Origin: Thermoplasmata archaeon
GTDB taxonomy: Archaea; Thermoplasmatota; Thermoplasmata; Lutacidiplasmatales; UBA184
Direction of reading: 5' to 3'
DNA: 64,000 nt
NCBI GenBank assembly: GCA_027315165.1
Contig: DAHUYN010000002.1
Location: 62,001-126,000, forward strand
In this document: one piece after another, positions 1-64,000 of the stretch
Position numbering within the stretch: position 1 is the first letter of the stretch
Layout: each line of letters opens with the position of its first letter
The notes under the pieces: generated by a model
The model's input: the letters and a program-made list of their open reading frames with translations, nothing else
The model's database searches: none
Told to the model about the DNA's origin: nothing
Translations under genes and position numbers: made by a program

Positions 1-291
1 CCCGTGCGGGACGAGGAGGCCCTCGCGACCGGTCCCGGGCTCCCCGAGCTCGTCACCTTCCTGCTCCGGTTCGACCCGCTGGCGGCGCGGGTCATCGCGA
101 GCCGAAACCGCGCCGTCCTCAACAAGGACGAGCTCTACCGGCGCGTGCGGAACGAACATATGGAGCGACAGGCCACGAAGGTACGACTCCAGGACTTCTG
201 CCGGTCGCTCCCCCGCGTGGGGGAGTCGCTCCCGGCGGAGGAGCTCCGATGGATCGAGCGGAACAGCGAGATGCCGGCGCGGGTCGGCTGA
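1..291 (+). CDS. Unrecognised protein, 5' end probably outside the window
   Basis: The frame is open from the first base. The first usable start is a GTG at base 4, giving 95 residues, but the gene may begin upstream. The product is charged and largely helical, with no domain I can name. Its last 43 bases overlap the next gene, a predicted nucleotidyltransferase, so the two are probably cotranscribed and translationally coupled. A small protein paired with a nucleotidyltransferase is a common toxin-antitoxin layout, but I see no motif here that proves that role. Confidence 0.5.
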   Translation, partial: PVRDEEALATGPGLPELVTFLLRFDPLAARVIASRNRAVLNKDELYRRVRNEHMERQATKVRLQDFCRSLPRVGESLPAEELRWIERNSEMPARVG

Positions 292-878
292 CCGACCCCG
301 CGGTCGCGCGCGCGGACGAGATCCTCCGACGGCACGCGATCCGCTATGTCGTCGTCGGGGGCCAGGCGATCGCCCGCTCCGCGGCGACGGCGACCCGCGA
401 CGTCGACATCATGGTGACGACGAGCGACTACCGCAACACCGTCGACCGGCTCGCCAAGGACGACGCGCTCACCTTCGCGTTCGAGAGCGGGCCGGTGGCC
501 CGCTTCGGCATCCAGTCGCTCCGGGGGATCCCGCTCGACGTGATCGACGCCGGCATCTTCGCGGGCCGCCGACCCGGAACGGAGTTCTTCGACTTCCTCA
601 CACGCGAGGAGTCGACGTCGTCCAACGGCATCGCCTACGCCTCCCCGGCGATGGTCTGGTACTCACGCCTCCTGACCAAGCGCTGGCGGGCCTACGCCGA
701 GAAGATCGTCACGAACGTGATCGACGGCATCGAACCGACGATGCTCATGCGGGTCCAGACGATCGCCAGGCGGTTCGGCACCGACAAGACGATCGCCGAG
801 AGGATCGCCTACGTGCAGGACGAGCTGCGCCGGTCCGATGTCCTCGAGCTGACCCGGGGTTCTCTCGCCGGCCGGTAG
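249..878 (+). CDS. Predicted nucleotidyltransferase (AbiEii/MNT-like fold)
   Basis: A 209-residue protein of the polymerase-beta-like nucleotidyltransferase superfamily. The strand VVVGGQAIARS (35-44) carries the GG signature, followed by a DVD motif (D51, D53), the expected metal-binding pair. Such enzymes transfer NMP groups to proteins or RNA, and many are toxins or antibiotic-modifying enzymes. A GGAG-like sequence precedes the ATG at 249. The start lies inside the preceding gene, which supports a two-gene unit. The substrate cannot be deduced from the sequence. The nucleotidyltransferase fold is well supported; a toxin role is inference from the layout only. Confidence 0.7.
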   Translation: MDRAEQRDAGAGRLTDPAVARADEILRRHAIRYVVVGGQAIARSAATATRDVDIMVTTSDYRNTVDRLAKDDALTFAFESGPVARFGIQSLRGIPLDVIDAGIFAGRRPGTEFFDFLTREESTSSNGIAYASPAMVWYSRLLTKRWRAYAEKIVTNVIDGIEPTMLMRVQTIARRFGTDKTIAERIAYVQDELRRSDVLELTRGSLAGR

Positions 879-997
879 CGGCTCCCTCAACGGGATCGGT
901 GGGGCTCGCGGCTCGAGTCGCCGGTCCCGGACCGCCCTCCCCCGAGCCCGACGGCGGCCGCGCATCCTTTTTCCCCCGGACCGGTACGGGTCGTTCG

Positions 998-1543
998 ATG
1001 GCGCCGTCCGCCGAGGGCGTGTACGAGGTCCGGGCCGTGTTTGGGGCCCCGCTCGACTTCGCGTTCCGGTGGTGCCTCGACTACTCGAGCCGGGACCCGG
1101 CCCTCGAGGGCTCGTCGTCGACCCGTCGGGTCCTTGAACGGAAGAAGGGCCGGATCGTCTACGAGGACCTCGAGCGGACGAAGGCCGGCTGGTCCTGGAG
1201 CCGCAGCACCGTCCGGCCCCAGCCCCCCGCGCGATGGCACGCGGACATCCTCGGGAACTACCGGAGCTGGGACCTCGACTACTGGCTCGTCCCGCTCGGC
1301 CCGGAGCGGACCGAGTTCCACCTGCGTGGGCGACGTCGGCCCATGGTCTTGGGCCTTGTGAACCCCTCGAAGGCGGAGCTCGAGCGGGAGCTGACGGGGA
1401 TGTGGAAGCGCTACGCGCGTGCGCTCGAAGCCGACTACCGCCGGTCGCTCTCGCGTCGCACGAGGTCACGCCGGCCCGCCCGGCAGAGCGGCTCGGCGGC
1501 ACCCGCGACGGCTCTTGCGGGACGACGGCCGCGGTCCTCGTGA
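998..1543 (+). CDS. SRPBCC / START-like ligand-binding protein
   Basis: A 181-residue protein whose first 140 residues look like an SRPBCC (polyketide cyclase / START-like) domain: an opening strand with an aromatic-rich segment (FAFRWCLDYSSRD), a central RIVYEDLE strand, and a long C-terminal helix around LERELTGMWKRYARAL. I chose the ATG at 998 rather than the longer frame from 899 because the domain begins there and a T-rich stretch lies about 30 bases upstream. The last 40 residues are Arg/Ser-rich and probably disordered. Such proteins bind hydrophobic ligands; no ligand can be named. Confidence 0.7.
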   Translation: MAPSAEGVYEVRAVFGAPLDFAFRWCLDYSSRDPALEGSSSTRRVLERKKGRIVYEDLERTKAGWSWSRSTVRPQPPARWHADILGNYRSWDLDYWLVPLGPERTEFHLRGRRRPMVLGLVNPSKAELERELTGMWKRYARALEADYRRSLSRRTRSRRPARQSGSAAPATALAGRRPRSS

Positions 1544-1627
1544 CCCTCGACGGCCGGGGCGTCGGCTCGAGCCGCTCGGAGATCGCCCGGCCGCTCACGA
1601 CCTCGCTCGCTCCGGGCCGCGCGCGGC

Positions 1628-1633
1628 CTTAAG
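1628..1633 (+). promoter_or_regulatory. TATA-like box
   Basis: CTTAAG lies 25-30 bases before the GTG at 1658, the spacing of a leaderless archaeal promoter. It supports GTG as the start of the DUF1801 gene. Confidence 0.6.
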
Positions 1634-1657
1634 AGGCGGGTCCGAGTCCGGGGCCGC

Positions 1658-2218
1658 GTGGGGCCGGTCCCTGCCGACACTCGGCGGAGCCGTGTCGTCC
1701 GTGGTCGAACGGAGTCCGACCGGTCCAAGGTTCGCTCGAGGCCGAAGCGGAGCCTCCTCAATTCGGCCGACGTCGACCGATACGTGGCCGAAGCCCCCCG
1801 AGAGCATCGCGCGAAGCTCGCGGAGATCCGAGCGGTCATCCAAGCGGCGGTCCCCGACGCGACCGAGCGGTTCAGCTACCGGATGCCCGGCTACGCGTAC
1901 GACGGGTATCGGTACAAAGGGATGTTCGCGTGGTTCGGCCTCCAGTCGGGCCACCTCGGGCTCTACCTCCGGCCCCCGACCCTCGAACGCCACCGACGCG
2001 AGCTCGAGCTGTACACGAAGACGAAGTCCGCCGTGCATCTGCCCCTCGACCGTGCGATCCCCGTGCGGCTCGTCCAGAAGCTCGTCCGGGCGAGCGTCCG
2101 GATCATGAAGGAGAGGGAACCTCCCCGCCGCGACGTCGCGCCCGCCCGCGCGCGGGCCACGAGGGCCCGACGCGGGCGCCCTCCGGCGGCCGCAAAGGCC
2201 CGGCCCCCGGTCCGATAG
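1658..2218 (+). CDS. DUF1801 (YdhG-like) family protein
   Basis: 186 residues. The core (about 32-150) matches the DUF1801 pattern: an N-terminal helix VDRYVAEAPREHRAKLAEIR, then ERFSYRMPGYAYDG, a small strand with FAWFGLQ, and a late hydrophobic helix beginning at PVRLVQKLVRA. Proteins of this family are small and widespread, and their biochemistry is unsettled; some are linked to iron or frataxin-like folds. The C-terminal 35 residues are Arg/Ala/Pro-rich and outside the domain. The gene stands alone with its own promoter. Confidence 0.75.
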   Translation: MGPVPADTRRSRVVRGRTESDRSKVRSRPKRSLLNSADVDRYVAEAPREHRAKLAEIRAVIQAAVPDATERFSYRMPGYAYDGYRYKGMFAWFGLQSGHLGLYLRPPTLERHRRELELYTKTKSAVHLPLDRAIPVRLVQKLVRASVRIMKEREPPRRDVAPARARATRARRGRPPAAAKARPPVR

Positions 2219-2540
2219 CGACGAGGGTGCGTCGGCGCGGGCGGCCCGAAGGCCCCCCTTCCCTTCCTCTCGAGGGACGCCGTCTCTCGGGGCGCCCAGG
2301 GCCGTAGCCTCGGGGATCCTTCCCCACCCTCCCTCGGTGCGCCCGCGGTCCTCGCGGAACGGCCGTTCGTCCTCGGCGCTCTCGGAGCCTCGCCTCCCCA
2401 ACGGCCACGAGGCGCCGCCGGGCACGAAGTCGAGGGGGCCCGACCCGAGGGCGGGACTCCATCCTCGCTCGCGAGCGCCGAAGTCGTCCGCGCGCGCCTC
2501 CGTCGAGGGACCGCCGGGGTGGGATCGACGGGGGTCGTCG
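2219..2540. other. Gene-free stretch
   Basis: About 320 bases between the DUF1801 gene and the convergent zinc-ribbon gene. Several open frames cross it on both strands, but their translations are Arg/Pro/Gly/Ser-rich with no recognisable motif, as expected for non-coding DNA of this base composition. I see no RNA gene or clear repeat. Confidence 0.5.
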
Positions 2541-2744
2541 CTAGTACTGGAGGAGCAGCGTCCGGCACTCGCGGCAGCGGAACCCCGCGATGTAGACCAT
2601 CCCGAAGGTGTTCGGCTTCGCCAGCTCCTCGCCGCCGAAGGCGAGACGGGTGCGCTCGAGATACCACTTCGAGCCCCCGACGAAGCTCTCGGACCCGAGG
2701 AACCCCGGGGCCATCGGCTTGCCACAGTTGGGGCAGTTAGGCAT
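2541..2744 (-). CDS. Small zinc-ribbon protein (DUF6487-like)
   Basis: A 67-residue protein with a complete four-cysteine zinc site: C4 and C7 (NCPNCGKP) pair with C57 and C60 (FRCRECR). The middle holds the KWYLER segment seen in PF20097-type proteins. Such proteins usually begin with CPxCGxxM, as here. No enzymatic residues are visible and the function is unknown. A TTTATCC-like box lies about 30-39 bases upstream on the minus strand, so the gene has its own promoter, divergent from the RecA-like gene. Confidence 0.7.
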   Translation of the reverse strand: MPNCPNCGKPMAPGFLGSESFVGGSKWYLERTRLAFGGEELAKPNTFGMVYIAGFRCRECRTLLLQY

Positions 2745-2899
2745 CGAAAATCGAGTTGTAAAGGCGGGAAGGGTCGGATAAAGCCTCGCGTCCCGCCTCG
2801 GGATCGTCGCGCCGCGCCCGAGGGACCCGGTCCGGCCGCGCCTCCTGGGGACGCAGGAAACGCCCTCCGGCGACCCGTTTCTCCGACCCCCTTCGGTCG

Positions 2900-2905
2900 C
2901 TTAAG
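2900..2905 (+). promoter_or_regulatory. TATA-like box of the PolB cassette
   Basis: CTTAAG, 31-36 bases before the ATG at 2936. It is the only clear promoter-like element before the RecA-like, small and polymerase genes, which follow with almost no spacing. Confidence 0.55.
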
Positions 2906-2935
2906 TGCCGGACCGGCCGTCGAACGGTCGGTCCC

Positions 2936-3790
2936 ATGGCAGCTCCTTCGACGACGGCGCTCCGCGTCGTGCCCGCGGTCCCCTCGGTCCCGCCGGCCTC
3001 GACGACCCTTCCGCCGCTCCCTCGGACCCCGCGCCCGAGCCGGACGGTGCGGCGCGCGACGGGCGCACCGCCGCTCGCCTTCCCGTCGTCGCCGGCGATC
3101 TATCCGTGGCTCTCGCGGCGGTTCTCCAGCGGCGAGGCGACGCTCTGGGTCGGCCCCGCGCGCGCGACGGAGGCGCTCCTCGAGCTCCTCTACGCGGGCG
3201 TCGTCGCGCGCGGCGGGCGGCTCTCCCTGCTCGAGGGCGCGAACCGGTTCCACCCGTACCGCATCGCCGAGCGGATGCGCGCGCTCGGTGTCGACCCGGA
3301 GACGGCGCTCGAGCGGATCCGGCTCGCCCGCGCCTTCACCGCGTATCAGATGGTCGCGCTCGTCGACCGTTGGGGACGCGAGGTCCGCGCCCACCCTCCC
3401 TCGCTGCTCGTCGCCCACGAGCTGCCGACGCTGTTCTTCGAGAGCGAGTTCCCGGAGGAGGAGCGCGCGCCGCTCCTCCGGTACACGGCCCGGTGCCTGG
3501 CCCGGATCGCCCGCGCGACCCGGACCCCGCTGCTCCTCACCTCCTCCTCGGGGCTCGCGGGATTCCCCGGGCTCGCCGAGGAGGGGCCGAGGCTGTTCGA
3601 CCTCGTGCGGCTGGCACAGGGGCCGGCCGGGCTCCGCCTCGAGGCCTACGGCGAGGCGACGACGATGCAGCTGCTGCACCGGCCCGACGGGCAGCGCGGG
3701 CTCGAGGAGTACGGCGGCGACCCCGCCGAGGGGGTGACGGCATGGGCCGGACGGTACCGACCTATCGGCAGGCGCTCGAGGAGCGGCTGA
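2936..3790 (+). CDS. RecA/RadB-superfamily protein lacking a Walker A motif
   Basis: 284 residues. The first 50 are a Pro/Ala-rich leader. From about 56 the protein follows a RecA-like core: a strand-turn where the P-loop should be (VGPARATEA, 72-80, with no GKT/S), then LLEGANRFHPYRIAERMRALG, then the RecA-typical RAFTAYQ (132-138), and a hydrophobic strand SLLVAHEL at the Walker B position. ATP binding is therefore probably lost. It heads a cluster with a small protein and a family B polymerase. Inactivated RecA-like proteins encoded beside divergent polymerases are known (bacterial ImuA; archaeal PolB2 neighbours), so a role as polymerase partner or filament adaptor is my inference. Confidence 0.65.
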   Translation: MAAPSTTALRVVPAVPSVPPASTTLPPLPRTPRPSRTVRRATGAPPLAFPSSPAIYPWLSRRFSSGEATLWVGPARATEALLELLYAGVVARGGRLSLLEGANRFHPYRIAERMRALGVDPETALERIRLARAFTAYQMVALVDRWGREVRAHPPSLLVAHELPTLFFESEFPEEERAPLLRYTARCLARIARATRTPLLLTSSSGLAGFPGLAEEGPRLFDLVRLAQGPAGLRLEAYGEATTMQLLHRPDGQRGLEEYGGDPAEGVTAWAGRYRPIGRRSRSG

Positions 3791-4017
3791 AGCGCTGGGA
3801 GGAGTTCGGCCGGCTCCTCACGACCCCCGAGGAGCGGGCCGCCTTCGAGACGATCCGCGCCGGGGCCCGCCGCTACGTCGCGCAGGCGACGTACGTGGGC
3901 AGCCCGGACCTGCTCGAGTCGCTCCTCCTCTCGGTCCTCCTCGACCTCGCCCGACGCGTCCCGGCGATACCGCCGTCGTCGGAGGGCCGCGGCGCGCCCT
4001 CCGAGGCTCCGACCTGA
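3742..4017 (+). CDS. Small MGRT-type protein between RecA-like and PolB genes (DUF8156-like)
   Basis: 91 residues, starting at an ATG inside the 3' end of the RecA-like gene (49-base overlap, different frame) and ending 13 bases before the polymerase. It opens MGRTVPTYRQALEERLKRWEEF and is almost wholly helical, with SPDLLESLLLSVLLDLARRV as a second helix. The opening and the late LLS-rich helix recall haloarchaeal proteins beginning MGRTNPTYR (DUF8156), which from memory I regard as homologous. No catalytic residues are visible. Its place in the operon suggests a structural partner of the polymerase or of the RecA-like protein. Confidence 0.6.
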   Translation: MGRTVPTYRQALEERLKRWEEFGRLLTTPEERAAFETIRAGARRYVAQATYVGSPDLLESLLLSVLLDLARRVPAIPPSSEGRGAPSEAPT

Positions 4018-4030
4018 CCGGCGCGCGCCG

Positions 4031-6343
4031 ATGGGGACCGGCTGGCTCCTCGACATCACCGACGCCCCCGACGGGCGCGGCGTCGTCCTCTGGCTCAAGG
4101 GGTCGGCCGACGAACGCGTGGCGCCCCGGGTCGAGCCGTATCTCCCGCCGTTCCTCGTCACGGGGCCGGCGCGCGCCCTCGGCGAGGCGCACGAGGCGCT
4201 CGCCGCGCGTCCGGAGGTCGCGCGCGTCGTGCCGAGGACCCGCCGCGTCTCGCTCCTCGACCCGAGGCCCCGCGCGTGCCTCGAGGTGACGGCGGCGCGG
4301 AACCCGGCGCGACGTCGGCTCGCCGACGTCGTCGATGCGATCGGGGGCTACCACGACCTCCAGCTCTACGACGTCGACCTTTCGGCGCCGCAGCTCTACC
4401 ACCTCGCCCACGGCCTCTACCCGTTCGCCCCCGTCGTCTGGGACGACCGCGGCGTCCGTGCGACGGAGCCGGCCGAGGCGATCGATTACGCGCCCCCGCC
4501 GCTCCGCGGCTCGGTCCTCGAGGTCCGCCTCCGGGGGCACACGCGCGGCCGCGTCGCGCCGAAGGAGGGGAGGGTGGCGGCGATCCGCCTCGGCGACACG
4601 ACGCTCGAAGGGGAGGACGAGGAGGCGCTCCTCGCGGCGTTCCACGAGGAGCTCTTGCGGCAGGACCCGGACCTTCTGTTCACCGACGGCGGCGACGCCT
4701 TCGACCTCCCCTGGCTCGCCCGGCGGGCCGCCGCCCTCGGTCTCCCTTCGTCCGGGTTCTACCTCGGGCGTTCCCCCGCGCCGATCGCCCCCGCGCGGCC
4801 CGCGCGGACGTTCGAGTCGTACGGCCGGGTGCTCCACCGGGACGCGGCGTTCCTGCTCCCCGGCCGGTTCCACCTGGACCGCGGGAACTCCTTCCTCTTC
4901 GGCGACGCGGCGGTCGACGGCCTCGTCGATGCCGCGCGGCTCTCGCGGCTGTCGCTGCAGACCGTCGTGCGGCAGTCGCCCGGGACCTGCTTCACGGCGA
5001 TGGAGATGGCCCACGCGCTCGCCGAGGGGTTCCACGTCCCGTTCAAGAAGAACCGGCCCGAGGAGTTCAAGTCGGCCCGGACGCTCGTCGCCGCCGACCG
5101 GGGCGGCGTGCTGTTCCTCCCGCCGGTCGGCGTCTTCGACACCGTCGACGAGTTCGATTTTGCGAGCCTCTACCCGCACCTCATGGTGCGGCACAACCTC
5201 TCGACGGAGACCCTGGACTGCCGCTGCTGCCCCGAGAGCCCCGACCGGGCCCCCGGGCTCGGCTACCGCTCGTGCACGCGCCGGGTCGGGCTGATCCCGA
5301 GGACCCTCGCCCCGCTCCTCGCGCGGCGGCTCGCCTACAAGGCCCGGGCGCGGGACCCGACGACGCCGCCGGCCGAGGCGGAGCGGCTCCGGCGGCGTGT
5401 GAAGATGCTCAAGTGGATCCTCGTCACCGCCTTCGGTTACCAGGGCTACCGCAACGCCCGCTTCGGCCGGATCGAGTGCCACGAGGCGATCAACGCGCAC
5501 GCCCGGGCCCTGATCGCGAGGCTCCTCCCCGTCGCCGAGGCCGCCGGCTACCGCGTCCTCCACGGGCTCGTCGACTCCCTGTGGCTCCGGCCCGAGGGCC
5601 CCGGGGCGGCGCCGGACGCGGAGCGGTTCGCCCGCGAGGTCTCCGAGCGCGTCGACCTCCCGCTCGGCTACGAGGGGCGGTACCGGTGGATCGTCTTCCT
5701 CCCGGCGGTGACCCACGGGCTCGGCGTCCCCAACCGCTACTACGGCCTCTACGAGAGCGGCGAGCTCAAGCTCCGCGGGATCGGGTCGCGACGCCACGAC
5801 ACCCCGACGGTCTTCCGCCGGTTCGAGGCAGAGCTCTTGGACCGGTTCGCGCGGGCGCGCGACGCCGAGGGCGTGCGGGCGGAGGTCCCGAAGGTCCTCG
5901 CGCGCGCCGACCTGTTCGCCGACCGGCTCCGCGCCGGCACGTGGCCGCGAGAGGAGCTCCTGGTCCGGCACCGCCTCTCCCAGCCCGGTGAGGCGTACGT
6001 CGTCTTCACCGAGTCCGTCGCGGCGGTGCGCCAGCTCGCCCACCTGGGGAGCGAGCGGGGGCCCGGGGAGTCGGTCCGCTTCCTCGTCGGCGACCGCAAG
6101 GCCCGTTCCTGGCGCGAGCGCGTGACGGTCGCCGAGGCGCTCGAGGGCGACGAGCCGTACGACGTCACGTGGTACCTCGAGGGGCTCGCGCGGGCCGCCG
6201 AGACGCTCTTGGCGCCCCTCGGCGTCACGCGGGCCTCCCTCCTCCGGCGCTGGGGCGTCGTCGAGCGGGCGCGACGCGCGCGGCCCGTCTCGCCGGAGTC
6301 GCTCGCGCAGCAGCGATTGGCCGGCGGGGTGGAACTCCTTTAG
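4031..6343 (+). CDS. Divergent family B DNA polymerase (PolB2-like)
   Basis: 770 residues, a normal length for archaeal PolB. Motif A is intact (DFASLYP, D376). Motif B is changed: KWILVTAFGYQGY in place of the usual KxxxNSxYGYxG. Motif C reads HGLVDSLW (D515) where active enzymes have YGDTDS, so the first Asp of DTD is lost while the second, which binds metal in RB69 polymerase, is kept. The exonuclease region has a weak Exo II (TDGGDAFDLPW) and no DxE Exo I, so proofreading is probably absent. These changes fit the archaeal PolB2 group rather than the replicative PolB. It is encoded with an inactive-looking RecA-like protein, suggesting a repair or mutagenic role rather than replication. 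Confidence 0.8.
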   Translation: MGTGWLLDITDAPDGRGVVLWLKGSADERVAPRVEPYLPPFLVTGPARALGEAHEALAARPEVARVVPRTRRVSLLDPRPRACLEVTAARNPARRRLADVVDAIGGYHDLQLYDVDLSAPQLYHLAHGLYPFAPVVWDDRGVRATEPAEAIDYAPPPLRGSVLEVRLRGHTRGRVAPKEGRVAAIRLGDTTLEGEDEEALLAAFHEELLRQDPDLLFTDGGDAFDLPWLARRAAALGLPSSGFYLGRSPAPIAPARPARTFESYGRVLHRDAAFLLPGRFHLDRGNSFLFGDAAVDGLVDAARLSRLSLQTVVRQSPGTCFTAMEMAHALAEGFHVPFKKNRPEEFKSARTLVAADRGGVLFLPPVGVFDTVDEFDFASLYPHLMVRHNLSTETLDCRCCPESPDRAPGLGYRSCTRRVGLIPRTLAPLLARRLAYKARARDPTTPPAEAERLRRRVKMLKWILVTAFGYQGYRNARFGRIECHEAINAHARALIARLLPVAEAAGYRVLHGLVDSLWLRPEGPGAAPDAERFAREVSERVDLPLGYEGRYRWIVFLPAVTHGLGVPNRYYGLYESGELKLRGIGSRRHDTPTVFRRFEAELLDRFARARDAEGVRAEVPKVLARADLFADRLRAGTWPREELLVRHRLSQPGEAYVVFTESVAAVRQLAHLGSERGPGESVRFLVGDRKARSWRERVTVAEALEGDEPYDVTWYLEGLARAAETLLAPLGVTRASLLRRWGVVERARRARPVSPESLAQQRLAGGVELL

Positions 6344-6367
6344 AGGCGCCGCGCCTCGCGCTCTGCC

Positions 6368-7855
6368 GTGGCATCGCGCCTGAAGCGCGGGAAGGGGGGC
6401 CACGAGCGGTTTCCCCGCGACGACCGGCCCGTCGCGGACCGGCTCGAGGAGATCCGGCGGCTCGCCGGAGACCCCAGCTCCGCCGACCCCGAGCGCTTCC
6501 TCGAGCTCCTCAACGACCGCGAGCCGGCGCTCCGGCAGGCGGCGGCGTGGGGGCTCGGGACCCTCAAGGACGTGCGCTTCCGCTCCGCCCTCGAGGCGTC
6601 GCTGCAGGACCCCGCGCCCGGCGTCCGCGCCGCCGCGGCCCAGGCGCTCGGCCTCCTTCGGCGGCCCGAGAGCCGGGAGGCGCTCGAGCGGGCGCTCGAC
6701 GACCCCGTCGCGACGGTCCGCTCGACCGCCGGCTGGTCGCTCTGGTCCGTCGGCTCCGTCGCCTCCGTCCCCGTCCTGCTCGCGCACGCTCGGGACCCCG
6801 AGCCGTCGGTCCGCCTCTGGATCGCCGCGGCGTTGGGGCAGTTCCGGACCGACGCGGGGTTCTCGAGGCTCCTCGAGTACCTCGAGGACGGCGACGACCG
6901 GGTCCGACGACAGGCGATCCTCAGCCTCGGCCAGTTCGACGACCCGCGGGTGCCGTCGCTCGTGCGCCCGTTCCTGGAGGACCCGGGACGCCGTGTGCGG
7001 ATCGCCACCTCCGTCGTCCTCGGCCGCGCGCGCGACGCGGCATCGGTCCCGGCCCTCCTGGCTCGGCTCGAGGTCGACGAGCCGTGGGTCCGCCCCTCGC
7101 TCCTCATCGCGCTCGGACGCATCGGCGACGCCTCGGCCGAGGCGGCCGTGGCGCCGTTCGCCGAGGACCGGGCCGCCTGGGTCCGCGTCTGCGCCGTGCG
7201 CTCGCTCGCCGAGATGCGGGCGCCGGGGGCCGCGGAGGTCCTCCGACGCCGGCTCACCGACCCCGCCTGGTCGGTCCGGGGCGCGGCGGCCGAGATGCTC
7301 GGGTTCGTCGGCGACGCGAGCGACCTGCCCGCGCTGCGCGAGAGGCTCGAGGACGTCCACCCGTGGCCGCGCCGCGGGGCGATCTACGCGCTCGCGAGGC
7401 TGGACCTCGCCGAGGCGGCGCCGAGGATCCGCGAGGAGCTCCGGCATCCCGTCCCCGAGGTCCGCCTCGCGGCCGTCTGGGCCCTGGGCCGGCTCCGTGA
7501 CGACGGGGCTCGAGAGGCGCTCGTGACGATGCTGCGCCAGCTCCACCCCTCGGTCTCGGAGAAGGAGGCGTTCGCCCAGGGTGACGGCGCGGTCCGGCTC
7601 GTGAGCGACGCGGCGACGCGCCTGTTCGACACGACGGTCCAGGCGATCGGCCGGCTGCGGCCGCAGGAGGGGGGCGACCTCCTCCTCGTCCGGGCGCTCG
7701 CCGAGAGTCGGGCGAACCTCTCCGAGGAGGAGGTCGACCGGCCCGCGCGGCTCCCGCCGGCCGAGGTGCCGGTCGGCCACACCCCTCCGACGCTGGGCCA
7801 GCTGTTCGAGGCGGCGCTCCCCGCGGGCTCGGACGAGGACGAGCTCGGATGCTGA
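6368..7855 (+). CDS. HEAT / PBS-lyase-type repeat protein
   Basis: 495 residues from a GTG start 24 bases after the polymerase stop. From about residue 50 to 430 it consists of helical repeats of roughly 31 residues with the HEAT pattern (for example DPAPGVRAAAAQALGLL, DPEPSVRLWIAAALGQF, HPVPEVRLAAVWALGRL), about a dozen in all. Such solenoids are protein-binding scaffolds. The C-terminal 60 residues are acidic. No lyase residues for phycobilin chemistry can be inferred and the PBS name is only the family label. Close spacing suggests cotranscription with the polymerase, but functional linkage is unproven. Confidence 0.8.
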   Translation: MASRLKRGKGGHERFPRDDRPVADRLEEIRRLAGDPSSADPERFLELLNDREPALRQAAAWGLGTLKDVRFRSALEASLQDPAPGVRAAAAQALGLLRRPESREALERALDDPVATVRSTAGWSLWSVGSVASVPVLLAHARDPEPSVRLWIAAALGQFRTDAGFSRLLEYLEDGDDRVRRQAILSLGQFDDPRVPSLVRPFLEDPGRRVRIATSVVLGRARDAASVPALLARLEVDEPWVRPSLLIALGRIGDASAEAAVAPFAEDRAAWVRVCAVRSLAEMRAPGAAEVLRRRLTDPAWSVRGAAAEMLGFVGDASDLPALRERLEDVHPWPRRGAIYALARLDLAEAAPRIREELRHPVPEVRLAAVWALGRLRDDGAREALVTMLRQLHPSVSEKEAFAQGDGAVRLVSDAATRLFDTTVQAIGRLRPQEGGDLLLVRALAESRANLSEEEVDRPARLPPAEVPVGHTPPTLGQLFEAALPAGSDEDELGC

Positions 7856-8784
7856 GGGGCATCCGGCGCTCCGACGTCCCCGGGTTCACCCGACTCCTCC
7901 TCGAGAACTTCCCGGAGGAGGGTCGGCTCCTGGGCTTCCGGCCCGAGCCGCTGGCCCGGGTGGTCTCGAAGCTGTTCCGCCCGGACCTGCGCTTCCTCCT
8001 CGGGCTCCTGCGGCTGTTGCGCCGGCCCGTCTTCGACCTGCTCATCGTCGAGGCCGAGAACACGGTGGCGGCGTCGGCGATCCTCACCTTCGGTCCGAAG
8101 TCGGGCTACATCAGCAGCGTTGTCACCGATCCCGCGTTCCGTCGTCGAGGCTACGCGACGCGGGTCGTGCGGGCCCTCGCCGAGCGCGCGGCGCGCGCGG
8201 GACGGCCGTACGTGGTCCTCGACGTCCTCGACGGGAACGCGCCGGCCCGGGCGCTCTACGCCCGGGAGGGCTACGCGACGCTTCGCCACGTTCGCTACTA
8301 CGCCGCGCCGGTCGCGACCCCGGCCGCGACGGGCGGGGCGACAGGGATCCGGCCGCTCCGCCGGCGCGACCTCGATCGGCTCGCCGAGCTCGCGAACGAC
8401 CTCCTGCCCCCGCCGGTCCGGGGGGTGCTCCCCGTGGGGCCGAACGACCTCGCGCTGTCGCCGCTCGTCAGCGTCGGCCTCAGCTCCGAGAGCGAGGCGT
8501 TCGTCCTCGACGACGGCCGCGGGCCCCGCGGGTTCGTCCGAGCGACGGTCGCCGAGACGATGGAGGCGGCCCACCTCACCCAGCCGATCCTCGCGGGCGA
8601 CGTGACCCCCGACGAGGCGCGCGCGCTCGTGACGACGGCCCTCTCGTGGCTGGCGTCGAAGGGGGCCTCTCGCGTCCTCGCCGAGGTGCCCGAGGCGAAC
8701 GCCGCCGGCGCCGCCGTGCTCACCGCCCTCGGGTTCTCGGAGGTCCTTGGCGTCGATACGCTCTACCGGTCGAGCGGCGCGTAG
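7849..8784 (+). CDS. GNAT-family N-acetyltransferase, tandem domains
   Basis: 311 residues, overlapping the HEAT gene by 7 bases. The N-terminal GNAT domain (1-150) has the acetyl-CoA loop: VVTDPAFRRRGYATRVV with RRRGYA at 98-103, followed by VVLDVLDGNAPARALYAREGY, the classical motif B. A second region (about 168-311) starts again with IRPLRRRDLDRLAELAN and ends ANAAGAAVLTALGFSEVLGVDTLY, so it is probably a second, degenerate GNAT domain without a clear R/QxxGxA loop. The acceptor is unknown. It is probably in the same transcript as the HEAT gene. Confidence 0.8.
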   Translation: MLRGIRRSDVPGFTRLLLENFPEEGRLLGFRPEPLARVVSKLFRPDLRFLLGLLRLLRRPVFDLLIVEAENTVAASAILTFGPKSGYISSVVTDPAFRRRGYATRVVRALAERAARAGRPYVVLDVLDGNAPARALYAREGYATLRHVRYYAAPVATPAATGGATGIRPLRRRDLDRLAELANDLLPPPVRGVLPVGPNDLALSPLVSVGLSSESEAFVLDDGRGPRGFVRATVAETMEAAHLTQPILAGDVTPDEARALVTTALSWLASKGASRVLAEVPEANAAGAAVLTALGFSEVLGVDTLYRSSGA

Positions 8785-10102
8785 CCGGCCCGACCGCGCC
8801 GTCCGCTCGCGCCTCCCCCTCGACGTCTATCTGTTCCCCGCCGCGGTCGGCGGAGGCCGGGGCGACATCGAGGAGGTCCTCACGGTCGGGCGCCGGCTCG
8901 CCGAGGCCGGCGTGTCCTTGTGGCTGTACCGGGCCCGCGGCCGCCCGCTGCCCCGGGGCGTCGACAAGACGTTCGCCGCGGTGCCGCTCCGGCGGGTGGC
9001 GAGGCTCCGACCCTCCGCAGCGCGCGCCCTCACCGTCTCCCCCCACTTCGGCACGACCGCCGAGTCGGCCCGCCCCGGGCCCCTCGGCCACGCCGGCGTC
9101 TGGGCCGAGGAGCGCGAGGAGGTCGAACGGGCCTACGGCCCCGGCGCGGTGCTGCACCTGAGCCTCGAGGAGTTCGCGCGGGCGCGGCCGCTCCGATGGC
9201 TCGCCGAGGAGCGGTGGCGCGAAGGAGGGTGGACCCGGTCGAGGATCGCGACCCGACGGAAAGGGCCCCAGGCCGGGCGGGAGCTCGCCGAGTTCCAGGC
9301 GCTCTACCGAAGGTTCCGCGCGCTGGACCGTGCCGACCTTCTCACGCTGTTCCCGGGGTTCCTCTACTCGAGGGCGTTCGCGAGCGAGTTCCCCGAGACG
9401 GTGCAGTGCGGCCCGATCGCCCCGTGGCCGCACCGGCCGCGGTATCGGGAGCCGGGGCCCGCGCGGCCGCTCGAGCTGCTCTGGTACGCGAGCCCGGCCT
9501 CCTCGGTCCGGATCGCCTCGAAGGTCCTGGCCGGGCTCGTCGCGACGGGCCGGCCCTCGCGGCTGACCCTTCGCACGCCCCGTCCGATGCCGCTGCGTCC
9601 GCCCCGAGGGGTCGAGGTCGTCGAGGTCCCGCTCTCGCCCTCGCGCGCGTGGGCCCGTCGATGGAGGACGCCACACGTCGTCCTCACGACCGGTTCCCGG
9701 TCGCTCCTCGAGGCGCTCTCGGTCGGGGCCCCGTTCCTCTACTTCAACGGCGTCCTCGGCCGTGGCGGCGCCCTCCGCCGACACCGGCCGGAGAAGCTCG
9801 ACGGGCTCCTGCGATGGCTCGCCCTCGAGCGCGTACCGGCCGTCGTGCGCCGCGACCTCAGCGACCTCGCGCGCGGGCGGCGCGTCGCCGAGGTCGTCGC
9901 GAGGGCCGTGACCGACGCGTCGTGGCGAGCGGCGTTCCCGCCCCGCCGCCCCGGCGCGGGCTACGCGCCCGGCTTCGAGGAGGGCGGGACCGTCGCGGTC
10001 GCGGTCGCGCGCGCCTTCGCCGAGCCGTCGACGACGCTCGCGCCGTTCCTCGCCGGTGTGCGGGCCGTCTCGCGCGCGCGGCCCGCCCGTTCGAAGGTTT
10101 AA
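8747..10102 (+). CDS. Predicted GT-B-like glycosyltransferase
   Basis: Up to 451 residues if it starts at the TTG at 8747, inside the GNAT gene; the true start may be slightly later. The body from LPLDVYLFPAAVGGGRGDIEEV onwards resembles a GT-B glycosyltransferase: a Gly-rich N-terminal strand-loop, an interdomain segment, and a C-terminal region SLLEALSVGAPFLYFNGVLGRGG followed by PEKLDGLLRWL, like the sugar-nucleotide-binding part of GT-B enzymes. No EX7E motif is obvious. Donor and acceptor are unknown. The family assignment rests on general pattern and is moderate. Confidence 0.5.
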   Translation: MASIRSTGRAARSRPDRAVRSRLPLDVYLFPAAVGGGRGDIEEVLTVGRRLAEAGVSLWLYRARGRPLPRGVDKTFAAVPLRRVARLRPSAARALTVSPHFGTTAESARPGPLGHAGVWAEEREEVERAYGPGAVLHLSLEEFARARPLRWLAEERWREGGWTRSRIATRRKGPQAGRELAEFQALYRRFRALDRADLLTLFPGFLYSRAFASEFPETVQCGPIAPWPHRPRYREPGPARPLELLWYASPASSVRIASKVLAGLVATGRPSRLTLRTPRPMPLRPPRGVEVVEVPLSPSRAWARRWRTPHVVLTTGSRSLLEALSVGAPFLYFNGVLGRGGALRRHRPEKLDGLLRWLALERVPAVVRRDLSDLARGRRVAEVVARAVTDASWRAAFPPRRPGAGYAPGFEEGGTVAVAVARAFAEPSTTLAPFLAGVRAVSRARPARSKV

Positions 10103-10103
10103 G
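10098..10103 (+). promoter_or_regulatory. TATA-like box
   Basis: TTTAAG, overlapping the stop of the preceding gene and 26-31 bases before the ATG at 10129. It fixes the start of the M29-like gene well inside a longer open frame. Confidence 0.6.
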
Positions 10104-10128
10104 AGCGGACCGCTCCTCTCGGCGACGG

Positions 10129-11241
10129 ATGGCCGAGGGCGAGGCCGCCGGCCCGGTCCAGCTCGCCCGGAGCCTGCTCGGCACCTCGCTCGACGTCCGC
10201 CGCGACGAGAATGTCGTCATCGAGACGTGGAACCACACGCTCCCCTACGCGACGGCGTGCGTCGTCGAGGCGCGGCGCCGGGGGGCGCACCCGATCCTCC
10301 TCCTCGAGGACGAGGCGGCGTACTGGCGGAGCATCGACCTCGCTCCGGGGATCGGCCGCTGGAGCCGAGTCGGCACGCACGAGTGGGCCGCGCTGGCCCG
10401 GTCGCGCGCCTACGTCTTCTTCCCGGGGCCGGCGGACATGCCGCGGTTCCGCTCGCTGCCCCAAGAGCCCCTCTCGCAGCTCTTGGCCTACAACGGCGAG
10501 TGGTACAAGCGGGCGCGCGCCGCGCGAGTCCGGGGCGTCCGGAGCGTGCTCGGCTACGCCTCGGAGCCGCAGGCGGAGGCGTGGGGCGTCTCGGCGGCGA
10601 CCTGGCGGCAGCAGCTCGTGCGGGCCGCCGTCGACGCCGACGCGGCCGAGGTCCGCCAGAACGCCGCCCGGGTCGCCCGAGCGCTCGGGAAGGGCCACAC
10701 GCTGCGCGTGACGGGGTCGAACGGCTCGGACCTCACGGTGCGCCTCCGCGGCCGGGCCCCGACCGTCGACGACGGCGTCATCTCGGCCGAGGACCTCCGC
10801 TCGGGCCACAACCTCACGGTGTCGCCGCCCGGCTCCGTCGCGGTCGCGATCGACGAGCGGAGCGCCGAGGGGACGTTCATCGCGAGCCGCCCCTCGTTCC
10901 TGAACTTCGGTCGTCTCGAGGGGGGCCAGTGGGAGGCGCGGCAGGGCCGCCTCGTCAACACCTGGTTCACCGACGGCCAGCCGGCGTTCGACGAGCGGTA
11001 CGCGGCGGCGCCGAAGGGCAAGGACGTCGTCTCCGTCGTCTCGATCGGCCTCAACGCCGCGCTCGAGGCCGGCGTCCCGAGGGTCGAGGACCAGGAGCTC
11101 GGCTGCGTCACCGTCGGGGTCGGCGGGAACGTCGGCTACGGCGGCACGAATCGGAGCGCCTTCCACGCCTGGCTCGTCCTCGGCGAGGCATCCGTCGCCG
11201 TCGACGGCGCCCCCCTCGTCGACCGCGGACACATCCTGTAG
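10129..11241 (+). CDS. M29-like (aminopeptidase T) family protein with altered metal site
   Basis: 370 residues. The order of segments follows thermophilic M29 aminopeptidases: an N-terminal Rossmann-like half (ENVVIETWNHTLPYATACVVEARRRG) and a C-terminal half with VTGSNGSDLTVRLRGR, SPPGSVAVAIDERSAEGTF and DQELGCVTVGVGGN. In active enzymes the GEVF-like loop supplies a metal-binding Glu; here it reads GSVA. The final HxD pair is also not visible. The protein may therefore be inactive or use another metal set. The start is set by the upstream TATA box, and the DNA glycosylase gene follows 7 bases later. Confidence 0.6.
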   Translation: MAEGEAAGPVQLARSLLGTSLDVRRDENVVIETWNHTLPYATACVVEARRRGAHPILLLEDEAAYWRSIDLAPGIGRWSRVGTHEWAALARSRAYVFFPGPADMPRFRSLPQEPLSQLLAYNGEWYKRARAARVRGVRSVLGYASEPQAEAWGVSAATWRQQLVRAAVDADAAEVRQNAARVARALGKGHTLRVTGSNGSDLTVRLRGRAPTVDDGVISAEDLRSGHNLTVSPPGSVAVAIDERSAEGTFIASRPSFLNFGRLEGGQWEARQGRLVNTWFTDGQPAFDERYAAAPKGKDVVSVVSIGLNAALEAGVPRVEDQELGCVTVGVGGNVGYGGTNRSAFHAWLVLGEASVAVDGAPLVDRGHIL

Positions 11242-11248
11242 CGGCGCC

Positions 11249-11827
11249 GTGGTCGCGACCTCCGACCCCGGGGCGTCGGGGCCTCTCCCGAGGGCGTTCT
11301 ACGACCGGCCGACGCGGGTCGTGGCCCGCGCCCTCCTCGGGTGCCGGTTCCTCCACGAGACGGAGGCGGGCGGGCTCGTCGGCCGGATCGTCGAGACCGA
11401 GGCGTACGTCGCGCGCGACCCGGCGAACCATGCGTTCGGGGGGCCGACCGAGCGGAACCGCTCGATGTTCGCGGCGCCCGGGACCCTCTATGTCTACCGG
11501 ATCCACCAGGTGCACTGCGCCAACGCCGTCACCCGGCCGGGGGAGGCGGTCCTCCTCCGCGCGGCCGAGCCGCTCTCGGGCGGGCTCGGGAACGCGAGCG
11601 GACCCGGGCGACTCTGCCGGGCCTTCGGTCTCACGCGGCGCGACGACGGGCTCGACCTCACCGCCGACGAGGTCCGGATCCTCGCGCGCGACCGGCCCCT
11701 CGGGGGCCGGGTCCTCGTCGGACCTCGCGTCGGGATCTCCAAGGCGGTCGAGGCGCCGCTTCGCTACGCGATCGCGGAGAACCGGTATGTCTCGTCGCCG
11801 CGACCCCGAGGCCGGCGTGACGCCTAG
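11249..11827 (+). CDS. DNA-3-methyladenine glycosylase (AAG/MPG type)
   Basis: 192 residues from a GTG, close to the 190-200 usual for bacterial and archaeal Aag. It removes alkylated or deaminated purines from DNA to start base excision repair. Diagnostic segments are FYDRPTRVVARALLGC near the N-terminus, the catalytic-site signature RIVETEAYV (46-54), NHAFGGPTERNRSMF, and GTLYVYRIHQVHCANAV, the substrate-pocket strand. It ends GVRDxxx-like with GPRVGISKAVEAPLRYAI. It follows the M29-like gene by 7 bases and faces the L37e gene tail to tail. Confidence 0.88.
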   Translation: MVATSDPGASGPLPRAFYDRPTRVVARALLGCRFLHETEAGGLVGRIVETEAYVARDPANHAFGGPTERNRSMFAAPGTLYVYRIHQVHCANAVTRPGEAVLLRAAEPLSGGLGNASGPGRLCRAFGLTRRDDGLDLTADEVRILARDRPLGGRVLVGPRVGISKAVEAPLRYAIAENRYVSSPRPRGRRDA

Positions 11828-11848
11828 CGGAGGGCCCGCGGGCCCGTC

Positions 11849-12010
11849 CTACTTGAGCTTGGCCCAGCTAAAGCGGCGGAGGTGGGCCGTGTCGCCGAAG
11901 CCGCACGAGGCGCAGACGCGCTTTTGTCGGTGGTACGAGTGCTTCCCGCACCGACGGCACCGGAAGTGGACGATCTTGCCGCCGCGCTGGGCCGGGGTTC
12001 CCTTTCCCAT
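11849..12010 (-). CDS. rpl37e: 50S ribosomal protein L37e
   Basis: A 53-residue protein beginning MGKGTPAQRGGKIVHFRCRR. Its four zinc-binding cysteines form two CxxC pairs (FRCRRCGKH and RVCASCGFG), followed by the RRFSWAKLK tail typical of L37e. It binds 23S rRNA in the large subunit and is found only in archaea and eukaryotes. It starts 11 bases after the LSm stop on the same strand; an LSm-L37e pair is a conserved archaeal arrangement, so both are read from the promoter at 12266. Confidence 0.93.
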   Translation of the reverse strand: MGKGTPAQRGGKIVHFRCRRCGKHSYHRQKRVCASCGFGDTAHLRRFSWAKLK

Positions 12011-12021
12011 GTTCGACTCTC

Positions 12022-12234
12022 CTAGGGCGAGATGTAGACGATGCTGTCGCCTCGGAGCAGCGTGAGGGCGCTCCGGGCGGTCGTCCCGTCGGCGCTCGTC
12101 TCCTCCGAGCCCGAGAGGACGAGGTTGAGGTGCTGGTCGAAGCCGTCGAGGACGCCCGAGACCGAGCGTCCGCCGCGCAGCGAGACGAGCACCCTCTTGT
12201 GCCGGTGCTGCTCGAGGAGCTCCAGCGGCTTCAT
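12022..12234 (-). CDS. LSm (Sm-like) small RNA-binding protein
   Basis: 70 residues. Sm1 motif: KRVLVSLRGGRSVSGVLDGFDQHLNLVLSG split over 13-42, with the conserved GxLxGFDxHxNLVL. Sm2: LLRGDSIVYISP at the C-terminus, with RGDSIVYI matching the IRGxxIVYI consensus. Archaeal Lsm proteins form heptameric rings that bind U-rich RNA and act in RNA metabolism. The ATG at 12234 was chosen because the Sm fold begins directly after it and a TATA box lies 32 bases upstream. Confidence 0.93.
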   Translation of the reverse strand: MKPLELLEQHRHKRVLVSLRGGRSVSGVLDGFDQHLNLVLSGSEETSADGTTARSALTLLRGDSIVYISP

Positions 12235-12265
12235 CGGCGGGAGAGCGCCGAGACGATGACCCCCA

Positions 12266-12271
12266 CTTAAG
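12266..12271 (-). promoter_or_regulatory. TATA-like box of the LSm-L37e unit
   Basis: CTTAAG, 32-37 bases before the LSm start. It overlaps the TAA stop codon of the upstream kinase gene, so promoter and coding sequence share bases. Confidence 0.6.
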
Positions 12272-13019
12272 GGTTCGGGTCGCCGTCCCGTGCTCTCGGG
12301 GCGCCCGTCGCGGCGGGACCCGCCCCGTCGAAGAGAGCGAGCAGCCGCTCCGTCTCGGCCTCGCTCCACGGCGGGAGCGGGGCGAACCGCTCGAGCCGCT
12401 CCTGGAGCGTCAGCGCGACCTCGCGGGGATCCCCCTCGCCCTCGACGGAGCCGAAGCGGCCGGGGAACCGTCGAGGGAGCTCGCGGGCGTAGAGCAGGCG
12501 CTCGAAGCGGCCGACGACCTGGTGGCGCTCGACGAGCGCGGGGTCGTGGGTCGCGGGCGCGCCCCGGGCCCTCGCGAGCGCGACGCCCTCGGGAACGTCG
12601 AGGTAGAGCGTGATGTCGGCGAGGCCCCAGGCGTCCCGCGCCCTCGAGCGCCGGGCGCGTCGCGCGAGGTCGCCGACCACGTCCCACGACGGCTCGAGCC
12701 CCTCTCGGAGCCCCCAGCTGTAGGCGAGCGGGCCGAGGGTCCCCGTGTCGAGGACGACGGACTCGCCCCGCGCTCGAGCGCTCCGGAGCTCGGACCACCG
12801 CCGGCCCTCCTCGTCGAGGAGCCTCGCCTCGAGCTCGGCGAGCTCCGCCCGGGTCCGGACCTCGAGCGGGACCGACCGGCCGAGCCGGTCGTACGCCTCT
12901 CGGACGAGTCGGGCCGAGAGGAGCGTCGCCAGGGCGGTCGCCGCCGTCGTCTTGCCGGAGCCCGAGGAGCCCTCGACGGCGACGACGACGGGCTCCCGGT
13001 AGCGACGGGCGGGGGCCAT
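12267..13019 (-). CDS. P-loop nucleotide / nucleoside kinase-like protein
   Basis: 250 residues. A Walker A loop GSSGSGKTT (17-25) follows strand VVVAVE. LDTGTLGPLAYSWG and DITLYLDVPEGVALARARG resemble the lid and base-binding segments of thymidylate or deoxynucleoside kinases, the latter (YLDVPEGVAL) being typical of the dNK/Tmk superfamily. A specific substrate cannot be assigned: it could be a dTMP kinase-like or other small-molecule kinase. The ATG at 13019 was chosen because the upstream in-frame stretch is low-complexity and lies within the promoter region of the divergent folP gene. Confidence 0.7.
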   Translation of the reverse strand: MAPARRYREPVVVAVEGSSGSGKTTAATALATLLSARLVREAYDRLGRSVPLEVRTRAELAELEARLLDEEGRRWSELRSARARGESVVLDTGTLGPLAYSWGLREGLEPSWDVVGDLARRARRSRARDAWGLADITLYLDVPEGVALARARGAPATHDPALVERHQVVGRFERLLYARELPRRFPGRFGSVEGEGDPREVALTLQERLERFAPLPPWSEAETERLLALFDGAGPAATGAPRARDGDPNP

Positions 13020-13065
13020 CCCGAGGGGACCGCCGTCCAGGGCTTTAGGCTCGACGCGGGGCCCC

Positions 13066-13070
13066 TTTAA
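13066..13070 (+). promoter_or_regulatory. TATA-like box of folP
   Basis: TTTAA, 24-28 bases before the GTG at 13094 but only 12-16 before the GTG at 13082. This spacing favours the downstream GTG as the start of the dihydropteroate synthase gene. Confidence 0.5.
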
Positions 13071-13081
13071 CGGCCGCGCGC

Positions 13082-14383
13082 GTGGGGCCCGCGGTGGCGG
13101 CGGAGGCGTCGAGAGCCCCGGCACGGCCGTTCCGGGCCCGCGTGCTCGAGGCGAGCTCCTTCGCCGACCTCGCGCGGGCAATCGTGGGGACCTCGAGCGA
13201 CCCCGAGGGGGTCGGGATCATGACGCGGAAGGCCCGGATCTTCCCGGTCGCGCTCCGCCACGTCCCCCTCAAGGCCGCGCCGCTCCTCAAGCAGGAGCTC
13301 CTCGCCGTCGGCGGGGACGCCGCGCAGGCGCGCGGCATCGCCGACCACTCCGTCGTCGAGACCGACGTCGTGCTGCTCGCGACCTGGGGCCAGTACCAGC
13401 GCCTCCTCCCCAAGCTCCGACGACAGCCGTTCCGGCTCGCCGCGATCGCCGAGGCGGTCGACGCGGGGCTTCGAGGGTACGTCGCCAGGGCCCCCCGGCA
13501 CGTTCCCGGGCGCCACCGGGGCTTCACCGTCGGAGAGCGGACGCTCGTGATGGGCGTCGTCAACGTCACCCCCGACTCGTTCTCGGACGGGGGGCGGTGG
13601 CTCGACCCCGAGGCCGCGGTCGCGCACGCCCGGCAGCTCGTCCTCGAGGGGGCCGACCTGCTCGACATCGGGGGCGAGTCGACGCGCCCGGGCGCGACGC
13701 CGGTCGACCCTGAGGTCGAGCTCGCGCGGATCCGTCCCGTGATCGAGGCGCTCCACAAGGACGGGAGCCGGCCGATCTCGGTCGACACGCGTCACGCCGA
13801 GGTCGCGCGCCAGGCGCTCGCCGCCGGCGCCGACCTCGTCAACGACGTGAGCCTTCTCGGCGACCCGGGGATGGCGCGCGTCGTGGCCGGGGCCGGGGCG
13901 GCGCTCCTCCTGATGCACACACGCGGGACCCCCGGGACGATGGCCGGCCTCACGCGGTACGAGGACGTCCGCGCGGAGGTCTTCGAGGCGCTCGCGGAGG
14001 CGGCGCGCTCGGCCAGTGAGGCCGGGGTCGGGGCGGACCGGATCCTCGTCGACCCCGGGCTCGGCTTCGCCAAGAGCGCCGCCCAGAGCCTCGAGCTCCT
14101 GGCCCATGTCGGGGAGTTCAGGTCGCTGGGCTACCCGGTCGTCGTCGGGGCCTCGAGGAAGTCGTTCCTCGGCGCGCTCCGGCCCGAGAGCCGGCCCGAC
14201 GAGAGGCTCGAGGCGAGCGTCGCCGCCGCGGTCCTCGCGGCCCGTTCGGGGGCCCACGTCGTGCGCGTGCACGACGTCGCCGCGAGCGTGAGGGCGCTGG
14301 CCGTCGTCGACGCGGTCCGCTCGCACGAGGGGCCCCACGCGAGCTCGGGCGAGGGGGACTGGGCCGAGGACCCGCCCCCGTAG
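13082..14383 (+). CDS. folP: Dihydropteroate synthase with N-terminal extension
   Basis: 433 residues from the GTG at 13082, or 429 from the GTG at 13094, which the TATA spacing favours. The C-terminal 280 residues are a TIM-barrel DHPS: VMGVVNVTPDSFSDGG (pterin-site signature 1), DIGGESTRPGA, then SVDTRHAEVARQAL, NDVSLLGD and DPGLGFAK, VVVGASRKSFLG. It joins pABA to dihydropterin pyrophosphate in folate-type coenzyme synthesis. About 145 N-terminal residues (KARIFPVALRHVPLKAAPLLKQE and on) precede the barrel; such an extension occurs in archaeal DHPS proteins and has no function I can name. The gene faces the zinc ribbon-GyrA operon. Confidence 0.88.
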   Translation: MGPAVAAEASRAPARPFRARVLEASSFADLARAIVGTSSDPEGVGIMTRKARIFPVALRHVPLKAAPLLKQELLAVGGDAAQARGIADHSVVETDVVLLATWGQYQRLLPKLRRQPFRLAAIAEAVDAGLRGYVARAPRHVPGRHRGFTVGERTLVMGVVNVTPDSFSDGGRWLDPEAAVAHARQLVLEGADLLDIGGESTRPGATPVDPEVELARIRPVIEALHKDGSRPISVDTRHAEVARQALAAGADLVNDVSLLGDPGMARVVAGAGAALLLMHTRGTPGTMAGLTRYEDVRAEVFEALAEAARSASEAGVGADRILVDPGLGFAKSAAQSLELLAHVGEFRSLGYPVVVGASRKSFLGALRPESRPDERLEASVAAAVLAARSGAHVVRVHDVAASVRALAVVDAVRSHEGPHASSGEGDWAEDPPP

Positions 14384-14554
14384 CTACGGTCGCGTCGGCT
14401 CGGCCTCGTCGGTCTCGAGGACGAGCGAGCCGATGTAGTCGCAGTCGAGGCAGTGGTAGACCTGCCCCGTGATCATCGCCGAGTTGTAGACGAGGTGGTC
14501 GCTGAGGCACTGGGGGCAGCGACGGACGGTCCTACCCCTCGGTCTCCTCTTCAC
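14384..14554 (-). CDS. Small zinc-ribbon protein overlapping gyrA
   Basis: 56 residues from a GTG at 14554, which lies inside the last codons of gyrA (23-base overlap, different frame). Two CxxC pairs (RRCPQCLSD and [10 protein letters not shown]) form a zinc ribbon, with the pattern CPxC...ITGxxYxCxxCxYIGxLVLE seen in small conserved archaeal proteins. The function is unknown; nucleic-acid or protein binding is likely from the fold. The overlap implies translational coupling to gyrA in the S15-recJ-gyrA operon. Confidence 0.75.
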
Positions 14555-17141
14555 CGTCGTCGCCTTTCTCCTCGGTCCGGTCCTTCGGCGCCTCGTCGGC
14601 CGCCGGCGTCCCGGCGTCGACGACGGGCTCGCCGCCCTCCGGGGGGGTCGGGCCCGTCGCCGCCCCCTCGATGGCGCCGGCGAGGACGACCGCGTCGCGG
14701 ACCTCGTCGTTGGCCTCGAGGCGGATGATCCGCACCCCCATCGTGTTGCGGCCCTGCGAGCGGATCCCCGAGACGGGGACGCGGATCGTGATCCCGTCCT
14801 GGGTCGTCACGAGGACCTCGGAGTCGTCGCGGACGGGGAGCACCGCGACGACGGAGCCGTTGCGGCCGCCCGTGCGGATCGTGCGGACCCCCTTGGCGCC
14901 CCGGCGGGTCTGGCGGTACTCGTCGAACGGGCTCCGCTTGCCGAAGCCGGTCGAGGTGATCGTGAGGAGGGAGGGGAACTCGGTCGAGACCGGGGCCATC
15001 GCGACGACCTGGTCGTCCTTCTCGGAGCCGAGGCGCACGCCGTAGACGCCGTAGGTGGCGCGCCCCATCGCGCGGACCTCGCTCAGCGGGAACCGGACCA
15101 GCTGGCCGGCCCGCGTCGCCAGGACGATCTCCGTGCGATCGTCGGTGACGAGCGCCACGTCGACGAGCGCGTCGCCCTCCTCGAGCAGGACCGCCTGGAT
15201 CCCGCTCGTGCGGATGTTCTGGAACTGGTCGAGCCCGGTCCGCTTGACGAGCCCGCGGCGGCTCGCGAAGAAGAGGCTGCCCGACGTCTCGAGGTCGCGG
15301 ATGTTCAGGAGCGTCTGGACCTTCTCGCGCTCCTTGAGGCGGGGAAGGAGGTTGATCACGGCCTTCCCCTTCGAGTGCCGGCTCCCCTCGGGGAGCTCGT
15401 AGGCCTTGAGCCGGTAGACGCGACCGAGGGTCGTGAAGATGAGGATGTCGTCGTGGGTCCGCGCGAGGAACGTGCGGATGACGTAGTCCTCCTCCTTCGT
15501 CTCCATCTGGATGAGGCCCTTGCCGCCGCGACGCTGCCGCCGGTACTGGTCGAGCGGCAGGCGCTTGATGTAGCCGTCGCGCGTGACGAGGACGACGACG
15601 TCGGTATCGGGGATCAGGTCCTCGAGCGTCCGCTCGGTGAACGCGGGGACGATCCGGGTGCGTCGCGCGTCCCCGAACCGGTCCCGGAGGTCCTTGAGCT
15701 CGGCGACGATGAGGCCGTCCAGGACCTTCGGCGAGGCGAGGATCCCCTTGTACTCGAGGATCTGCCGCTCCTTCTCCGCCTTCTCGCTCGAGACGGCGTC
15801 GCGCTCGAGCGCGGTCAGCCGCGCGAGGCGCATGTCCAGGATCGCCTTCGCCTGCTCCGTCGAGAGGAGGAATCTCCCCATCAGCGACGCCTCGGCCGCC
15901 GCGGCGTCCTTGGAGCGGCGGATGATGCGGATGACCTCCTCGATGTGGTCGATCGCGGTGAGGAACCCCTCGAGCAGGTGGCGCCGCTCCTCGGCCTTGC
16001 GCAGGTCGAACTGGGTCCGTCGCGTGAGCGTCTGGCGCCGATGGAGGAGGTGGACCTCGAGGAGCTCCCGGATCGGGAGGACCTTGGGGCGCCCGTCGAT
16101 CAGGCAGAGGTTGATCACGCCGAAGCTCGTCTCGAGCGGCGTGTGCTCGTAGATCCGGTTGAGGACGATCTCCGCCGGCGCGTCGCGCCTCAGGTCGACG
16201 ACGACGCGGGTCCCCTCGCGGTCGGACTCGTCGCGGAGGTCGGTGATGCCGTCGAGCCGCTTGGCCTTGACGAGGTCGGCGATGAGCTGCAGGAGCGAGA
16301 CCTTGTTGACCTCGTAGGGGATCTCCGTGATGACGATCTGGTCGTGGCCCTCCGTCTCGCGGACCTCGGCGGTGCCGCGGATCCGCATCATCCCGCGGCC
16401 GGTCGCGTACGCCTCTCGGATCCCCTCGGCGGCGAGGGCGCCGCCGGTGGGGAAGTCCGGTCCGGGCAGGACCTTGAGGATCTCGTCGAGGCCGGCGTCG
16501 GGCTTCTCGAGAAGGAGCAGCAGCGCGTCAACGACCTCGCCGAGGTTGTGCGGCGGCATGTTCGTCGCCATGCCGACGGCGATCCCGGCCGAGCCGTTGA
16601 CGAGAAGGTTCGGGACCTTCGAGGGGAGGATGAGCGGCTCCTTGAGGGAGCCGTCGAAGTTGTCGCTCCAGTCGACGGTCTCCTTCTCGATGTCGAGGAG
16701 CATCTCCTCGGCGATCGCGGCGAGCCGGGCCTCGGTGTACCGCATCGCGGCGGCGGAGTCGCCGTCGATCGACCCGAAGTTCCCCTGCCCGTCGATGAGC
16801 GGGTAGCGCAGCGAGAACGGCTGCGCCATCCTTACGAGGGCGTCATAGACGGCCATGTCGCCGTGCGGGTGGTACTTGCCGAGGACATCGCCGACGGTGC
16901 GGGCCGACTTGCGGTACGCCTTGTCGTGCGTCGCGCCGGACTCCCACATCGACCAGAGGATCCGCCGCTGCACCGGCTTGAGACCGTCGCGGCCGGCGGG
17001 GAGCGCCCGGCCGACGATGACGCTCATGGCGTAGTCGAGGTAGGACTGGTGCATCTCCCGCTCGACGGACCGGTCCCGGGTCCGGTCGCCGTCGGCGTCC
17101 GGGGCCGCGGGGGGCGGGAGCTCCTCGGGCGGGGTCGTCAT
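14532..17141 (-). CDS. gyrA: DNA gyrase subunit A
   Basis: 869 residues, full length. The breakage-reunion domain carries the active-site Tyr at 135 ([10 protein letters not shown]) and the KYHPHGD segment at 89-95. The GyrA box QRRGGKG is at 536-542 at the start of the C-terminal beta-pinwheel, which identifies a supercoiling gyrase rather than topoisomerase IV. The residue matching E. coli Ser83 is Met96 (HGDMAVYD). The C-terminal tail after about 820 is acidic, a trait linked to regulation of supercoiling in bacterial GyrA. The ATG overlaps the stop of the DHH gene by four bases. No gyrB is present in the window. Confidence 0.95.
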
Positions 17142-18532
17142 CGGGCCCCTCCCGACGCTCGCGGAAGCTGCGTCGCGACGAGGCGGTCGACCTCGGCGAG
17201 GAACCGCTCACGGCCGCTCTCGGGGATCGTGGCGCCGGCGGCGACCTTGTGGCCGCCGCCCTCGCCGCCCGCCAGCTCCGCCGCGGTGCGGCACGCGCTC
17301 GAGAGGTCGAGCCCCTGGCCGACCAGCCACTGGGTCCCGCGGCCGGAGACCTTGTAGTGCGCCTCCGCCCTCGTGAGGACGAAGGTCGGCCGCTGGGGGT
17401 CGAGGAGGTAGCTCATCGCAAGGCCCGCCTGGGTGCCGGCGAGGGTCGCCTCGCCGCTCTCGAACCACTGGATGGCGTTGAGGAGATTAACCCCCTTTTC
17501 CTCGACACGAAGGAGGCCCTTGAGGATGCCCGAGCGCCACGCCTCCTCGGCCGTGCGGGCCCTCGCGAGGGCCTTCGGGTCCCCCAAGGCGATGGCGATG
17601 CCGACGCCGGGCTCGCCGACGCGCCCGAGCGCGTTCTGCAGGTTCGACAGCTCCTGGGCGTCGACGCCGAGCGACGGGATCCGGTAGCCCTCCTGCGTGA
17701 GGAGCTCGACGAACTCGGGTCGGGCCCCCTGCTGGACGAGCCGGGCCAGGAGCGTCGCGGCGAGCCGCCGGGTCTCCTCGGCGTCGAGCTCTTGTGGGGG
17801 TCGGCCCGCGTCGACGTTGAGGGAGCGCAGGAGCTCGCGCACCGCCGTCGGGCGGCCCGAGAGGCCCGTGACGAACGGGTCGATGCCGTTGACGAGCGCG
17901 TCGAGGATCGTGGGGCCGAACAGCGCGAGCCGTCGCTGGCGCTGGACGAGGGAGCGGTCGATCGCCTCGTCGAGCAGCCGCGCGTTGAGACCCTTGAACC
18001 CGTTCTGGTGCTGGCGGTCGGCGATCGCCCCCGAGAGCCCCCAGGGGGCGTTGTCCCAGTTCTTCGGGTCGACCCAGACGGTGAACAGCCAGCTCAGCGT
18101 GGCGGCGCACAGCTCGGTCATCCCGTCGACGCCCCAGTCGAGCGGGTTCACGAAGGCGACGTGCTTTGGCAGCGGCGGGGGCGTCGGGGCCCCGTCGTAC
18201 TGGTGATGGTCCAGGACGATCACCGGGTGGCGGTGGGCGGCGTAGAGGTCGAGCCAGGCGGCCCCCGTATCGACGATGAGCACCGGCCCGTCCGTCGCCG
18301 AGAGGATCGCCTCCATCCGGCCCCGCTCGACGCCGACGAGCGGCGTGGCCTGGAACGGACAGCCGAGCCTCGTGAGCATCCGGACGACCGAGGAGGCGCT
18401 CGCGATGCCGTCCCCATCGTAGTGGTAGACGACGCGCCAGCGTCCCGGATGGGCGAGGAGGAGCTCCTTGGCGTGGGCGAACTCCCGCGCGTAGGCGGGA
18501 TCGCGGACGAACCCCTCCGGCCCGGAGGGCAT
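17138..18532 (-). CDS. Archaeal RecJ-like DHH-family phosphoesterase
   Basis: 464 residues. DHH domain motifs: [10 protein letters not shown] (D39, D41), VLIVDTG, and VLDHHQYDG (D108-H109-H110), the motif naming the family. The DHHA1-type C-terminus has [13 protein letters not shown]. Archaeal members include the GINS-associated nuclease GAN and RecJ-like exonucleases that degrade single-stranded DNA or RNA. It follows rps15, a classic archaeal neighbour of this gene, with stop and start sharing base 18532, and overlaps gyrA by four bases. Assignment to GAN rather than another RecJ paralogue is uncertain. Confidence 0.88.
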
Positions 18533-18987
18533 CACTCCACCTGAAGCACCGCGGTCGCCGCCGTGTAGCTCCAGTCCTCGGGCAGCTGCTTGCGCTGCCG
18601 GTAGTACCGGGCCAGGCGTCGGATCCGCGACTCCATCAGGCTCAAGCCGCGCCGGTTCGACAGGTCCTTCGGGTGCGTCGTGAGGTGGCGCTGGAGGTGG
18701 ACGACGCGCTTGAGGAGCGCCTGGAGGTCCTCGGGGAGCTCCGGCTTCACGCCGTTCTCCGCGAGGAGCTGGGTCATCCGGTGCCCCGTCACGGCGCGGA
18801 CCGACGGGACCCCGTAGGCATCGCGGAGGGTGGCGCCGACCTGGGCGGCGGAGGTGCCGCCCTTGGCGAGCTTCACCGCCTCTTCCGTGACCTCGGCCGG
18901 TTCCATCGTGACCCACGTCGGCTTCTGGGGCGGGTACGGCCGGTGCGAGCCGGAACGGCCCTTGCGACCGGAGTGGATTCGGGACAC
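18532..18987 (-). CDS. rps15: 30S ribosomal protein S15 (archaeal/eukaryotic S13e type)
   Basis: 151 residues, the length of archaeal uS15 (bacterial S15 is about 89). The archaeal N-terminal extension (MSRIHSGRKGRSGSHRPY) is followed by an EAVKLAKGG helix and the S15 rRNA-binding core: LLKRVVHLQRHLTTHPKDL, NRRGLSLMESRIRRLARYYR. It binds the central domain of 16S rRNA. It is first in the operon with recJ, gyrA and the zinc ribbon, so gyrase A is cotranscribed with a ribosomal protein. Confidence 0.95.
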   Translation of the reverse strand: MSRIHSGRKGRSGSHRPYPPQKPTWVTMEPAEVTEEAVKLAKGGTSAAQVGATLRDAYGVPSVRAVTGHRMTQLLAENGVKPELPEDLQALLKRVVHLQRHLTTHPKDLSNRRGLSLMESRIRRLARYYRQRKQLPEDWSYTAATAVLQVE

Positions 18988-19013
18988 GGCCGGGCGGGGA
19001 AAAGGGTGCTCTA

Positions 19014-19019
19014 CTTAAG
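19014..19019 (-). promoter_or_regulatory. TATA-like box of the S15 operon
   Basis: CTTAAG, 27-32 bases before the ATG of rps15. It is the promoter candidate for rps15-recJ-gyrA-zinc ribbon. Confidence 0.65.
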
Positions 19020-19061
19020 GGTTGGCGGCGGCGCAGACGACGCTCGCGCGCGCCTCGCGCC

Positions 19062-19409
19062 TCAGGGGATGCGGTCGGAGGTCTGGATCGCCGACACGAG
19101 GAACTTCTTGCCCTCGGGCGTGATCTGGTAGCGCTGGGCGGCGGCCCGCTGGCGCTGCCAGGAGTAGTCGCCCGGGGCCTGCATCGCCACGAGCCCGTTC
19201 CGCAGCAGAAGGCCGAGCGCCAGCGAGACCTTGATCGACCCGCGCTCGACGGCCCAGAAGTCCTTGAGCCGCCCCTCGAGCTCGGAGAGCTCGAGCGCCT
19301 GCTCCGTCTGCTGCCCCTCGTGCACGGCGTCGGCCTGGTTGAGCTGGCGCAGGATCGCCACGAGGGTGGCGCGGACCGGGTCCTGCGCCTGGGCCTGCGG
19401 AGCGTCCAT
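19062..19409 (-). CDS. Small winged-helix-like protein, paralogue A
   Basis: 115 residues. It starts with a helix TLVAILRQLNQADA, then LKDFWAVERGSIKVSLALGLLLRNGLV and ends with RYQITPEGKKFLVSAI, the final helix of a winged-helix fold (ITPEGKKFL is typical of such proteins). The layout matches the next gene closely, so the two arose by duplication. No DNA target can be named. It has its own TATA box at 19438, so it is transcribed separately from its paralogue. Confidence 0.6.
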   Translation of the reverse strand: MDAPQAQAQDPVRATLVAILRQLNQADAVHEGQQTEQALELSELEGRLKDFWAVERGSIKVSLALGLLLRNGLVAMQAPGDYSWQRQRAAAQRYQITPEGKKFLVSAIQTSDRIP

Positions 19410-19437
19410 CGCGATAGGGGGACGCGTAGAACCCCTA

Positions 19438-19443
19438 CTTAGA
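19438..19443 (-). promoter_or_regulatory. TATA-like box
   Basis: TCTAAG on the minus strand, 29-34 bases before the ATG at 19409. Confidence 0.5.
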
Positions 19444-19475
19444 CGTACCAGCCCGGTCTCGGGTGGCTCGGGACG

Positions 19476-19814
19476 CTACCGGACCCGACCTCGGGCCTCG
19501 AGCTGTCGGACGAGGTAGCCCTTCCCGAGGGTCGTGATGCGGAACCGCTCGCCGAGGACCCGGCCGCGGTCCCACGCGTAGACCGGCTCGTCGACCGTCG
19601 TCACGAGGCCGTTCTCGAGCAGGAGCCGGAGCGCGAAGGCGAGGTCGGTCTCGCCCGCGACGGTCGCCCAGAAGGCCCGCATCGCCCGCTCGAGCTCGGC
19701 GTACTCGAGCTCCGGCACCTCGGGGACCCGCTCGGCGGCCTGGTTGAGCCGCTTGAGGACCTCGAGGAGCGTCTCGTGGAGCACCCAGGCCGGCGACCCG
19801 ACCCCGTCCGCCAC
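19476..19814 (-). CDS. Small winged-helix-like protein, paralogue B
   Basis: 112 residues from the GTG at 19814; a longer frame exists but its upstream part is low-complexity, and an ATTATC box lies about 25-33 bases before this GTG. It shares with its neighbour the pattern LHETLLEVLKRLNQAAER, RAMRAFWATVAGETDLAFALRLLLENGLV and FRITTLGKGYLVRQL. Both therefore have a helical dimer-like front and a winged-helix-like end. The function is unknown. Cysteines and catalytic residues are absent, which argues for a structural or regulatory role. Confidence 0.6.
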   Translation of the reverse strand: MADGVGSPAWVLHETLLEVLKRLNQAAERVPEVPELEYAELERAMRAFWATVAGETDLAFALRLLLENGLVTTVDEPVYAWDRGRVLGERFRITTLGKGYLVRQLEARGRVR

Positions 19815-19922
19815 GCGGGGGGCAGCGCCGACCCCGAGATAATCCCGCCGCCGCGCGCCGATCGGGTCGGGCGCGCCCGAGAGATGAGGGCTTTTATCTC
19901 GAAGCCCGCTCCCTTGAGGTAG

Positions 19923-20231
19923 ATGCGGTGCTCCTGCCGGCAGCCGGCCCGGTGCCCGGTGTGCAACACGCCGGTCCGCGTGCCCCTCACGAACCTCGAG
20001 AGCTCGAGCGGCGCCGCGGTGCTCGTCGATCGGTTCGCGCGACGCGACTCCTCCTCGAGCCGGGAGGGCCTGCGCCGCATCATGGAGGGGTGGACCAGCT
20101 GCCCCGGCTGCGGCCAGACGGTCTTCCACCACCACAGCCGCTCCTGCGTCGCCGAGGCGCTCGCCACCGCGGGGGTCCCGCTCAGCGAGCGCGAGGCCCT
20201 CCTCTCGAAGATCACGTTCCCGGAGGGGTAG
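19923..20231 (+). CDS. Small cysteine/histidine-rich zinc-finger protein
   Basis: 102 residues. The N-terminus has CSCRQPARCPVC, the middle CPGCGQTVFHHHSRSC, giving at least one four-ligand zinc site and perhaps two. A TTTTATC box lies about 30 bases before the ATG. It ends 8 bases before trpS on the same strand, so the two are probably cotranscribed. I do not recognise the family. The Cys/His content shows metal binding, but no function follows from it. Confidence 0.6.
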   Translation: MRCSCRQPARCPVCNTPVRVPLTNLESSSGAAVLVDRFARRDSSSSREGLRRIMEGWTSCPGCGQTVFHHHSRSCVAEALATAGVPLSEREALLSKITFPEG

Positions 20232-20239
20232 GGGCGCGC

Positions 20240-21397
20240 GTGGCCGACGAGGAGTTCGTCGTCACCCCCTACGAGGTCCGGGGGAAGGTCGACCACGAGC
20301 GGCTGCGAGAGCAGTTCGGCGCCGAGCGGCTGACGCCCGCGCTCCTCGAGCGGCTGCGGGGGCTCGCCGGCGGCGAGCTCCACCCGCTCCTCACCCGAGG
20401 GGTCTACTACTCGCACCGCGACCTCGCCCGCCTGCTGGACCGCCACGCGAAGGGCGAGCCGTTCTTCGTCTACTCGGGACGCGGGCCCTCGGGGCCGCTC
20501 CACACCTCGCACTTGGTCCCCTTCGAGCTGTGCCGGTGGCTCCAGGAGAAGCTCGGCATCGAGATGTACATCCAGATCACCGACGACGAGAAGTTCTGGT
20601 TCCGGCCCCACCTCACCCGCGCCGAGACGTACCGCTGGGGGATCGAGAACCTCACCGACCTGCTCGCGCTCGGCTTCGACCCGAAGCGGACCCACGTCTT
20701 CTTCGACACGCGGTCGATCGGCGCGATGTACTCGATCGCCGTCGACGTCGCAAAGCGGATCCCCTACTCGACGGTCCGGGCCGTCTTCGGGTTCCCGCCA
20801 AGCCAGAACATCGGTCTGGTCTTCTACACGGCGCTCCAGACGGTCCCCGCCTTCTACCCCTCGTGGGTCGCGGGCCGCCCCGTCAACTGCCTCATCCCGT
20901 GCGGGATCGACCAGGACCCCCACTTCCGCGTCACGCGGGACATCGCCGAGGGGCTCGGCTACCCGAAGCCCGGCCTCCTCCACAGCGTGATGCTCCCCGG
21001 CCTCGCCGGCGACAAGGTGATGAGCACGACCGGCGACACGCGCGACAACGCGCTGTTCCTCAACGACCCCCCCAAGGAGGTCGCGCGCAAGCTCCGCAAG
21101 GCGTTCACGGGCGGCCGCACGAGCGTCGAGGAGCAGCGCCGTCTCGGGGCGGTCCCCGAGGTCTGCTCCGTCTGGGCGCAGTGGCGCTCCCGCTTCGCCG
21201 AGAGCGAGGCGGAGTTCGAGACGATCACCGCCGACTGCCGGTCGGGCAAGCTCCTGTGCGGCGACTGCAAGGCGAACCTCATCGAGCGCGTGAACGGCTT
21301 TCTCGCCGCGCACGAGGCCCGACGCCCGGCGGCGCGAGAGCTCGCCGAGTCGGTGATCCTCGAAACGGCCCCGCCGCGGGCCACGCCGACCTCCTAG
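20240..21397 (+). CDS. trpS: Tryptophanyl-tRNA synthetase
   Basis: 385 residues from a GTG. The archaeal/eukaryotic TrpRS pattern is clear: FVYSGRGPSGPLHTSHLVPF carries the HIGH-like motif (LHTSH), GIENLTDLLALGF and GKPVNCLIPCGIDQDPHFR-like segments form the Trp/ATP pocket, and DKVMSTTG is the KMSKS-like loop. It charges tRNA-Trp in the cytoplasm. The C-terminal part contains CGDCKANLIERVNGFLAAHEARR, the anticodon-binding helix typical of class Ic synthetases. It is convergent with the TPR gene, with a hairpin between them. Confidence 0.93.
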   Translation: MADEEFVVTPYEVRGKVDHERLREQFGAERLTPALLERLRGLAGGELHPLLTRGVYYSHRDLARLLDRHAKGEPFFVYSGRGPSGPLHTSHLVPFELCRWLQEKLGIEMYIQITDDEKFWFRPHLTRAETYRWGIENLTDLLALGFDPKRTHVFFDTRSIGAMYSIAVDVAKRIPYSTVRAVFGFPPSQNIGLVFYTALQTVPAFYPSWVAGRPVNCLIPCGIDQDPHFRVTRDIAEGLGYPKPGLLHSVMLPGLAGDKVMSTTGDTRDNALFLNDPPKEVARKLRKAFTGGRTSVEEQRRLGAVPEVCSVWAQWRSRFAESEAEFETITADCRSGKLLCGDCKANLIERVNGFLAAHEARRPAARELAESVILETAPPRATPTS

Positions 21398-21409
21398 GCG
21401 CCGGCGCTC

Positions 21410-21432
21410 CCTCCCGCCCCGAGGCGGGGAGG
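21410..21432. terminator. GC-rich hairpin between convergent genes
   Basis: CCTCCCGCC and GGCGGGGAGG pair with one bulge around a short CCGA-type loop. It lies between the stops of trpS and the TPR gene and could end transcription from either side. No long T tract follows, so a simple intrinsic terminator is not certain. Confidence 0.4.
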
Positions 21433-21493
21433 CACCGCTCGTCCGACGGAGTCCCTCCCGTGAGGGGCCGCCCCGCGGGGCACGCGGGGGGGC

Positions 21494-22255
21494 TCAGGCG
21501 ACCTCGGGCCGGTCCGGGAGCGTGCTGCCGCCCCCGGTCGGGGGACGTCGTGGCGGGACCGGCCCCGCCGGGCCGAGCTCGGGCGGCTCCTCGCCGACCT
21601 CCTGGCCGCTCGCGGCGGTGAGAAGGCGGAGCATCGGGCCGAACAGCGAGCGCCGGGCCCGGGAGGGGTCGAGCGTGAAGGCGCGGTCGTAGGCGGCGAG
21701 CGCCTCCTCCTCCTCGCCGAGGCTGAGGAGCGACAGCGCGAGGTCGAGCCAGCTCTGGGCCTCTCGGCCCCCCTCGCGCTCGCCGGTCTCGGCGAGGTGG
21801 CTGTCGCGACGCGGGGTCGGGGCGGGTTCCTCGAGGGGGACCGTGCTCGTTTCGCGCGACAGCACGAGCGCCCGCTCGAACGCCACCGAGGCGGCCCGCT
21901 CGTCGCCGGTCTCGGCGAGCGCGACGCCGAGCCGGTGCCAGGCGACCAGGTCCTCGGGTAGGAACGCGACCGCGTGCCGGTAGGCCGAGACGGCCTCGGG
22001 CCACTCCGCGCGGAGCGACCGGGCGACGCCGAGATGGAACCAGGCCTCGCCGTTCTGGGGGCCGAGCTCGATCGCCCGGGAGAGCGCCTGTTCCGCCTCG
22101 GCGCCCCGCCCGAGGTGGGCGAAGGCGATCCCGGAGTAGGACCAGGCCCGAGAGTTCAGCGGCTCCTCGAGGAGGACCTCCTGGAAGGCTCTCGCAGCCC
22201 GCTCGTACTCCCCCTTGAGGAAGTAGTGTACCCCGATGTCGAAACGCTGGCTCAC
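21494..22255 (-). CDS. TPR-repeat protein
   Basis: 253 residues from the GTG at 22255. A TTG at 22294 would give 13 more residues but lies inside a TATA-like sequence, so I prefer the GTG. About six tetratricopeptide repeats are visible, for example GVHYFLKGEYERAARAFQEVL, YSGIAFAHLGRGAEAEQALSR and FHLGVARSLRAEWPEAVSAYR, with a non-TPR linker near 140-165. TPR proteins assemble complexes. The Pro/Gly-rich C-terminal 40 residues are probably disordered. Partners are unknown and no signal peptide is present. Confidence 0.85.
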   Translation of the reverse strand: MSQRFDIGVHYFLKGEYERAARAFQEVLLEEPLNSRAWSYSGIAFAHLGRGAEAEQALSRAIELGPQNGEAWFHLGVARSLRAEWPEAVSAYRHAVAFLPEDLVAWHRLGVALAETGDERAASVAFERALVLSRETSTVPLEEPAPTPRRDSHLAETGEREGGREAQSWLDLALSLLSLGEEEEALAAYDRAFTLDPSRARRSLFGPMLRLLTAASGQEVGEEPPELGPAGPVPPRRPPTGGGSTLPDRPEVA

Positions 22256-22395
22256 AGGCGACCCGGCGAGGTCGGGCAGGGGCCGGCCCGTCAAATAGAC
22301 TCCTCTCGACCGGGGGTCCTACCTTGGCGCCATTCGGAACGGGCTCGAGAGCGCGGGGCGACGGGGCGTGCGAAGACGGCACGCGCGGGGGGACA

Positions 22396-22404
22396 TTTTA
22401 AATA
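22396..22404 (+). promoter_or_regulatory. Strong TATA box upstream of the SSB gene
   Basis: TTTTAAATA is the best TATA match in this part of the window. The predicted start site lies near 22425-22430, giving an mRNA leader of about 115 bases before the preferred ATG at 22546. This contrasts with the leaderless pattern elsewhere. Confidence 0.6.
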
Positions 22405-22545
22405 GCCGGCGTTCGTCCGTCCGGTCGGAAGACTCCGAGCCCCGCCCGTTCGAGCGCCCCGTCAGGCTACTTTTGTGGTATGACCGCGTGGAATGAGGTG
22501 GGCGAGGTCCCTTCCAAAACCCGCGAAACGCGAAGAGGAAACGAC

Positions 22546-23070
<525 letters not shown>

Positions 23071-23086
23071 GCCCCGAACCCTTCCC

Positions 23087-23111
23087 GGCCCCCCGCTTCG
23101 CGCGGGGGGCC
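23087..23111 (+). terminator. Strong hairpin after the SSB gene
   Basis: A perfect 10-base-pair GC stem (GGCCCCCCGC and GCGGGGGGCC) with a TTCGC loop, followed by a pyrimidine-rich stretch with short T runs. It lies 17 bases after the SSB stop and before the next gene's promoter, as expected for a transcription terminator. Confidence 0.65.
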
Positions 23112-23148
23112 TCTACCCTTTCCGATTTCTTCCTCGTCCGCGCATCGG

Positions 23149-23156
23149 GTTAAATA
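23149..23156 (+). promoter_or_regulatory. TATA-like box
   Basis: GTTAAATA, 33-40 bases before the ATG at 23189. It indicates separate transcription from the SSB gene. Confidence 0.5.
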
Positions 23157-23188
23157 CGGGCCCCCCCCTCGGCCGCGCGAGAGACCGT

Positions 23189-23878
23189 ATGCCCGAGGCC
23201 CCAGCGCGCGAGCTCACCCTGTACGTGCAGAGCCGCAAGGTCGTCACGAGCTTCTTCCGCCCCGCGGTCCCCTCGGGCGGGGGCGGCGGCGGAACCGAGG
23301 AGGCGCTCGCCGCCGACTTCGCGCGGCCGGCGCACGTCCACGAGGAGTCGTCGCGCGCCTCGGAGGAGGCGTTCTTCCTCTCCGACGACCAGGCCCGGTG
23401 CGTCGCGCTCTCCGAGGAGCTCGCGCTCAAGCGCGGCTACCAGGTCAAGGTCGTCGACGTCGCGAAGGCGGGCCGTCTCGAGCGGCTCGTCACCGAGCGG
23501 CTCCGGGGCGTCCAGACGTTCCCGGTCCTCGTCGGACCCGGCAACACGCGCCTCGAGGGGGTCACGGCGTTCACCGAGGAGCACCTCTGCGAGGCGATGC
23601 CGGCCGACATGCCGACGCAGCGGGCGTTCACCTACCTCAAGATCCGTGGCGGAGACCTCGACCGGATCCGCGAGCTGCTCCTCACGTTGCCCGAGGTGCG
23701 CGAGATGCACCTTTTGACGGGGGACTGGGACGTCTTCGTCGTCCTCGAGTTCGACCCCGCTCGGGGGCGGAAGCGCCAGGTCCTCGACTTCGTGACCGAG
23801 CGGATCCGAGGCATCCCCGAGGTGCTCGACACGAGCACGCTCGTCCCCGAGTACTCGGTGACGAAGTTCCCGTTCTAG
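23189..23878 (+). CDS. Thioredoxin-fold-like / Lrp RAM-type fusion protein
   Basis: 229 residues. Residues about 65-145 look like a thioredoxin or glutaredoxin-like fold: CVALSEELALKRGYQVKVVDV, then GVQTFPVLVGPGNTRLEG with the typical Pro after a strand (TFPVLV), and a closing helix. There is a single Cys and no CxxC. Residues about 150-229 match the Lrp/AsnC ligand-binding (RAM) fold: FTYLKIRGGDLDRIRELLLTLPEV, LTGDWDVFVVLEF, and a last helix and strand. No HTH is seen, so it is not a classical Lrp regulator. The combination suggests a small-molecule or redox sensor, which is inference. It converges on carB with a 4-base overlap. Confidence 0.6.
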   Translation: MPEAPARELTLYVQSRKVVTSFFRPAVPSGGGGGGTEEALAADFARPAHVHEESSRASEEAFFLSDDQARCVALSEELALKRGYQVKVVDVAKAGRLERLVTERLRGVQTFPVLVGPGNTRLEGVTAFTEEHLCEAMPADMPTQRAFTYLKIRGGDLDRIRELLLTLPEVREMHLLTGDWDVFVVLEFDPARGRKRQVLDFVTERIRGIPEVLDTSTLVPEYSVTKFPF

Positions 23879-26800
23879 GGGCCGCGTCGCGCCCGCCGCG
23901 CCCCCGTCCGTCGACGGAGCGCGCTCGCGCTCACCGGCACGCCCTTGGCGGCCGTCGCGCCCGCCTCAAGCCCCGGTTCCGGGCTCCCGTAGAGGGGCTC
24001 GACGGTGAGGGGGTGCTCCTCGAGCCACTCGATCCCCTCGATGTAGGCCGCGAACGCCTCGACGCTCGTGAAGAGCGGGATCCCGAGCTCGATCGCGCGG
24101 CGCCGGAGAACGTACTCGTCCTCGAGCATCCGCTCGAGCTTCTGCTGCGTGAGGGACGACGGCACGTTGAGCATCGCGTCGATGAGGCCCTGGTCGAGCG
24201 CCTCGAGGACGTTGGGGTGGCGGTCCGGCTCGCTCACCTTGTGGAGGACGCCGACGCCCTTGAGCCCTTCCGCGGTGAGGTAGGCGGCGGTGTCCTCCGT
24301 CGCGACGACCCCGAAGCCGAGCCGCTGGAGGCGGCGGGCCGTCGGGAGGAGCGCGGCCTTGTTGAGCGGGCCGCCGACGGAGAGGAAGGCGCGGCCCCCC
24401 TTGGGGACGATCCGCACGCCCGTGGCGACGAGCGCCTTCACGAGCGCGTCGGCGAACGTCGGGCCGAAGCAGGCGACCTCGCCCGTCGACTGCATCTCGA
24501 CGCCGAGCACCGGGTCCGATCCGGCGAGCTGGAGGAAGGAGAACTGCGGGACCTTGACGCCCCAGCGGTCGGCGGGCAGCGGGGCCCGGCCCGTCCTCGT
24601 GAGGGGGCGGCCGAGCATCGCGCGGGCCGCCTCGCGAAGCAGCGGCACCCCCGTCGCCTTCGTCAGGAACGGGAGCGACCGGCTCGCGCGGAGGTTCAGT
24701 TCGATGATCTGGTAGGCCCCGTCCTTGACGAGGAACTGGACGTTGAACGGGCCGCGGATGTGGAGCGCGCGCGCGAGCCGCTGGGCCGCGTCCTCGAGCG
24801 CCGCCTGGACCGCGGGCGCGGTGTGGCGCGGCGGCAGGCAGAAGATCGCATCGCCCGAGTGGACCCCCGCGCGTTCGACGTGCTCGAGGATCCCGCCGAC
24901 GAGGACCCGCTCCCCGTCGCTGATCGCGTCGAGCTCGACCTCGTCGGCGCCCTCGACGAACTTCGTGATGACGACCGGGTGCTCGGGCGAGAGCGTCGCC
25001 GCCTCGTCGAGGAACCGGCCGAGGTCCGCTCGGCCGTGGATCACCCGCATCGCCTGGCCGCTCAGGACGTAGGAGGGGCGGACGAGGACGGGGTAGCCGA
25101 CCTCCTCGGCGAACGAGGCCGCGGCGTCGAGGGTCGTGAACGCCCGCCAGGCCGGCTGCGGGATCTCCAGCTTCTCCAGAAGGCTCGAGAACCGGGCCCG
25201 GTCCTCGGCGGTGTCGATCGACTCGGCCGAGGTGCCGAGGACGGGGATCCCGCAGGCCTTGAGGAGCGGCGTGAGATTCTGCGCGAGCTGGCTCCCGACG
25301 CACGTGACAACGCCGTCGAACTGCTCGAACTCGAAGAGGTCGCGGATCCGCTCGAGCGTGATCTCCTCGAAGTAGAGCCGGTCGGAGCGGTCGTAGTCGG
25401 TGCTCACCGTCTCCGGGTTGGAGTTGAGGAGGGCGACGGTCGGGATCCCCTCCGCCCGAAGACCGTCGACGAGGTTCATCGTCGACCAGTCGAACTCGAC
25501 GCTCGAGCCGATCCGGTAGGGTCCGGCCCCGAGGACCAGGACCGAGCCGGGCGGCACGGGCTTGACGTCGTCGGCGTCGGCGCGGTAGGTCGTATAGAGG
25601 TAGTTCGTCGGCGACGGCCACTCGCCGGCGAGCGTGTCCATCATGCGGAGCCTCGGACGGATCCCGGCGGCGATGCGGCGGCGCCGCACGTCTTCCTCGT
25701 CGAGGCGGCCCGCACGAGCGATCGCGCGATCGGAGAAGCCGAGCTCCTTGGCCCGGCGCAGGAGCAGGTCGTCGAGCGCCCGACCGCCGGTCGCCTGGAT
25801 CGCTCGGTGGGTCTCCTCGACCTCGGCGAGCGCCTCGAGGAACCACCGGTCGATGAACGTCCGTCGCTCGAGGTCGGCGAGGTCGGCGCCCGCGCGGATC
25901 GCCTCGAGGACGCGGAAGAGGATCGTCGGCTCGGGGGCCTCGAGCTCCGGGAGCAGCTCGTGGAGCGGCCGGCTCTCGGCGGGGGGGACGAGCTCGGTGC
26001 GCGAGTCGCTCATCCGGAACGCCTTGAGGAGCGCCTCGGGGAACGAGGCGCCCACGCCCATCACCTCGCCGACGCTCTTCATCGACGGCCCGAGCTTGCG
26101 GTTCGCGCGAGAGAACTTCTCGAGGTCCCATCGGGGGAGCTTGACGACGACGTAGTCGAGGGCCGGCTCGAAGCAGGCGGTCGTCACGCCCGTGACGCGG
26201 TTCTTCAGCTCAGGGAGCGTATAGCCGAGCGCGAGCTTCGCGGCGACGTAGGCGAGCGGGTAGCCCGTCGCCTTCGAGGCGAGCGCGCTGGACCGCGAGA
26301 GCCTGGCGTTGATCTCGATCGCGTAGTACTCCTCGTTCTCGGGGTTGAGGCAGAACTGGATGTTGCACTCGCCGACGATGCCGCAGACGTCGACGGCCCG
26401 GAGCGCCGCCTGCCGGAGCATCTGGTACTCCGCGTCGGTGAGCGTCTGCGAAGGCGCGACGACGATGTTGTCGCCCGTGTGGACGCGCATCGCCAGCACG
26501 TTCTCCATATTGCAGACGGTGAGCGAGTTGCCCTTGCGGTCGCGGACGACCTCGTACTCGATCTGCTTGAACCGGCCCACGTAGCGCTCGAGGAGGATCT
26601 GGCCCACGGGGCTCAGGCGGAGGCCGCGGGCGGCGACCTCCCGCAGTTCCTCCCGCGTGCGCGCGACGCCGCCGCCCTTGCCTCCGAGCGTGAAGGCGAC
26701 GCGGATCATCACGGGAAAGCCGAGCTTCTCCGCCGCGGCCTCGGCCTCCTCGAGCGAGTAGACCGCGAAGCTCGGGAGCGTCGGCACGCGCGCCTTCGTC

Positions 26801-27204
26801 ATGGCCCGGACGAACTTCGCCCGGTCCTCCGTCGCCCGGATCCCCCAGAGCGGTGTCCCGAGGACCTCGGCGCCGGCCCGGCGGAACGCTCCGCGCTCGG
26901 CGAGGCCGATCCCGCAGTTGAGCGCCGTCTGCCCGCCGAAGCTGAGGAGGACCCCGTCCGGACGCTCCGCGGCGAGGATCGGCTCGACGAAATCGGGGGT
27001 CAGCGGCTGGAAGTAGACGCGCCCCCGCTCGGGCGGGTCGGTCTGAAGCGTGGCGATGTTCGGGTTGACGACGATCGTGTAGATCCCCTCCTCCTGGAGG
27101 GCCTTGAGGCACTGGCTCCCCGAGTAGTCGAACTCGCCGGCCTCGCCGATCTTCAGGGCCCCCGAGCCGAGGACCATCACCTTCGAGAACGACCGCGCGC
27201 TCAC
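23875..27204 (-). CDS. carB: Carbamoyl-phosphate synthase large subunit
   Basis: 1109 residues, full length. It begins KVMVLGSGALKIGEAGEFDYSG and repeats the same fold in the second half (VLVLGAGPYRIGSSVEFDW), the two ATP-grasp halves that phosphorylate bicarbonate and carbamate. The C-terminal allosteric domain follows (GGRAFLSVGG, VVATEDTAAYL). It makes carbamoyl phosphate for pyrimidine and arginine synthesis with CarA, whose gene lies directly upstream with a 4-base overlap, so translation is coupled. Confidence 0.96.
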   Translation of the reverse strand: MSARSFSKVMVLGSGALKIGEAGEFDYSGSQCLKALQEEGIYTIVVNPNIATLQTDPPERGRVYFQPLTPDFVEPILAAERPDGVLLSFGGQTALNCGIGLAERGAFRRAGAEVLGTPLWGIRATEDRAKFVRAMTKARVPTLPSFAVYSLEEAEAAAEKLGFPVMIRVAFTLGGKGGGVARTREELREVAARGLRLSPVGQILLERYVGRFKQIEYEVVRDRKGNSLTVCNMENVLAMRVHTGDNIVVAPSQTLTDAEYQMLRQAALRAVDVCGIVGECNIQFCLNPENEEYYAIEINARLSRSSALASKATGYPLAYVAAKLALGYTLPELKNRVTGVTTACFEPALDYVVVKLPRWDLEKFSRANRKLGPSMKSVGEVMGVGASFPEALLKAFRMSDSRTELVPPAESRPLHELLPELEAPEPTILFRVLEAIRAGADLADLERRTFIDRWFLEALAEVEETHRAIQATGGRALDDLLLRRAKELGFSDRAIARAGRLDEEDVRRRRIAAGIRPRLRMMDTLAGEWPSPTNYLYTTYRADADDVKPVPPGSVLVLGAGPYRIGSSVEFDWSTMNLVDGLRAEGIPTVALLNSNPETVSTDYDRSDRLYFEEITLERIRDLFEFEQFDGVVTCVGSQLAQNLTPLLKACGIPVLGTSAESIDTAEDRARFSSLLEKLEIPQPAWRAFTTLDAAASFAEEVGYPVLVRPSYVLSGQAMRVIHGRADLGRFLDEAATLSPEHPVVITKFVEGADEVELDAISDGERVLVGGILEHVERAGVHSGDAIFCLPPRHTAPAVQAALEDAAQRLARALHIRGPFNVQFLVKDGAYQIIELNLRASRSLPFLTKATGVPLLREAARAMLGRPLTRTGRAPLPADRWGVKVPQFSFLQLAGSDPVLGVEMQSTGEVACFGPTFADALVKALVATGVRIVPKGGRAFLSVGGPLNKAALLPTARRLQRLGFGVVATEDTAAYLTAEGLKGVGVLHKVSEPDRHPNVLEALDQGLIDAMLNVPSSLTQQKLERMLEDEYVLRRRAIELGIPLFTSVEAFAAYIEGIEWLEEHPLTVEPLYGSPEPGLEAGATAAKGVPVSASALRRRTGARRARRGP

Positions 27205-28394
27205 CGGGCCTCCTTGCGGACCCGCTCGGCGAACCGGTCGAAGACGAAACCGGCCTCCTGCGGGCCCGGATGGCCCTCGGGGTGGCCTTGGAGCGCGAGC
27301 GTGCGGCCGCGCGTGTCCCGGAGCCCCTCGAGGGTCCCGTCGTCCGGGTTCGAGGCCCAGGCGGCGAGCCCGCTCCCCTTGAGGGAGGTCGGGTCCACGG
27401 CGTAGCCGTGGTTCTCGCTCACGATCAGCGCGCGCCCGTCCGGGAAGCAGACGGTCTTGTTCTGCCCCCGGTGGCCGTACTTGAGCTTGAACGTCCGCCC
27501 GCCGCGCGAGAGGGCCAAGAGCTGGTGACCGAGGCAGATCCCGAGCGTCGGCAGCGCGCGCGTCGACGGCCGCGCGAGCTCCTCGATCGTCGAGGCGAGC
27601 TGGGCCGGGTCCCCGGGGCCGTTCCCGACGAGCAGCCCCGAGACCGTGCGGCCCTCGAACGAGGTCGGGACCTCGTGGTCGTACGGCAGTCGGAGGACCG
27701 AGAGCTTCCTCTCGAGGAGCGCGCGGACGATGCTCGCCTTGATGCCTCCGTCCAGGAGCGCGACGAGCGGCCCTCGCTCCGCCTCATACAGGACGGGGCG
27801 CGTCACCGAGACCTCGGAGACGAGCGGCTCGTCCCCGTATCGGGGCGCCGCCTCGAGGCGGCGCTGCAGGACCTCGTCGGAGGGGCGCCGGTCGGCGGGG
27901 CCGACGTGGACGAGGCCCCGAAGGACGCCGACCTCGCGCAGGTGCTCGGTGAGGCGCCTCGTGTCGACGCCCGCGACGCCCGGGACCCCTTCGTCGGCGA
28001 GCCAATCCTCGAGCCGACGCGCGCTGGCCCAGTGGTTCGGCCGCGTGAGCCCGCGCACGATCATCGCCCGGACCTGGACCCCGGAGGACTCGACGTATCG
28101 GGGGAGTCCGAAGGCGTCCTTCGCGTCGACCGCGGGGACGCCGTAGTTCCCCAAGAGCGGGTAGGTGAACGTGAGGATCTGCCCGCGGTAGGAGGGGTCG
28201 GTGAGCGACTCGGGGTAGCCGACCATGCCCGTCGTGAAGACGACCTCGCCGACGCGCTCGGTCGCCGCGCCGAACCCGACGCCCTCGAACCGCGTGCCGT
28301 CCTCGAGAAATAGAGTCCCCCCGAGCACGGACCTGGGCGCGTCCGGTCGCACGGGCGTAGGAACCCAACGCGTCCGAGGAAACGCTTCGGCCAT
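27201..28394 (-). CDS. carA: Carbamoyl-phosphate synthase small (glutaminase) subunit
   Basis: 397 residues from the ATG at 28394. A TATA-like CTTATG overlaps this ATG, so the GTG 14 codons later is a possible leaderless start. The N-terminal domain begins GGTLFLEDGTRFEGVGFG and shows GEVVFTTGMVGYPESLTDPSY. The class I glutamine amidotransferase domain has the nucleophile in LGICLGHQ and the His/Glu pair in LQGHPEGHPGP. It supplies ammonia to CarB through an internal channel. Confidence 0.95.
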   Translation of the reverse strand: MAEAFPRTRWVPTPVRPDAPRSVLGGTLFLEDGTRFEGVGFGAATERVGEVVFTTGMVGYPESLTDPSYRGQILTFTYPLLGNYGVPAVDAKDAFGLPRYVESSGVQVRAMIVRGLTRPNHWASARRLEDWLADEGVPGVAGVDTRRLTEHLREVGVLRGLVHVGPADRRPSDEVLQRRLEAAPRYGDEPLVSEVSVTRPVLYEAERGPLVALLDGGIKASIVRALLERKLSVLRLPYDHEVPTSFEGRTVSGLLVGNGPGDPAQLASTIEELARPSTRALPTLGICLGHQLLALSRGGRTFKLKYGHRGQNKTVCFPDGRALIVSENHGYAVDPTSLKGSGLAAWASNPDDGTLEGLRDTRGRTLALQGHPEGHPGPQEAGFVFDRFAERVRKEAR

Positions 28395-28479
28395 AAGCGT
28401 TGCGTTCGGCGGTCGACGCGAGAGGCCGTCTTCGTAGGCACGACGGCCCCGGAGGCGCCGCGCGCTCCACCAAGAACCC

Positions 28480-28485
28480 TTTACG
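28480..28485 (+). promoter_or_regulatory. TATA-like box
   Basis: TTTACG, 23-28 bases before the ATG at 28508. It fixes that ATG over a longer open frame. Confidence 0.5.
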
Positions 28486-28507
28486 GCCGGCGGCTCTCGG
28501 ACGCCCG

Positions 28508-29503
28508 ATGCCCGGTTTTCCCCGCCTTCGCGAGAGCCACGACCTCGTCGTCGTCGGGGGCGGCCACGCCGGGCTCCAGGCGGCGGTGAAGGCGGCGCTG
28601 TTCCGCCGCACGACCGCGCTCCTCGACCGCGGGCCGAAGTACTCGCGCTCGTTCTACGCCCCGAGGCTCGCGAACATTCCGGGGTTCCCCGACGAGGTCT
28701 CGGGCCACAAGCTCCTCGACCTCCAGGTCGCCGCGGTCCGTCGTCAGGAGGCGTGGGTCGGGTACTTCACGCCGGCCCGCGCGACCGCCGCGGCGCGCAC
28801 CGACACCGGTTTCGAGGTGACGTTCGAATGGCTCAAGGCGACGCACGTCGCGCGGGGCCGAGCGCTCCTCCTCGCGATGGGGGTCGTCGACCGGATCCCG
28901 GCCCTGAACGGCGACATCAAGGCGATCTTTCCCTGGGCGAACCAGGGGCTCGTCGACTTCTGCCTGTTCTGCGACGGGCACGAGCTCTCGGGGCTCCGCG
29001 TCGCGGTGATCGGCCACGACGCCTTCGCCGTTCGAACGGCCCTCGAGCTCGCCGGCTGGGCGACCGCTTCGGTGACGCTCCTCCTGCACGGCCGGCCGCT
29101 GCTCGAGGGGGTCGTCGAGGAGGAGGCGTCGGCGCTCTCGACGCAGCTCCACGAGGCGAAGATCCCGGTCGTCGCGGGCGCGATGACGGGCTTCGGCGGG
29201 CTCCGCGAGAAGCGGTTCGAGGTCGCGTTCGCCGACGGCAGCACGAAGGCGTTCGACCGCGGCTTCTCGGCGCTCGGGTGGTACGAGAGGAACCAGGCGC
29301 TCCCGCGGGCCCTCGGCTGCGCCTTCGACGACGACGGCTACGTGGTCACGGACGAGGACTGCCGGGCGCTCTCCGCCGAGACCTCCGAGCCGATCCCGGG
29401 GCTCTACTGCGTCGGAGACCAGCGGAACGGCTGGAACCAGATCCCCGAGGCGTGGGCCACGGCCGAACGGGCCGTCATCCACGCCTACGCGGCCTACTGG
29501 TAG
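28508..29503 (+). CDS. TrxB-like FAD-dependent oxidoreductase
   Basis: 331 residues. A Rossmann dinucleotide motif VVVGGGHAGLQAA (GGGHAG at 17-22) binds FAD. A redox-active CxxC pair, C152 and C155 (FCLFCDGHE), sits in the central NAD(P)-side domain as in thioredoxin reductases. The second nucleotide motif is weak (VAVIGHDAFAVRTA, where GxGxxA is expected), so NADPH use is uncertain. The end GLYCVGDQRNGWNQIPEAWATAERAV is the usual C-terminal FAD signature. The electron acceptor is unknown. It could be a thioredoxin reductase or a related disulfide reductase. Confidence 0.8.
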   Translation: MPGFPRLRESHDLVVVGGGHAGLQAAVKAALFRRTTALLDRGPKYSRSFYAPRLANIPGFPDEVSGHKLLDLQVAAVRRQEAWVGYFTPARATAAARTDTGFEVTFEWLKATHVARGRALLLAMGVVDRIPALNGDIKAIFPWANQGLVDFCLFCDGHELSGLRVAVIGHDAFAVRTALELAGWATASVTLLLHGRPLLEGVVEEEASALSTQLHEAKIPVVAGAMTGFGGLREKRFEVAFADGSTKAFDRGFSALGWYERNQALPRALGCAFDDDGYVVTDEDCRALSAETSEPIPGLYCVGDQRNGWNQIPEAWATAERAVIHAYAAYW

Positions 29504-29614
29504 CGAGCGCCTCCCGAGCGACCGACGTACCTCGGCCCGCCTTTCGCGTGACCGGGGTCCCCACCGCCCGGCGGCGTCGTCGCCCTCGAGGGAGCTCGCC
29601 CGTCCTCGTCTCGC

Positions 29615-30355
29615 TCAGCTCGACGACGCGTTCGTGGCGACACCGAGGTGTCGGGCCAGCTCGGGGAGGTCTCGCGCGACGGCCGCGGCCCCGAGGGTGC
29701 GGAACCTCTCGGCGGTGACCGGGTCGGCCCCGTTCGGGGACTCGGGGAGGACCGCGTAGAAGCGCACGCCCGCGCGGGTGGCGCACTCCGCGTCGATCGG
29801 GTGGTCGCCGACGTAGAGCGCCCGGTCGGAGGGGACCTCCATCTCCTTGAGGAGGAGGTGGAGCGCCTCGGGCGACGGCTTCGCCGGTCCCGGCGCGCTC
29901 CGGCTGCGGAGGTAGGGAAAGAACGTCGAGAGACCCGTCCTCTCGAGAGCGGCGCGACAGAACCCCTCGGCGCTCCGCGTGAGGATCGCGAGCCGGTAGC
30001 CGCGGGCCGTGAGCTCGCGCAGGAGCGGCTCGGCGCCGGGACGCGCTACCGTGCGCGGGAGCGCCTCGAGCTCGATCGCGTCGATGGCGCGATGGGCCTC
30101 CGCCTCGAGACGGTCGATCGTCCCCTCCGGGACGCGCTGCGCCTCGAGCTCGCTCACCGCCGCCTCCATGATCGCGTGGACCGGCTGCGCCGCGCGGAGC
30201 CGCCCGCGCACGACGCCGTAGCGCTCCGCGAGACGGACCACCTCACGGCGCATACGGGCAAAGTCGTGGTCGCTGAGAACGAGGGTTCCGTCGAGGTCGA
30301 AGACGATCCCGAGCAGCGGCTCGACGTAGCGCGGGGCGGGCTCTCCGTCGGGCAT
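29615..30355 (-). CDS. HAD-family phosphatase
   Basis: 246 residues. Motif I FDLDGTLV (nucleophile D20, D22), motif II in LAILTRSAEG, the Lys of motif III in GPAKPSPEAL, and motif IV GDHPIDAE give a complete HAD catalytic set. A helical cap (about 30-110) lies between motifs I and II, as in phosphoglycolate phosphatase-like enzymes. It probably hydrolyses a small phosphorylated metabolite in the cytoplasm. The exact substrate cannot be told. Confidence 0.85.
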   Translation of the reverse strand: MPDGEPAPRYVEPLLGIVFDLDGTLVLSDHDFARMRREVVRLAERYGVVRGRLRAAQPVHAIMEAAVSELEAQRVPEGTIDRLEAEAHRAIDAIELEALPRTVARPGAEPLLRELTARGYRLAILTRSAEGFCRAALERTGLSTFFPYLRSRSAPGPAKPSPEALHLLLKEMEVPSDRALYVGDHPIDAECATRAGVRFYAVLPESPNGADPVTAERFRTLGAAAVARDLPELARHLGVATNASSS

Positions 30356-30421
30356 CGCCTCCCTCCGGTGTACGCGAGAGGCCCCGCGGTCGGGTAAGCG
30401 TTTGCCTCGACGCGCAGCGGG

Positions 30422-30715
30422 CTACGGCGTTCCCGGGGCGTGGTAGGCGACGCCGTACCAGGTGCCCCGGCCCTTGTCGTAGGTCGTCCCGCACTGGTAG
30501 CAGAAGAAGATCCGCGTCGGCGGCTCCTTCGGCTCCCCTTCCATCGCCGCGCCGCAGCCGGGGCAGTGGAGCGACTCGCCGACCTCGGGCAGGCCGTACC
30601 ACTGGGCCCGCCGCTCGTCGTAGACGACGCCGTCGGCGGAGCAGACGTGCATCGGGTACGGCACCTTGGCCCGGGGCGGCGGCGTGAGGGCCCTTCCGCA
30701 GACCGGGCAGAACAT
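30422..30715 (-). CDS. Double zinc-ribbon protein
   Basis: 97 residues with eight cysteines. CPVCG at the N-terminus, a lone-Cys VCSADGVVYDE strand, HCPGCGAAM, and FFCYQCGTTYD form zinc sites. A repeated unit is visible: VCSADGVVYDERRAQWYG and FCYQCGTTYDKGRGTWYG are similar, so the protein is an internal duplication of a ribbon followed by a YD...WYG strand. The function is unknown. It sits between a HAD phosphatase and the wHTH-methyltransferase gene on the same strand. Confidence 0.7.
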   Translation of the reverse strand: MFCPVCGRALTPPPRAKVPYPMHVCSADGVVYDERRAQWYGLPEVGESLHCPGCGAAMEGEPKEPPTRIFFCYQCGTTYDKGRGTWYGVAYHAPGTP

Positions 30716-30763
30716 CGTCGTCCCACGTGTGGACGGCCGGGAGAATGAACCTTCGGGTCGCGC

Positions 30764-32281
30764 TCAGGCCGCGGCGCGGGGCTTTCTCAGCGTCACGATC
30801 GACTCGCGGAGCTCGAAGCTCCGTCTCTGGCCCGAGCGCCGCGACCGCGCGACCTGGACGGAGTCGATCGAGAAGCCGAGGGCGCGGCCGAGCCGCGCGA
30901 CGAGGAGATCGCCGGGGACGTAGGTGCCGGCGAGCAGCGAGTCGCCGACGACGAGGACGAACCGCCCGTCCGGGACGAGCGCGTCGTAGACACGGGCGAG
31001 GACGGGCCTCAGGTCGGCGAAGTAGCGCAGCACGATCCCGTGGACGTCGTCGCGGCGGTAGGTCCGCTTCCGGGCGACGTTCGCGCGGATCCTCGGCAGG
31101 AGCTCGCGTAGCCACGGGTCGTCGGCCTCGTCGGGTCGGAGATAGGCGTCGGCGGCGCCGCGCGGAAGGTTGTCGCAGGCGACCATCGCCGTGCGGAGCC
31201 GGATGAGGTCGTCGTAGGAGCGGGCGTAGCCGAGCCAGGCGAGGTCGAGCTTGTAGTTCATCACGTAGTCCATCCCGTTGACGTAGGGCGGGCTCGTCAC
31301 CGCGAGCGCGACGCGTCCCTTCGGCGCGGGGAGGCGCCGGGCGTCGACCTCCCAGAGGGTGGCGCGCGGCCCCCACGACGCGCGGTCCCGGTCGAGCGTC
31401 GCGAGGTCCGCCTGCATCTCGGCGACCGCCGACGAGAACGCGGCCATCGGGTCCGGCGCGACGGCCGGGTCCTTCCCGCCGTACCCGAGACAGGGGGAGC
31501 GGCGGAGCCGGCTCACGGGGATCAGGATCCGTCCGAAGGCGACGCGGAGGGCCCTCGCGACGGGCGTCGTCGGCGGGGGCAGCGCGTCCCGAAGCCGCGT
31601 GAGCGCCTCGCGCGTCGCGGGGGCGAACTGTCGCTCGGTCTCGCGAAGGAACGGGAGGGGTCCGGGGGCCCGGCGGGCGGCGCGCTCGAGGCAGGCTCGG
31701 GCCGCCGTCCCGAGGGCCGCGCGAGAGAGCCCGAAGTCCGTCTTGACGCGCGCGGCGAGGACCGCGGGCGGGAGCAGCTCGGCCCCGAGCCCGCGGAGAC
31801 CGGCCCGCCGCGCCTCGACGACGGTCGTCCCGCTCCCGGAGAACGGGTCGAGGACGGACGCCCCTCGTGGCAGATCCGCGCGCTCGAGAAGGCCCGCGAC
31901 GAACCCCGCGGAGTAGCCCTGCACGTACGGCCACCATCGGTGGACCGGGGCCGTCTCGTTGTCGGCGAACGTGATCGGGCCGTCGTAGCGCCCGAGGGGT
32001 ACGCCCTCCTCGTTGAGGAACCGCTCGGTGTAGGCCGCCGGCTCGACGAAGCCGCTCTGCCCGTCCAGCGTCTCGAAGTCGCGCAGGATCCACAGGCCCC
32101 GGCCGATGCGGAGCACGCGGCCGGCCTCGGAGAGCTCGGCGAGCCTCTCGCTGACGGCCGGGAGGGGCCGCGAGACCCGCTCGGCGAGCTGGCGGGCCGT
32201 CGACCCGATCGCCCCGGTCTCGGAGAGGGCGCGGAGGAGCGGCGCCGTCGGGACCGTCGGGGCGGGCCCGCCGTTGCCCAT
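30764..32281 (-). CDS. Winged-helix / DNA methyltransferase fusion
   Basis: 505 residues. The first 70 form a winged-helix domain (LLRALSETGAIGSTARQLAERV, LAELSEAGRVLRIG). The rest is an N4/N6-type methyltransferase: SAM-binding motif I DPFSGSGTT (145-153) and catalytic TSPPY (329-333). Motif I precedes the SPPY, the order of alpha or gamma classes. No restriction enzyme gene is adjacent, so it is probably an orphan enzyme, or it methylates a structured nucleic acid. The winged helix fused at the front could guide target choice; this is inference. Confidence 0.8.
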   Translation of the reverse strand: MGNGGPAPTVPTAPLLRALSETGAIGSTARQLAERVSRPLPAVSERLAELSEAGRVLRIGRGLWILRDFETLDGQSGFVEPAAYTERFLNEEGVPLGRYDGPITFADNETAPVHRWWPYVQGYSAGFVAGLLERADLPRGASVLDPFSGSGTTVVEARRAGLRGLGAELLPPAVLAARVKTDFGLSRAALGTAARACLERAARRAPGPLPFLRETERQFAPATREALTRLRDALPPPTTPVARALRVAFGRILIPVSRLRRSPCLGYGGKDPAVAPDPMAAFSSAVAEMQADLATLDRDRASWGPRATLWEVDARRLPAPKGRVALAVTSPPYVNGMDYVMNYKLDLAWLGYARSYDDLIRLRTAMVACDNLPRGAADAYLRPDEADDPWLRELLPRIRANVARKRTYRRDDVHGIVLRYFADLRPVLARVYDALVPDGRFVLVVGDSLLAGTYVPGDLLVARLGRALGFSIDSVQVARSRRSGQRRSFELRESIVTLRKPRAAA

Positions 32282-32343
32282 GAGGGGCGACCGGCCCGGG
32301 CGCTCATAGGCCTTCGCTCCGGCCGCGACGGGCCGGACCGGGG

Positions 32344-33378
32344 TCAGCGGTCGTCCCGGAAGAGCACGGCGTTCGACGTCGATCCGGCGGCGATGCGCGC
32401 GAGCTCTCTAACGAGCTCGACGGCCCCCTCGCCCTTCGGCGTGAGCTTGTAGCGCTCCTGGGCGTGGGCGATCAGCCCCTCGTCGGCGAGCCGGTGAAGG
32501 TGGAACGAGAGCTTGGGCGAGTCCGCGAGCTCCGCGGCGTGCATCACCTCGCTGAACGACGCCGGTCCCTCGCCGAGCCGGTCGAGGACCCGGCGGCGGA
32601 TCGGGCTCGCGATCGCCTCGAGGGCGCCGTGGACCTGGCTCTGGGTCAGGATCGAGCGGAGCGAGGCCGCGACGTCGCGCGTCGTGTGCCTCGGGTCGAT
32701 CCCGAGGGCGAGCGGACCGCGGCCGTCGCAGCGGCTGCGGACCTGCTCGAGGAGCGGGAGGATGTCCTCGAGCCGGTGGCTCGCGAACAGTCGGTCGACC
32801 TCGCCGATGACGACGCCGGCCCGGGGATGCTCGCCCAAGAACGAGTCGACCTCGTCGAGGAGCCGCGTCGGCTCGCGCTCGTCGAGGGGACGGACGGTGA
32901 CCCCCTCGCCCGCGGGGGCCGGCCGGGCCGTGAGGACGAGGACCGGCAGCTTGTGCGACCGGGCGAGCTGCTTTCCGAGCTCGACCGGGCTGTGGACCGG
33001 GAGGGTGGCGTCGGAGAACCGCTGCTCCTCCTGGATGAGGCGGAGGACCTCGTTCACCTGGTCGGTCCGGAACGGCTTTGAGATGTACTCGAAGGCGCCG
33101 CTCTTCATCGCGTCGACGGCGGTGGGGACGGTCGCGAAGCCGGTGACGACGACGACGTAGGTCCGGGGCCATCGGCGCCGGACCTCCCGAAGGAGGTCGA
33201 GGCCGCTCTGGCGCGGCATCTTGAGGTCCGTGAAGACGACGTCGCACTCCTCGGCGTCGAGGATCTCGAGCGCCTTCCGCGCCGAGGGGGCGGTCTCGAC
33301 CCGGTGGTGTTCGTCGGAGAGGAACGACGAGAGCTCGTCTCGGAACACCTCGTCATCGTCGACCACGAGGATCCGCAT
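32344..33378 (-). CDS. Response regulator: REC domain, DUF835-like region, winged helix
   Basis: 344 residues. REC domain 1-120 with acidic pocket D7-D9, phosphoacceptor D51 (VVFTDLKMP), switch Thr in VVVVTGFAT and the Lys of ISKPF. The middle (about 140-235) matches DUF835-like sequences (PVLVLTARPAP, VVIGEVDRLF) known from archaeal two-component proteins. The end (about 255-335) is an ArsR-type winged helix (VLDRLGEGPASFSEVMHAAELA, LSFHLHRLADEGLI). It is thus a DNA-binding regulator, probably phosphorylated by the histidine kinase encoded two genes away. Confidence 0.85.
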   Translation of the reverse strand: MRILVVDDDEVFRDELSSFLSDEHHRVETAPSARKALEILDAEECDVVFTDLKMPRQSGLDLLREVRRRWPRTYVVVVTGFATVPTAVDAMKSGAFEYISKPFRTDQVNEVLRLIQEEQRFSDATLPVHSPVELGKQLARSHKLPVLVLTARPAPAGEGVTVRPLDEREPTRLLDEVDSFLGEHPRAGVVIGEVDRLFASHRLEDILPLLEQVRSRCDGRGPLALGIDPRHTTRDVAASLRSILTQSQVHGALEAIASPIRRRVLDRLGEGPASFSEVMHAAELADSPKLSFHLHRLADEGLIAHAQERYKLTPKGEGAVELVRELARIAAGSTSNAVLFRDDR

Positions 33379-33404
33379 CGCCGGCCCGGATGGCGGGAGA
33401 TGGG

Positions 33405-33411
33405 AATTAAG
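33405..33411 (-). promoter_or_regulatory. TATA-like box of the response regulator
   Basis: CTTAATT on the minus strand, 27-33 bases before the ATG at 33378. It lies divergently from the CBS gene promoter in the same intergenic region. Confidence 0.55.
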
Positions 33412-33431
33412 GTTCGCACGCCCGAGCGCGT

Positions 33432-33446
33432 CAAGCCGGGTTGACC
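33432..33446. promoter_or_regulatory. Operator-like motif, copy 1
   Basis: CAAGCCGGGTTGACC. It shares AAGCCGG-TTGACC, with one differing base, with copy 2 at 35351-35365. It lies 4 bases before the TATA box of the CBS gene and 20 bases behind that of the response regulator, so it could control both. Confidence 0.5.
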
Positions 33447-33450
33447 CGCA

Positions 33451-33458
33451 CTATATTC
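33451..33458 (+). promoter_or_regulatory. TATA box of the CBS-domain gene
   Basis: CTATATTC, 24-31 bases before the GTG at 33482. Confidence 0.55.
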
Positions 33459-33481
33459 GTCCCTTCCTCCGCAGGAGGAGC

Positions 33482-33829
33482 GTGGACCCGCCTCCCGCCG
33501 AAGGCCCGTTCTCGACCGCCGACGCGGTCGTGGCGGCACTGCTCCGTTCGGGGGCGGTGGCCCGGCTCGGGCACGGACGCGACACGAGCCACCGACTGCG
33601 CCGGCTCCGCGTCCGCCGCGTGATGCGGCCCCCGCCGCTCGCGGTCGACCCCGAGATGACCGTCGCCGAGGTCGAGGAGCGGATGGCCTCCGCGGGCGCC
33701 GCCTGGCTCCCCGTCATCGAGGAGGGCCACCTCGTCGGCATCGTCACGCTCGCCGACCTCGAGGCGGCGCTCGCGCTGCGCGCGCTCGAGCCGACGGGTG
33801 GGTCCCGGTCCGGCGCCGCGCCCGACTAG
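33482..33829 (+). CDS. CBS-domain protein
   Basis: 115 residues from a leaderless GTG. A CBS motif spans about 48-100: VMRPPPLAVDPEMTVAEVEERM and AAWLPVIEEGHLVGIVTLADLEAAL, with the GIVT loop typical of adenosyl-ligand sites. Only one complete CBS unit is visible, so it may dimerise to form the usual pair. CBS modules bind adenine nucleotides or SAM and act as sensors. It lies between the regulator and the kinase genes, and its stop shares CTAG with the convergent kinase stop. Confidence 0.7.
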   Translation: MDPPPAEGPFSTADAVVAALLRSGAVARLGHGRDTSHRLRRLRVRRVMRPPPLAVDPEMTVAEVEERMASAGAAWLPVIEEGHLVGIVTLADLEAALALRALEPTGGSRSGAAPD

Positions 33830-35283
33830 GCCGGCGGCAGCTGCGCCCGGTCCCCCGGGACGTGGTGGGGCAGGAGGATCCGGAACGTCGTCCCGACGCC
33901 GACCGTCGACTCGACCTCGACGGCGCCGCCGTGCGCCTGCACGATCCCGTGCACGATCGAGAGACCGAGCCCGGTCCCCTTCCCATCCCCTTTCGTCGTG
34001 AAGAACGGCTCGAAGATGTGGGGCAGCACCGACGGCGGGATCCCCGAGCCGGTGTCGGCGAGCGAGACCCAGGCGGTCCGGTCGGAGACGCCGGAGCGGA
34101 CGGTGAGCCGTCCCCGACCCTCCATCGCGTCGAAGGCGTTGTTGATCACGTTGACCAAGACCTGAAGGATCTGGACCCGGTCCCCCCAGACCCAGAGCGG
34201 CTGCACCGAGTGCGCCTCGTCGATCTCGACCTCTTGGGACTGCTTGCCCCGCGCGAAGGCGATCGCCTCGTGGGCGACGGCCGAGAGGTCGACGTCGGCC
34301 TGCCGGGGCGGGTGGTGCCGCGAGAAGTCGAGGAGGCCGCTCACGATGCGCGCCGCGGCCTCGACCTGCTGCGTGATCGCATCGGCGCGGCCGCTGACCC
34401 ACGGGTTCGGCGCCCGCCGGTGCAGGCTCTCCGCGATGAGCATGATGTTCGCCAGCGGCGTGTTCAGCTCGTGGGCGACGCCGGCGGCGAGCTGGCCCAC
34501 GGAGGCGAGACGGTCGGCCCGGACGACCTGGAGCTCGAACGCCTTGAGCTCGGAGAGGTCGGAGGCGACGCCGATGAAGTGCGTGATCTCGCCGCCCTCG
34601 CCGCGGATCGCGCTGATCGTGAGGCGGACGGGGTGCTCGCGACCGGTCCGGTCGAGGTTGACGAGCTCCCCCGTCCAGCGACCGACCTTCGGGTCGAGAA
34701 GGTTGTTCCAGAGAGAGGCGTAGACGGAACCGGGGGTCTTCGGGCTCCGCACGATCCGGGGTTTCTGGCCCACGACCTCGGCCCTCGAGAAGCCGTAGAT
34801 CCGCTCGAACGCCGGGTTCACGTCGACGAGGGTCCCCTCGCGGTCGGTGACCTCCATCGCCTCGTGGCTGTGGAGGAACGACTGGTAGAACAGCCGCGCC
34901 CGCGCGAGCTCCTCGGCCCGCTCCGTGACGTCGGTGACGACGACGACCGCCCCGCCCGCTCGACCGGCCCCTCCCAGCGGCGTCACCGAAAGGTCGAGGA
35001 CACGGTGCGCCCCGGAGGAGGGCGGCGCGTACGGCACCGCGACCAGGTGCAGCGGAAGCCCCTCGCGGAGCGCGGCGGCGAGCCCCTCGCCGAGCGGCTC
35101 GGCCTCGCGGAACAGCCGGTCGGCCAGCGCGAGCCCCACGAGCCCCGGCGCGTGGCCGAGGAGCTCGGAGGCCGCCGCGTTGGCGCTCGTGATGCGTCCG
35201 ACCGCGTCGAGCGTGAGGACGCCGACCGGGAGCCGCTCGAGGGTCGTCTCCGGGTCGGGGCTTGCCTTGGCCGCCTCGCCCAT
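33826..35283 (-). CDS. PAS-domain sensor histidine kinase, soluble
   Basis: 485 residues, from the ATG at 35283 with a GGAGG element 5 bases upstream. Two PAS domains (about 10-125 and 130-250), then the H-box GVAHELNTPL with H271, the N-box VLVNVINNAFDAM, and G-boxes DTGSGIPP and GKGTGLGLSI. No transmembrane segment is visible, so it senses a cytoplasmic signal. It is divergent from the SDR gene and convergent with the CBS gene. The partner is most likely the response regulator at 32344-33378, from proximity. Confidence 0.9.
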   Translation of the reverse strand: MGEAAKASPDPETTLERLPVGVLTLDAVGRITSANAAASELLGHAPGLVGLALADRLFREAEPLGEGLAAALREGLPLHLVAVPYAPPSSGAHRVLDLSVTPLGGAGRAGGAVVVVTDVTERAEELARARLFYQSFLHSHEAMEVTDREGTLVDVNPAFERIYGFSRAEVVGQKPRIVRSPKTPGSVYASLWNNLLDPKVGRWTGELVNLDRTGREHPVRLTISAIRGEGGEITHFIGVASDLSELKAFELQVVRADRLASVGQLAAGVAHELNTPLANIMLIAESLHRRAPNPWVSGRADAITQQVEAAARIVSGLLDFSRHHPPRQADVDLSAVAHEAIAFARGKQSQEVEIDEAHSVQPLWVWGDRVQILQVLVNVINNAFDAMEGRGRLTVRSGVSDRTAWVSLADTGSGIPPSVLPHIFEPFFTTKGDGKGTGLGLSIVHGIVQAHGGAVEVESTVGVGTTFRILLPHHVPGDRAQLPPA

Positions 35284-35313
35284 CGTTCCTCCCGAGGCGG
35301 AGAACGGAGATGA

Positions 35314-35323
35314 ACCAATTGGT
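35314..35323. repeat. Perfect palindrome ACCAATTGGT
   Basis: Ten-base perfect palindrome 30 bases upstream of the kinase start and between the kinase and SDR genes. It may be an operator, or its AATT core may be part of the kinase promoter. Confidence 0.4.
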
Positions 35324-35350
35324 GCCGTCAAGAGATCGACCCCCACCGGT

Positions 35351-35365
35351 GAAGCCGGCTTGACC
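35351..35365. promoter_or_regulatory. Operator-like motif, copy 2
   Basis: GAAGCCGGCTTGACC contains the perfect palindrome AAGCCGGCTT. It is 7 bases before the TATA box of the SDR gene and matches copy 1 at 33432 in sequence and in spacing to the TATA box, within a few bases. Confidence 0.5.
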
Positions 35366-35372
35366 ATTGGAT

Positions 35373-35380
35373 GAAATACC
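35373..35380 (+). promoter_or_regulatory. TATA-like box of the SDR-like gene
   Basis: GAAATACC, about 57-64 bases before the ATG at 35437. The predicted leader of some 30 bases contains an AGGAG element, so this mRNA is probably translated with a Shine-Dalgarno site. Confidence 0.45.
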
Positions 35381-35436
35381 CCGCCCCGGCTCGCCCGGCG
35401 TGCCAGGGTCGTGAGGACCCGGCAGGAGACGCTCGT

Positions 35437-36204
35437 ATGGCCCGGGCCTCGGTCGCGATCCCGAGGGCGCTCGACCTGACCGGGAAGTGCGCCCTCGTCT
35501 TCGCCGAGCACGAGGGGCTCGGCCGCAGCCTCACCGAGGCGCTCGTGCGCGCGGGCGCGCGCGTCGCGCTCACGCTCCCCGGGCTCGGGCCCGAGGCCCG
35601 AGAGATCGCGGAGAAGGCCGCGGCCGGGCCGGGCGCGATCGTCCCGCTCGAGGTCGACCAGGTCGACCGCGAGAGCCTCGAGGGGCTCGTCGACCGCGCC
35701 GAGCGCGAGCTCGGCAGCCTCGACGCGCTCGTCGTCCAGCCGGCCCTTCCGACGACGCGGCGGCTGCCCGAGCTTCACGAGGCGGAGTGGCAGGAGGCGG
35801 TGCTCGCCCCGCTGTCGGCGCTCTTTCACCTCGTGCAGGCGGCATCCCGCACGATGATCGAGCAGGGCTACGGCGGCCGCATCGTCGTCGTCTTTCCTCC
35901 GGCTGCGCCCGAGGGATCCGACCGCACGGGGGCGACCCGCATCCTCCGGGCGAGCGTCGAAGCGCTCCTCGAGGCGTTCTCGGTCGACCTCGCGCGCTCC
36001 GATATCACCGTCAACGGTGTCGCTCCGGGACTCCTCGCCGGCCCCGAGCGGGAGCTCCCTCCCTCTGAGCTGAAGGGCGTCCCGAAGGGCCGTCCCGGCG
36101 TGCCCGGCGACGTGACGCCGCTCGTGGTCTTCCTCGCCTCCGAGGAGGCCGACTACCTCACGGGGAGCGTCATCGGCGTCGACGGGGCCCGACGGCTCGC
36201 CTGA
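35437..36204 (+). CDS. Short-chain dehydrogenase-like protein with missing active-site residues
   Basis: 255 residues from the ATG at 35437, which has AGGAG 7-8 bases upstream. The SDR fold is clear: LTGKCALVFAEHEGLGRSLTEALVRAG, an acidic strand, and the tail TVNGVAPGLLAGPE, then LASEEADYLTGSVIGVDGA. But TGxxxGxG reads FAEHEGLG, the Ser of the triad lies in FPPAAP, and YxxxK is replaced by TRILR. It is probably inactive as an oxidoreductase and may bind a ligand or nucleotide. It belongs by position to the two-component locus. Confidence 0.75.
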   Translation: MARASVAIPRALDLTGKCALVFAEHEGLGRSLTEALVRAGARVALTLPGLGPEAREIAEKAAAGPGAIVPLEVDQVDRESLEGLVDRAERELGSLDALVVQPALPTTRRLPELHEAEWQEAVLAPLSALFHLVQAASRTMIEQGYGGRIVVVFPPAAPEGSDRTGATRILRASVEALLEAFSVDLARSDITVNGVAPGLLAGPERELPPSELKGVPKGRPGVPGDVTPLVVFLASEEADYLTGSVIGVDGARRLA

Positions 36205-36285
36205 CGGGCGTCCGGCCCCCGGGACGTCCGCACGGACGCGCGCGGCTTGGGACCGGGAGGCGATGGCGGGGGTCGCCGACCCGCC

Positions 36286-36984
36286 CTAGGCGACCGTGAT
36301 CGTCCCGCTCATGTAGCCCGGCGTGCCCATCGACGCGGGGTCGCACGGGGCGAAGCACATCCACGTCAGCGCGCCGGTCGTCGTGAACGTCGCGGTGAAG
36401 GTGACGGTGATCGGGAACGAGGCGTTCGACGCGGCCGGAATGGGCACGTTGAGCATCGGCGTGCCGCTCGGCGAGGGGCCCCCGCCACCGCCGGAGGTGC
36501 CGACCGACATCACGGTGAACGTGTGGCTCACCGCGTCGCTCGCCAGCGAGGTGAGGGTCTGCGTCGGGTCGCCCCGCCCGTCGTTGTAGGTCATGATCCC
36601 GTCCTGGGTCCCGATGACCTTCAGGTACGTCGAGGAGACGTTGTTGAGCCCGGTGTCCCAGTTCTGGATCGAGAAGACGACCGGCGTGTTCACCGGCACG
36701 GTGAAGTTCGCCGGGAAGTACTGGTCGTAGCCGTTCACCGGGTCGAAAGCGATCGTGAGGTAGATGTGCGCCGGCCCGCTCGAGCCGCTCGCCGTCGGGG
36801 GCGAGGCGAACGGGTTCGCCGGGAGGTGACCGCCCATCGCGGTCACGGCCGCCGCGCCGAGCCACAGGAGCGAGGCGACGACGAGGATCGCGACGATGGA
36901 CGTCGGGAGGGCCCCTCGCCGGGCGTGCCCGAGGGTGGGGGATCGCGGCCGCGAGTCCTGAGACTGGGGGGAGTCGGGCGACAT
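36286..36984 (-). CDS. Membrane-anchored cupredoxin-like protein
   Basis: 232 residues from the ATG at 36984 (an ATG at 37020 would add 12). A transmembrane anchor at about residues 28-48 (SIVAILVVASLLWLGAAAV) is followed by an extracytoplasmic beta-domain with several N-x-S/T sites. The C-terminal part WMCFAPCDPASMGTPGYMSGTI recalls the copper-binding loop of cupredoxins or COX2-type subunits, with CxxxC and two Met, but the His of classic CuA is not in its usual place. It may bind copper in an electron-transfer chain. Such proteins are common in Thermoplasmata. Confidence 0.6.
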   Translation of the reverse strand: MSPDSPQSQDSRPRSPTLGHARRGALPTSIVAILVVASLLWLGAAAVTAMGGHLPANPFASPPTASGSSGPAHIYLTIAFDPVNGYDQYFPANFTVPVNTPVVFSIQNWDTGLNNVSSTYLKVIGTQDGIMTYNDGRGDPTQTLTSLASDAVSHTFTVMSVGTSGGGGGPSPSGTPMLNVPIPAASNASFPITVTFTATFTTTGALTWMCFAPCDPASMGTPGYMSGTITVA

Positions 36985-37084
36985 GGCTGACCTGTCGAGG
37001 AGAGGTCCGGTGGAGGCCATAAGGAGGCCGTAAAGCCGCCTTCACTACCGCAGCTCCTTCTACCGTGCGGACCTTCGGCACACG

Positions 37085-37564
37085 GTGCTCGAGCTGACCC
37101 CGATGTCGGAGCCGGACCTCCGACGGTTCCGCGAGCGGAGCCTCTCCGACTACGCCCGCGACGGCGTCCGGGTCGGTCGCTGGAGCGAGGCCGACTCGCT
37201 CGAGCGTTCCCGAGCGGAGCTCGACGGGCGGCTGCCGAAGGGGATCGCGACCCCCGACCACTCCCTCTGCCGGCTCCACGACCCGGTCGCGCGCGTCGAC
37301 GTCGGGACCCTCTGGTACGCCCGCCGACCGGCCGGCGACGGGGTCGAGCTCTTCGTCTACCGGATCGGGATCGACGAGGCGCACCGGCGCCGCGGCTACG
37401 CAACGGCGGCGCTCGAGGCGCTCGAGCGCGAGGCCCGCCGCCTCGGGGCGACGCGGATCTCGCGCTACGTCTTCGGGTCGAACGCCGCCGCGCGGGCGCT
37501 CTATGAGAAGGTCGGCTTCCGACCGCTGAGCCGGCTCCTCGCGCGGCCGGTGGAGCCCCGATAG
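37085..37564 (+). CDS. GNAT-family N-acetyltransferase
   Basis: 159 residues from a GTG; an ATG six codons later is equally possible. The C-terminal half has the acetyl-CoA loop, YRIGIDEAHRRRGYATAALEALE (RRRGYA), and GATRISRYVFGSNAAARALYEKVGF, the classical motif B with the N-x-x-A-x-x-L-Y-x-x-x-G-F pattern. The N-terminal 60 residues are helical. It resembles mycothiol-synthase-like or small-molecule acetyltransferases; the acceptor is unknown. Confidence 0.8.
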   Translation: MLELTPMSEPDLRRFRERSLSDYARDGVRVGRWSEADSLERSRAELDGRLPKGIATPDHSLCRLHDPVARVDVGTLWYARRPAGDGVELFVYRIGIDEAHRRRGYATAALEALEREARRLGATRISRYVFGSNAAARALYEKVGFRPLSRLLARPVEPR

Positions 37565-37897
37565 CCTCGGGGACCCCTCGAGAGGCCGCTGCCGCGGGGG
37601 CCGAGGCGCCCGTCGGTCGGGCTCGCCGACGCCGAACCCGCCCCAGCGTCGCGCGCCCCCGCCGGGCCCTTCGTAGCCGGCGTCGATGACGGCCTCGTCG
37701 CGTCGCTCCGCCGTCGCGTCGGTCTCCCGCGCCGGCACGAGGACGTCCCGAGTGAAGGAGAGCTCCTCGGCTCCGCAGGCCGGGCAGCGCTGGACGAGCC
37801 CGCTGACGACGAGCGAGCTCGGCCCCTCCTCACCGACCGCGAGCCGGGTCGGGAACTCGGTTCGGCAACGACGGCATCGGACGAACCGCGTGGGCAC
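37565..37897 (-). CDS. N-terminal zinc-ribbon coding region, 3' end unresolved
   Basis: From the GTG at 37897 the first 57 residues look like a real zinc-ribbon protein: FVRCRRCRTEFPT and QRCPACGAEELSFTRD give four cysteines. No stop codon occurs in any minus-strand frame before the GNAT gene at 37564, so the frame would run far into antisense DNA. Either the true protein overlaps the GNAT gene tail or a frameshift hides a nearby stop. The end coordinate given is only the point where overlap begins. Confidence 0.4.
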
Positions 37898-38167
37898 TCG
37901 TTCCCCCTGCCCGACAGTCGGCGGCCACGCTCTGTACGGGTATGTCCCGCCGTCGCGGCCGAGAGCGGGACCGGGGTGCGTCCGATGTCGAACGGGTGCC
38001 CGTGGCCCGCGTCCCCCGGCTCGTCCGTGGTCGTGCCGGAGGCCGCGGGGGGCACCCGAGGCGCTCGATCCGGGAGTCCGGCGGCTCGGGCGGCGCTCCG
38101 TTCCTCGTCGTCACAGCCCTGTCGGGTGGATGCGCGGGAAGGGGTTGTCCTTCGTGTCCGCGGTCGC

Positions 38168-38563
38168 CTAGGCGGCGGGGAGCGAGGCCAGCGCCCTTCC
38201 CACGGGCGAGATCAGGCACAGCGCCCCCGCCAGGAAGACGAGGACGGCGCCGAGGAGGCCCAGGAGGTTGGCGCCGAAGCCGAGGACCACGGCGCTGACC
38301 AGCGAGACCAGCACGAGCATGATGCCCGAGGTCCCGGGTCGTGCCTCCCAGTCGTGTCGGGCGAGCCAGGTGAAGAGCCCGGCCAGCGCCCCGACGACGA
38401 GCAGGAGCCCGCTCTCCGACCAGAGGCCGAGCGCTCCGAGCAGCCGTCCGCCCGCGAGCGCGACCGTCCCGCTCAACAGCGCGACCAGCGCCCCGACGAC
38501 GAACAGCGCCGTCCCCAGGTAGCCGAGCACACTGGCGATCCTCTGCTCGCTCAGATCGGTCAT
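38168..38563 (-). CDS. Small membrane protein with four predicted helices
   Basis: 131 residues. Hydrophobic segments at about 12-35, 48-66, 80-97 and 100-120 (for example TALFVVGALVALLSGTVAL and GIMLVLVSLVSAVVLGFGA) suggest four membrane helices with short loops. No cofactor or catalytic motif is visible. It lies upstream of and divergent from the metal ABC transporter genes, but functional linkage is unproven. Confidence 0.6.
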   Translation of the reverse strand: MTDLSEQRIASVLGYLGTALFVVGALVALLSGTVALAGGRLLGALGLWSESGLLLVVGALAGLFTWLARHDWEARPGTSGIMLVLVSLVSAVVLGFGANLLGLLGAVLVFLAGALCLISPVGRALASLPAA

Positions 38564-38815
38564 CTCTACGATTCACCTCCTGTGGATTGGCTCCGCGCAG
38601 GGAGGGCCCTGTTTCGGCAGGGGTCCGGCGCGGGCGTGCTCACCTCCGCGGACGTCGTATAACAACCCTTGTCCAGCCCGAGCACGACCCGGCGGGACCT
38701 GGGGCGCGGCCCAGAGTCGGCGCCGACGGGCCCGCTCGCCGGTCCGTCGGTCAAGGTCCGTTGACCTCTCACGTATCCCGCGCGCCTGCGCTACTGCCGC
38801 GGGGGAGAGGGGAAC

Positions 38816-39559
38816 GTGTCGCCCTCACAGACGCCCGCGCCCCCGGCCCCCCGGCCGGTCGGCGCGCCTGCCATCCTGACGGTCACCGACCTGACGGTCC
38901 GCCGGGGGGCGCGGCTCCTGCTCGACCGCGTGACGTTCACCGTGCCCCAGGGAACGCTTCTCGCGATCGTCGGGCCGAACGGGGCCGGCAAGACGACCCT
39001 CCTTCGAGCCCTCCTCGGGAGCCAGGAGCACGAGGGGGAGGTTCGCTGGTCAGGATCCGTCCGGGTCGGCTACGTCCCTCAGAAGCTCGTCGACACGGAC
39101 ATCCCCCTCACCGTCGAGGAGTTCCTCGCGATGAAGTGCCCGGGCGCCTACGGGACGTGCCTCGCCACCGTCGGGCTCGACCCGAGGCTTCTCGACGAGA
39201 CGATCGGAACGCTCTCGGGAGGCGAGCTCCAGCGCGTGCTCATCGCCTGGGCGATCGTCGACGACCCGCAGGTCCTCCTGTTCGACGAGCCGACCTCGAA
39301 CGTCGACCTCGGCAGCGAGGAGGTCATCCTCGAGACGCTCCACGAGGTGCAGCGGAGGACTCGCGTGACCCTCCTGCTCGTGACCCACGACCTGCACGCG
39401 GTCCACCACTTTGCGGACCGGGTGCTGGCCCTGGACGGGCGGGTCCTCTACGACGGGAGTCCCGGGGGCCTCCTCGAGGACCCCGAGCTCGTGCGGCGGG
39501 TCTTCGGCACGACGCACCCGGCCCACCGGCACGACGGCGTCGAGGAGGCCTCGCGATGA
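38816..39559 (+). CDS. Metal ABC transporter ATP-binding protein (ZnuC/MntB type)
   Basis: 247 residues from a GTG with a GGAGAGG element 8-10 bases upstream. Walker A GPNGAGKTT, Q-loop in VGYVPQKL, signature LSGGELQRV, Walker B LLFDEPTS and the switch His in THDLHAVHHFAD are all present. The YVPQ sequence and the short spacing are typical of Zn/Mn uptake ATPases. A His-rich tail (TTHPAHRHDG) could bind metal. It overlaps the permease gene by four bases (ATGA), so the two are cotranslated. Confidence 0.88.
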   Translation: MSPSQTPAPPAPRPVGAPAILTVTDLTVRRGARLLLDRVTFTVPQGTLLAIVGPNGAGKTTLLRALLGSQEHEGEVRWSGSVRVGYVPQKLVDTDIPLTVEEFLAMKCPGAYGTCLATVGLDPRLLDETIGTLSGGELQRVLIAWAIVDDPQVLLFDEPTSNVDLGSEEVILETLHEVQRRTRVTLLLVTHDLHAVHHFADRVLALDGRVLYDGSPGGLLEDPELVRRVFGTTHPAHRHDGVEEASR

Positions 39560-40398
39560 CCGTCTCGACGCTCCTCAGCCTCCTCTCGGCGGGGGCCGTC
39601 GGCGCGGCGGCGGGCTACGTCGGCTCGCTGATGGTCCTCCGGCGCATGGCGCTCGTCGGCGACGCGCTCTCCCACGTGGCGTTGCCGGGGCTCGCCGTCG
39701 GGCTCCTCCTCGGGTTCTCCCCCGTTCTCGGCGCGTTCGCCTTCGTCCTCGTGGCGGCGGTCCTCACCTGGGCGATCGAGCGGGCCGCGGGGCTCCCCGT
39801 CGAGGGGATCGTCGGCGTCCTGTTCGTCCTCGCGCTCGCCGTCGGGCTCCTGCTCACCCCGAACCCCGACCTCCTCGAGGCGCTGTTCGGCGACCTCGCC
39901 GCGGTGAGCCTCGCGACGACGGCGGTGACGGTCGTCGTCGCGGCGGCGATCCTCCTGCTCCTCCGTCGCCTGTATCCGAAGATCGTCCTGACGGTGATCT
40001 CCCCGGACCTCGCCGCGTCCGCCGGCGTCGCCACCTCCCTCGTGAGCCTCCTCTATCTCGCCCTGGTCAGCGCTACCGTCGCGATGGCGATCCAGGTCTC
40101 GGGGACGCTGCTCGCGGGTGCGCTCGTGATCGTACCCGCGGTGTCGGCGAAGCTCGTCGGACCGAGCCTTCGGGCGTTCTCGGGGCTGAGCCTCGGCTTC
40201 GGGGTCGTGACCGCCACCGGCGGTGTCGGGCTCGCCCTCGGTCTCAACGTTCCTCCGGGTCCGGTCGTGGTCCTGCTCGGTGTCGGGGTCTTCCTCGCCG
40301 CCCTGGCCTGGCGGGGACTCCGGGGCACGGCCCCGACGCGCCGGGCCGATCCCGGTGCCGCAGACGGTCCGGGCCGGCGCCCGGGCCCACGGTCCTAG
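39556..40398 (+). CDS. Metal ABC transporter permease (ZnuB/MntA type)
   Basis: 280 residues with about eight transmembrane helices. The characteristic segment is LRRMALVGDALSHVALPGLAVG near residue 30, with the DALSH signature of the FecCD/ZnuB-like permeases for zinc and manganese. Further helices run to about 260. The Arg/Pro-rich tail is cytoplasmic. The substrate-binding protein normally encoded in the same operon is not present in the window. Confidence 0.88.
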   Translation: MTVSTLLSLLSAGAVGAAAGYVGSLMVLRRMALVGDALSHVALPGLAVGLLLGFSPVLGAFAFVLVAAVLTWAIERAAGLPVEGIVGVLFVLALAVGLLLTPNPDLLEALFGDLAAVSLATTAVTVVVAAAILLLLRRLYPKIVLTVISPDLAASAGVATSLVSLLYLALVSATVAMAIQVSGTLLAGALVIVPAVSAKLVGPSLRAFSGLSLGFGVVTATGGVGLALGLNVPPGPVVVLLGVGVFLAALAWRGLRGTAPTRRADPGAADGPGRRPGPRS

Positions 40399-40576
40399 CG
40401 TCGTCGGCGCCCCCGTCGGTCACTCCCGACGGCCGACCCTCTCGGACCCCATGACGGCGTACCGGGGGCTACGGCCCCACCGGACCCGCAGGGCGGGACC
40501 GAGCGATCCTGTCGCGAAGACCGCTCGTCGCGGCCCGCGCCGCCGACGTGCTCGCCTCGGTATCGGCTCCGGTCGC

Positions 40577-41188
40577 TCAGAAGTACGGCCACTCGGGAAG
40601 TTTCTCGGAGAGCCCCACCAGGAGCTCCAGGCTCGCGGGGACCGTCTCGCCCTGCTGGAATCGCGAGAGGTACATCGACATCCGCGTGAGACCGTCGACC
40701 TCCGTGTAGGGGCCGGAGGGCTGCGTCGCGACGAGCATCGGAAGGCCGCGAGCCCGCTCCGGGAGAAAGCCGCTCCTCAGGCGTCTGTACCGCGCGGCGA
40801 ACCGGTCCCCCGGAGTCTCCCCGCCCGCGTCGAGCGCGTGGACGAACTCGTCGAGACGGCACGACGGGGCGATCGCGAGGAACGGTTGGTGTCGGATGAG
40901 CCGGACCTCGCCAAGCCGCTTGACCGGGAATCGGGTCCGATGCCACCGGACGCCGGTCGCGAGCAGCTGGGGGATGTACCAGCCCCGTACGCGGCAGAGG
41001 ACCTCGCAAAGGACGGCCCAGTCCGCCGGTCGGAGCTCGTCGCGAGCCCCCCGCTGGAGCGTCTCCAAGAGGCGAGGGCCGACCTGGGCGCGCCAGGCGT
41101 CCCCGTGTCGGCTCTCGCTGTCCACCTCGGAGTACGCGAAGTTCCAGAGGAACTCCTCTTCCGAGCAGGGAGAGAGGTCGAGCCTCAT
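40577..41188 (-). CDS. Unrecognised 203-residue protein
   Basis: I start at the ATG at 41188 because the preceding frame is low-complexity. The sequence is mixed alpha/beta with many Arg and Glu: MRLDLSPCSEEEFLWNFAYS at the front, an RGWYIPQLLATGV strand in the middle, and TRMSMYLSRFQQGETVP and LVGLSEKLPEWPYF at the end. I cannot name a family. It contains no cysteine cluster or membrane segment. The C-terminal pattern is coherent enough to suggest a real protein. Confidence 0.5.
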   Translation of the reverse strand: MRLDLSPCSEEEFLWNFAYSEVDSESRHGDAWRAQVGPRLLETLQRGARDELRPADWAVLCEVLCRVRGWYIPQLLATGVRWHRTRFPVKRLGEVRLIRHQPFLAIAPSCRLDEFVHALDAGGETPGDRFAARYRRLRSGFLPERARGLPMLVATQPSGPYTEVDGLTRMSMYLSRFQQGETVPASLELLVGLSEKLPEWPYF

Positions 41189-41461
41189 CGAACGACCGAT
41201 CTCCCCCGGCTCCTGTCGCAGCACGGGGCTCTGCGCCGTTCTTTCAGAGCCACGAGAGGCGGGCGCCTGGGATCCGGGCGCCGTCCGCGGCCCGAAACGG
41301 GCGGCCTGATTTCGCCGACGGGGGCGACCCGAAGGTGGAGCCCTACCCCATTCACCCGGCACCGCCCCATGTGTGGGGAAGGTCCTCGACGGGTTCCGTG
41401 CGGGCCGACGGAGGGACGACGAGTGGCCGCCGTCCGGGGCGGGCCCGGAGGCGGTCGCTCC

Positions 41462-42217
41462 TCACCGAGCTCCGGGCCGGCGGCGGCGGAGTACGACGAA
41501 GACCGAAACGGCCACGACGAGCGCGGCGATGACCAACAGAGCGTACGCCTCGGTGTCGGGGAGGCCGAGGAAGGTCGTAGAGCCCGGCGGAGTGGCCGAG
41601 CCGCCCGCGCGCGGCGGTCCGCCAGTCGGGACCACCGCGAACTCCTTTGTCGCCGGGCCGCTCGTCGCCCCGGTGACGAGGTCGTGGTACCAGGTCACGC
41701 TCTTCTCGCACTCGACGCCCGTCGCGTTCGTGAAGCCTGCGCAGGAGACGATCCACTGGAACACGTAGTTGACAACGTAGTCGCCGGAGGCGTTCAGTGC
41801 GCCGCCGGAGCCGAACGAGGTGCCTCCGAGCTGGCCGTAGAGCGTCGTGAACGCCGCGCTCGTGCAGATCGAGGTCCAGGCGGTGAGCATCTCCTCGCGG
41901 CCGACCGTGAGGTTCGGGTATCCGCTCTGGTTCACCGGTCGGCTCGCGTTCGACGCCGTGGACCAGTTCTTCAGGAGTGCCGGCAGCCCGTCGTAGATCC
42001 CATCGTAGGTGTTGTTGAGCGTCGCGTTCGAGACCAGCGTGGCGCAGAGCGCTGTCTCGGAGGCGAGGGGACGGAACCCCGGGGTCGCGCCGGCGGGACT
42101 TCCGGTCGTCACGAGCAGCAGGAGAAGGACCGCCGCGAGGACGACGGGCAAGGGCCGTGCGAGGCCGTGCCGTTGCCCCGAGGACCCGAAACGCGAGCGA
42201 TCGTCGGTCGGAGGCAC
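41462..42217 (-). CDS. Secreted or surface-anchored protein of unknown function
   Basis: 251 residues from a GTG. Residues about 22-45 (LPVVLAAVLLLLLVTTGSPAGA) form a signal peptide or signal anchor. The middle is Ser/Thr/Asn-rich with about eight N-x-S/T sites and four Cys that may form disulfides. The end has a Pro/Gly-rich linker, a membrane helix LLVIAALVVAVSVFVVL and an RRRRPGAR tail, the layout of archaeal C-terminally anchored surface proteins. It is first of a row of surface proteins on this strand. The function is unknown. Confidence 0.6.
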   Translation of the reverse strand: MPPTDDRSRFGSSGQRHGLARPLPVVLAAVLLLLLVTTGSPAGATPGFRPLASETALCATLVSNATLNNTYDGIYDGLPALLKNWSTASNASRPVNQSGYPNLTVGREEMLTAWTSICTSAAFTTLYGQLGGTSFGSGGALNASGDYVVNYVFQWIVSCAGFTNATGVECEKSVTWYHDLVTGATSGPATKEFAVVPTGGPPRAGGSATPPGSTTFLGLPDTEAYALLVIAALVVAVSVFVVLRRRRPGAR

Positions 42218-42531
42218 GCTCCGAGGGAGGGTGCCGCGGCAGATGCGCCTTTCGCCTTGGTACGGTGCACCCGTCGAGCGCGGCCGTCGTCGTCGACCGA
42301 GCCTGTTCGCGCTGAGGCCGCCCGAGCCCGTCCGGACGGAGCGCTTCCCGAGAAGCCGCTCCCGCCACCGTAGGCCTCGCAGAGGCGACCGCGTCCGTGC
42401 GAACGGGATCGGCCCGCGGGCAGGGCCTCAGTCGCGTTCGGGGAGCCGTCCTCGGGCGGTCGCGCTCGTCGCGCGGTCGAGCGATCGAGAGAGTCGAACC
42501 GGGGGCCTCTGCTCCGCGTCGGTCGAGACGC
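42218..42531. other. Gene-free stretch
   Basis: Just over 310 bases between two minus-strand surface-protein genes. Open frames here are Arg/Pro-rich and without motifs. No hairpin or promoter stands out beyond the start region of the downstream gene. Confidence 0.4.
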
Positions 42532-43197
42532 CTAGAAGGAGCACCCCTGCCACGCTCCGGAGTACGGTGCGACCTGCATCGCCGTCTGCTCGCTCCACGG
42601 CGAGCCACCGATGACCGCGGTCACGTTCGAGACGAGCTCGTCCTGCACGAGGGGTCCGCTCGACGAGAGGAGGAGGCTCGCGTTCGAGGGGAACCTGAGG
42701 GTGGCGGAGGGGGCCCACTCGAACGTGCCCACGACCTCCGTCGCGAACACCTGCCCGCTCGCGGTCAGGACCTGGAGGGTGATCGTCTCTGAGATCGGAG
42801 CGCAGAGGTCGGACTTCACCTCGAACTCCGTGTGGCCGAGCTGAAGTGTCGGCGCCGAGTACTCGACCCCGAAGAGGTAGCACGCGTTCCCGCCGAGACT
42901 CCAGTTCTGAGGCTGCCCGAGCGCCAGGACGACCGGGACCGGCTGCGACGGTCGCGGGCCTCGAAGGGGACTCGGGCCGAAGGCTCCGATCGCTCCCCCC
43001 GGAGCGACGCCCAGGTGCGGGTGCACCGACGCCGCGCACCCGAGGTCCGGCCCGGAAGAAGCGGTGGCGGAGTTCGACCCGAAGGCGAGGTCGACTCCGA
43101 CGACGAGGAAGAGGATCGCCGCGACGAGAACCACCTGCCACCGTAGTGAGAGAGTGCCGCCCTCGTCGACGGGCGTCGTTTCGACCGTCGTTCTCAT
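42532..43197 (-). CDS. Signal-anchored extracytoplasmic protein
   Basis: 221 residues. A membrane helix at about 20-40 (QVVLVAAILFLVVGVDLAF) puts the remainder outside. That part has beta-strand-like alternation (PVVLALGQPQNWSL, TITLQVLTASGQVFATEVV) and five cysteines. A CATTATG box lies about 30 bases before the ATG. No domain is recognisable. Its place beside two other anchored proteins suggests a cell-surface role. Confidence 0.55.
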   Translation of the reverse strand: MRTTVETTPVDEGGTLSLRWQVVLVAAILFLVVGVDLAFGSNSATASSGPDLGCAASVHPHLGVAPGGAIGAFGPSPLRGPRPSQPVPVVLALGQPQNWSLGGNACYLFGVEYSAPTLQLGHTEFEVKSDLCAPISETITLQVLTASGQVFATEVVGTFEWAPSATLRFPSNASLLLSSSGPLVQDELVSNVTAVIGGSPWSEQTAMQVAPYSGAWQGCSF

Positions 43198-43443
43198 TCT
43201 CGCACTTGCGTAGTACCCTCCCGCTGGGCATAATGGCTGTTCGCAGATACGGCCGTCTCACGGCCGGTCCGTGCGAGGACCCCGTGCGACGGACGGCCTC
43301 GAGCGACCTGCCCCGCGCGAGGGTCGAGCGCTCGCGGGCCGCGCGTTCCGTGGCGCGGTGTCTCCGGGGCCGTGGCTCACAGTCCCGAGTCGACGTCGAG
43401 CTCGTCATCCACTCCGAGGAGACGCCGACCTTAGGAGCATGTC

Positions 43444-44097
43444 GTGTCCTCCCAGAGAACGAGCTTGTTGTCGCCAAGCTCGAGACCAAGACGTACCCGG
43501 ACGCGGCAGGCAGCGTCCACATCCTGGAGACCGGTCCTGCGGCGATCCCCGTGGCCGCCGAACGGCTGGAGGGCGACCTCCCGCGTGACGCGCGCCGCGC
43601 CCCTGGAGTCGTTCGCCGAGAACGTAGGACAGGGTGGGGGAGCCGAAACGAAGCCGCCCCGCCCGCCGGTCGAGCCGGCGCGTGGGCCGCGGCCCACGAC
43701 TCCGACGGGTGTGGGAGCGCTGCCGCGTCCGCGGGACTACTCCCGATCGCGCGCGGAGTCGCACGCCCTCTACCGCGTGGAGCCGGACCCTGAGGACGGG
43801 GACACGTCCGAGTCGCTCGACCTGGACACGGTGGACGGGACGAGAGTGCGCCGCTACACAGCGTGGGAGATGACGAGCGGCCTCGCCGACGACTCCCGCG
43901 AGGCGGACGAGCGCCGCGCCGAGCGAGCCCTGCGCGACCTGAGAGCACGGGGGAAGGCGGCCCGGTCGGCGCCCTCCCGCCTCCCTGAAGGATGCGCAGC
44001 GATGGCCACGGACCCACGGCTGTCGGCGCGCCTCTGCCGCGGAGATCGAACCGCCGAGGTCCAGCGGCTCGAGGGCGCACGAGTCGGATCGCCGTAG
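43444..44097 (+). CDS. Doubtful acidic protein of unknown function
   Basis: Open for 217 residues; the GTG at 43711 (128 residues) is a more likely start. The part from YRVEPDPEDGDTSESLDLDTVDG through RRYTAWEMTSGLADDSREADERRAERALRDL is acidic and has coding-like third-position GC. The first 90 residues are Arg/Pro-rich and probably not translated. No motif is recognised. A competing 88-residue frame on the minus strand (43431-43697) has no better support. Confidence 0.3.
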   Translation: MSSQRTSLLSPSSRPRRTRTRQAASTSWRPVLRRSPWPPNGWRATSRVTRAAPLESFAENVGQGGGAETKPPRPPVEPARGPRPTTPTGVGALPRPRDYSRSRAESHALYRVEPDPEDGDTSESLDLDTVDGTRVRRYTAWEMTSGLADDSREADERRAERALRDLRARGKAARSAPSRLPEGCAAMATDPRLSARLCRGDRTAEVQRLEGARVGSP

Positions 44098-44142
44098 GCG
44101 ACAAGGTCGACGAATCGCCCGGCCGGAGCTCGGGCGCTCCTT

Positions 44143-47133
44143 TCAACGCCTCGCGCTGGCGGAGGCTTGCTCGCCCTCCGCCCGTCGTCGTCGTCGCAGG
44201 ATCCAGACGACGGCTGCTACAGCGGCGCCGACTCCAAGGGCGCCGACAAGATAGAGGTCTGGGACGCCGAAGATCGTCGGGACCACGGTGAGACTCGCCG
44301 ACAGCGAGCCGTTCCCGCCCGCCGCATCGGTTACCGTAACCTCGACCGTGAAGGACCCAGCCCCCGACGGCGCGCAACGGAACGAGGTGAGGTTCCCCGC
44401 GGTGCAGCCCGGGGGCAGCCCGGACCAAGTGAACGAGTAGGGCGGCACTCCTCCAGTGGCGCCGACCGAGAACGTCGCGGCCGAGCCCTGGTTCACGGCG
44501 TTCGGCGTGACCGAGAGAGTGGACACGGAAGGCGGCGGTCGCACCTCAACCGTCGCCGAGGCGTGGGCGGTCCCGCCGATCGAGTCCACGAGCGAAACGA
44601 GCAGGGTGGCGTTGGCAGCCGCGTCCCAGAGGCAGCGGTCCGAGAGCGCCTCGTGGGTGCATGTGGCGCCGACACCCAGCGGGTTCTGGAACGTCGCCGT
44701 CACCGGCGCGACCCCGCCGGAGAGGAGGACCGTCGCCGTGGAGCTCTGGCCAACGTCCGTACGGTTCGGAGCGAAGGAGAAGGCGACGACCTGCAGGGCA
44801 GGGGCGACCCGAAGGGCCTGGGAGGCCGTGACCGTGACACCGAGCAGGTCGGTCGCGGTCAGTACCAGGGTGAAGTTCCCGGAGGCGTTCGCGTAGCAGG
44901 TCACCGTGGTCTGGCCTCCCCAGGGGCACGGCCCGGGAAACCCTGCGACAACGAAGTTGTACGGCGCGTCTCCCCCGGAGGCCGAGGCGCGGAGGGTCAC
45001 CCCCACGCCCACCTCGGCGATCGTCGGAGCCGCCGAGAACTCGGTGAGGCTGAGGGCCGGAAGAACGGTCAGGCTCCCGGCGCTCGTCGTGGTCCATCCG
45101 AAGGCGTCCGACACGGTGTCGATGACCGTGAAGTTCCCGGCCCCCGCGGGGACGCAGGTGAAGTTGGCCGAGTCCTTGGTGAGACAGCCCGAGGGTAGTC
45201 CGGTGTAGTCGAAGGTGAAGGGAGGGGAGCCGCCCGAGAGGTTCGCTACGATGAGGACAGAGGCTCCGAGGTCGATGAGGGAGGGGGAGATGAGGAGGGG
45301 ACGTGCGACCGGACGCGGCTCGACCACGAGCGTCGCGTTCGAGTAGGCCTCGTCGCCGACGGCGTCGTTGGCCCACGCCGTGATCCGAAAGCTGCCGGTA
45401 ACGCCCGGCGTGCAGTTGACGGCCGGCGCGTTGTAGGACCCGCACCCCGTCGGGTATCCGACGAAACCGAAGGTGAAAGGGGGGGTGCCGTTGACGGCGG
45501 TGGCGACAAGCCGGGTGGAGTTCCCGATCGTGACGACAGGGGGGTCGAGCACGAACGAGGAGATGCGCGGGTCCGGATTGACCTGGACGACGACGCGCCG
45601 GGAGGCCTGCAGCCCTCCGCTCCCGGTGGCCGACAGGTTCACCTCGAACGGCCCGGTGACGGTCGGCGTACAGCTGAGGTTCCCCAACGATGGCGAGAGG
45701 CACCCGGGCGGGGTCGCGAAGCTCAGGTTCGCGCCGGATGGGATCGAGGTGGCGTTGAGGGTGAACGTCTGCCCCAGATCGATCGCGGGCCGAGAGAGCC
45801 TGTAGAAGAACAGCGCGCTCGGTCCGAGCGAATAGGCGTAGCCGTTCCAGTTGGAGTAGTTGGCGGTCGCTTCGAGGAGAAGCGTGAAGTTGTCCTCGGC
45901 GTCGTAGGCGAGGCAACATGCGTAGGGGTTCGAAGCGCCCCCCGCCCGAGGAACGGATGCTGGTCCATCCCCGCCCAGGCTTGAGGAGACGTTCGCCCAG
46001 GCACCGTGGTCATAGGTCCATGTGTCGTTCGCAAGGTTGCCGCCAGAGTCAATTCCACCGAAAAGGGCCGGAGTCGACGAGGGGCCGATGTCGGCGGTGA
46101 CGGCTTCAGCGCGCGCGGAAGGGCGGGGCTGGCTCGCATTCGTGACATTCCGCCACGACCCGTTGGTGAACTGCCATGAATCGTTGAGTAGGCTCGCCCC
46201 TCCGCCCTCCCAGCCCCCGAACAGCAGCACGCCGTCGGCGCCGATCGGAAGCAGGGCGGCGGCGACCCTCTGGGAGGGCTGAGCTGTCGATCGGTTGGTC
46301 ACGTTCCGCCAGATGCCCGCGTGGAACGTCCACGTGTCGTTGAGGGGTTGATCCCTGCAGATCGTGAAGTACCAGCAGTCGCCTCCGAACAGGACGACCT
46401 CGCCGGAGGCCGCATCGTACGCAAGCGAGTTCGCCGTCCGTGCCGCCGGCATGGTCGGCGACATCGAGGTCACGTTGCTCCAGGTGCCGGCGGAGTAGAC
46501 CCAGGTGACCGGGGTCTGAATGAAGGGTGGTGCTCCCTCGAACAGGACCACGTAGCCATCGCTGGCGTCATAGACCATCTCTGCGGAGTCCCCGCCGCCG
46601 GAAGGCGGCTGGGGGAGGTTTCGGTCTTCGGACCAGGAGCCGTGGTCGAAGATCCACGTGTTCGTAGGGTAATCGCTCGCTGCGGTATCGGAATAGAAGA
46701 CGAAGTAGCCGTCCTTCGCGTCGTACGCGAGCGTCGCACCCCAGTCGCGGATCGCGGTCGGTGTCGGAGCCTCGGGCTGGCCGAGCGTGGAGGTCAGATT
46801 CAGCCAGACGCCGAGCTCCGGAGCAGGGGGAGCGGTCGGTAGATTCGAGCCGCACGGCACGGGCCCACCCATGCGGCAGATGGTTCGAAGGCCGTTGGGC
46901 TCAGAGGGCCCACTCACCCGACTCATCGGGCTTTTCGGGAAGTGCCCCACCGGCGCGGCAGGTGCAGCGGCGCTGGTGGGGGAGTTCGAGGACAGGTTCC
47001 CAAGGCCGGCGGGTGCGATCAGCACGACCAGGCACAGGGCGACAGTCGCGATCTCCCACCGTCTCATCGCGCGAGCTCGCAACACCGCAGGCCCAGAGAC
47101 GCCCGGTGTCTTGACGGTTTGGAACCGTATCAC
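44143..47133 (-). CDS. Large surface protein with Kelch-like and Ig/PKD-like repeats
   Basis: 996 residues from a GTG at 47133 that lies 20-25 bases after a TATA-like TTCTATAGA; the ATG at 47067 is an alternative. A signal helix (ATVALCLVVLIAPAGL) is followed by Kelch-type beta-propeller units (residues about 120-410) with repeated patterns such as YDAASGEVVLFGG, NDTWTFHAGIWRNVTN and ARTANSLAYD. Then five or more Ig/PKD-like repeats of about 85 residues follow. The end is a membrane helix plus RRRRR. N-x-S/T sites are numerous, so it is probably glycosylated. It is likely to bind ligands at the cell surface. Confidence 0.75.
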   Translation of the reverse strand: MIRFQTVKTPGVSGPAVLRARAMRRWEIATVALCLVVLIAPAGLGNLSSNSPTSAAAPAAPVGHFPKSPMSRVSGPSEPNGLRTICRMGGPVPCGSNLPTAPPAPELGVWLNLTSTLGQPEAPTPTAIRDWGATLAYDAKDGYFVFYSDTAASDYPTNTWIFDHGSWSEDRNLPQPPSGGGDSAEMVYDASDGYVVLFEGAPPFIQTPVTWVYSAGTWSNVTSMSPTMPAARTANSLAYDAASGEVVLFGGDCWYFTICRDQPLNDTWTFHAGIWRNVTNRSTAQPSQRVAAALLPIGADGVLLFGGWEGGGASLLNDSWQFTNGSWRNVTNASQPRPSARAEAVTADIGPSSTPALFGGIDSGGNLANDTWTYDHGAWANVSSSLGGDGPASVPRAGGASNPYACCLAYDAEDNFTLLLEATANYSNWNGYAYSLGPSALFFYRLSRPAIDLGQTFTLNATSIPSGANLSFATPPGCLSPSLGNLSCTPTVTGPFEVNLSATGSGGLQASRRVVVQVNPDPRISSFVLDPPVVTIGNSTRLVATAVNGTPPFTFGFVGYPTGCGSYNAPAVNCTPGVTGSFRITAWANDAVGDEAYSNATLVVEPRPVARPLLISPSLIDLGASVLIVANLSGGSPPFTFDYTGLPSGCLTKDSANFTCVPAGAGNFTVIDTVSDAFGWTTTSAGSLTVLPALSLTEFSAAPTIAEVGVGVTLRASASGGDAPYNFVVAGFPGPCPWGGQTTVTCYANASGNFTLVLTATDLLGVTVTASQALRVAPALQVVAFSFAPNRTDVGQSSTATVLLSGGVAPVTATFQNPLGVGATCTHEALSDRCLWDAAANATLLVSLVDSIGGTAHASATVEVRPPPSVSTLSVTPNAVNQGSAATFSVGATGGVPPYSFTWSGLPPGCTAGNLTSFRCAPSGAGSFTVEVTVTDAAGGNGSLSASLTVVPTIFGVPDLYLVGALGVGAAVAAVVWILRRRRRAEGEQASASARR

Positions 47134-47387
47134 TGCACATCTAGTGACATTCTATAGAACCGCGTCACCGCTGCCGATTGACCGAGTATACGAGTCTCGC
47201 ATCCGACGATTAGAAGTAGGATGTGGGCGTACGATGTCCCTTCACGAATCGTGCCTTGACGGAGGCGAGAGCCCTCCGGCCCATGAACCTGTCGCGGCAC
47301 TCAACGGAACTTGGACAGCGGAGGCGTTTTCTCGAGGTAAATCGTGTAGCCACAGGTTGGGGTCTCTTTGGGGCTCCGATGCTCCGC

Positions 47388-47390
47388 TAA
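47388..47390. repeat. IS target duplication, left copy (TAA)
   Basis: TAA directly before the left inverted repeat; the same TAA follows the right inverted repeat at 48597-48599. Confidence 0.6.
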
Positions 47391-47458
47391 GAGCCTAGCC
47401 GGAAACCCACTTTCGAGTCGAAGCCGGTCTTGACCTCCTGTCGCCGCAAATCTCGTGA

Positions 47459-48273
47459 GTGCTCGTCGACCCGTCGATCCCACCCGGTTACGATCTCCCC
47501 GTTTCTCTCTGGCGACGGGTCGCACCACTCCTTCCACGCCACCTTTCCTCGCCTCGGGGAGGACGGCCGCGGGCCGACGATCGCCGTTGCTTCACGGGCA
47601 TCGTGTACATCCTCCGGACGGGCATCCAATGGGGAGCGCTCCCTCGGTGCTTCGGTCCCAAGAGCACCGTCCACGATCTCTTCCAAGAGTGCTGCGCCTC
47701 GGGGATCTTCGAGCGACGGTGGATGGAGGCGCTCCTCTCCTACGACGACAAGACCGGGGTGAGCTGGGCTTGGCAGTCGATGGACGGAACCCTGACCAAG
47801 GCCCCACACGGCGGCGAGAGAACGGGCCCCAACCCAACCGACCGAGGGAAGTCCGGCGTCACGCGGAGCCTCTCCACCGACGGTCGCGGCGTGCCGCTCG
47901 GAGTAGTGGTAGCTCCCGCCAATCGGAACGACTGCAAGCTGGTCGAGGGTACTTTGGAGACCAGGCCCTTCGACCTCCTCGGGGTACGCGACAGCGGATC
48001 TGTTTGGACAAGGGGTACGACTTCCCGGAGGTGGAGGAAGTCGTCGATGCCGACTGGTTCGAGAGCCCCATACGCCGGGGAGGGGAAACGGTCGAAGGTC
48101 GGCGCGAGCTCCTCCGAGCTCGCGCGCACCGGTGGGTCGTCGAGAGGACCCATTCGTGGATGAACCGATTCCGGCGGCTCCTGATCCGGTGGGAGTAGAA
48201 GGTCGCCAACTACCTCGCGCTGGTCCACCGGGCGTGTGGGCGGATCACGCTGCGCGCGGCCCGACTTCTATAA
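47459..48273 (+). pseudogene. IS5-family transposase, frameshifted and with a premature stop
   Basis: The first frame (from 47459) encodes the N-terminal part and the first catalytic Asp region (WAWQSMDGTLTKAP, DRGKSGVTRSLSTDGRG, ANRNDCKLVEGTL). The rest continues one base back in phase from about 47960-47995: RICLDKGYDFPEVEE holds the second Asp and WVVERTHSWMNRFRRLLIRWE the Glu. A minus-one shift would join them and might be programmed, as in other IS427-group elements. After RWE comes TAG, then KVANYLALVHRACG and a final TAA at 48271, so a nonsense mutation removes the tail. It is probably inactive. Confidence 0.75.
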
Positions 48274-48580
48274 GCGGCGTCGGACTCCCCCGGCGTGCCG
48301 TGACGGGGAGAAGGGGGGAGCGCCGGGTGAACCGGCCAAGCCACCGAATGGGCTTGCGTTTCCGATCGCGTGCGTCACCGACGACTGCGACGCCCAAACG
48401 ATGTTCGCTCATCCGGGCAGTGCGCCCTTCAAGGGGGGAATGTTCCTCGATCTCGGATGGGTAGCGATGTCGGAACCGGACGAACGATCGGTTCTGTACA
48501 TGTGCCCGAAGTGCATCACGAAAACGATCGTCGAGGTCGACGAGGAGAGGGCCTCGGCTCGGCGGGTCAGGAAGCGCTAG
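48236..48580 (+). CDS. Zinc-ribbon passenger gene inside the IS
   Basis: Up to 114 residues from a GTG at 48236, overlapping the transposase tail; a later start is likely because the first 45 residues overlap that gene and look non-native. The core ACVTDDCDAQTMF, FLDLGWVAMSEPDE and LYMCPKCITKTIVEVDEE holds two Cys pairs (CxxxxC and CPKC), the layout of a zinc ribbon. It ends exactly at the right inverted repeat. It is not a usual transposase part and may be an accessory or cargo gene. I do not recognise the family. Confidence 0.55.
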   Translation: MGGSRCARPDFYKRRRTPPACRDGEKGGAPGEPAKPPNGLAFPIACVTDDCDAQTMFAHPGSAPFKGGMFLDLGWVAMSEPDERSVLYMCPKCITKTIVEVDEERASARRVRKR

Positions 48581-48596
48581 GTTTCCGGATAGGCTC

Positions 48597-48599
48597 TAA
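48597..48599. repeat. IS target duplication, right copy (TAA)
   Basis: TAA directly after the right inverted repeat, pairing with 47388-47390. Confidence 0.6.
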
Positions 48600-48646
48600 G
48601 GCGGGGCATTCTGGTATGGGTTCCGGGGCCATTGGTACTACCCCCC

Positions 48647-48883
48647 ATGGTCCATCTGCGCCTCTGGCTCGACAAGGTCGTACGGGCCGCTCCATCGGAA
48701 GGAGGTGCGACAGACCCAGCGTCCGACCTGGCGGCGATTGAACTCGCCTCGCCTCCCCTTCCGGGAGATGCCCTTCCGAGGGACGACTGGCTAGCCTCCG
48801 AAGGACGGGACCGGTCCCTCTGTGAACGTCGCTACGCGCTTGAGGGCCTTTCAACCGCCAACCTGGCGGGTTCGGGGGGGTGA
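48647..48883 (+). CDS. Doubtful short protein downstream of the IS
   Basis: 78 residues from an ATG preceded by CCCCCC. It starts MVHLRLWLDKVVRAA and continues with an acidic, helix-like sequence rich in Ala, Leu and Asp. I see no motif, promoter or conserved pattern. It could be a chance open frame; it is listed because it fills the gap between the IS and the divergent gene. Confidence 0.22.
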   Translation: MVHLRLWLDKVVRAAPSEGGATDPASDLAAIELASPPLPGDALPRDDWLASEGRDRSLCERRYALEGLSTANLAGSGG

Positions 48884-48939
48884 GGGGGAGGGTCGCCGAC
48901 GGGAGTGCGGACACGTGCCGCGGGAATCGCGATCGTTGA

Positions 48940-49836
48940 CTACTCTGCCATCGACTGGAACAGCGGGACCTTGCAACCACTCGTGATGATTCCGACGAGG
49001 AGCCGAAACTTGTTCAACTGTCGGGAGGTCGATTCGAGCTGTCCACACTTCGGGCACAGGTAGAGGGGTGTCGGTTCGGGTGAGGGAAACCCCGGGATCA
49101 GGTCCTCCACACGGGTGGGAATCGGTTCTTCGCTAGCCGCCGGGGCCGAGAACCCATGTTCGAGACGGTCCAGTCCGGCGGCGAGCGTGGTCGCCACCTC
49201 GACGTAGGCGGCCGCAGGGACGGCCGTGTCATACTCCACGTACAACGTGACGTGGGGGAAGGAACCGACGAGAATGGGAGCAACCCGGGAATCCAGGAAC
49301 TTCGAGGGACCCAGGACCGACTCCCACCGCTGAAGGGCGGAGGTCCAGAACGGCGACCGGAGCTCTGCGTCGGCCCCAGGAAAGGACGCGGCAACGACCA
49401 GAGGACGCCCGGACGGCGTATGGCCGACGGTCCTGGTCGCCCCGGGACTGAGCCGCTCGATCGCCGCCAGGCCTAACCGAGCTGCTAAGGAGAGCCGATT
49501 CATCGCGAGCTTCCCGGGTAGCGAACCGAAGACGACCCAAGGCAATCGGCGCTCCGCTTCGCGTCCCGCGGGGGCCCAACGCATCTGCGCTGTCAACTCG
49601 AGCAAGGTCGCTCCGGCGAGGGGGGGCTTGATTTGCCACGCTCGCCCGGCGATCGTTCCGTACAGCCTGGTCTGGGCAAACCGAGCCTCCGCCTCGGAGT
49701 CCGCGACGGCGCGGGGGAGCGGCTGACGATTGCGGGCGGCGAGGGCGACCCGGCCGGGGATCGTGACACTGAGTAAGCCGGGCATGGCCCGCCTCAGCGC
49801 ATCGGACAGGGCGCTTCCGATAGGAGCGTCGGCCAT
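48940..49836 (-). CDS. Unrecognised protein with C-terminal zinc-knuckle half
   Basis: 298 residues from the ATG at 49836. The main body is mixed alpha/beta (LSVTIPGRVALAARNRQPLP, RLPWVVFGSLPGKLAMNRLS, PLVVAASFPGADAEL, HVTLYVEYDTAVPAAAYVEV). Near the C-terminus LYLCPKCGQLESTSRQLNKF contributes one CxxC pair, but a partner pair is not visible except a late Cys (SGCKVP). Several similar-looking strands suggest internal duplication. No family is recognised. It has its own promoter. Confidence 0.5.
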   Translation of the reverse strand: MADAPIGSALSDALRRAMPGLLSVTIPGRVALAARNRQPLPRAVADSEAEARFAQTRLYGTIAGRAWQIKPPLAGATLLELTAQMRWAPAGREAERRLPWVVFGSLPGKLAMNRLSLAARLGLAAIERLSPGATRTVGHTPSGRPLVVAASFPGADAELRSPFWTSALQRWESVLGPSKFLDSRVAPILVGSFPHVTLYVEYDTAVPAAAYVEVATTLAAGLDRLEHGFSAPAASEEPIPTRVEDLIPGFPSPEPTPLYLCPKCGQLESTSRQLNKFRLLVGIITSGCKVPLFQSMAE

Positions 49837-49863
49837 CCGGAGTTCCTCGTACTAGCGTCGCTA

Positions 49864-49869
49864 CTTAAG
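49864..49869 (-). promoter_or_regulatory. TATA-like box
   Basis: CTTAAG, 28-33 bases before the ATG at 49836. Confidence 0.6.
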
Positions 49870-50102
49870 ATGAATGGCGGGGAAACCCTACACACCGGGG
49901 CGTGACGAGCCAGGCGGCTGGGGTTTCCCTGGCACGCGGTCACGAAGTGGAAGGCGACGCTCAGGCAAACGCGCGCCCTGCGGGGGGACGCCCTCAAGCG
50001 GTCGAGGCGGTCCCTGGTCGCGCCCCCTCCCGCTGAGCCCGCGCCGTAGATCGCGGGGCGGCCCCCGACTCTCGGGGCACTCGAGTCGGGCGCAGAGGGG
50101 GG
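49870..50102. other. Intergenic stretch before a tRNA-type promoter
   Basis: About 230 bases with no convincing gene; open frames are short and low-complexity. It is bounded by the CTTAAG box of the minus-strand gene and by a strong plus-strand TATA box at 50103. Confidence 0.4.
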
Positions 50103-50111
50103 TATTTAAAA
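50103..50111 (+). promoter_or_regulatory. Strong TATA box pointing at the tRNA region
   Basis: TATTTAAAA on the plus strand. A tRNA-like 5' segment (GGCTCCGTAGTATAG) begins about 40 bases after its centre, the normal distance for archaeal tRNA promoters, yet the only complete tRNA nearby is on the minus strand. Confidence 0.45.
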
Positions 50112-50173
50112 GACCCAAGGGGGCGGAGGCCGGTCCCACTTACGAGGCTCCGTAGTATAGCGCCTCCGCGGTA

Positions 50174-50246
50174 TGGGCCGGGACGGATTCGAACCGTCGA
50201 TCTCCGCGTTGTAAGCGCGGCGTCCTAACCGCTAGACCACCGGCCC
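50174..50246 (-). tRNA. tRNA-Val (anticodon UAC)
   Basis: 73 bases with all four arms. Acceptor GGGCCGG pairs with CCGGCCC plus discriminator A; the D-arm is GTCTAGCGGTTAGGAC; the anticodon arm CCGCG-CTTACAA-CGCGG presents TAC; the T-arm is GACGG-TTCGAAT-CCGTC. No intron is present and no CCA is encoded. It lies 24 bases after the archaeosine synthase stop on the same strand. Confidence 0.95.
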
Positions 50247-50269
50247 GAGGTCGCGAGATGGGGGCCGGG

Positions 50270-52120
50270 TCAAGTCGCTGTCGGTGACGCCACCCCCACG
50301 AGTTGAGAAGCGACACGGTGCCGCACGGTGACCGCGAGCCCGCGTCCGAGCTGGCCCATGAGCGGGCCGGGCATCTCGGCCTCGCCGACCGCCACGAGCG
50401 TCCCCGCGCGGACCAGGAGCACGGCGTCCCCGACCCGCACAAGGGGGTCCGCGCGGACGACGCCGGGGTCGAACAGGTCCCCGCGAAGGTCGACCCGGCG
50501 GTCGACCTCGACCTCGAGGGGATGTGCCGCGAGCATCCGCAGCGCGCCCGGGACCGTGAGCTGGAAGAGGCCGCGGGGCTCTCGCCAGGTCGCAAGGTCC
50601 GTGCCGTTGCCGTCGGTGAGACGCTGGAACCACGGGCGACCGGCGAGCCGTGCCGGCGGCGCGAAGAGCCGTTCGGCCGCGGCGCGCCCGAACTGGAACG
50701 CGGCGACCTCCGCGAGGCTCTCGCGGACGACGGTGAGCGGTCCTCCGGGGATCGGCGGGCTCCCGGCAAGCGCCGCGGTCACCGCTTCCCGAAGCCCGGC
50801 CAGCGCGGCCGAGGCGGTCGGCCGGTCACCCTCGAGCGACCACACGGCGTCCGCGAGCTCCGGCCCGAGGAAGCCGTACTCGGCGCGGTCGACGTGCGCG
50901 ATGACGCTCGTGTACCGCCCGCTGGCGCGGAGGTGATGCACCGCGGTGCGCACCGCCGCCCGTTCGTCCTCGTCCCACTCTCCCGTCACCGGGATGTCGT
51001 AGTGGCGGGCGGGATAGGTATCCTCGAGCTCTCTCGGCACCGCTCCGAGCGGGGAGGTGAGCGAGACGACGTGCACGCGCTCGAGCCCGGCGACGCCCTC
51101 GAGCGCCTTCTGGAACCGTCGGTGGGAGCGCGAGTTGCGGTAGGGCTTCGTTCTCGAGCACGGCAGGAGGAGGAGTACCGATTTCGAGGCCGGTGGGCGG
51201 TAGCGGTCGAGCAGACGCTCGCGGAATCGGCGGACCTCCGGGCGTCGCGTCGCCTCGCGGAGGACGTAGCCGCGGATCCCCTCCGAGACGACGGGGGCCC
51301 GCTCCTCGAGGCGCTCGTAGAGGAGGCGGTCGGCGTATCGAAGGAGCTCGGCGAGGAGCGGCTCGGCCGTGAGCCGCGCCTCCACGAGCTCTCGAAGACG
51401 GCCGGCTCGGATCGCCATGCGCACACGTCCGAGCTCGGCGGCGAGAGCGGCCATCGCGTGGTCGAGCAGCGGGCCCGGCGGGTCGGCCCGACAGGAGCCG
51501 CACGCGCAGAGCGGCTCGCGGCGAGCCACGCCCGCCTCGAGCGGTCCGAGCTGAGGGTCGAGGTAGACCCCGTCGGAGGCGGGGCCGAGGAGCGCGGTCG
51601 CGTCGACGAGATCACAGCCCAGGTAGGCAAGAAGGGCGAGGCGGTGCGGGAGCGCCGTCCCGGGGGCCCAGAGGACGGGACCCGGGCCGAGGGCCCGTCG
51701 GAGCTCCGCCAACGCCCGGACGAACGGCTCCCCCTCGGAGAGCAGAACGCGCGCGTTCCCCAAGACGACGAGGGAGGGGCGCGCGGCCGCGACCCTCGCG
51801 AGGTCCTCCGCCCCGAGCGGCGCATGGACGAACCAGGTCTCGGGACCCGCCGGCTCGGCCGCGCCCGGGACCCCGCTCACCTCGGGCGTAGGCACGGTGA
51901 ACTCGAGCGGGAGGCGCTCGGTGGCCGACGCGAGCACGAGGGCGCGACGGCCGCTCGTCGCGGTCGCGGCCGCCTCGACGGACAGCGCGAAGCCGTCGGG
52001 GCGCGGGCTCTCCGCCGGGAATCGGGGGAAGAGGAGGGAAGGGGTTGGGAACGAGAGAGCGCCCGCGCGTGCGGAGCCCAGGAGGGCCAGGCCATCGAGG
52101 GCTTCGACCGCGCGCGGCAT
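50270..52120 (-). CDS. arcS: Archaeosine synthase (TgtA2/ArcS type)
   Basis: 616 residues. The N-terminal half is TGT-like but degenerate. The cluster REPLCACGSCRAD (205-210 C-rich) is the zinc site. The diagnostic motif PCSRTKPYRNSRSH is at 320-333, which places the protein with ArcS enzymes that convert preQ0 at position 15 of tRNA to archaeosine. The PUA domain is at the C-terminus (about 540-616), with VGDAVLLVRAGTLVAVGEA. Archaeosine modifies tRNA in the D-loop, and the gene sits beside tRNA-Val. Confidence 0.88.
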   Translation of the reverse strand: MPRAVEALDGLALLGSARAGALSFPTPSLLFPRFPAESPRPDGFALSVEAAATATSGRRALVLASATERLPLEFTVPTPEVSGVPGAAEPAGPETWFVHAPLGAEDLARVAAARPSLVVLGNARVLLSEGEPFVRALAELRRALGPGPVLWAPGTALPHRLALLAYLGCDLVDATALLGPASDGVYLDPQLGPLEAGVARREPLCACGSCRADPPGPLLDHAMAALAAELGRVRMAIRAGRLRELVEARLTAEPLLAELLRYADRLLYERLEERAPVVSEGIRGYVLREATRRPEVRRFRERLLDRYRPPASKSVLLLLPCSRTKPYRNSRSHRRFQKALEGVAGLERVHVVSLTSPLGAVPRELEDTYPARHYDIPVTGEWDEDERAAVRTAVHHLRASGRYTSVIAHVDRAEYGFLGPELADAVWSLEGDRPTASAALAGLREAVTAALAGSPPIPGGPLTVVRESLAEVAAFQFGRAAAERLFAPPARLAGRPWFQRLTDGNGTDLATWREPRGLFQLTVPGALRMLAAHPLEVEVDRRVDLRGDLFDPGVVRADPLVRVGDAVLLVRAGTLVAVGEAEMPGPLMGQLGRGLAVTVRHRVASQLVGVASPTAT

Positions 52121-52168
52121 CGCTTCCCCGGGCCGAGCTCGGCCGGGGGAAACCGCTTTCGCCCCCCG

Positions 52169-52531
52169 TTAGGCGTTATCCGCCGCCTTCGCGGCGGCCT
52201 TCCGCCCTCGGGTTCGGCTCGCGGTGCCGGGCCCCGGGAAGAACGCCTCCCAGGCCGCGACGAGCTGCTCGCGGCGGTCGGCGCCCGCCTCGGAGCGGCC
52301 CCGCTTCCCGACGAGCGGGTCGTGGGTGTCGCGGACCGCTCGGAGGAACTCTCCGGGGTTCTCGCTCGCCTTCTCGAATCCGTAGAGGATCAGCTGCCGA
52401 AGGAAGCTCGAACGGCCCCTCCACCCGATGCGGCGCCGAACCAGCGGATTCAGGTGTCTCTTGGCCATTCGCCATACTTCGTTCGTGGTCCGGTAGTCTC
52501 TCGCCGAGAGTCCAATCATCACTTGTGGCAT
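52169..52531 (-). CDS. Small basic protein of unknown family
   Basis: 120 residues from the ATG at 52531; a longer frame to 52600 lies in the promoter region. The front MPQVMIGLSARDYRTTNEVWRMAKRHL is basic and helical, followed by RIGWRGRSSFLRQLILYGFE and a C-terminal Lys/Ala-rich tail. It resembles a compact DNA-binding protein, but no HTH or RHH motif is certain. A 34-base inverted repeat lies upstream of its probable TATA box (CTTGATAAG, 52562-52571 on the minus strand), suggesting it may regulate its own gene. Confidence 0.5.
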   Translation of the reverse strand: MPQVMIGLSARDYRTTNEVWRMAKRHLNPLVRRRIGWRGRSSFLRQLILYGFEKASENPGEFLRAVRDTHDPLVGKRGRSEAGADRREQLVAAWEAFFPGPGTASRTRGRKAAAKAADNA

Positions 52532-52575
52532 GGGCGACCTCACTATCGGTAGCGGGTGGCCCCTTATCAAGTTGT

Positions 52576-52609
52576 CCCATACATGTGGGCACCCTCCCAC
52601 GTTTATGGG
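52576..52609. repeat. Inverted repeat upstream of the 52531 gene
   Basis: CCCATACATGTGGG, a 6-base spacer, and CCCACGTTTATGGG. The second arm matches the reverse complement of the first at 12 of 14 bases. It lies just upstream of the minus-strand TATA-like box and may be an operator; it could also act as a hairpin behind ubiA. Confidence 0.5.
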
Positions 52610-52654
52610 AGTAGTGGGGCCCGGGACCGAGCGCGGACGCCCCGGCGGCTGGGG

Positions 52655-53518
52655 TCACAAGAGCCCGAGGACCACGCCCGCGGCGAACACCGCTCCGAGG
52701 AGGAAGTGGTAGCGGAACGAACGCGGGGCGTGCTCGGGCCCGCGCGCGAGCGTGAGGTCCGTGTAGGCGGCGATCGCGGCCATCGCGACGAGCCCGGCGT
52801 CGTAGCCGGCGTGGAGCCCCTCGAGGAGGCCGAACCCGGCGAACAGCGCGAGGGCGGCGGCGTGCAGCACGGGGACGAGTCGGACCGAGCGGGCCCGTCC
52901 GAGCCGACCCGGAAGTGTCGGAAGGCCGAGGGCCCGGTCCGTCTCGAGGTCGCCGAGGCTGTGGATCGTCTCGAAGGCGGTCCCCCACAGGAGCACCGCC
53001 ACGACGGCGACGAGCGCGGCGAGCGGGAGGTGCCCCGTGAGCCCGATGAAGACGGCCGCCGGGGTCACCGACTCGACGAGCCCGAGGAAGACCGTCGTCA
53101 ACGCCGTCCGGCGCTTGGTCCAGCTGTAGCCGAGCACGAGGAGGAGGGCCACCGGGGCGAGGAGCAGGGCGAGCGGATTGAGGAGGTAGGCGCAGACGAA
53201 GAGCAGCGCCGACATCGCGACGACGAGCGCGAGGGCGAACTCGGGGGAGGCGCGCCCCGTGACGAGCGCGCGGCCCTGCGTACGCGGGTTCTTCGCGTCG
53301 AGGTCCCGGTCGGACCACCGGTTGAACGCATGCCCCGCGTTTCGCGCCGCGACGAACGCGACGACGAGGAGGACGGTCGGCACGAGCGGCGGGAGGCCCC
53401 GGGCCGCGACGAGCAGGAAGGCGATCGCGAACGGCAGGTTGAGCCCGAGGTTCTGGATCTCGAGGAACCGACCGAGCTCGCCGGCGGAGAGCGGCCGTCG
53501 AGCGTGCGGTGGGGTCAC
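52655..53518 (-). CDS. ubiA: UbiA-family prenyltransferase
   Basis: 287 residues from a GTG at 53518, overlapping the UbiD stop by four bases. Motif 1 NRWSDRDLDAKNPRTQGR carries the N-x3-D-x3-D prenyl-diphosphate site; motif 2 SLGDLETDRALGLPTLP carries the second Asp pair. About eight membrane helices are visible. It attaches an isoprenoid chain to an aromatic acid such as 4-hydroxybenzoate or a menaquinone precursor, and the UbiD decarboxylase in the same operon would act next. The exact quinone is not fixed by the sequence. Confidence 0.88.
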   Translation of the reverse strand: MTPPHARRPLSAGELGRFLEIQNLGLNLPFAIAFLLVAARGLPPLVPTVLLVVAFVAARNAGHAFNRWSDRDLDAKNPRTQGRALVTGRASPEFALALVVAMSALLFVCAYLLNPLALLLAPVALLLVLGYSWTKRRTALTTVFLGLVESVTPAAVFIGLTGHLPLAALVAVVAVLLWGTAFETIHSLGDLETDRALGLPTLPGRLGRARSVRLVPVLHAAALALFAGFGLLEGLHAGYDAGLVAMAAIAAYTDLTLARGPEHAPRSFRYHFLLGAVFAAGVVLGLL

Positions 53519-54996
53519 GACCGGGGCCGGCTCGCGAGGGCGCGCAGCGCCGGCTCCGCCGCGAACAGGGCATCGACCTTGCGAACGACCTCCGGGTCCA
53601 TCCGGATCTCCTCGGGCCACGGGCGCGGGAAGCCGTCCTCCGGCCCCTTGCGCGTCGCGTCGATCCCGAGCTTCGCGCCGAAGTTCGGCACGGGGTTCGA
53701 GATCGACAGCTGGTCGACGGGGCCGTGGACCCGTTCGAAGTCCCGCTCCGGGTCGGCCTGGAGGGCGACGCGGTAGAGGACCTCGCGCAGGTCGTGGACG
53801 TCGACGTCGTGGTCGACGACAACGACGTAGCGCGTGAACATCATCTGGCCGACGCCCCAGAGCGCGTGCATCACCTTGCGAGGGTGGCCCGGGTAGGCCT
53901 TGCGGATCGCGATGACGGCGAGGTTGATGAACAGCCCCTCCTCGGGGAGGTTCATGTCGACGATCTCGGGCAAGATCAGCCGGACGACGGGCAGGAAGAT
54001 CCGCTCGACCGCCTTCCCGAGCACGGAGTCCTCCGTCGGGGGGCGCCCCGTCACGGTGCTGAGGTAGACCGGGTGCGCGCGGTGCGTCACGTGGGTGACG
54101 TGGAGCACCGGGAACGGCTCGGCCGCCGAGTAGTAGCCGGTGTGGTCCCCGAACGGCCCCTCGACCGCTCGCTCCGAGGGGTCGACGTAGCCCTCGAGGA
54201 CGAGCTCCGCGCGCGCCGGCACCTCGAGGTCGACGGTCCGCGCCCGCGTGAGCTCGAGCGGCGCCCCGCGCAGGAAGCTCGCGAAGACGAAGTTGGAGAT
54301 CCCCTCGGGCACCGGGGCGAGGCCCGCCAGGAGCGTCGCCGGGTCCACGCCGACAGCGACGGCGACGGGCATCCGCTCGCCGCGCGCGGCCCACTTCCGC
54401 AGGTTGTTGGCGCCGACGCGGTGGATCTGCGCATGGAAGCCGAGCGTATCCTTCCCGTACTGCTGGAGCCGGTAGATCCCCGTGTGGGGCTCGCCGGTCT
54501 CGGGGTCCTTCGTGATGACGACCGGGAAGGTGACGGTGCGTCCGCCGTCCCCCGGCCAGCAGCGGAGGATCGGCAGCCGGTCGAGGTCCACGACCGGTTC
54601 CTCGACCTCCTGCGCCGGGCCCGAGCGGACCCGCTTCGGCGCGAGCGACCGGAGGGTCTCGAGCGCCTCGAGGGTCCCGCTCAGGTCTCTGAGGGCGCCG
54701 ACGATCCCCGCCGGCGGACGGAGCCGCACGAGACGCGAGATCCGCTCGGCCGGCTCGTCGAGCCGCTCGGCCCCGAGCGCGAAGGCGATCCGGCGCGCGG
54801 AGCCGAGGACGTTCATCGCCACCGGCATCGAGGCGCCCACGACGTTCTCGAACAGGAGCGCGGGCCCGTCGGCCAGGACCGTCCGTCGCGTGATCTCGGT
54901 GATCTCGAGGTCGCGGCTGACCGGGCCCCGGATCCGCAGGAGGTCGCCGCGGGCCTCGAGGGCCTCGAGGAATTCGCCGAGGCTGTCGAACCCCAT
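53515..54996 (-). CDS. ubiD: UbiD-family decarboxylase
   Basis: 493 residues, full length. UbiD proteins use prenylated FMN to remove a carboxyl group from polyprenylated aromatic acids. Visible segments are HTGIYRLQQYGKDTLGFHAQ, the ERMPVAVAVGVDPATLLAG pocket, VEGPFGDHTGYYS (with the catalytic Glu region) and HAHPVYLSTVTGRPPTEDS-like sequence. A CTTAAT box lies 25-30 bases before the ATG. It leads the two-gene operon with ubiA; the flavin prenyltransferase UbiX is not in the window. Confidence 0.9.
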   Translation of the reverse strand: MGFDSLGEFLEALEARGDLLRIRGPVSRDLEITEITRRTVLADGPALLFENVVGASMPVAMNVLGSARRIAFALGAERLDEPAERISRLVRLRPPAGIVGALRDLSGTLEALETLRSLAPKRVRSGPAQEVEEPVVDLDRLPILRCWPGDGGRTVTFPVVITKDPETGEPHTGIYRLQQYGKDTLGFHAQIHRVGANNLRKWAARGERMPVAVAVGVDPATLLAGLAPVPEGISNFVFASFLRGAPLELTRARTVDLEVPARAELVLEGYVDPSERAVEGPFGDHTGYYSAAEPFPVLHVTHVTHRAHPVYLSTVTGRPPTEDSVLGKAVERIFLPVVRLILPEIVDMNLPEEGLFINLAVIAIRKAYPGHPRKVMHALWGVGQMMFTRYVVVVDHDVDVHDLREVLYRVALQADPERDFERVHGPVDQLSISNPVPNFGAKLGIDATRKGPEDGFPRPWPEEIRMDPEVVRKVDALFAAEPALRALASRPRS

Positions 54997-55020
54997 CGCC
55001 CGACCGAGGCGCCGACCGAG

Positions 55021-55026
55021 ATTAAG
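55021..55026 (-). promoter_or_regulatory. TATA-like box of the ubiD-ubiA unit
   Basis: CTTAAT on the minus strand, 25-30 bases before the ATG at 54996. Confidence 0.6.
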
Positions 55027-55067
55027 GCGAGCGCGGGGGACGGCGGCGGTCCCGCCCGTCCCGAAGG

Positions 55068-55075
55068 TTCATAAC
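55068..55075 (+). promoter_or_regulatory. TATA-like box of the HTH gene
   Basis: TTCATAAC, 23-30 bases before the GTG at 55098. It lies back to back with the ubiD promoter, about 45 bases away. Confidence 0.5.
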
Positions 55076-55097
55076 GGAACCTCGGGTCCGGCTGCGC

Positions 55098-55844
55098 GTG
55101 CCGACCGTCACGCTCGAGTTCCTCACCGAGCACCTCGAGCTCCTCGGGCTGATCCCCGCGGGGTTCTTCGACCGCTACGAGGAGGTCGAGCTGCTCGAGA
55201 CCCTCCGGCTCGAGCGGGGCTGGCGGCTCCAACTGCTCCGGATCCGCCGGCGGGGGTCGCTGCGCAGCGGCACCGAGCTCGAGCGGGAGTCGGCGCGGAT
55301 CCGCGAGCTCTACGGTCTCGAGAGCTTCGAGCTCGTCGAGCGCCGACCGCGGAGCCGTGACTACATCGTCCTCGTGCGGCAGCGGAACCCGCCGGTCCTC
55401 CGCCGCCTGCTCACCCTCTCGGGCGGACAGGTCGTGCCGACCGCGCCGTTCCGCCTCGATGCCCGCCGCGTCGTCGCCTCGTTCCACGCCTCGGCGCGGC
55501 TCCTCCGCCGTGTGCTCGACCGGCTGCGCGCGGAGGAGCTGCCGTTCCGCGTCCTCCGCGCCTCGTCGCACCCGTACCTCGGCGACGCCGACGGGGTCTC
55601 GCTGACGCCGAAGCAGGGGGAGGTCATCGCCCGAGCGTGGGCGCTCGGCTACTACGCGGTCCCGCGTCGCGTGACGCTGACGCAGCTCGCCCGCCTCACG
55701 GGCCGCAGCCCGCCCGCCCTCGGCAAGATGCTGCGACGCGCCGAGGGGCGGCTCGTGGCCCGCTACCTCGCCGCGACCGCGAGCGCCGCCGCGCCCGAGG
55801 CGGGGACGGGGCTCTCCGCACCTCCGGCCCCGCTCGAAAGCTAG
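55098..55844 (+). CDS. Bat-type HTH regulator (HTH_10)
   Basis: 248 residues from a GTG. The C-terminal part (about 165-225) matches the Bat-type HTH: LTPKQGEVIARAWALGYYAVPRRVTLTQLARLTGRS and an LGKMLRRAEGRLVARYL recognition-helix region. The N-terminal 150 residues have an alpha/beta sensor-like layout (EHLELLGLIPAGF, LQLLRIRRRGSL, ERRPRSRDYIVLV) without a recognised domain. In haloarchaea, relatives regulate membrane and redox genes. It is divergent from ubiD with a short shared promoter region, so it might control the quinone genes. Confidence 0.78.
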   Translation: MPTVTLEFLTEHLELLGLIPAGFFDRYEEVELLETLRLERGWRLQLLRIRRRGSLRSGTELERESARIRELYGLESFELVERRPRSRDYIVLVRQRNPPVLRRLLTLSGGQVVPTAPFRLDARRVVASFHASARLLRRVLDRLRAEELPFRVLRASSHPYLGDADGVSLTPKQGEVIARAWALGYYAVPRRVTLTQLARLTGRSPPALGKMLRRAEGRLVARYLAATASAAAPEAGTGLSAPPAPLES

Positions 55845-55871
55845 AAGCCCCGCTTCGGCTCGGGAGCTGCG

Positions 55872-56315
55872 GTGTCGCCCGCCGTCCGAAGGGTCGTTGT
55901 CGAACGGGTGGCGGATGCCCCGGAGGTGGCGCTCCCCGAGCGCGCGACGTCCGGCTCCGCCTGCTTCGACCTGCGGGCCGCCGAGCGCGTCGTCCTCGCG
56001 CGGGGGACGGTGACGCTCGTCCGCACCGGCCTAAGGATGCGGGCGCCGCGCGGAACGTTCCTCGAGGTCCGCCCGAGGAGCGGCCTGGGCTCGAAGGGGG
56101 TTCTCATGGCGAACGCGCCGGGGACGATCGACCGCGACTACGACGGGGAGGTCCGCGTGCCCCTGACCTACCTGTTCGACGGCGGCTACACGATCGAGGT
56201 CGGCGACCGGATCGGACAGATCCGGGTCGTCGAGGACCACCCCGCGCGGTTCGTCCTCGGTCGCGTCGGCCCCTCGAGGACGCGGAACGGCGGCTTCGGG
56301 AGCACCGGGCGATAG
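55872..56315 (+). CDS. dut: dUTPase (trimeric type)
   Basis: 147 residues from a GTG. All five dUTPase motifs are visible: SACFDLRA, PRSGLGSKGV, NAPGTIDRDYDGEVRVPL (uridine-binding hairpin), GDRIGQIRVVE, and GGFGSTG at the C-terminus. It hydrolyses dUTP to dUMP, keeping uracil out of DNA. The gene follows the HTH gene by 27 bases and ends 10 bases before the convergent helicase stop. Confidence 0.92.
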   Translation: MSPAVRRVVVERVADAPEVALPERATSGSACFDLRAAERVVLARGTVTLVRTGLRMRAPRGTFLEVRPRSGLGSKGVLMANAPGTIDRDYDGEVRVPLTYLFDGGYTIEVGDRIGQIRVVEDHPARFVLGRVGPSRTRNGGFGSTGR

Positions 56316-56325
56316 GCGGGTCCGA

Positions 56326-57930
56326 CTAGGGGAACTCGTCGAGCAGCGTCTGCACCTTCGGCGTCGGCGGCGGGGGCAGCCGCCGGCCCCCCTTCGACTC
56401 GGCCTCGATCTCCTCGAGCAGGTCGTGCATCCGCCGCTCCTTGGACCGGGCCGACCGCTCGAGGCCCTCGTCCCGCGTCCCCTCGGCGACGAGGACGACC
56501 ACCCGGCCCGCGCGCGCCCGCCCGGTGCGCCCGCGGCGCTGGATCGTTCGGATCATGCTGGGCACGGGCTCGTAGAAGACGACGAGGTCCGTCGAGGGGA
56601 TGTCGAGCCCCTCCTCGGCGACCGACGTCGCCACGAGCGCGTTGAGCTCGCCCGAGCGGAAGCGGTCGAGGAGGTCGACCTGCTCGCGTTGCGAGAGCCC
56701 CTCGTCGACGCCGTGGCTCGCCTGGCCGACGAACCGGGCAGGGCGCACGCCGGCATCGCCGAGCCGTTGGAGCTCCTCGACGAGGAGGCGAGCGGTGTCG
56801 CGGTACTGCGCGAAGACGATCACGCGCGAGCTCGGGGTCCCCCGAAGCTGCTCCGAGACGATGCGGACGGCCGTCGCGACCTTCGGGTGCTCGACCGTCA
56901 GCGTCCGGAGGAGCTCGACGGTCCGCACGACGTCCGGGTCGGCGAGGAACGACCGTTGGGAGGGGGTCATGCGCCCCTCGGGATGCGCCTGCTTGTCGAG
57001 GAAGTCGCGGAGCGCCTCGACGCCCTGCGACTCGATGAGCTCGAGCGCGTGCAGTCCCTTCATCGCGGCGGCCTGGGCCGTGACCGCGGCCCAGAGGCCG
57101 GCCGGCGGCTCGGCGCCGCGACGCCGCGCGGCCCCGAGCTCGCGCTGGAACCGCTCGCGGAGCTGGAGGAGCTCGCGGCGCGAGACGGTCTCGTGCGGAC
57201 CGAGGAGCCCCGAGCGGCGGAGCGCGTCCCCCTGCCGCTGGACGGCGGCCCGGAGGAACTGGGCGAGATAGCGCACGTCGGCGGGCAGCGGAACGGTCAC
57301 CGTCTCGACGCCGACGCCGTGGAGGTACGGACGGACGTCCGGGTCGTACGGGGTCCGGTACTCGAAGTGCTCGATCCCGAGGTTCGCCCAGACCGCCTGG
57401 ATCCGCTCCTTGCGGGCCCCGGGCGAGGCCGTCATCGCGAGGACGCGGGCGTTGACGCCCTGGCGGTTCGCGCGTCCGAGGGCGACGTAGGGATACTCGC
57501 CGACGGCCCGGTGCGCCTCGTCGAAGACGACCAGCGAGTACGGCTCGAGCGTGAGTTCGCCATGCTCGAGGTCGTTGGCGATCACCTGCGGCGTCGCGAC
57601 GACGACCTGCGGCGGCTGGAGGAGCGCCTGGCGCCGGGCCGGTGGGATCGTCCCCGTGAGGACGACCGGCTCCGGCGCGTAGAGGGCCCCCTCGAGGCTC
57701 CGGGCGTGCTGGACGACGAGCGGCCGCGTCGGAGCCAGCAGGAGCACCGAGCGGGTCGGGTATCGGTAGAGGTGCTCGGCGACGACGCGCAGCGCGATCG
57801 CCGTCTTGCCGAGCCCCGTCGGGAGCACGACGAGCGTGTTGCGGTCGACGGCGGCCTCCGCGATCCGGGCCTGGTAGACCCGGTCCTCGAGGACCCCGGG
57901 CCGGATGCGGGGGTGCGAGACCGTCTCCAT
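56326..57930 (-). CDS. Hef/MPH1-type superfamily 2 helicase without nuclease domain
   Basis: 534 residues. Walker A LPTGLGKTA (G40-K42), DEAH box VVFDEAHR (D137-H140), motif III VLAMTASPG, and motif VI MIRTIQRRGRTGRA are all present. The insert between the RecA halves is helical, as in Hef. Archaeal Hef proteins usually add an XPF/ERCC4 nuclease; here the chain stops after the helicase with a Pro-rich tail, so it is the helicase alone, like MPH1/FANCM fragments. Such helicases process stalled forks and branched DNA. Confidence 0.85.
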   Translation of the reverse strand: METVSHPRIRPGVLEDRVYQARIAEAAVDRNTLVVLPTGLGKTAIALRVVAEHLYRYPTRSVLLLAPTRPLVVQHARSLEGALYAPEPVVLTGTIPPARRQALLQPPQVVVATPQVIANDLEHGELTLEPYSLVVFDEAHRAVGEYPYVALGRANRQGVNARVLAMTASPGARKERIQAVWANLGIEHFEYRTPYDPDVRPYLHGVGVETVTVPLPADVRYLAQFLRAAVQRQGDALRRSGLLGPHETVSRRELLQLRERFQRELGAARRRGAEPPAGLWAAVTAQAAAMKGLHALELIESQGVEALRDFLDKQAHPEGRMTPSQRSFLADPDVVRTVELLRTLTVEHPKVATAVRIVSEQLRGTPSSRVIVFAQYRDTARLLVEELQRLGDAGVRPARFVGQASHGVDEGLSQREQVDLLDRFRSGELNALVATSVAEEGLDIPSTDLVVFYEPVPSMIRTIQRRGRTGRARAGRVVVLVAEGTRDEGLERSARSKERRMHDLLEEIEAESKGGRRLPPPPTPKVQTLLDEFP

Positions 57931-57957
57931 CCTCGGCCCCGCGTTCACGGGAGGCGG

Positions 57958-57965
57958 CTTAATAC
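57958..57965. promoter_or_regulatory. Shared bidirectional TATA-like box
   Basis: CTTAATAC on the plus strand reads GTATTAAG on the minus strand. It lies 28-35 bases before the helicase start (57930) and 20-27 bases before the GT2 start (57985), so one element may serve both directions. Confidence 0.5.
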
Positions 57966-57984
57966 TACGCGGACTCGGCGACGC

Positions 57985-59124
57985 GTGCTCCCACTCTGGG
58001 TGGCGGTCCTCCTCCTCCTCGGGGGCCTCGGTGCGCTGCTCTACCAGGGGCTCGCCGTCGTGCTCGCCGAGGCGATGCCGAAGCTCGAGCCGGCCCCTCC
58101 GCGCGGGGGGCCGAGCCCGGGCCGGGTCAGCGTCGTGATCGCGGCCCGGAACGAGGAGGAGGACCTCCCCGGGTGCCTCGACGCGTTCCTCGCGCAGGAC
58201 TACCCCGACCTCGAGATCCTCGTCGTGGACGGCGGTTCGACGGACGGCACGCGAGAGGTCGCCCGCGCTCGGGCCCCCCGCGTCACGCTCCTCGAGGAGC
58301 CGCCCCTGCCGCCCGGCTGGGTCGGGAAGAGCTGGGCCTGCTCGACCGGCGCCGGTCGGACGAGCGGGGCCTTCCTCCTCTTCGCCGACGCCGACGTCCG
58401 GCTCGACCCGAGCGCGGTCCGCCGGAGCGTCGAGTGGGCCGAGGAGGAGCGCGCCGACCTCGTCTCTCTCGCGCCGCGGCTCGAGGCGGTCGGTCCCTGG
58501 GAGCGGGTCGTCCTGCCGTTCATGGCCCAGGTGATCCTCACCTACTTCCGGACCCCCCGCGTCAACCACGACGGGTCGAGGACGGCGATGGCCAACGGGC
58601 AGTACCTGCTCGTCCGCCGCACCGCCTACGACGCGGTGGGAGGCCACGCGGCCGTCCGCGGCGCCGTCCTCGAGGACGTCCGGCTCGCGCAGGAGTTCCG
58701 CCGACAGGGTCGGCGACTCCGCGTCGCCTGGGCGCCCCGGCTCGCCGTCACGAGGATGTACCGCAGCCGGGCGGAGATGTTCGAGGGGCTCCTCAAGAAC
58801 ATCCACGGCACCCGCTTCTCGCTCTCGCGACAGGTCGGCTTTTTCGCGGGGCTCGTCGGATTCTACTACCTCCCCCTCGCCCTGCTCCCGATCGGCGCCT
58901 TCTACGGCGTCCCCTCGCTCGTCGCGCTCGGCGCGATCCTCTGGGTCGGGCTGTTCGCCAAGCATGTCGGCTTCGCGCGGACCCTCACGGGCCACGGCGC
59001 CTGGGGGCTCCTCTTCCCGGTCGCCGTCGCCTTCTACCTCGCCCTGCTTCTGGCGTCGATCCGCAACGGGCTCGCCCGACGTCCGATCGCCTGGAAGGGG
59101 CGCACCTACGTGCGCGAGGGCTAG
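57985..59124 (+). CDS. GT2-family glycosyltransferase, membrane-associated
   Basis: 379 residues from a leaderless GTG; the longer open frame upstream is antisense to the helicase. An N-terminal helix (LWVAVLLLLGGLGALLYQ) is followed by a GT-A fold: VSVVIAARNEEEDLPGCLDAFLAQDYPDLEI, DGGSTDGT (82-89), and the metal-binding FADADV. After about 270 come three to four membrane helices. The layout resembles HpnB and carotenoid-glycosylating CrtQ-like enzymes that act on lipid acceptors. Donor and acceptor are not shown by the sequence. Confidence 0.82.
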   Translation: MLPLWVAVLLLLGGLGALLYQGLAVVLAEAMPKLEPAPPRGGPSPGRVSVVIAARNEEEDLPGCLDAFLAQDYPDLEILVVDGGSTDGTREVARARAPRVTLLEEPPLPPGWVGKSWACSTGAGRTSGAFLLFADADVRLDPSAVRRSVEWAEEERADLVSLAPRLEAVGPWERVVLPFMAQVILTYFRTPRVNHDGSRTAMANGQYLLVRRTAYDAVGGHAAVRGAVLEDVRLAQEFRRQGRRLRVAWAPRLAVTRMYRSRAEMFEGLLKNIHGTRFSLSRQVGFFAGLVGFYYLPLALLPIGAFYGVPSLVALGAILWVGLFAKHVGFARTLTGHGAWGLLFPVAVAFYLALLLASIRNGLARRPIAWKGRTYVREG

Positions 59125-59136
59125 CGGGCAACAAGA

Positions 59137-59144
59137 GGTTAAGG
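59137..59144 (+). promoter_or_regulatory. TATA-like box of the aldehyde dehydrogenase
   Basis: GGTTAAGG, 23-30 bases before the ATG at 59167. Confidence 0.55.
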
Positions 59145-59166
59145 TGCCCCGGCCGTCGGGGCGCCG

Positions 59167-60645
59167 ATGGCCGCGAGGATCGAGGAGACGTTCGAGCTGT
59201 TCATCGACGGTCGTCCCACGCCCGCGACGCGCGGAGAGCGCCGGACGCTGCTGAATCCGGCGACGAACACGCCGCTCACCGAGGTCCCGGCCGGGTCGGC
59301 CGACGACGCCCGCCACGCGCTCGAGGCCGCCGAGAAGGCGTTCCGGGACTCCGGCTGGGCGATCGACGACGGGAGCCGTCGCGCGAAGGCGCTCTACCGG
59401 CTCGCGCGGGCGCTCGAGGAGCAGCTCGAGGCGTTCGCGCTCGTCGAGACCCTCAACATGGGCAAGACGCTCAAGGAGTCGCGGGGCGACATCGGCTACG
59501 TCGTCCGGACCGTCGAGTACGCCGCCGGGCTCGCCGACAAGGTCCAGGGCGAGACGATCCCCGTGCCCGGGAGCCGCTTCGACTACACGCTGCGCGAGCC
59601 CCTCGGCGTCACGGTCCACATCGCCCCCTGGAACTACCCGCTCCTCCTCGCCATCCGCTCCGTCGCGCCGGCGCTCGCCGCCGGGAACGCCGTCGTCCTC
59701 AAGCCCGCCACGCTGACGCCGCTCACGGCGCTCAAGTTCGCCAAGCTCGCGCACGATGCGGGGGTCCCGCCAGGGATCCTCAACGTCGTCACCGGCTCGG
59801 GCGGCGAGGTCGGCGAGGCGCTCGTCACCGACCCTCGGTGCCGCTCCGTCGCCTTCACGGGGAGCCTCGAGGTCGGCCGCCGCATCGCCGAGCTCGCCGC
59901 GCGCCGGGTCGTCCCGACGACCCTCGAGCTCGGCGGGAAGAGCCCGGTGGTGGTCCTGCCGGATGCGGACCTCGAGCGCGCCGCCCGCGGGATCGCCTTC
60001 GGCATCTTCCCCAACGCGGGCCAGATGTGCTGGGCCGGCTCGCGCCTCTTGGTCCACGCCTCCGTCGCGAAGGAGCTGGTCGAGAAGGTCGTGGCGATCG
60101 CGAAGGCCTACCGCCTCGGTCCCGGCGCGGACCCGTCGAGCGAGATGGGACCGCTCGTTTCGCGCGAGCAGGCCGACCGCGTCCTCGGGTTCGTCGACGA
60201 GGCGCGATCTGCGGGGGCCCGCGTCGCGGGCGGCACGAAGGCCGCCGAGGAGGCGCTCGGCCACGGGAACTTCGTCAGACCGGCCGTCGTCGAGGGGGCC
60301 ACGCCCGCCAGCCGCGTCGTCCGCGAGGAGGTCTTCGGGCCGGTCCTCTCGGTGCTGCCGTTCGAGACGGTCGACGAGGCGGTCCGGCTCGCGAACGACA
60401 CCGACTACGGCCTCTTTGCCGCCCTGTGGACCCGCGACCTCGGCTCGGCCCACACGATCGCGAGACAGCTCGAGGCCGGCATGGTCGCGGTGAACGAGGC
60501 CCCGAACACCTTCCCGCAGACGCCCTTCGGCGGCTACAAGGCGAGCGGGCTCGGGTTCGAGCAGGGCCTCGACGCGGTCAAGGCCTACACGAGGCGGAAG
60601 AACGTGATGGTCCAGCTCGGCGGCGGGAAGCCGAAGCGGGCCTAG
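59167..60645 (+). CDS. NAD(P)-dependent aldehyde dehydrogenase
   Basis: 492 residues, the usual family length. Oxyanion-hole Asn in IAPWNYP (N156), cofactor-contact Lys in VLKPATLTP (K179), general base E254 in LELGGKSP and nucleophile C288 in NAGQMCWAG are all present, so it should be active. It oxidises an aldehyde to an acid. The preferred substrate cannot be told; the sequence fits the broad betaine or succinate-semialdehyde type. It stands alone with its own promoter. Confidence 0.9.
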   Translation: MAARIEETFELFIDGRPTPATRGERRTLLNPATNTPLTEVPAGSADDARHALEAAEKAFRDSGWAIDDGSRRAKALYRLARALEEQLEAFALVETLNMGKTLKESRGDIGYVVRTVEYAAGLADKVQGETIPVPGSRFDYTLREPLGVTVHIAPWNYPLLLAIRSVAPALAAGNAVVLKPATLTPLTALKFAKLAHDAGVPPGILNVVTGSGGEVGEALVTDPRCRSVAFTGSLEVGRRIAELAARRVVPTTLELGGKSPVVVLPDADLERAARGIAFGIFPNAGQMCWAGSRLLVHASVAKELVEKVVAIAKAYRLGPGADPSSEMGPLVSREQADRVLGFVDEARSAGARVAGGTKAAEEALGHGNFVRPAVVEGATPASRVVREEVFGPVLSVLPFETVDEAVRLANDTDYGLFAALWTRDLGSAHTIARQLEAGMVAVNEAPNTFPQTPFGGYKASGLGFEQGLDAVKAYTRRKNVMVQLGGGKPKRA

Positions 60646-60696
60646 GGGAATCCATACGAAACGGGGAAAACCCGTCCGTCGGCTCTCGGGGGTGCG

Positions 60697-61308
60697 ATGA
60701 CCGAACCGGCCGCGGGCGGCGCCTGGGGCACCTGCCAGGGGTGCGGGCGCGCCGTACCGGCGTCCGACCCCGCCTGTCCCACCTGCGGGAGCTCGGCGCG
60801 CGTCGCCTCGGAGCGGATCGCCGACCTCCCCAAGTCCCCTCGTCGCCGGGTGCGGGCGATGCAGGCGATCCGCGTGAGCCTCGTCGTCGCGGTCGTCGTC
60901 GGGCTCATCGCGGCCATCGTGCCCGCGGTCCTCAGCGGTCCGCCGACGCTCGCCGACCCTCTCACGACCTCGGGGACCTACACGATCCCTGCCGGCGGCT
61001 ACATCGACCTCGCCGGCGCGATCACGGGCGAGGACTACGTCGACGGGAACTACACGATCCTCTTCCCCGTCGGGACGCAGCTGGTCTTCCAGGTCTACAA
61101 CTCGACGGAGTTCCCGCTCTTCGCGGGGCACCTCTCGGCCGAGCCGTTGTGGAACCAGACGAGCCCGGACGCCGCGGCGATCGTCTTCGCCGCTCCGTAC
61201 ACGGACACGTTCTACCTCGTCTTCGAGAACCCCTACCAGGCGACGTCGGGGATCAACGAGACGATCTATATCGTGACGAACTACCAGACGAACGTCGTGA
61301 TCGGCTGA
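60697..61308 (+). CDS. Zinc-ribbon membrane protein with an external beta-domain
   Basis: 203 residues. The N-terminal zinc ribbon has CQGCG and CPTCG pairs, followed by a basic linker and a membrane helix at about 57-80 (AIRVSLVVAVVVGLIAAIVPAVL). The rest is beta-rich with several N-x-S/T sites (NYTILFPVGTQLVFQVYNST, FYLVFENPYQ) and lies outside the cell. A cytosolic ribbon joined to an extracellular domain is a recurrent archaeal design. The function is unknown. Confidence 0.65.
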   Translation: MTEPAAGGAWGTCQGCGRAVPASDPACPTCGSSARVASERIADLPKSPRRRVRAMQAIRVSLVVAVVVGLIAAIVPAVLSGPPTLADPLTTSGTYTIPAGGYIDLAGAITGEDYVDGNYTILFPVGTQLVFQVYNSTEFPLFAGHLSAEPLWNQTSPDAAAIVFAAPYTDTFYLVFENPYQATSGINETIYIVTNYQTNVVIG

Positions 61309-61315
61309 CGGCGCG

Positions 61316-61966
61316 CTACGCGCCGGGCGTCTCGGGCGCGTGGGTCTTCAGGTACGACGAAGGCACGGCGTCGACGAGGAAGACGGTCTTCCCCGCCTGC
61401 ATGATGACGATCCCGTCGGCCCGGGCCCGCTGCGCGTCGACCTCGAGGATCACCGGCTCGGGGGTCCGCACGGCGCCGGCGGCGCGTGCGTCCTGGGCGG
61501 TGCGCGAGAGATGGACCTTCCGACGGTCGGAGGGCTTCAAGCCGACCTCGAGGACGATCGCCGCTTCCTCGGGCGTGACGGGGAAGTAGAGCTGGTCCGG
61601 TATGTTCTCGGTGGGGAGGTCGAGGTCGACCTCGACCGTGTGGCCGTAGGTCGCGCGGATCCGGTCGTCCTTGACCTCGTAGCGGCCCTTCGGGTCGCTT
61701 TCGGCGATCGCGACGAGGTGGTGCACGCGCAGCCAGTGGTAGCCCCGGTGATGGCCCGCGATCGCCTGCACGAGCTTGGGGAGGTCGATCCAGCCCCGCG
61801 GGTCGACGGCGAGACCGTACTTCTCCGGGAAGTGTCGCAGCACCCCGGTCATCACGCGGCCCAAGTGGTCGAGCTCCCGGTCGTTGAGCAGGAAGCGGCC
61901 CGGCTGGCTGCAGACCGGGCACGCCTCGGCCCGGAAGTAGCCGTGCTGGGAGCACTCCTTGAGCAT
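61316..61966 (-). CDS. kptA: RNA 2'-phosphotransferase (KptA/Tpt1)
   Basis: 216 residues. The first 20 form a zinc-binding front with a cysteine pair (EACPVCSQPG). The Tpt1 core follows: LDHLGRVMTGVLRHFPEKYGLAVDPRGWIDLPKLV, RYEVKDDRIRATYGHT with the catalytic Arg/His region, and PDQLYFPVTPEEAAIVLEVGLKP. It transfers a 2'-phosphate from spliced RNA to NAD in eukaryotes, while archaeal partners have other substrates. It is 10 bases downstream of rpoL, so the two form an operon. Confidence 0.9.
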   Translation of the reverse strand: MLKECSQHGYFRAEACPVCSQPGRFLLNDRELDHLGRVMTGVLRHFPEKYGLAVDPRGWIDLPKLVQAIAGHHRGYHWLRVHHLVAIAESDPKGRYEVKDDRIRATYGHTVEVDLDLPTENIPDQLYFPVTPEEAAIVLEVGLKPSDRRKVHLSRTAQDARAAGAVRTPEPVILEVDAQRARADGIVIMQAGKTVFLVDAVPSSYLKTHAPETPGA

Positions 61967-61976
61967 CGGGCTCGCC

Positions 61977-62264
61977 CTACGCCTTGACCTTGTCGGCCTT
62001 CTTTTCGAAGTCCTGGAGCGCGTCGCCGTAGAGGTCCGCGAGGTCCTTGAGGACCCGCTTGAGGACCTGCTGCGGCTTCTCGCCCTTGGTCTTGAGGTAG
62101 AGGGACGGGCGATCGAGGAACGGGTGGCCCAGGTAGTAGCGGGCCTCGACGACCTTCTCCTCGGCCTGGAGCGCCTCGACGAGGGGGATCAGGATCGTCT
62201 CCTCGCCCTTCGGCAGCTCGATCCGCAGGGTGTCGTGTTCCTTCTCGGCGACGTGGATCTCCAT
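61977..62264 (-). CDS. rpoL: DNA-directed RNA polymerase subunit L (Rpo11)
   Basis: 95 residues from the ATG at 62264; a longer frame to 62321 has a non-native front. The sequence MEIHVAEKEHDTLRIELPKGEE, then TILIPLVEALQAEEKVVEARYYLGHPFLDRP and the C-terminal helix LKRVLKDLADLYGDALQDFEKK match Rpb11/RpoL. It dimerises with subunit D (Rpo3) at the platform of the enzyme. A CTTAAG box lies 32-37 bases upstream. It is cotranscribed with kptA. Confidence 0.92.
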   Translation of the reverse strand: MEIHVAEKEHDTLRIELPKGEETILIPLVEALQAEEKVVEARYYLGHPFLDRPSLYLKTKGEKPQQVLKRVLKDLADLYGDALQDFEKKADKVKA

Positions 62265-62295
62265 CGGAGCGCCGGGCGCCCACCGGGGTTCCCCA

Positions 62296-62301
62296 CTTAA
62301 G
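62296..62301 (-). promoter_or_regulatory. TATA-like box of rpoL-kptA
   Basis: CTTAAG, 32-37 bases before the ATG at 62264. Confidence 0.6.
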
Positions 62302-62444
62302 CATGGCGGAGTCGCCGGCATCGCGGGGGGCGGCGTCCGGCCCCGCTCGAGAGGCGGCGACCCGCGCCGTTCGGGCGCGGGGGTCCTGCCCGCGACGGCC
62401 GCGGGCCGGGTCGTTACTAGGGATTAATAGGGTTCCCTCGGTCG

Positions 62445-63779
62445 ATGACCGGGGCTACGGCGATGGAGGCGAGCCGGCTCGACCGCGCATTCGCCCTGCT
62501 CTTCCTCGAGCGCAGCCGGCTCCTCCTGCGGACGCGGTTCGGGCGGGCGCTCAGCCTCGCGGTCGGGCTCCTCTACGGCGTCCTCGCGCTGTTCGTCGGG
62601 GGGATGCTCGAGCTGGCCCGGGAGCCGTACCTGACGACGACCGCGCGCGTCGTCGTCCCGGAGTTCACGAACGCCTGGTGGGACTATCCGGCGATCCTCG
62701 TCACCGGCCCGTGGGGGGTCCTCACGCTCCCGTTCCTTCCGACGCTCACGATGCTCGTCGTCGCCACGGGCGTCGGGATCGGCATGTCCGTCGGGATCGT
62801 CCTCACGCTCGAGCTCCGCAGGGCCCGCCGCACCGGCGGCGGGAGCGCGCTGAGCTCCGCCGCGGGATTCACGCCGGCGGTCCTCGCCCTCATCACCCTC
62901 GGGGCCTGCTGCTCGACGACGGCCGCCGCGACCGCCGGGATCGGAGCGATCGCCCAGGCGAGCGGCACGGGTCTCGACCAGCTTCTCTTCAACAACTGGT
63001 ACCTCGACCTGTTCCAGGTCGTCGTCCTCTGGGTCGCGCTCCTCGCTCAAGAGCAGCTGCTCGCCATCTACGGGAGCCTCATCGGGGCCGCGGGCGCCGG
63101 CGTGGCGCTCGACGCGCCCGTCCGGTTCGACCGGCGCCGGGCGGGCGCCACCGCGCTCCGCGCGGCGCTTGTGACCGCCGGGGTCGTCTGGGCGCTCGCG
63201 GCGGCGGCGACCTGGACGGCGTTCTCGCCGGTCCCGCTCACGACCGGGCTCGTCGCGGCGCTCCTGCTCGAGCACGGCCTTCTCGCCGGGCTCGCGCTCG
63301 CGGCCGGGCTGTTCGCCTCGGGGGTCCTCGACCCGCTCGTGCGCGGCGCGGCCACGCTCTCGGGACGGGCCGCGCGCGTGGTGCTCGGCGTCGTCGGGGT
63401 TTCGCTCGCGGTCTACGTGCCGCCGCCCCTCGCGGGGGCCGGCTTCGTCGGGCTCGCCAACGAGGTCCTCGGCTACCTGGGCGCGCCCGCGTCGGTCGGC
63501 GCGGTCGCGCCGCCGACCGCGACGCTGTCGGTCCTCCTCCTCCGCTGGACCTTCGAGTTCCTCCTGCTGGGCGGCTTCGCCATCGCCGTCGCGGTGGCCC
63601 CGGCCCGGCTCCGGAACCTCCTCGACCCCTCGCGGGGGCCGACGGGGGGCGTCGCCGGGCGGGTCTCGGACGCCCCCTCGGGAGCCCCGGCGGCATCCGT
63701 CGTCGCCGCCATCGGGACCGGCCGACCGACCCTCGCGGTCGGGTTCGAGGGCCCGGCGCCCGAGCCGCCCGCGAACTGA
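62445..63779 (+). CDS. Polytopic membrane protein of unknown function
   Basis: 444 residues from the ATG at 62445, or 438 from the ATG at 62463; a TATA-like GATTAATAG at 62423 lies 18 and 36 bases upstream respectively, so neither is decisive. Ten or more membrane helices are visible (for example ALSLAVGLLYGVLALFVGGM and TLTMLVVATGVGIGMSVGIV). A curious LITLGACCSTTAAATAGIGAIAQASG segment near 145 contains adjacent cysteines inside a helix. The C-terminal 60 residues are Pro/Gly-rich and cytosolic or external. No transport motif is recognised. Confidence 0.65.
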   Translation: MTGATAMEASRLDRAFALLFLERSRLLLRTRFGRALSLAVGLLYGVLALFVGGMLELAREPYLTTTARVVVPEFTNAWWDYPAILVTGPWGVLTLPFLPTLTMLVVATGVGIGMSVGIVLTLELRRARRTGGGSALSSAAGFTPAVLALITLGACCSTTAAATAGIGAIAQASGTGLDQLLFNNWYLDLFQVVVLWVALLAQEQLLAIYGSLIGAAGAGVALDAPVRFDRRRAGATALRAALVTAGVVWALAAAATWTAFSPVPLTTGLVAALLLEHGLLAGLALAAGLFASGVLDPLVRGAATLSGRAARVVLGVVGVSLAVYVPPPLAGAGFVGLANEVLGYLGAPASVGAVAPPTATLSVLLLRWTFEFLLLGGFAIAVAVAPARLRNLLDPSRGPTGGVAGRVSDAPSGAPAASVVAAIGTGRPTLAVGFEGPAPEPPAN

Positions 63780-63785
63780 GGCGCG

Positions 63786-64000
63786 ATGCTCTCGCCCCTC
63801 GTCGCGACCCTCGGGGTCGTGGCCGTCGCGATGTCCGTCGCGACCTCCGCGCTCGTGCGCTGGGCGTCGCACGCGCGCACGGGACTCTCCGCCGGGGCTG
63901 CGCTGTTCCTGCTCGCCATGATGGCGGCGATGTTCGGCGGCGCGGTGCTCTACTTCCACGACCCCGGCACGGCGTCGCTCGTCCAGGGCCTCTGGGTCGC
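63786..64000 (+). CDS. Membrane protein, truncated by the window end
   Basis: The ATG at 63786 follows the previous stop by 6 bases, so both genes are probably cotranscribed. The 71 visible residues contain two hydrophobic helices (LVATLGVVAVAMSVATSALV and ALFLLAMMAAMFGGAVLYF) joined by a basic loop RWASHARTG. The gene continues beyond the window and no family can be named. Confidence 0.6.
   Translation, partial: MLSPLVATLGVVAVAMSVATSALVRWASHARTGLSAGAALFLLAMMAAMFGGAVLYFHDPGTASLVQGLWV

Follow-up and report, generated by a model that had tools for sequence, protein, structure and literature searches.

A PolB2 mutasome operon of a Thermoplasmata archaeon and a candidate operator at its promoter, at a ribonucleotide reductase gene and at a structured RNA

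Three closely packed genes in a 64,000-nucleotide stretch of DNA from a Thermoplasmata archaeon (the window, with 72.6% GC, taken from an assembly of 2.04 Mb that is 94% complete) raise the question of whether they form a unit for error-prone DNA synthesis, and of what would switch such a unit on. In bacteria, Pol V and ImuA-ImuB-DnaE2 stand under a LexA-controlled damage regulon and use polymerases of family Y or C; to our knowledge, the switch-on of error-prone synthesis in archaea outside the Sulfolobales is an open question. The reading favoured here, to which we assign a probability of roughly 0.8, is that the three genes are a PolB2 mutasome and that one regulator reads a repeat at the promoters of the mutasome, of a ribonucleotide reductase (RNR) and of an RNA. 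The new part is the promoter element and not the trio; an element common to the mutasome and the RNR is a concrete and testable candidate operator and, if the reading is true, it would reveal an archaeal counterpart of SOS in which mutagenesis is linked to the supply of dNTPs.

Identity of the three genes

A sequence-only reading of this DNA had described three tightly packed genes for a RecA-like protein without a P-loop, a 91-residue helical MGRT protein and a family B polymerase with altered motifs, and had proposed an archaeal translesion or mutagenesis unit bridged by the small protein. The open reading frames were found as described (Table 1), all on the same strand, with an overlap of 49 nt between iRadA and PPB2 and the start of the PolB2 gene 13 nt past the PPB2 stop. 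Chance reading frames in DNA so rich in GC are ruled out, since the trio is kept in relatives.

Table 1. Features of the mutasome locus, in window coordinates
Feature	Position	Strand	Description
Inverted repeat GAAACG-N13-CGTTTC, candidate operator	2857..2881		Kept upstream of relatives' mutasomes
CTTAAG, putative TATA-like box	2900..2905	+	AT peak after repeat
iRadA	2936..3790	+	284 aa; RadA/Rad51 fold with lost Walker motifs
PPB2 (arCOG07300-like)	3742..4017	+	91 aa; MGRT N-terminus, three helices; first 49 nt overlap iRadA
PolB2	4031..6343	+	770 aa; family B polymerase, motif C first Asp replaced

The first protein matches the Rad51 family of Pfam (E 3.7e-4, under the family cut-off) and RadA in the PDB (E 3.3e-5) only weakly by sequence, and its predicted fold (pLDDT 84.6) matches RadA, Dmc1 and Rad51 chains at E of about 2e-11. 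The Walker A motif [GA]xxxxGK[ST] is absent from all 69 rows of the iRadA alignment (the window and 68 relatives), and the Walker B Asp is replaced by His, Ser, Gly or Ala in every one of them; the host genome's own RadA retains Walker A. Judged by these motifs, the protein is an inactive RadA that has lost its ATPase signatures. The model of PPB2 has three predicted helices (pLDDT 82.9), and M-G-R-T-x-P-T-Y stands in 32/32 rows of its hand-picked alignment (alignments A1 and A2 consist of 31 hand-picked loci plus the window). PPB2 gave no match in Pfam or NCBIfam and no PDB match at E <= 0.001 in the fold search, where the published sigma-factor likeness was not reproduced (SigE N-terminal domain at rank 15, E 5.2). 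All three protein descriptions of the sequence-only reading were thus borne out, including that of the third protein, a family B polymerase (Pfam E 5.9e-15) in which the first Asp of motif C has become Ile or Leu in 77/77 rows.

This replacement, and the inactivation that was read from it in 2014 (PMC4104785), would fit a PolB2 without catalytic activity that serves structure or regulation only. Such a protein is very improbable given that Asp376 of motif A, Lys461 and Asp515 are invariant in 77/77 rows and that Sulfolobus PolB2, also without the first Asp, is reported to be active (PMC11791011). The D(K/R) motif, the contact point of the PPB2 arm in the published system, keeps Asp283 in all 77 rows and Arg284 in 55. 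The Asp of exo I is replaced in 73 rows and kept in 4, and by alignment those of exo II and exo III are kept in 62/77 and 70/77; proofreading is likely to have been lost, but the latter two residues are mostly kept and the exonuclease is not plainly dead. A putative clamp-binding motif, E-x(2,4)-Q-x-x-[LF], occurs in the C-terminal tail in 56/77 rows (at most 8 in shuffles); such motifs are described in iRadA or PolB2 of some mutasome members (PMC11791011). The alternative attached to the sequence-only reading, that the polymerase aligns with the replicative PolB of the species, fails: the host genome encodes another PolB, about 30% identical to PolB2, whose motif C (YSDTDS) is intact, so PolB2 is not the sole, replicative-type enzyme.

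The conservation of the trio, which the sequence-only reading had asked for, was followed in the best 79 named PolB2 loci (L033-L111), mostly of organisms named Thermoplasmata archaeon, with one Candidatus Lutacidiplasma silvani (L072), a genus for which a GC content of about 69% and a genome size near 2.1 Mb are given (PMC9287336). Among the 72 loci testable for layout, the trio is contiguous in 61 (56 by the gap rule and 5 with a PPB2/PolB2 overlap of 67 nt), two have gaps of about 100 nt, three carry inserts of 0.7-3.4 kb, and in six iRadA is not detectable nearby, three of these being also without PPB2. Of the 66 loci in which the overlap of iRadA and PPB2 was measured, 54 have one of exactly 49 nt. 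Within the genus, 32 of 37 genomes (own genome included) have a close PolB2, and the five that do not are 57-80% complete; outside the genus, it is present in 8 of 24 genomes of the wider class or order. The named loci and the genome set overlap (e.g., L034 and L004) and relatives share descent, so these counts are not independent.

The trio is, with near certainty, the PolB2 mutasome (iRadA-PPB2-PolB2). The published system comprises these proteins in the same order, with an MGRT arm on PPB2 and a polymerase in which the first Asp of DxD is usually missing; its AlphaFold model inserts the MGRT arm between PolB2 and iRadA, in a complex modelled with one PolB2, one iRadA and three PPB2 (PMC11791011), which matches the bridging role proposed earlier for the small protein. 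The operon was noted in 2014 (PMC4104785), and activity and damage induction of PolB2 operons have been reported for the Sulfolobales (cited in PMC11791011). Besides PMC11791011, a full-text literature search found no description naming at least two of PPB2, iRadA and PolB2. Because this system has been published before, the trio by itself is not new and only contributes further members to it. The locus resembles the Dpo2 operon of the Sulfolobales and the published mutasome in its gene order, MGRT arm, inactive RadA, replaced motif C Asp and conserved Asp of the D(K/R) loop; it differs in the 49-nt frame overlap of iRadA and PPB2, in the exo II and exo III Asp often kept here, whereas the published proofreading domain is described as having no active site, and in a promoter repeat common with an RNR and an RNA that is absent from the accessible description (PMC11791011); that no lexA was found in the host genome is a further difference noted. 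By analogy with these relatives, iRadA and a PPB2 trimer would clamp onto PolB2 to give a translesion polymerase able to extend mispaired ends beyond DNA damage; complex assembly, translesion activity and damage induction are here inferred from the literature on relatives. The resemblance to ImuA-ImuB-DnaE2 that had been pointed out stands in part: with that system and Pol V the locus has in common a RecA-like protein, an accessory protein, an error-prone polymerase and the idea of a damage regulon, but membership is rejected, the polymerase being of family B, and LexA was not found.

A repeat upstream of three unrelated units

Upstream of iRadA, the inverted repeat is followed after 18 bp by CTTAAG, and the reading frame opens with ATG at 2936. 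At up to two mismatches (at most one per half, as also in the RNR count below), the repeat occurs in 58 of 67 named mutasome upstream regions (21 exact; spacer of 13-15 in 51) and was not found in the other 9. Control windows carried it in 146 of about 2000 (about 7%; 2 exact), a rate that is slightly low because draws near promoters were skipped and yet stayed in the 2000, and some of the 58 may be chance matches. In the own genome, GAAACGN{10,16}CGTTTC has a single occurrence, at the mutasome, and the looser GAAACRN{12,17}YGTTTC has two, the second at C22:31122-31148. The near-exact repeat has 63 sites summed over the 37 genus genomes versus 6 for the reversed pattern; outside the genus, 67 sites versus 47 summed over 24 genomes are little above control, with one genome (G058) at 16 versus 3. 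Of the 63 genus sites, 49 are listed, and these fall at mutasome (12), RNR (11) and RNA (3) promoters or elsewhere (23), as assigned by coordinates except for G005:C102, put at the mutasome by its sequence only. Many of the 23 lie in or beside coding sequence, and their loci were compared only with each other. Two kinds of gene turn up repeatedly among them, one of the VOC family (L128, L189) and one for ABC-type ATPases (L136, L188); they are not counted as targets because the repeat there is often within coding sequence.

Downstream of the second site of the own genome, at 100 bp from its end, lies the gene for a B12-dependent ribonucleotide reductase of class II. Before this gene, the repeat is found in 28 of 30 genus loci (9 exact, 13 with one mismatch and 6 with two; spacer of 15 in 27) and not in the other two, and 239 of 3000 control windows, which include the promoters themselves, carry it. 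A profile (R1) built from 36 hand-picked sites of the mutasome and RNR classes and searched in nine genomes matches both of these own-genome sites by construction, as both were in the training set; it also matches a third site, C55:51964-51991 (E 0.013), which was absent from training and scores better than the window's own site (E 0.135). This third site lies between a gene for an HxlR-type regulator (Pfam E 1.8e-22) and an unannotated structured element; the left-hand reading frame of L142, taken at one stage as the target, was replaced by this structured RNA.

A covariance model (R2), built from 4 of the 20 RNA loci and searched in 28 of the 37 genus genomes and in 18 others, has matches in 20 of the 28, one copy each, and in none of the 18. 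The repeat stands 41-45 nt before the RNA in 19/20 loci (at most two mismatches per half), among them 15 of the 16 outside the R2 training set, and in 20/20 at up to three mismatches. An HxlR motif occurs upstream of the RNA in 18/20 loci, one of the misses having only 273 nt of upstream sequence. In alignment A5, which holds 19 sequences (L233 is omitted as the same RNA as L232), 16 of 18 pairs have two-sided changes and 94.4% of cells pair, and the covariation score of 0.506 was reached in 0 of 500 shuffles (mean 0.197). Rfam gave no match at the element in the 10 loci searched. On this evidence the predicted RNA is a covariation-supported family without a significant Rfam match. One Rfam match far below threshold occurs in L236, away from the element. 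A shared downstream reading frame occurs in 12/20 loci at variable distance, and the RNA may be free or a leader. A literature search of partial coverage, which is no proof, recognised no paper describing the repeat element or the RNA.

The distance from the repeat to the putative TATA box is also shared: AT content after the repeat is highest at positions 20-22 (counted from 0) in 58 mutasome and 28 RNR promoters, and at 22-26 in 17 RNA promoters. The presence of one element on three promoters in this genus is well supported by the sequences. Relatives share descent and the sets overlap, so the sharing among three promoters is a stronger argument than the counts; and since three unrelated units carry the element at a common distance from the TATA-like box, for which descent is no explanation, a common regulator is indicated. 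The position of the repeat upstream of BRE/TATA suggests that this would be an activator.

Candidate regulators

Control by LexA or NrdR is rejected, as neither was found in the own genome (in an assembly 94% complete) by the models TIGR00498 and TIGR00244, both of which detected their targets in control genomes. Two other explanations of the repeat have to be weighed, each of them unlikely. In one, the mutasome is real and a regulator of the Orc1/Cdc6 type, not the HxlR-type protein, reads the repeat. Such a regulator is a rival because in Sulfolobus islandicus Orc1-2 activates damage genes including Dpo2 and binds ANTTTC (PMC9738581), an element that, like the repeat, sits at a PolB2 promoter and has a TTTC core; the half site here also ends in GTTTC, the own genome has two Orc1/Cdc6-like genes, and the neighbourhoods of archaeal polB2 show an enrichment of orc1/cdc6 genes (PMC11791011). 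The element here is, however, a wide inverted repeat of GAAACG and CGTTTC halves and not a lone hexamer, no orc gene stands beside the sites inspected, and the repeat (at up to two mismatches) is absent from the 5-kb regions of both orc genes, so that there is no sign of orc autoregulation and the idea of autoregulated orc genes was dropped.

In the other, equally doubtful, the repeat is a promoter element tied in general to growth or replication (e.g., to S-phase or dNTP control), and mutasome expression would accompany DNA synthesis instead of responding to damage in particular. In favour of this, RNR serves replication, and the element is common with it in 28/30 loci; against it, damage induces the PolB2 operons of the Sulfolobales (cited in PMC11791011), and UV induces the class II nrdJ of Halobacterium (PMC2556686, PMC1224876).

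As candidate regulator we favour the winged-helix protein of HxlR type whose gene lies next to the candidate operator of the RNA, a preference that comes from this adjacency only. With a single regulator on the repeat, DNA damage or replication stress would switch on error-prone synthesis together with dNTP supply and the RNA; from the promoter sequences we infer a regulon akin to SOS, made up of the error-prone polymerase, the supply of dNTPs and an RNA, without LexA or NrdR. The full proposal, that soil archaea of the Lutacidiplasmatales type have a LexA-free, SOS-like regulon in which one HxlR-type regulator reads an operator, GAAACG-N13..15-CGTTTC, some 20 bp ahead of TATA and co-induces the mutasome, class II RNR and an RNA family of about 100 nt, so that mutagenic synthesis would be coupled with the supply of dNTPs and with an RNA effector, is tentative and falls a little short of an even chance. 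A partial parallel is the UV-B element of Halobacterium, TTTCACTTTCA, which stands at radA1, vng17, top6B and vng280, with nrdJ not included (PMC2556686): it has in common with the repeat a position upstream of the TATA box, TTTCA units and an organism whose class II nrdJ is UV-induced, but unlike the inverted repeat it is direct, and the accessible part of that source has no visible link to PolB2.

Sequence motifs at the C-termini of PolB2 and iRadA

The PolB2 C-terminus carries a tail of the form E-x(2,4)-Q-x-x-[LF], which is conserved in 56 of the 77 aligned PolB2 sequences (at most 8 in shuffles) and possibly represents a weak PCNA-binding motif. The iRadA of a distant relative, locus L110, ends in NQTTLDEYW, and this terminus looks like a full PCNA-binding box.

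Departures from the packed trio and the genes that follow it

In three loci of relatives, PPB2 and PolB2 are separated by inserts of 3.4 kb (L078), 1.6 kb (L092), and 0.7 kb (L111), and the open reading frames of the longest include some for likely membrane proteins. Within the retrieved flanks of L056, L087, and L098, neither iRadA nor PPB2 was detectable near PolB2. Downstream of the trio, the HEAT-repeat gene was found in at least 45 of the 79 named loci, GNAT in at least 42, and the glycosylase in at least 26, many of the locus sequences ending early.

The structured RNA and further repeat sites

The structured RNA, which has a long covarying stem and is adjoined by the HxlR-type regulator gene, occurs as a single copy per genome (20 of the 28 genus genomes searched). 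Two genomes have the repeat within a VOC/glyoxalase-family gene or close to where that gene begins, and the gene is possibly a further target. In G058, a genome of the same class from outside the genus, GAAACRN{12,17}YGTTTC has 16 sites versus 3 for the reversed pattern, a site count far exceeding that of all other genomes outside the genus.

Coordinates of the features described (G000, own genome)
Feature	Position	Strand
PolB2 C-terminus	window, about 6290-6340	
iRadA of L110	L110:5144-5758	
Genes after trio: HEAT repeats, GNAT, unknown gene, 3-methyladenine DNA glycosylase	window 6368-11827	
PPB2-PolB2 inserts	L078:2550-6001; L092:4352-6001; L111:5256-6001	
Unannotated structured RNA, ~100 nt (relatives L225-L244)	G000:C55:51826-51923 = L229:1501-1598	-
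Repeat at VOC/glyoxalase-family gene	G013:C15:26564 (L128); G019:C146:3485 (L189)	
Additional single-mismatch repeat site, GAAACG-N13-CGTTGC	window 28379-28403
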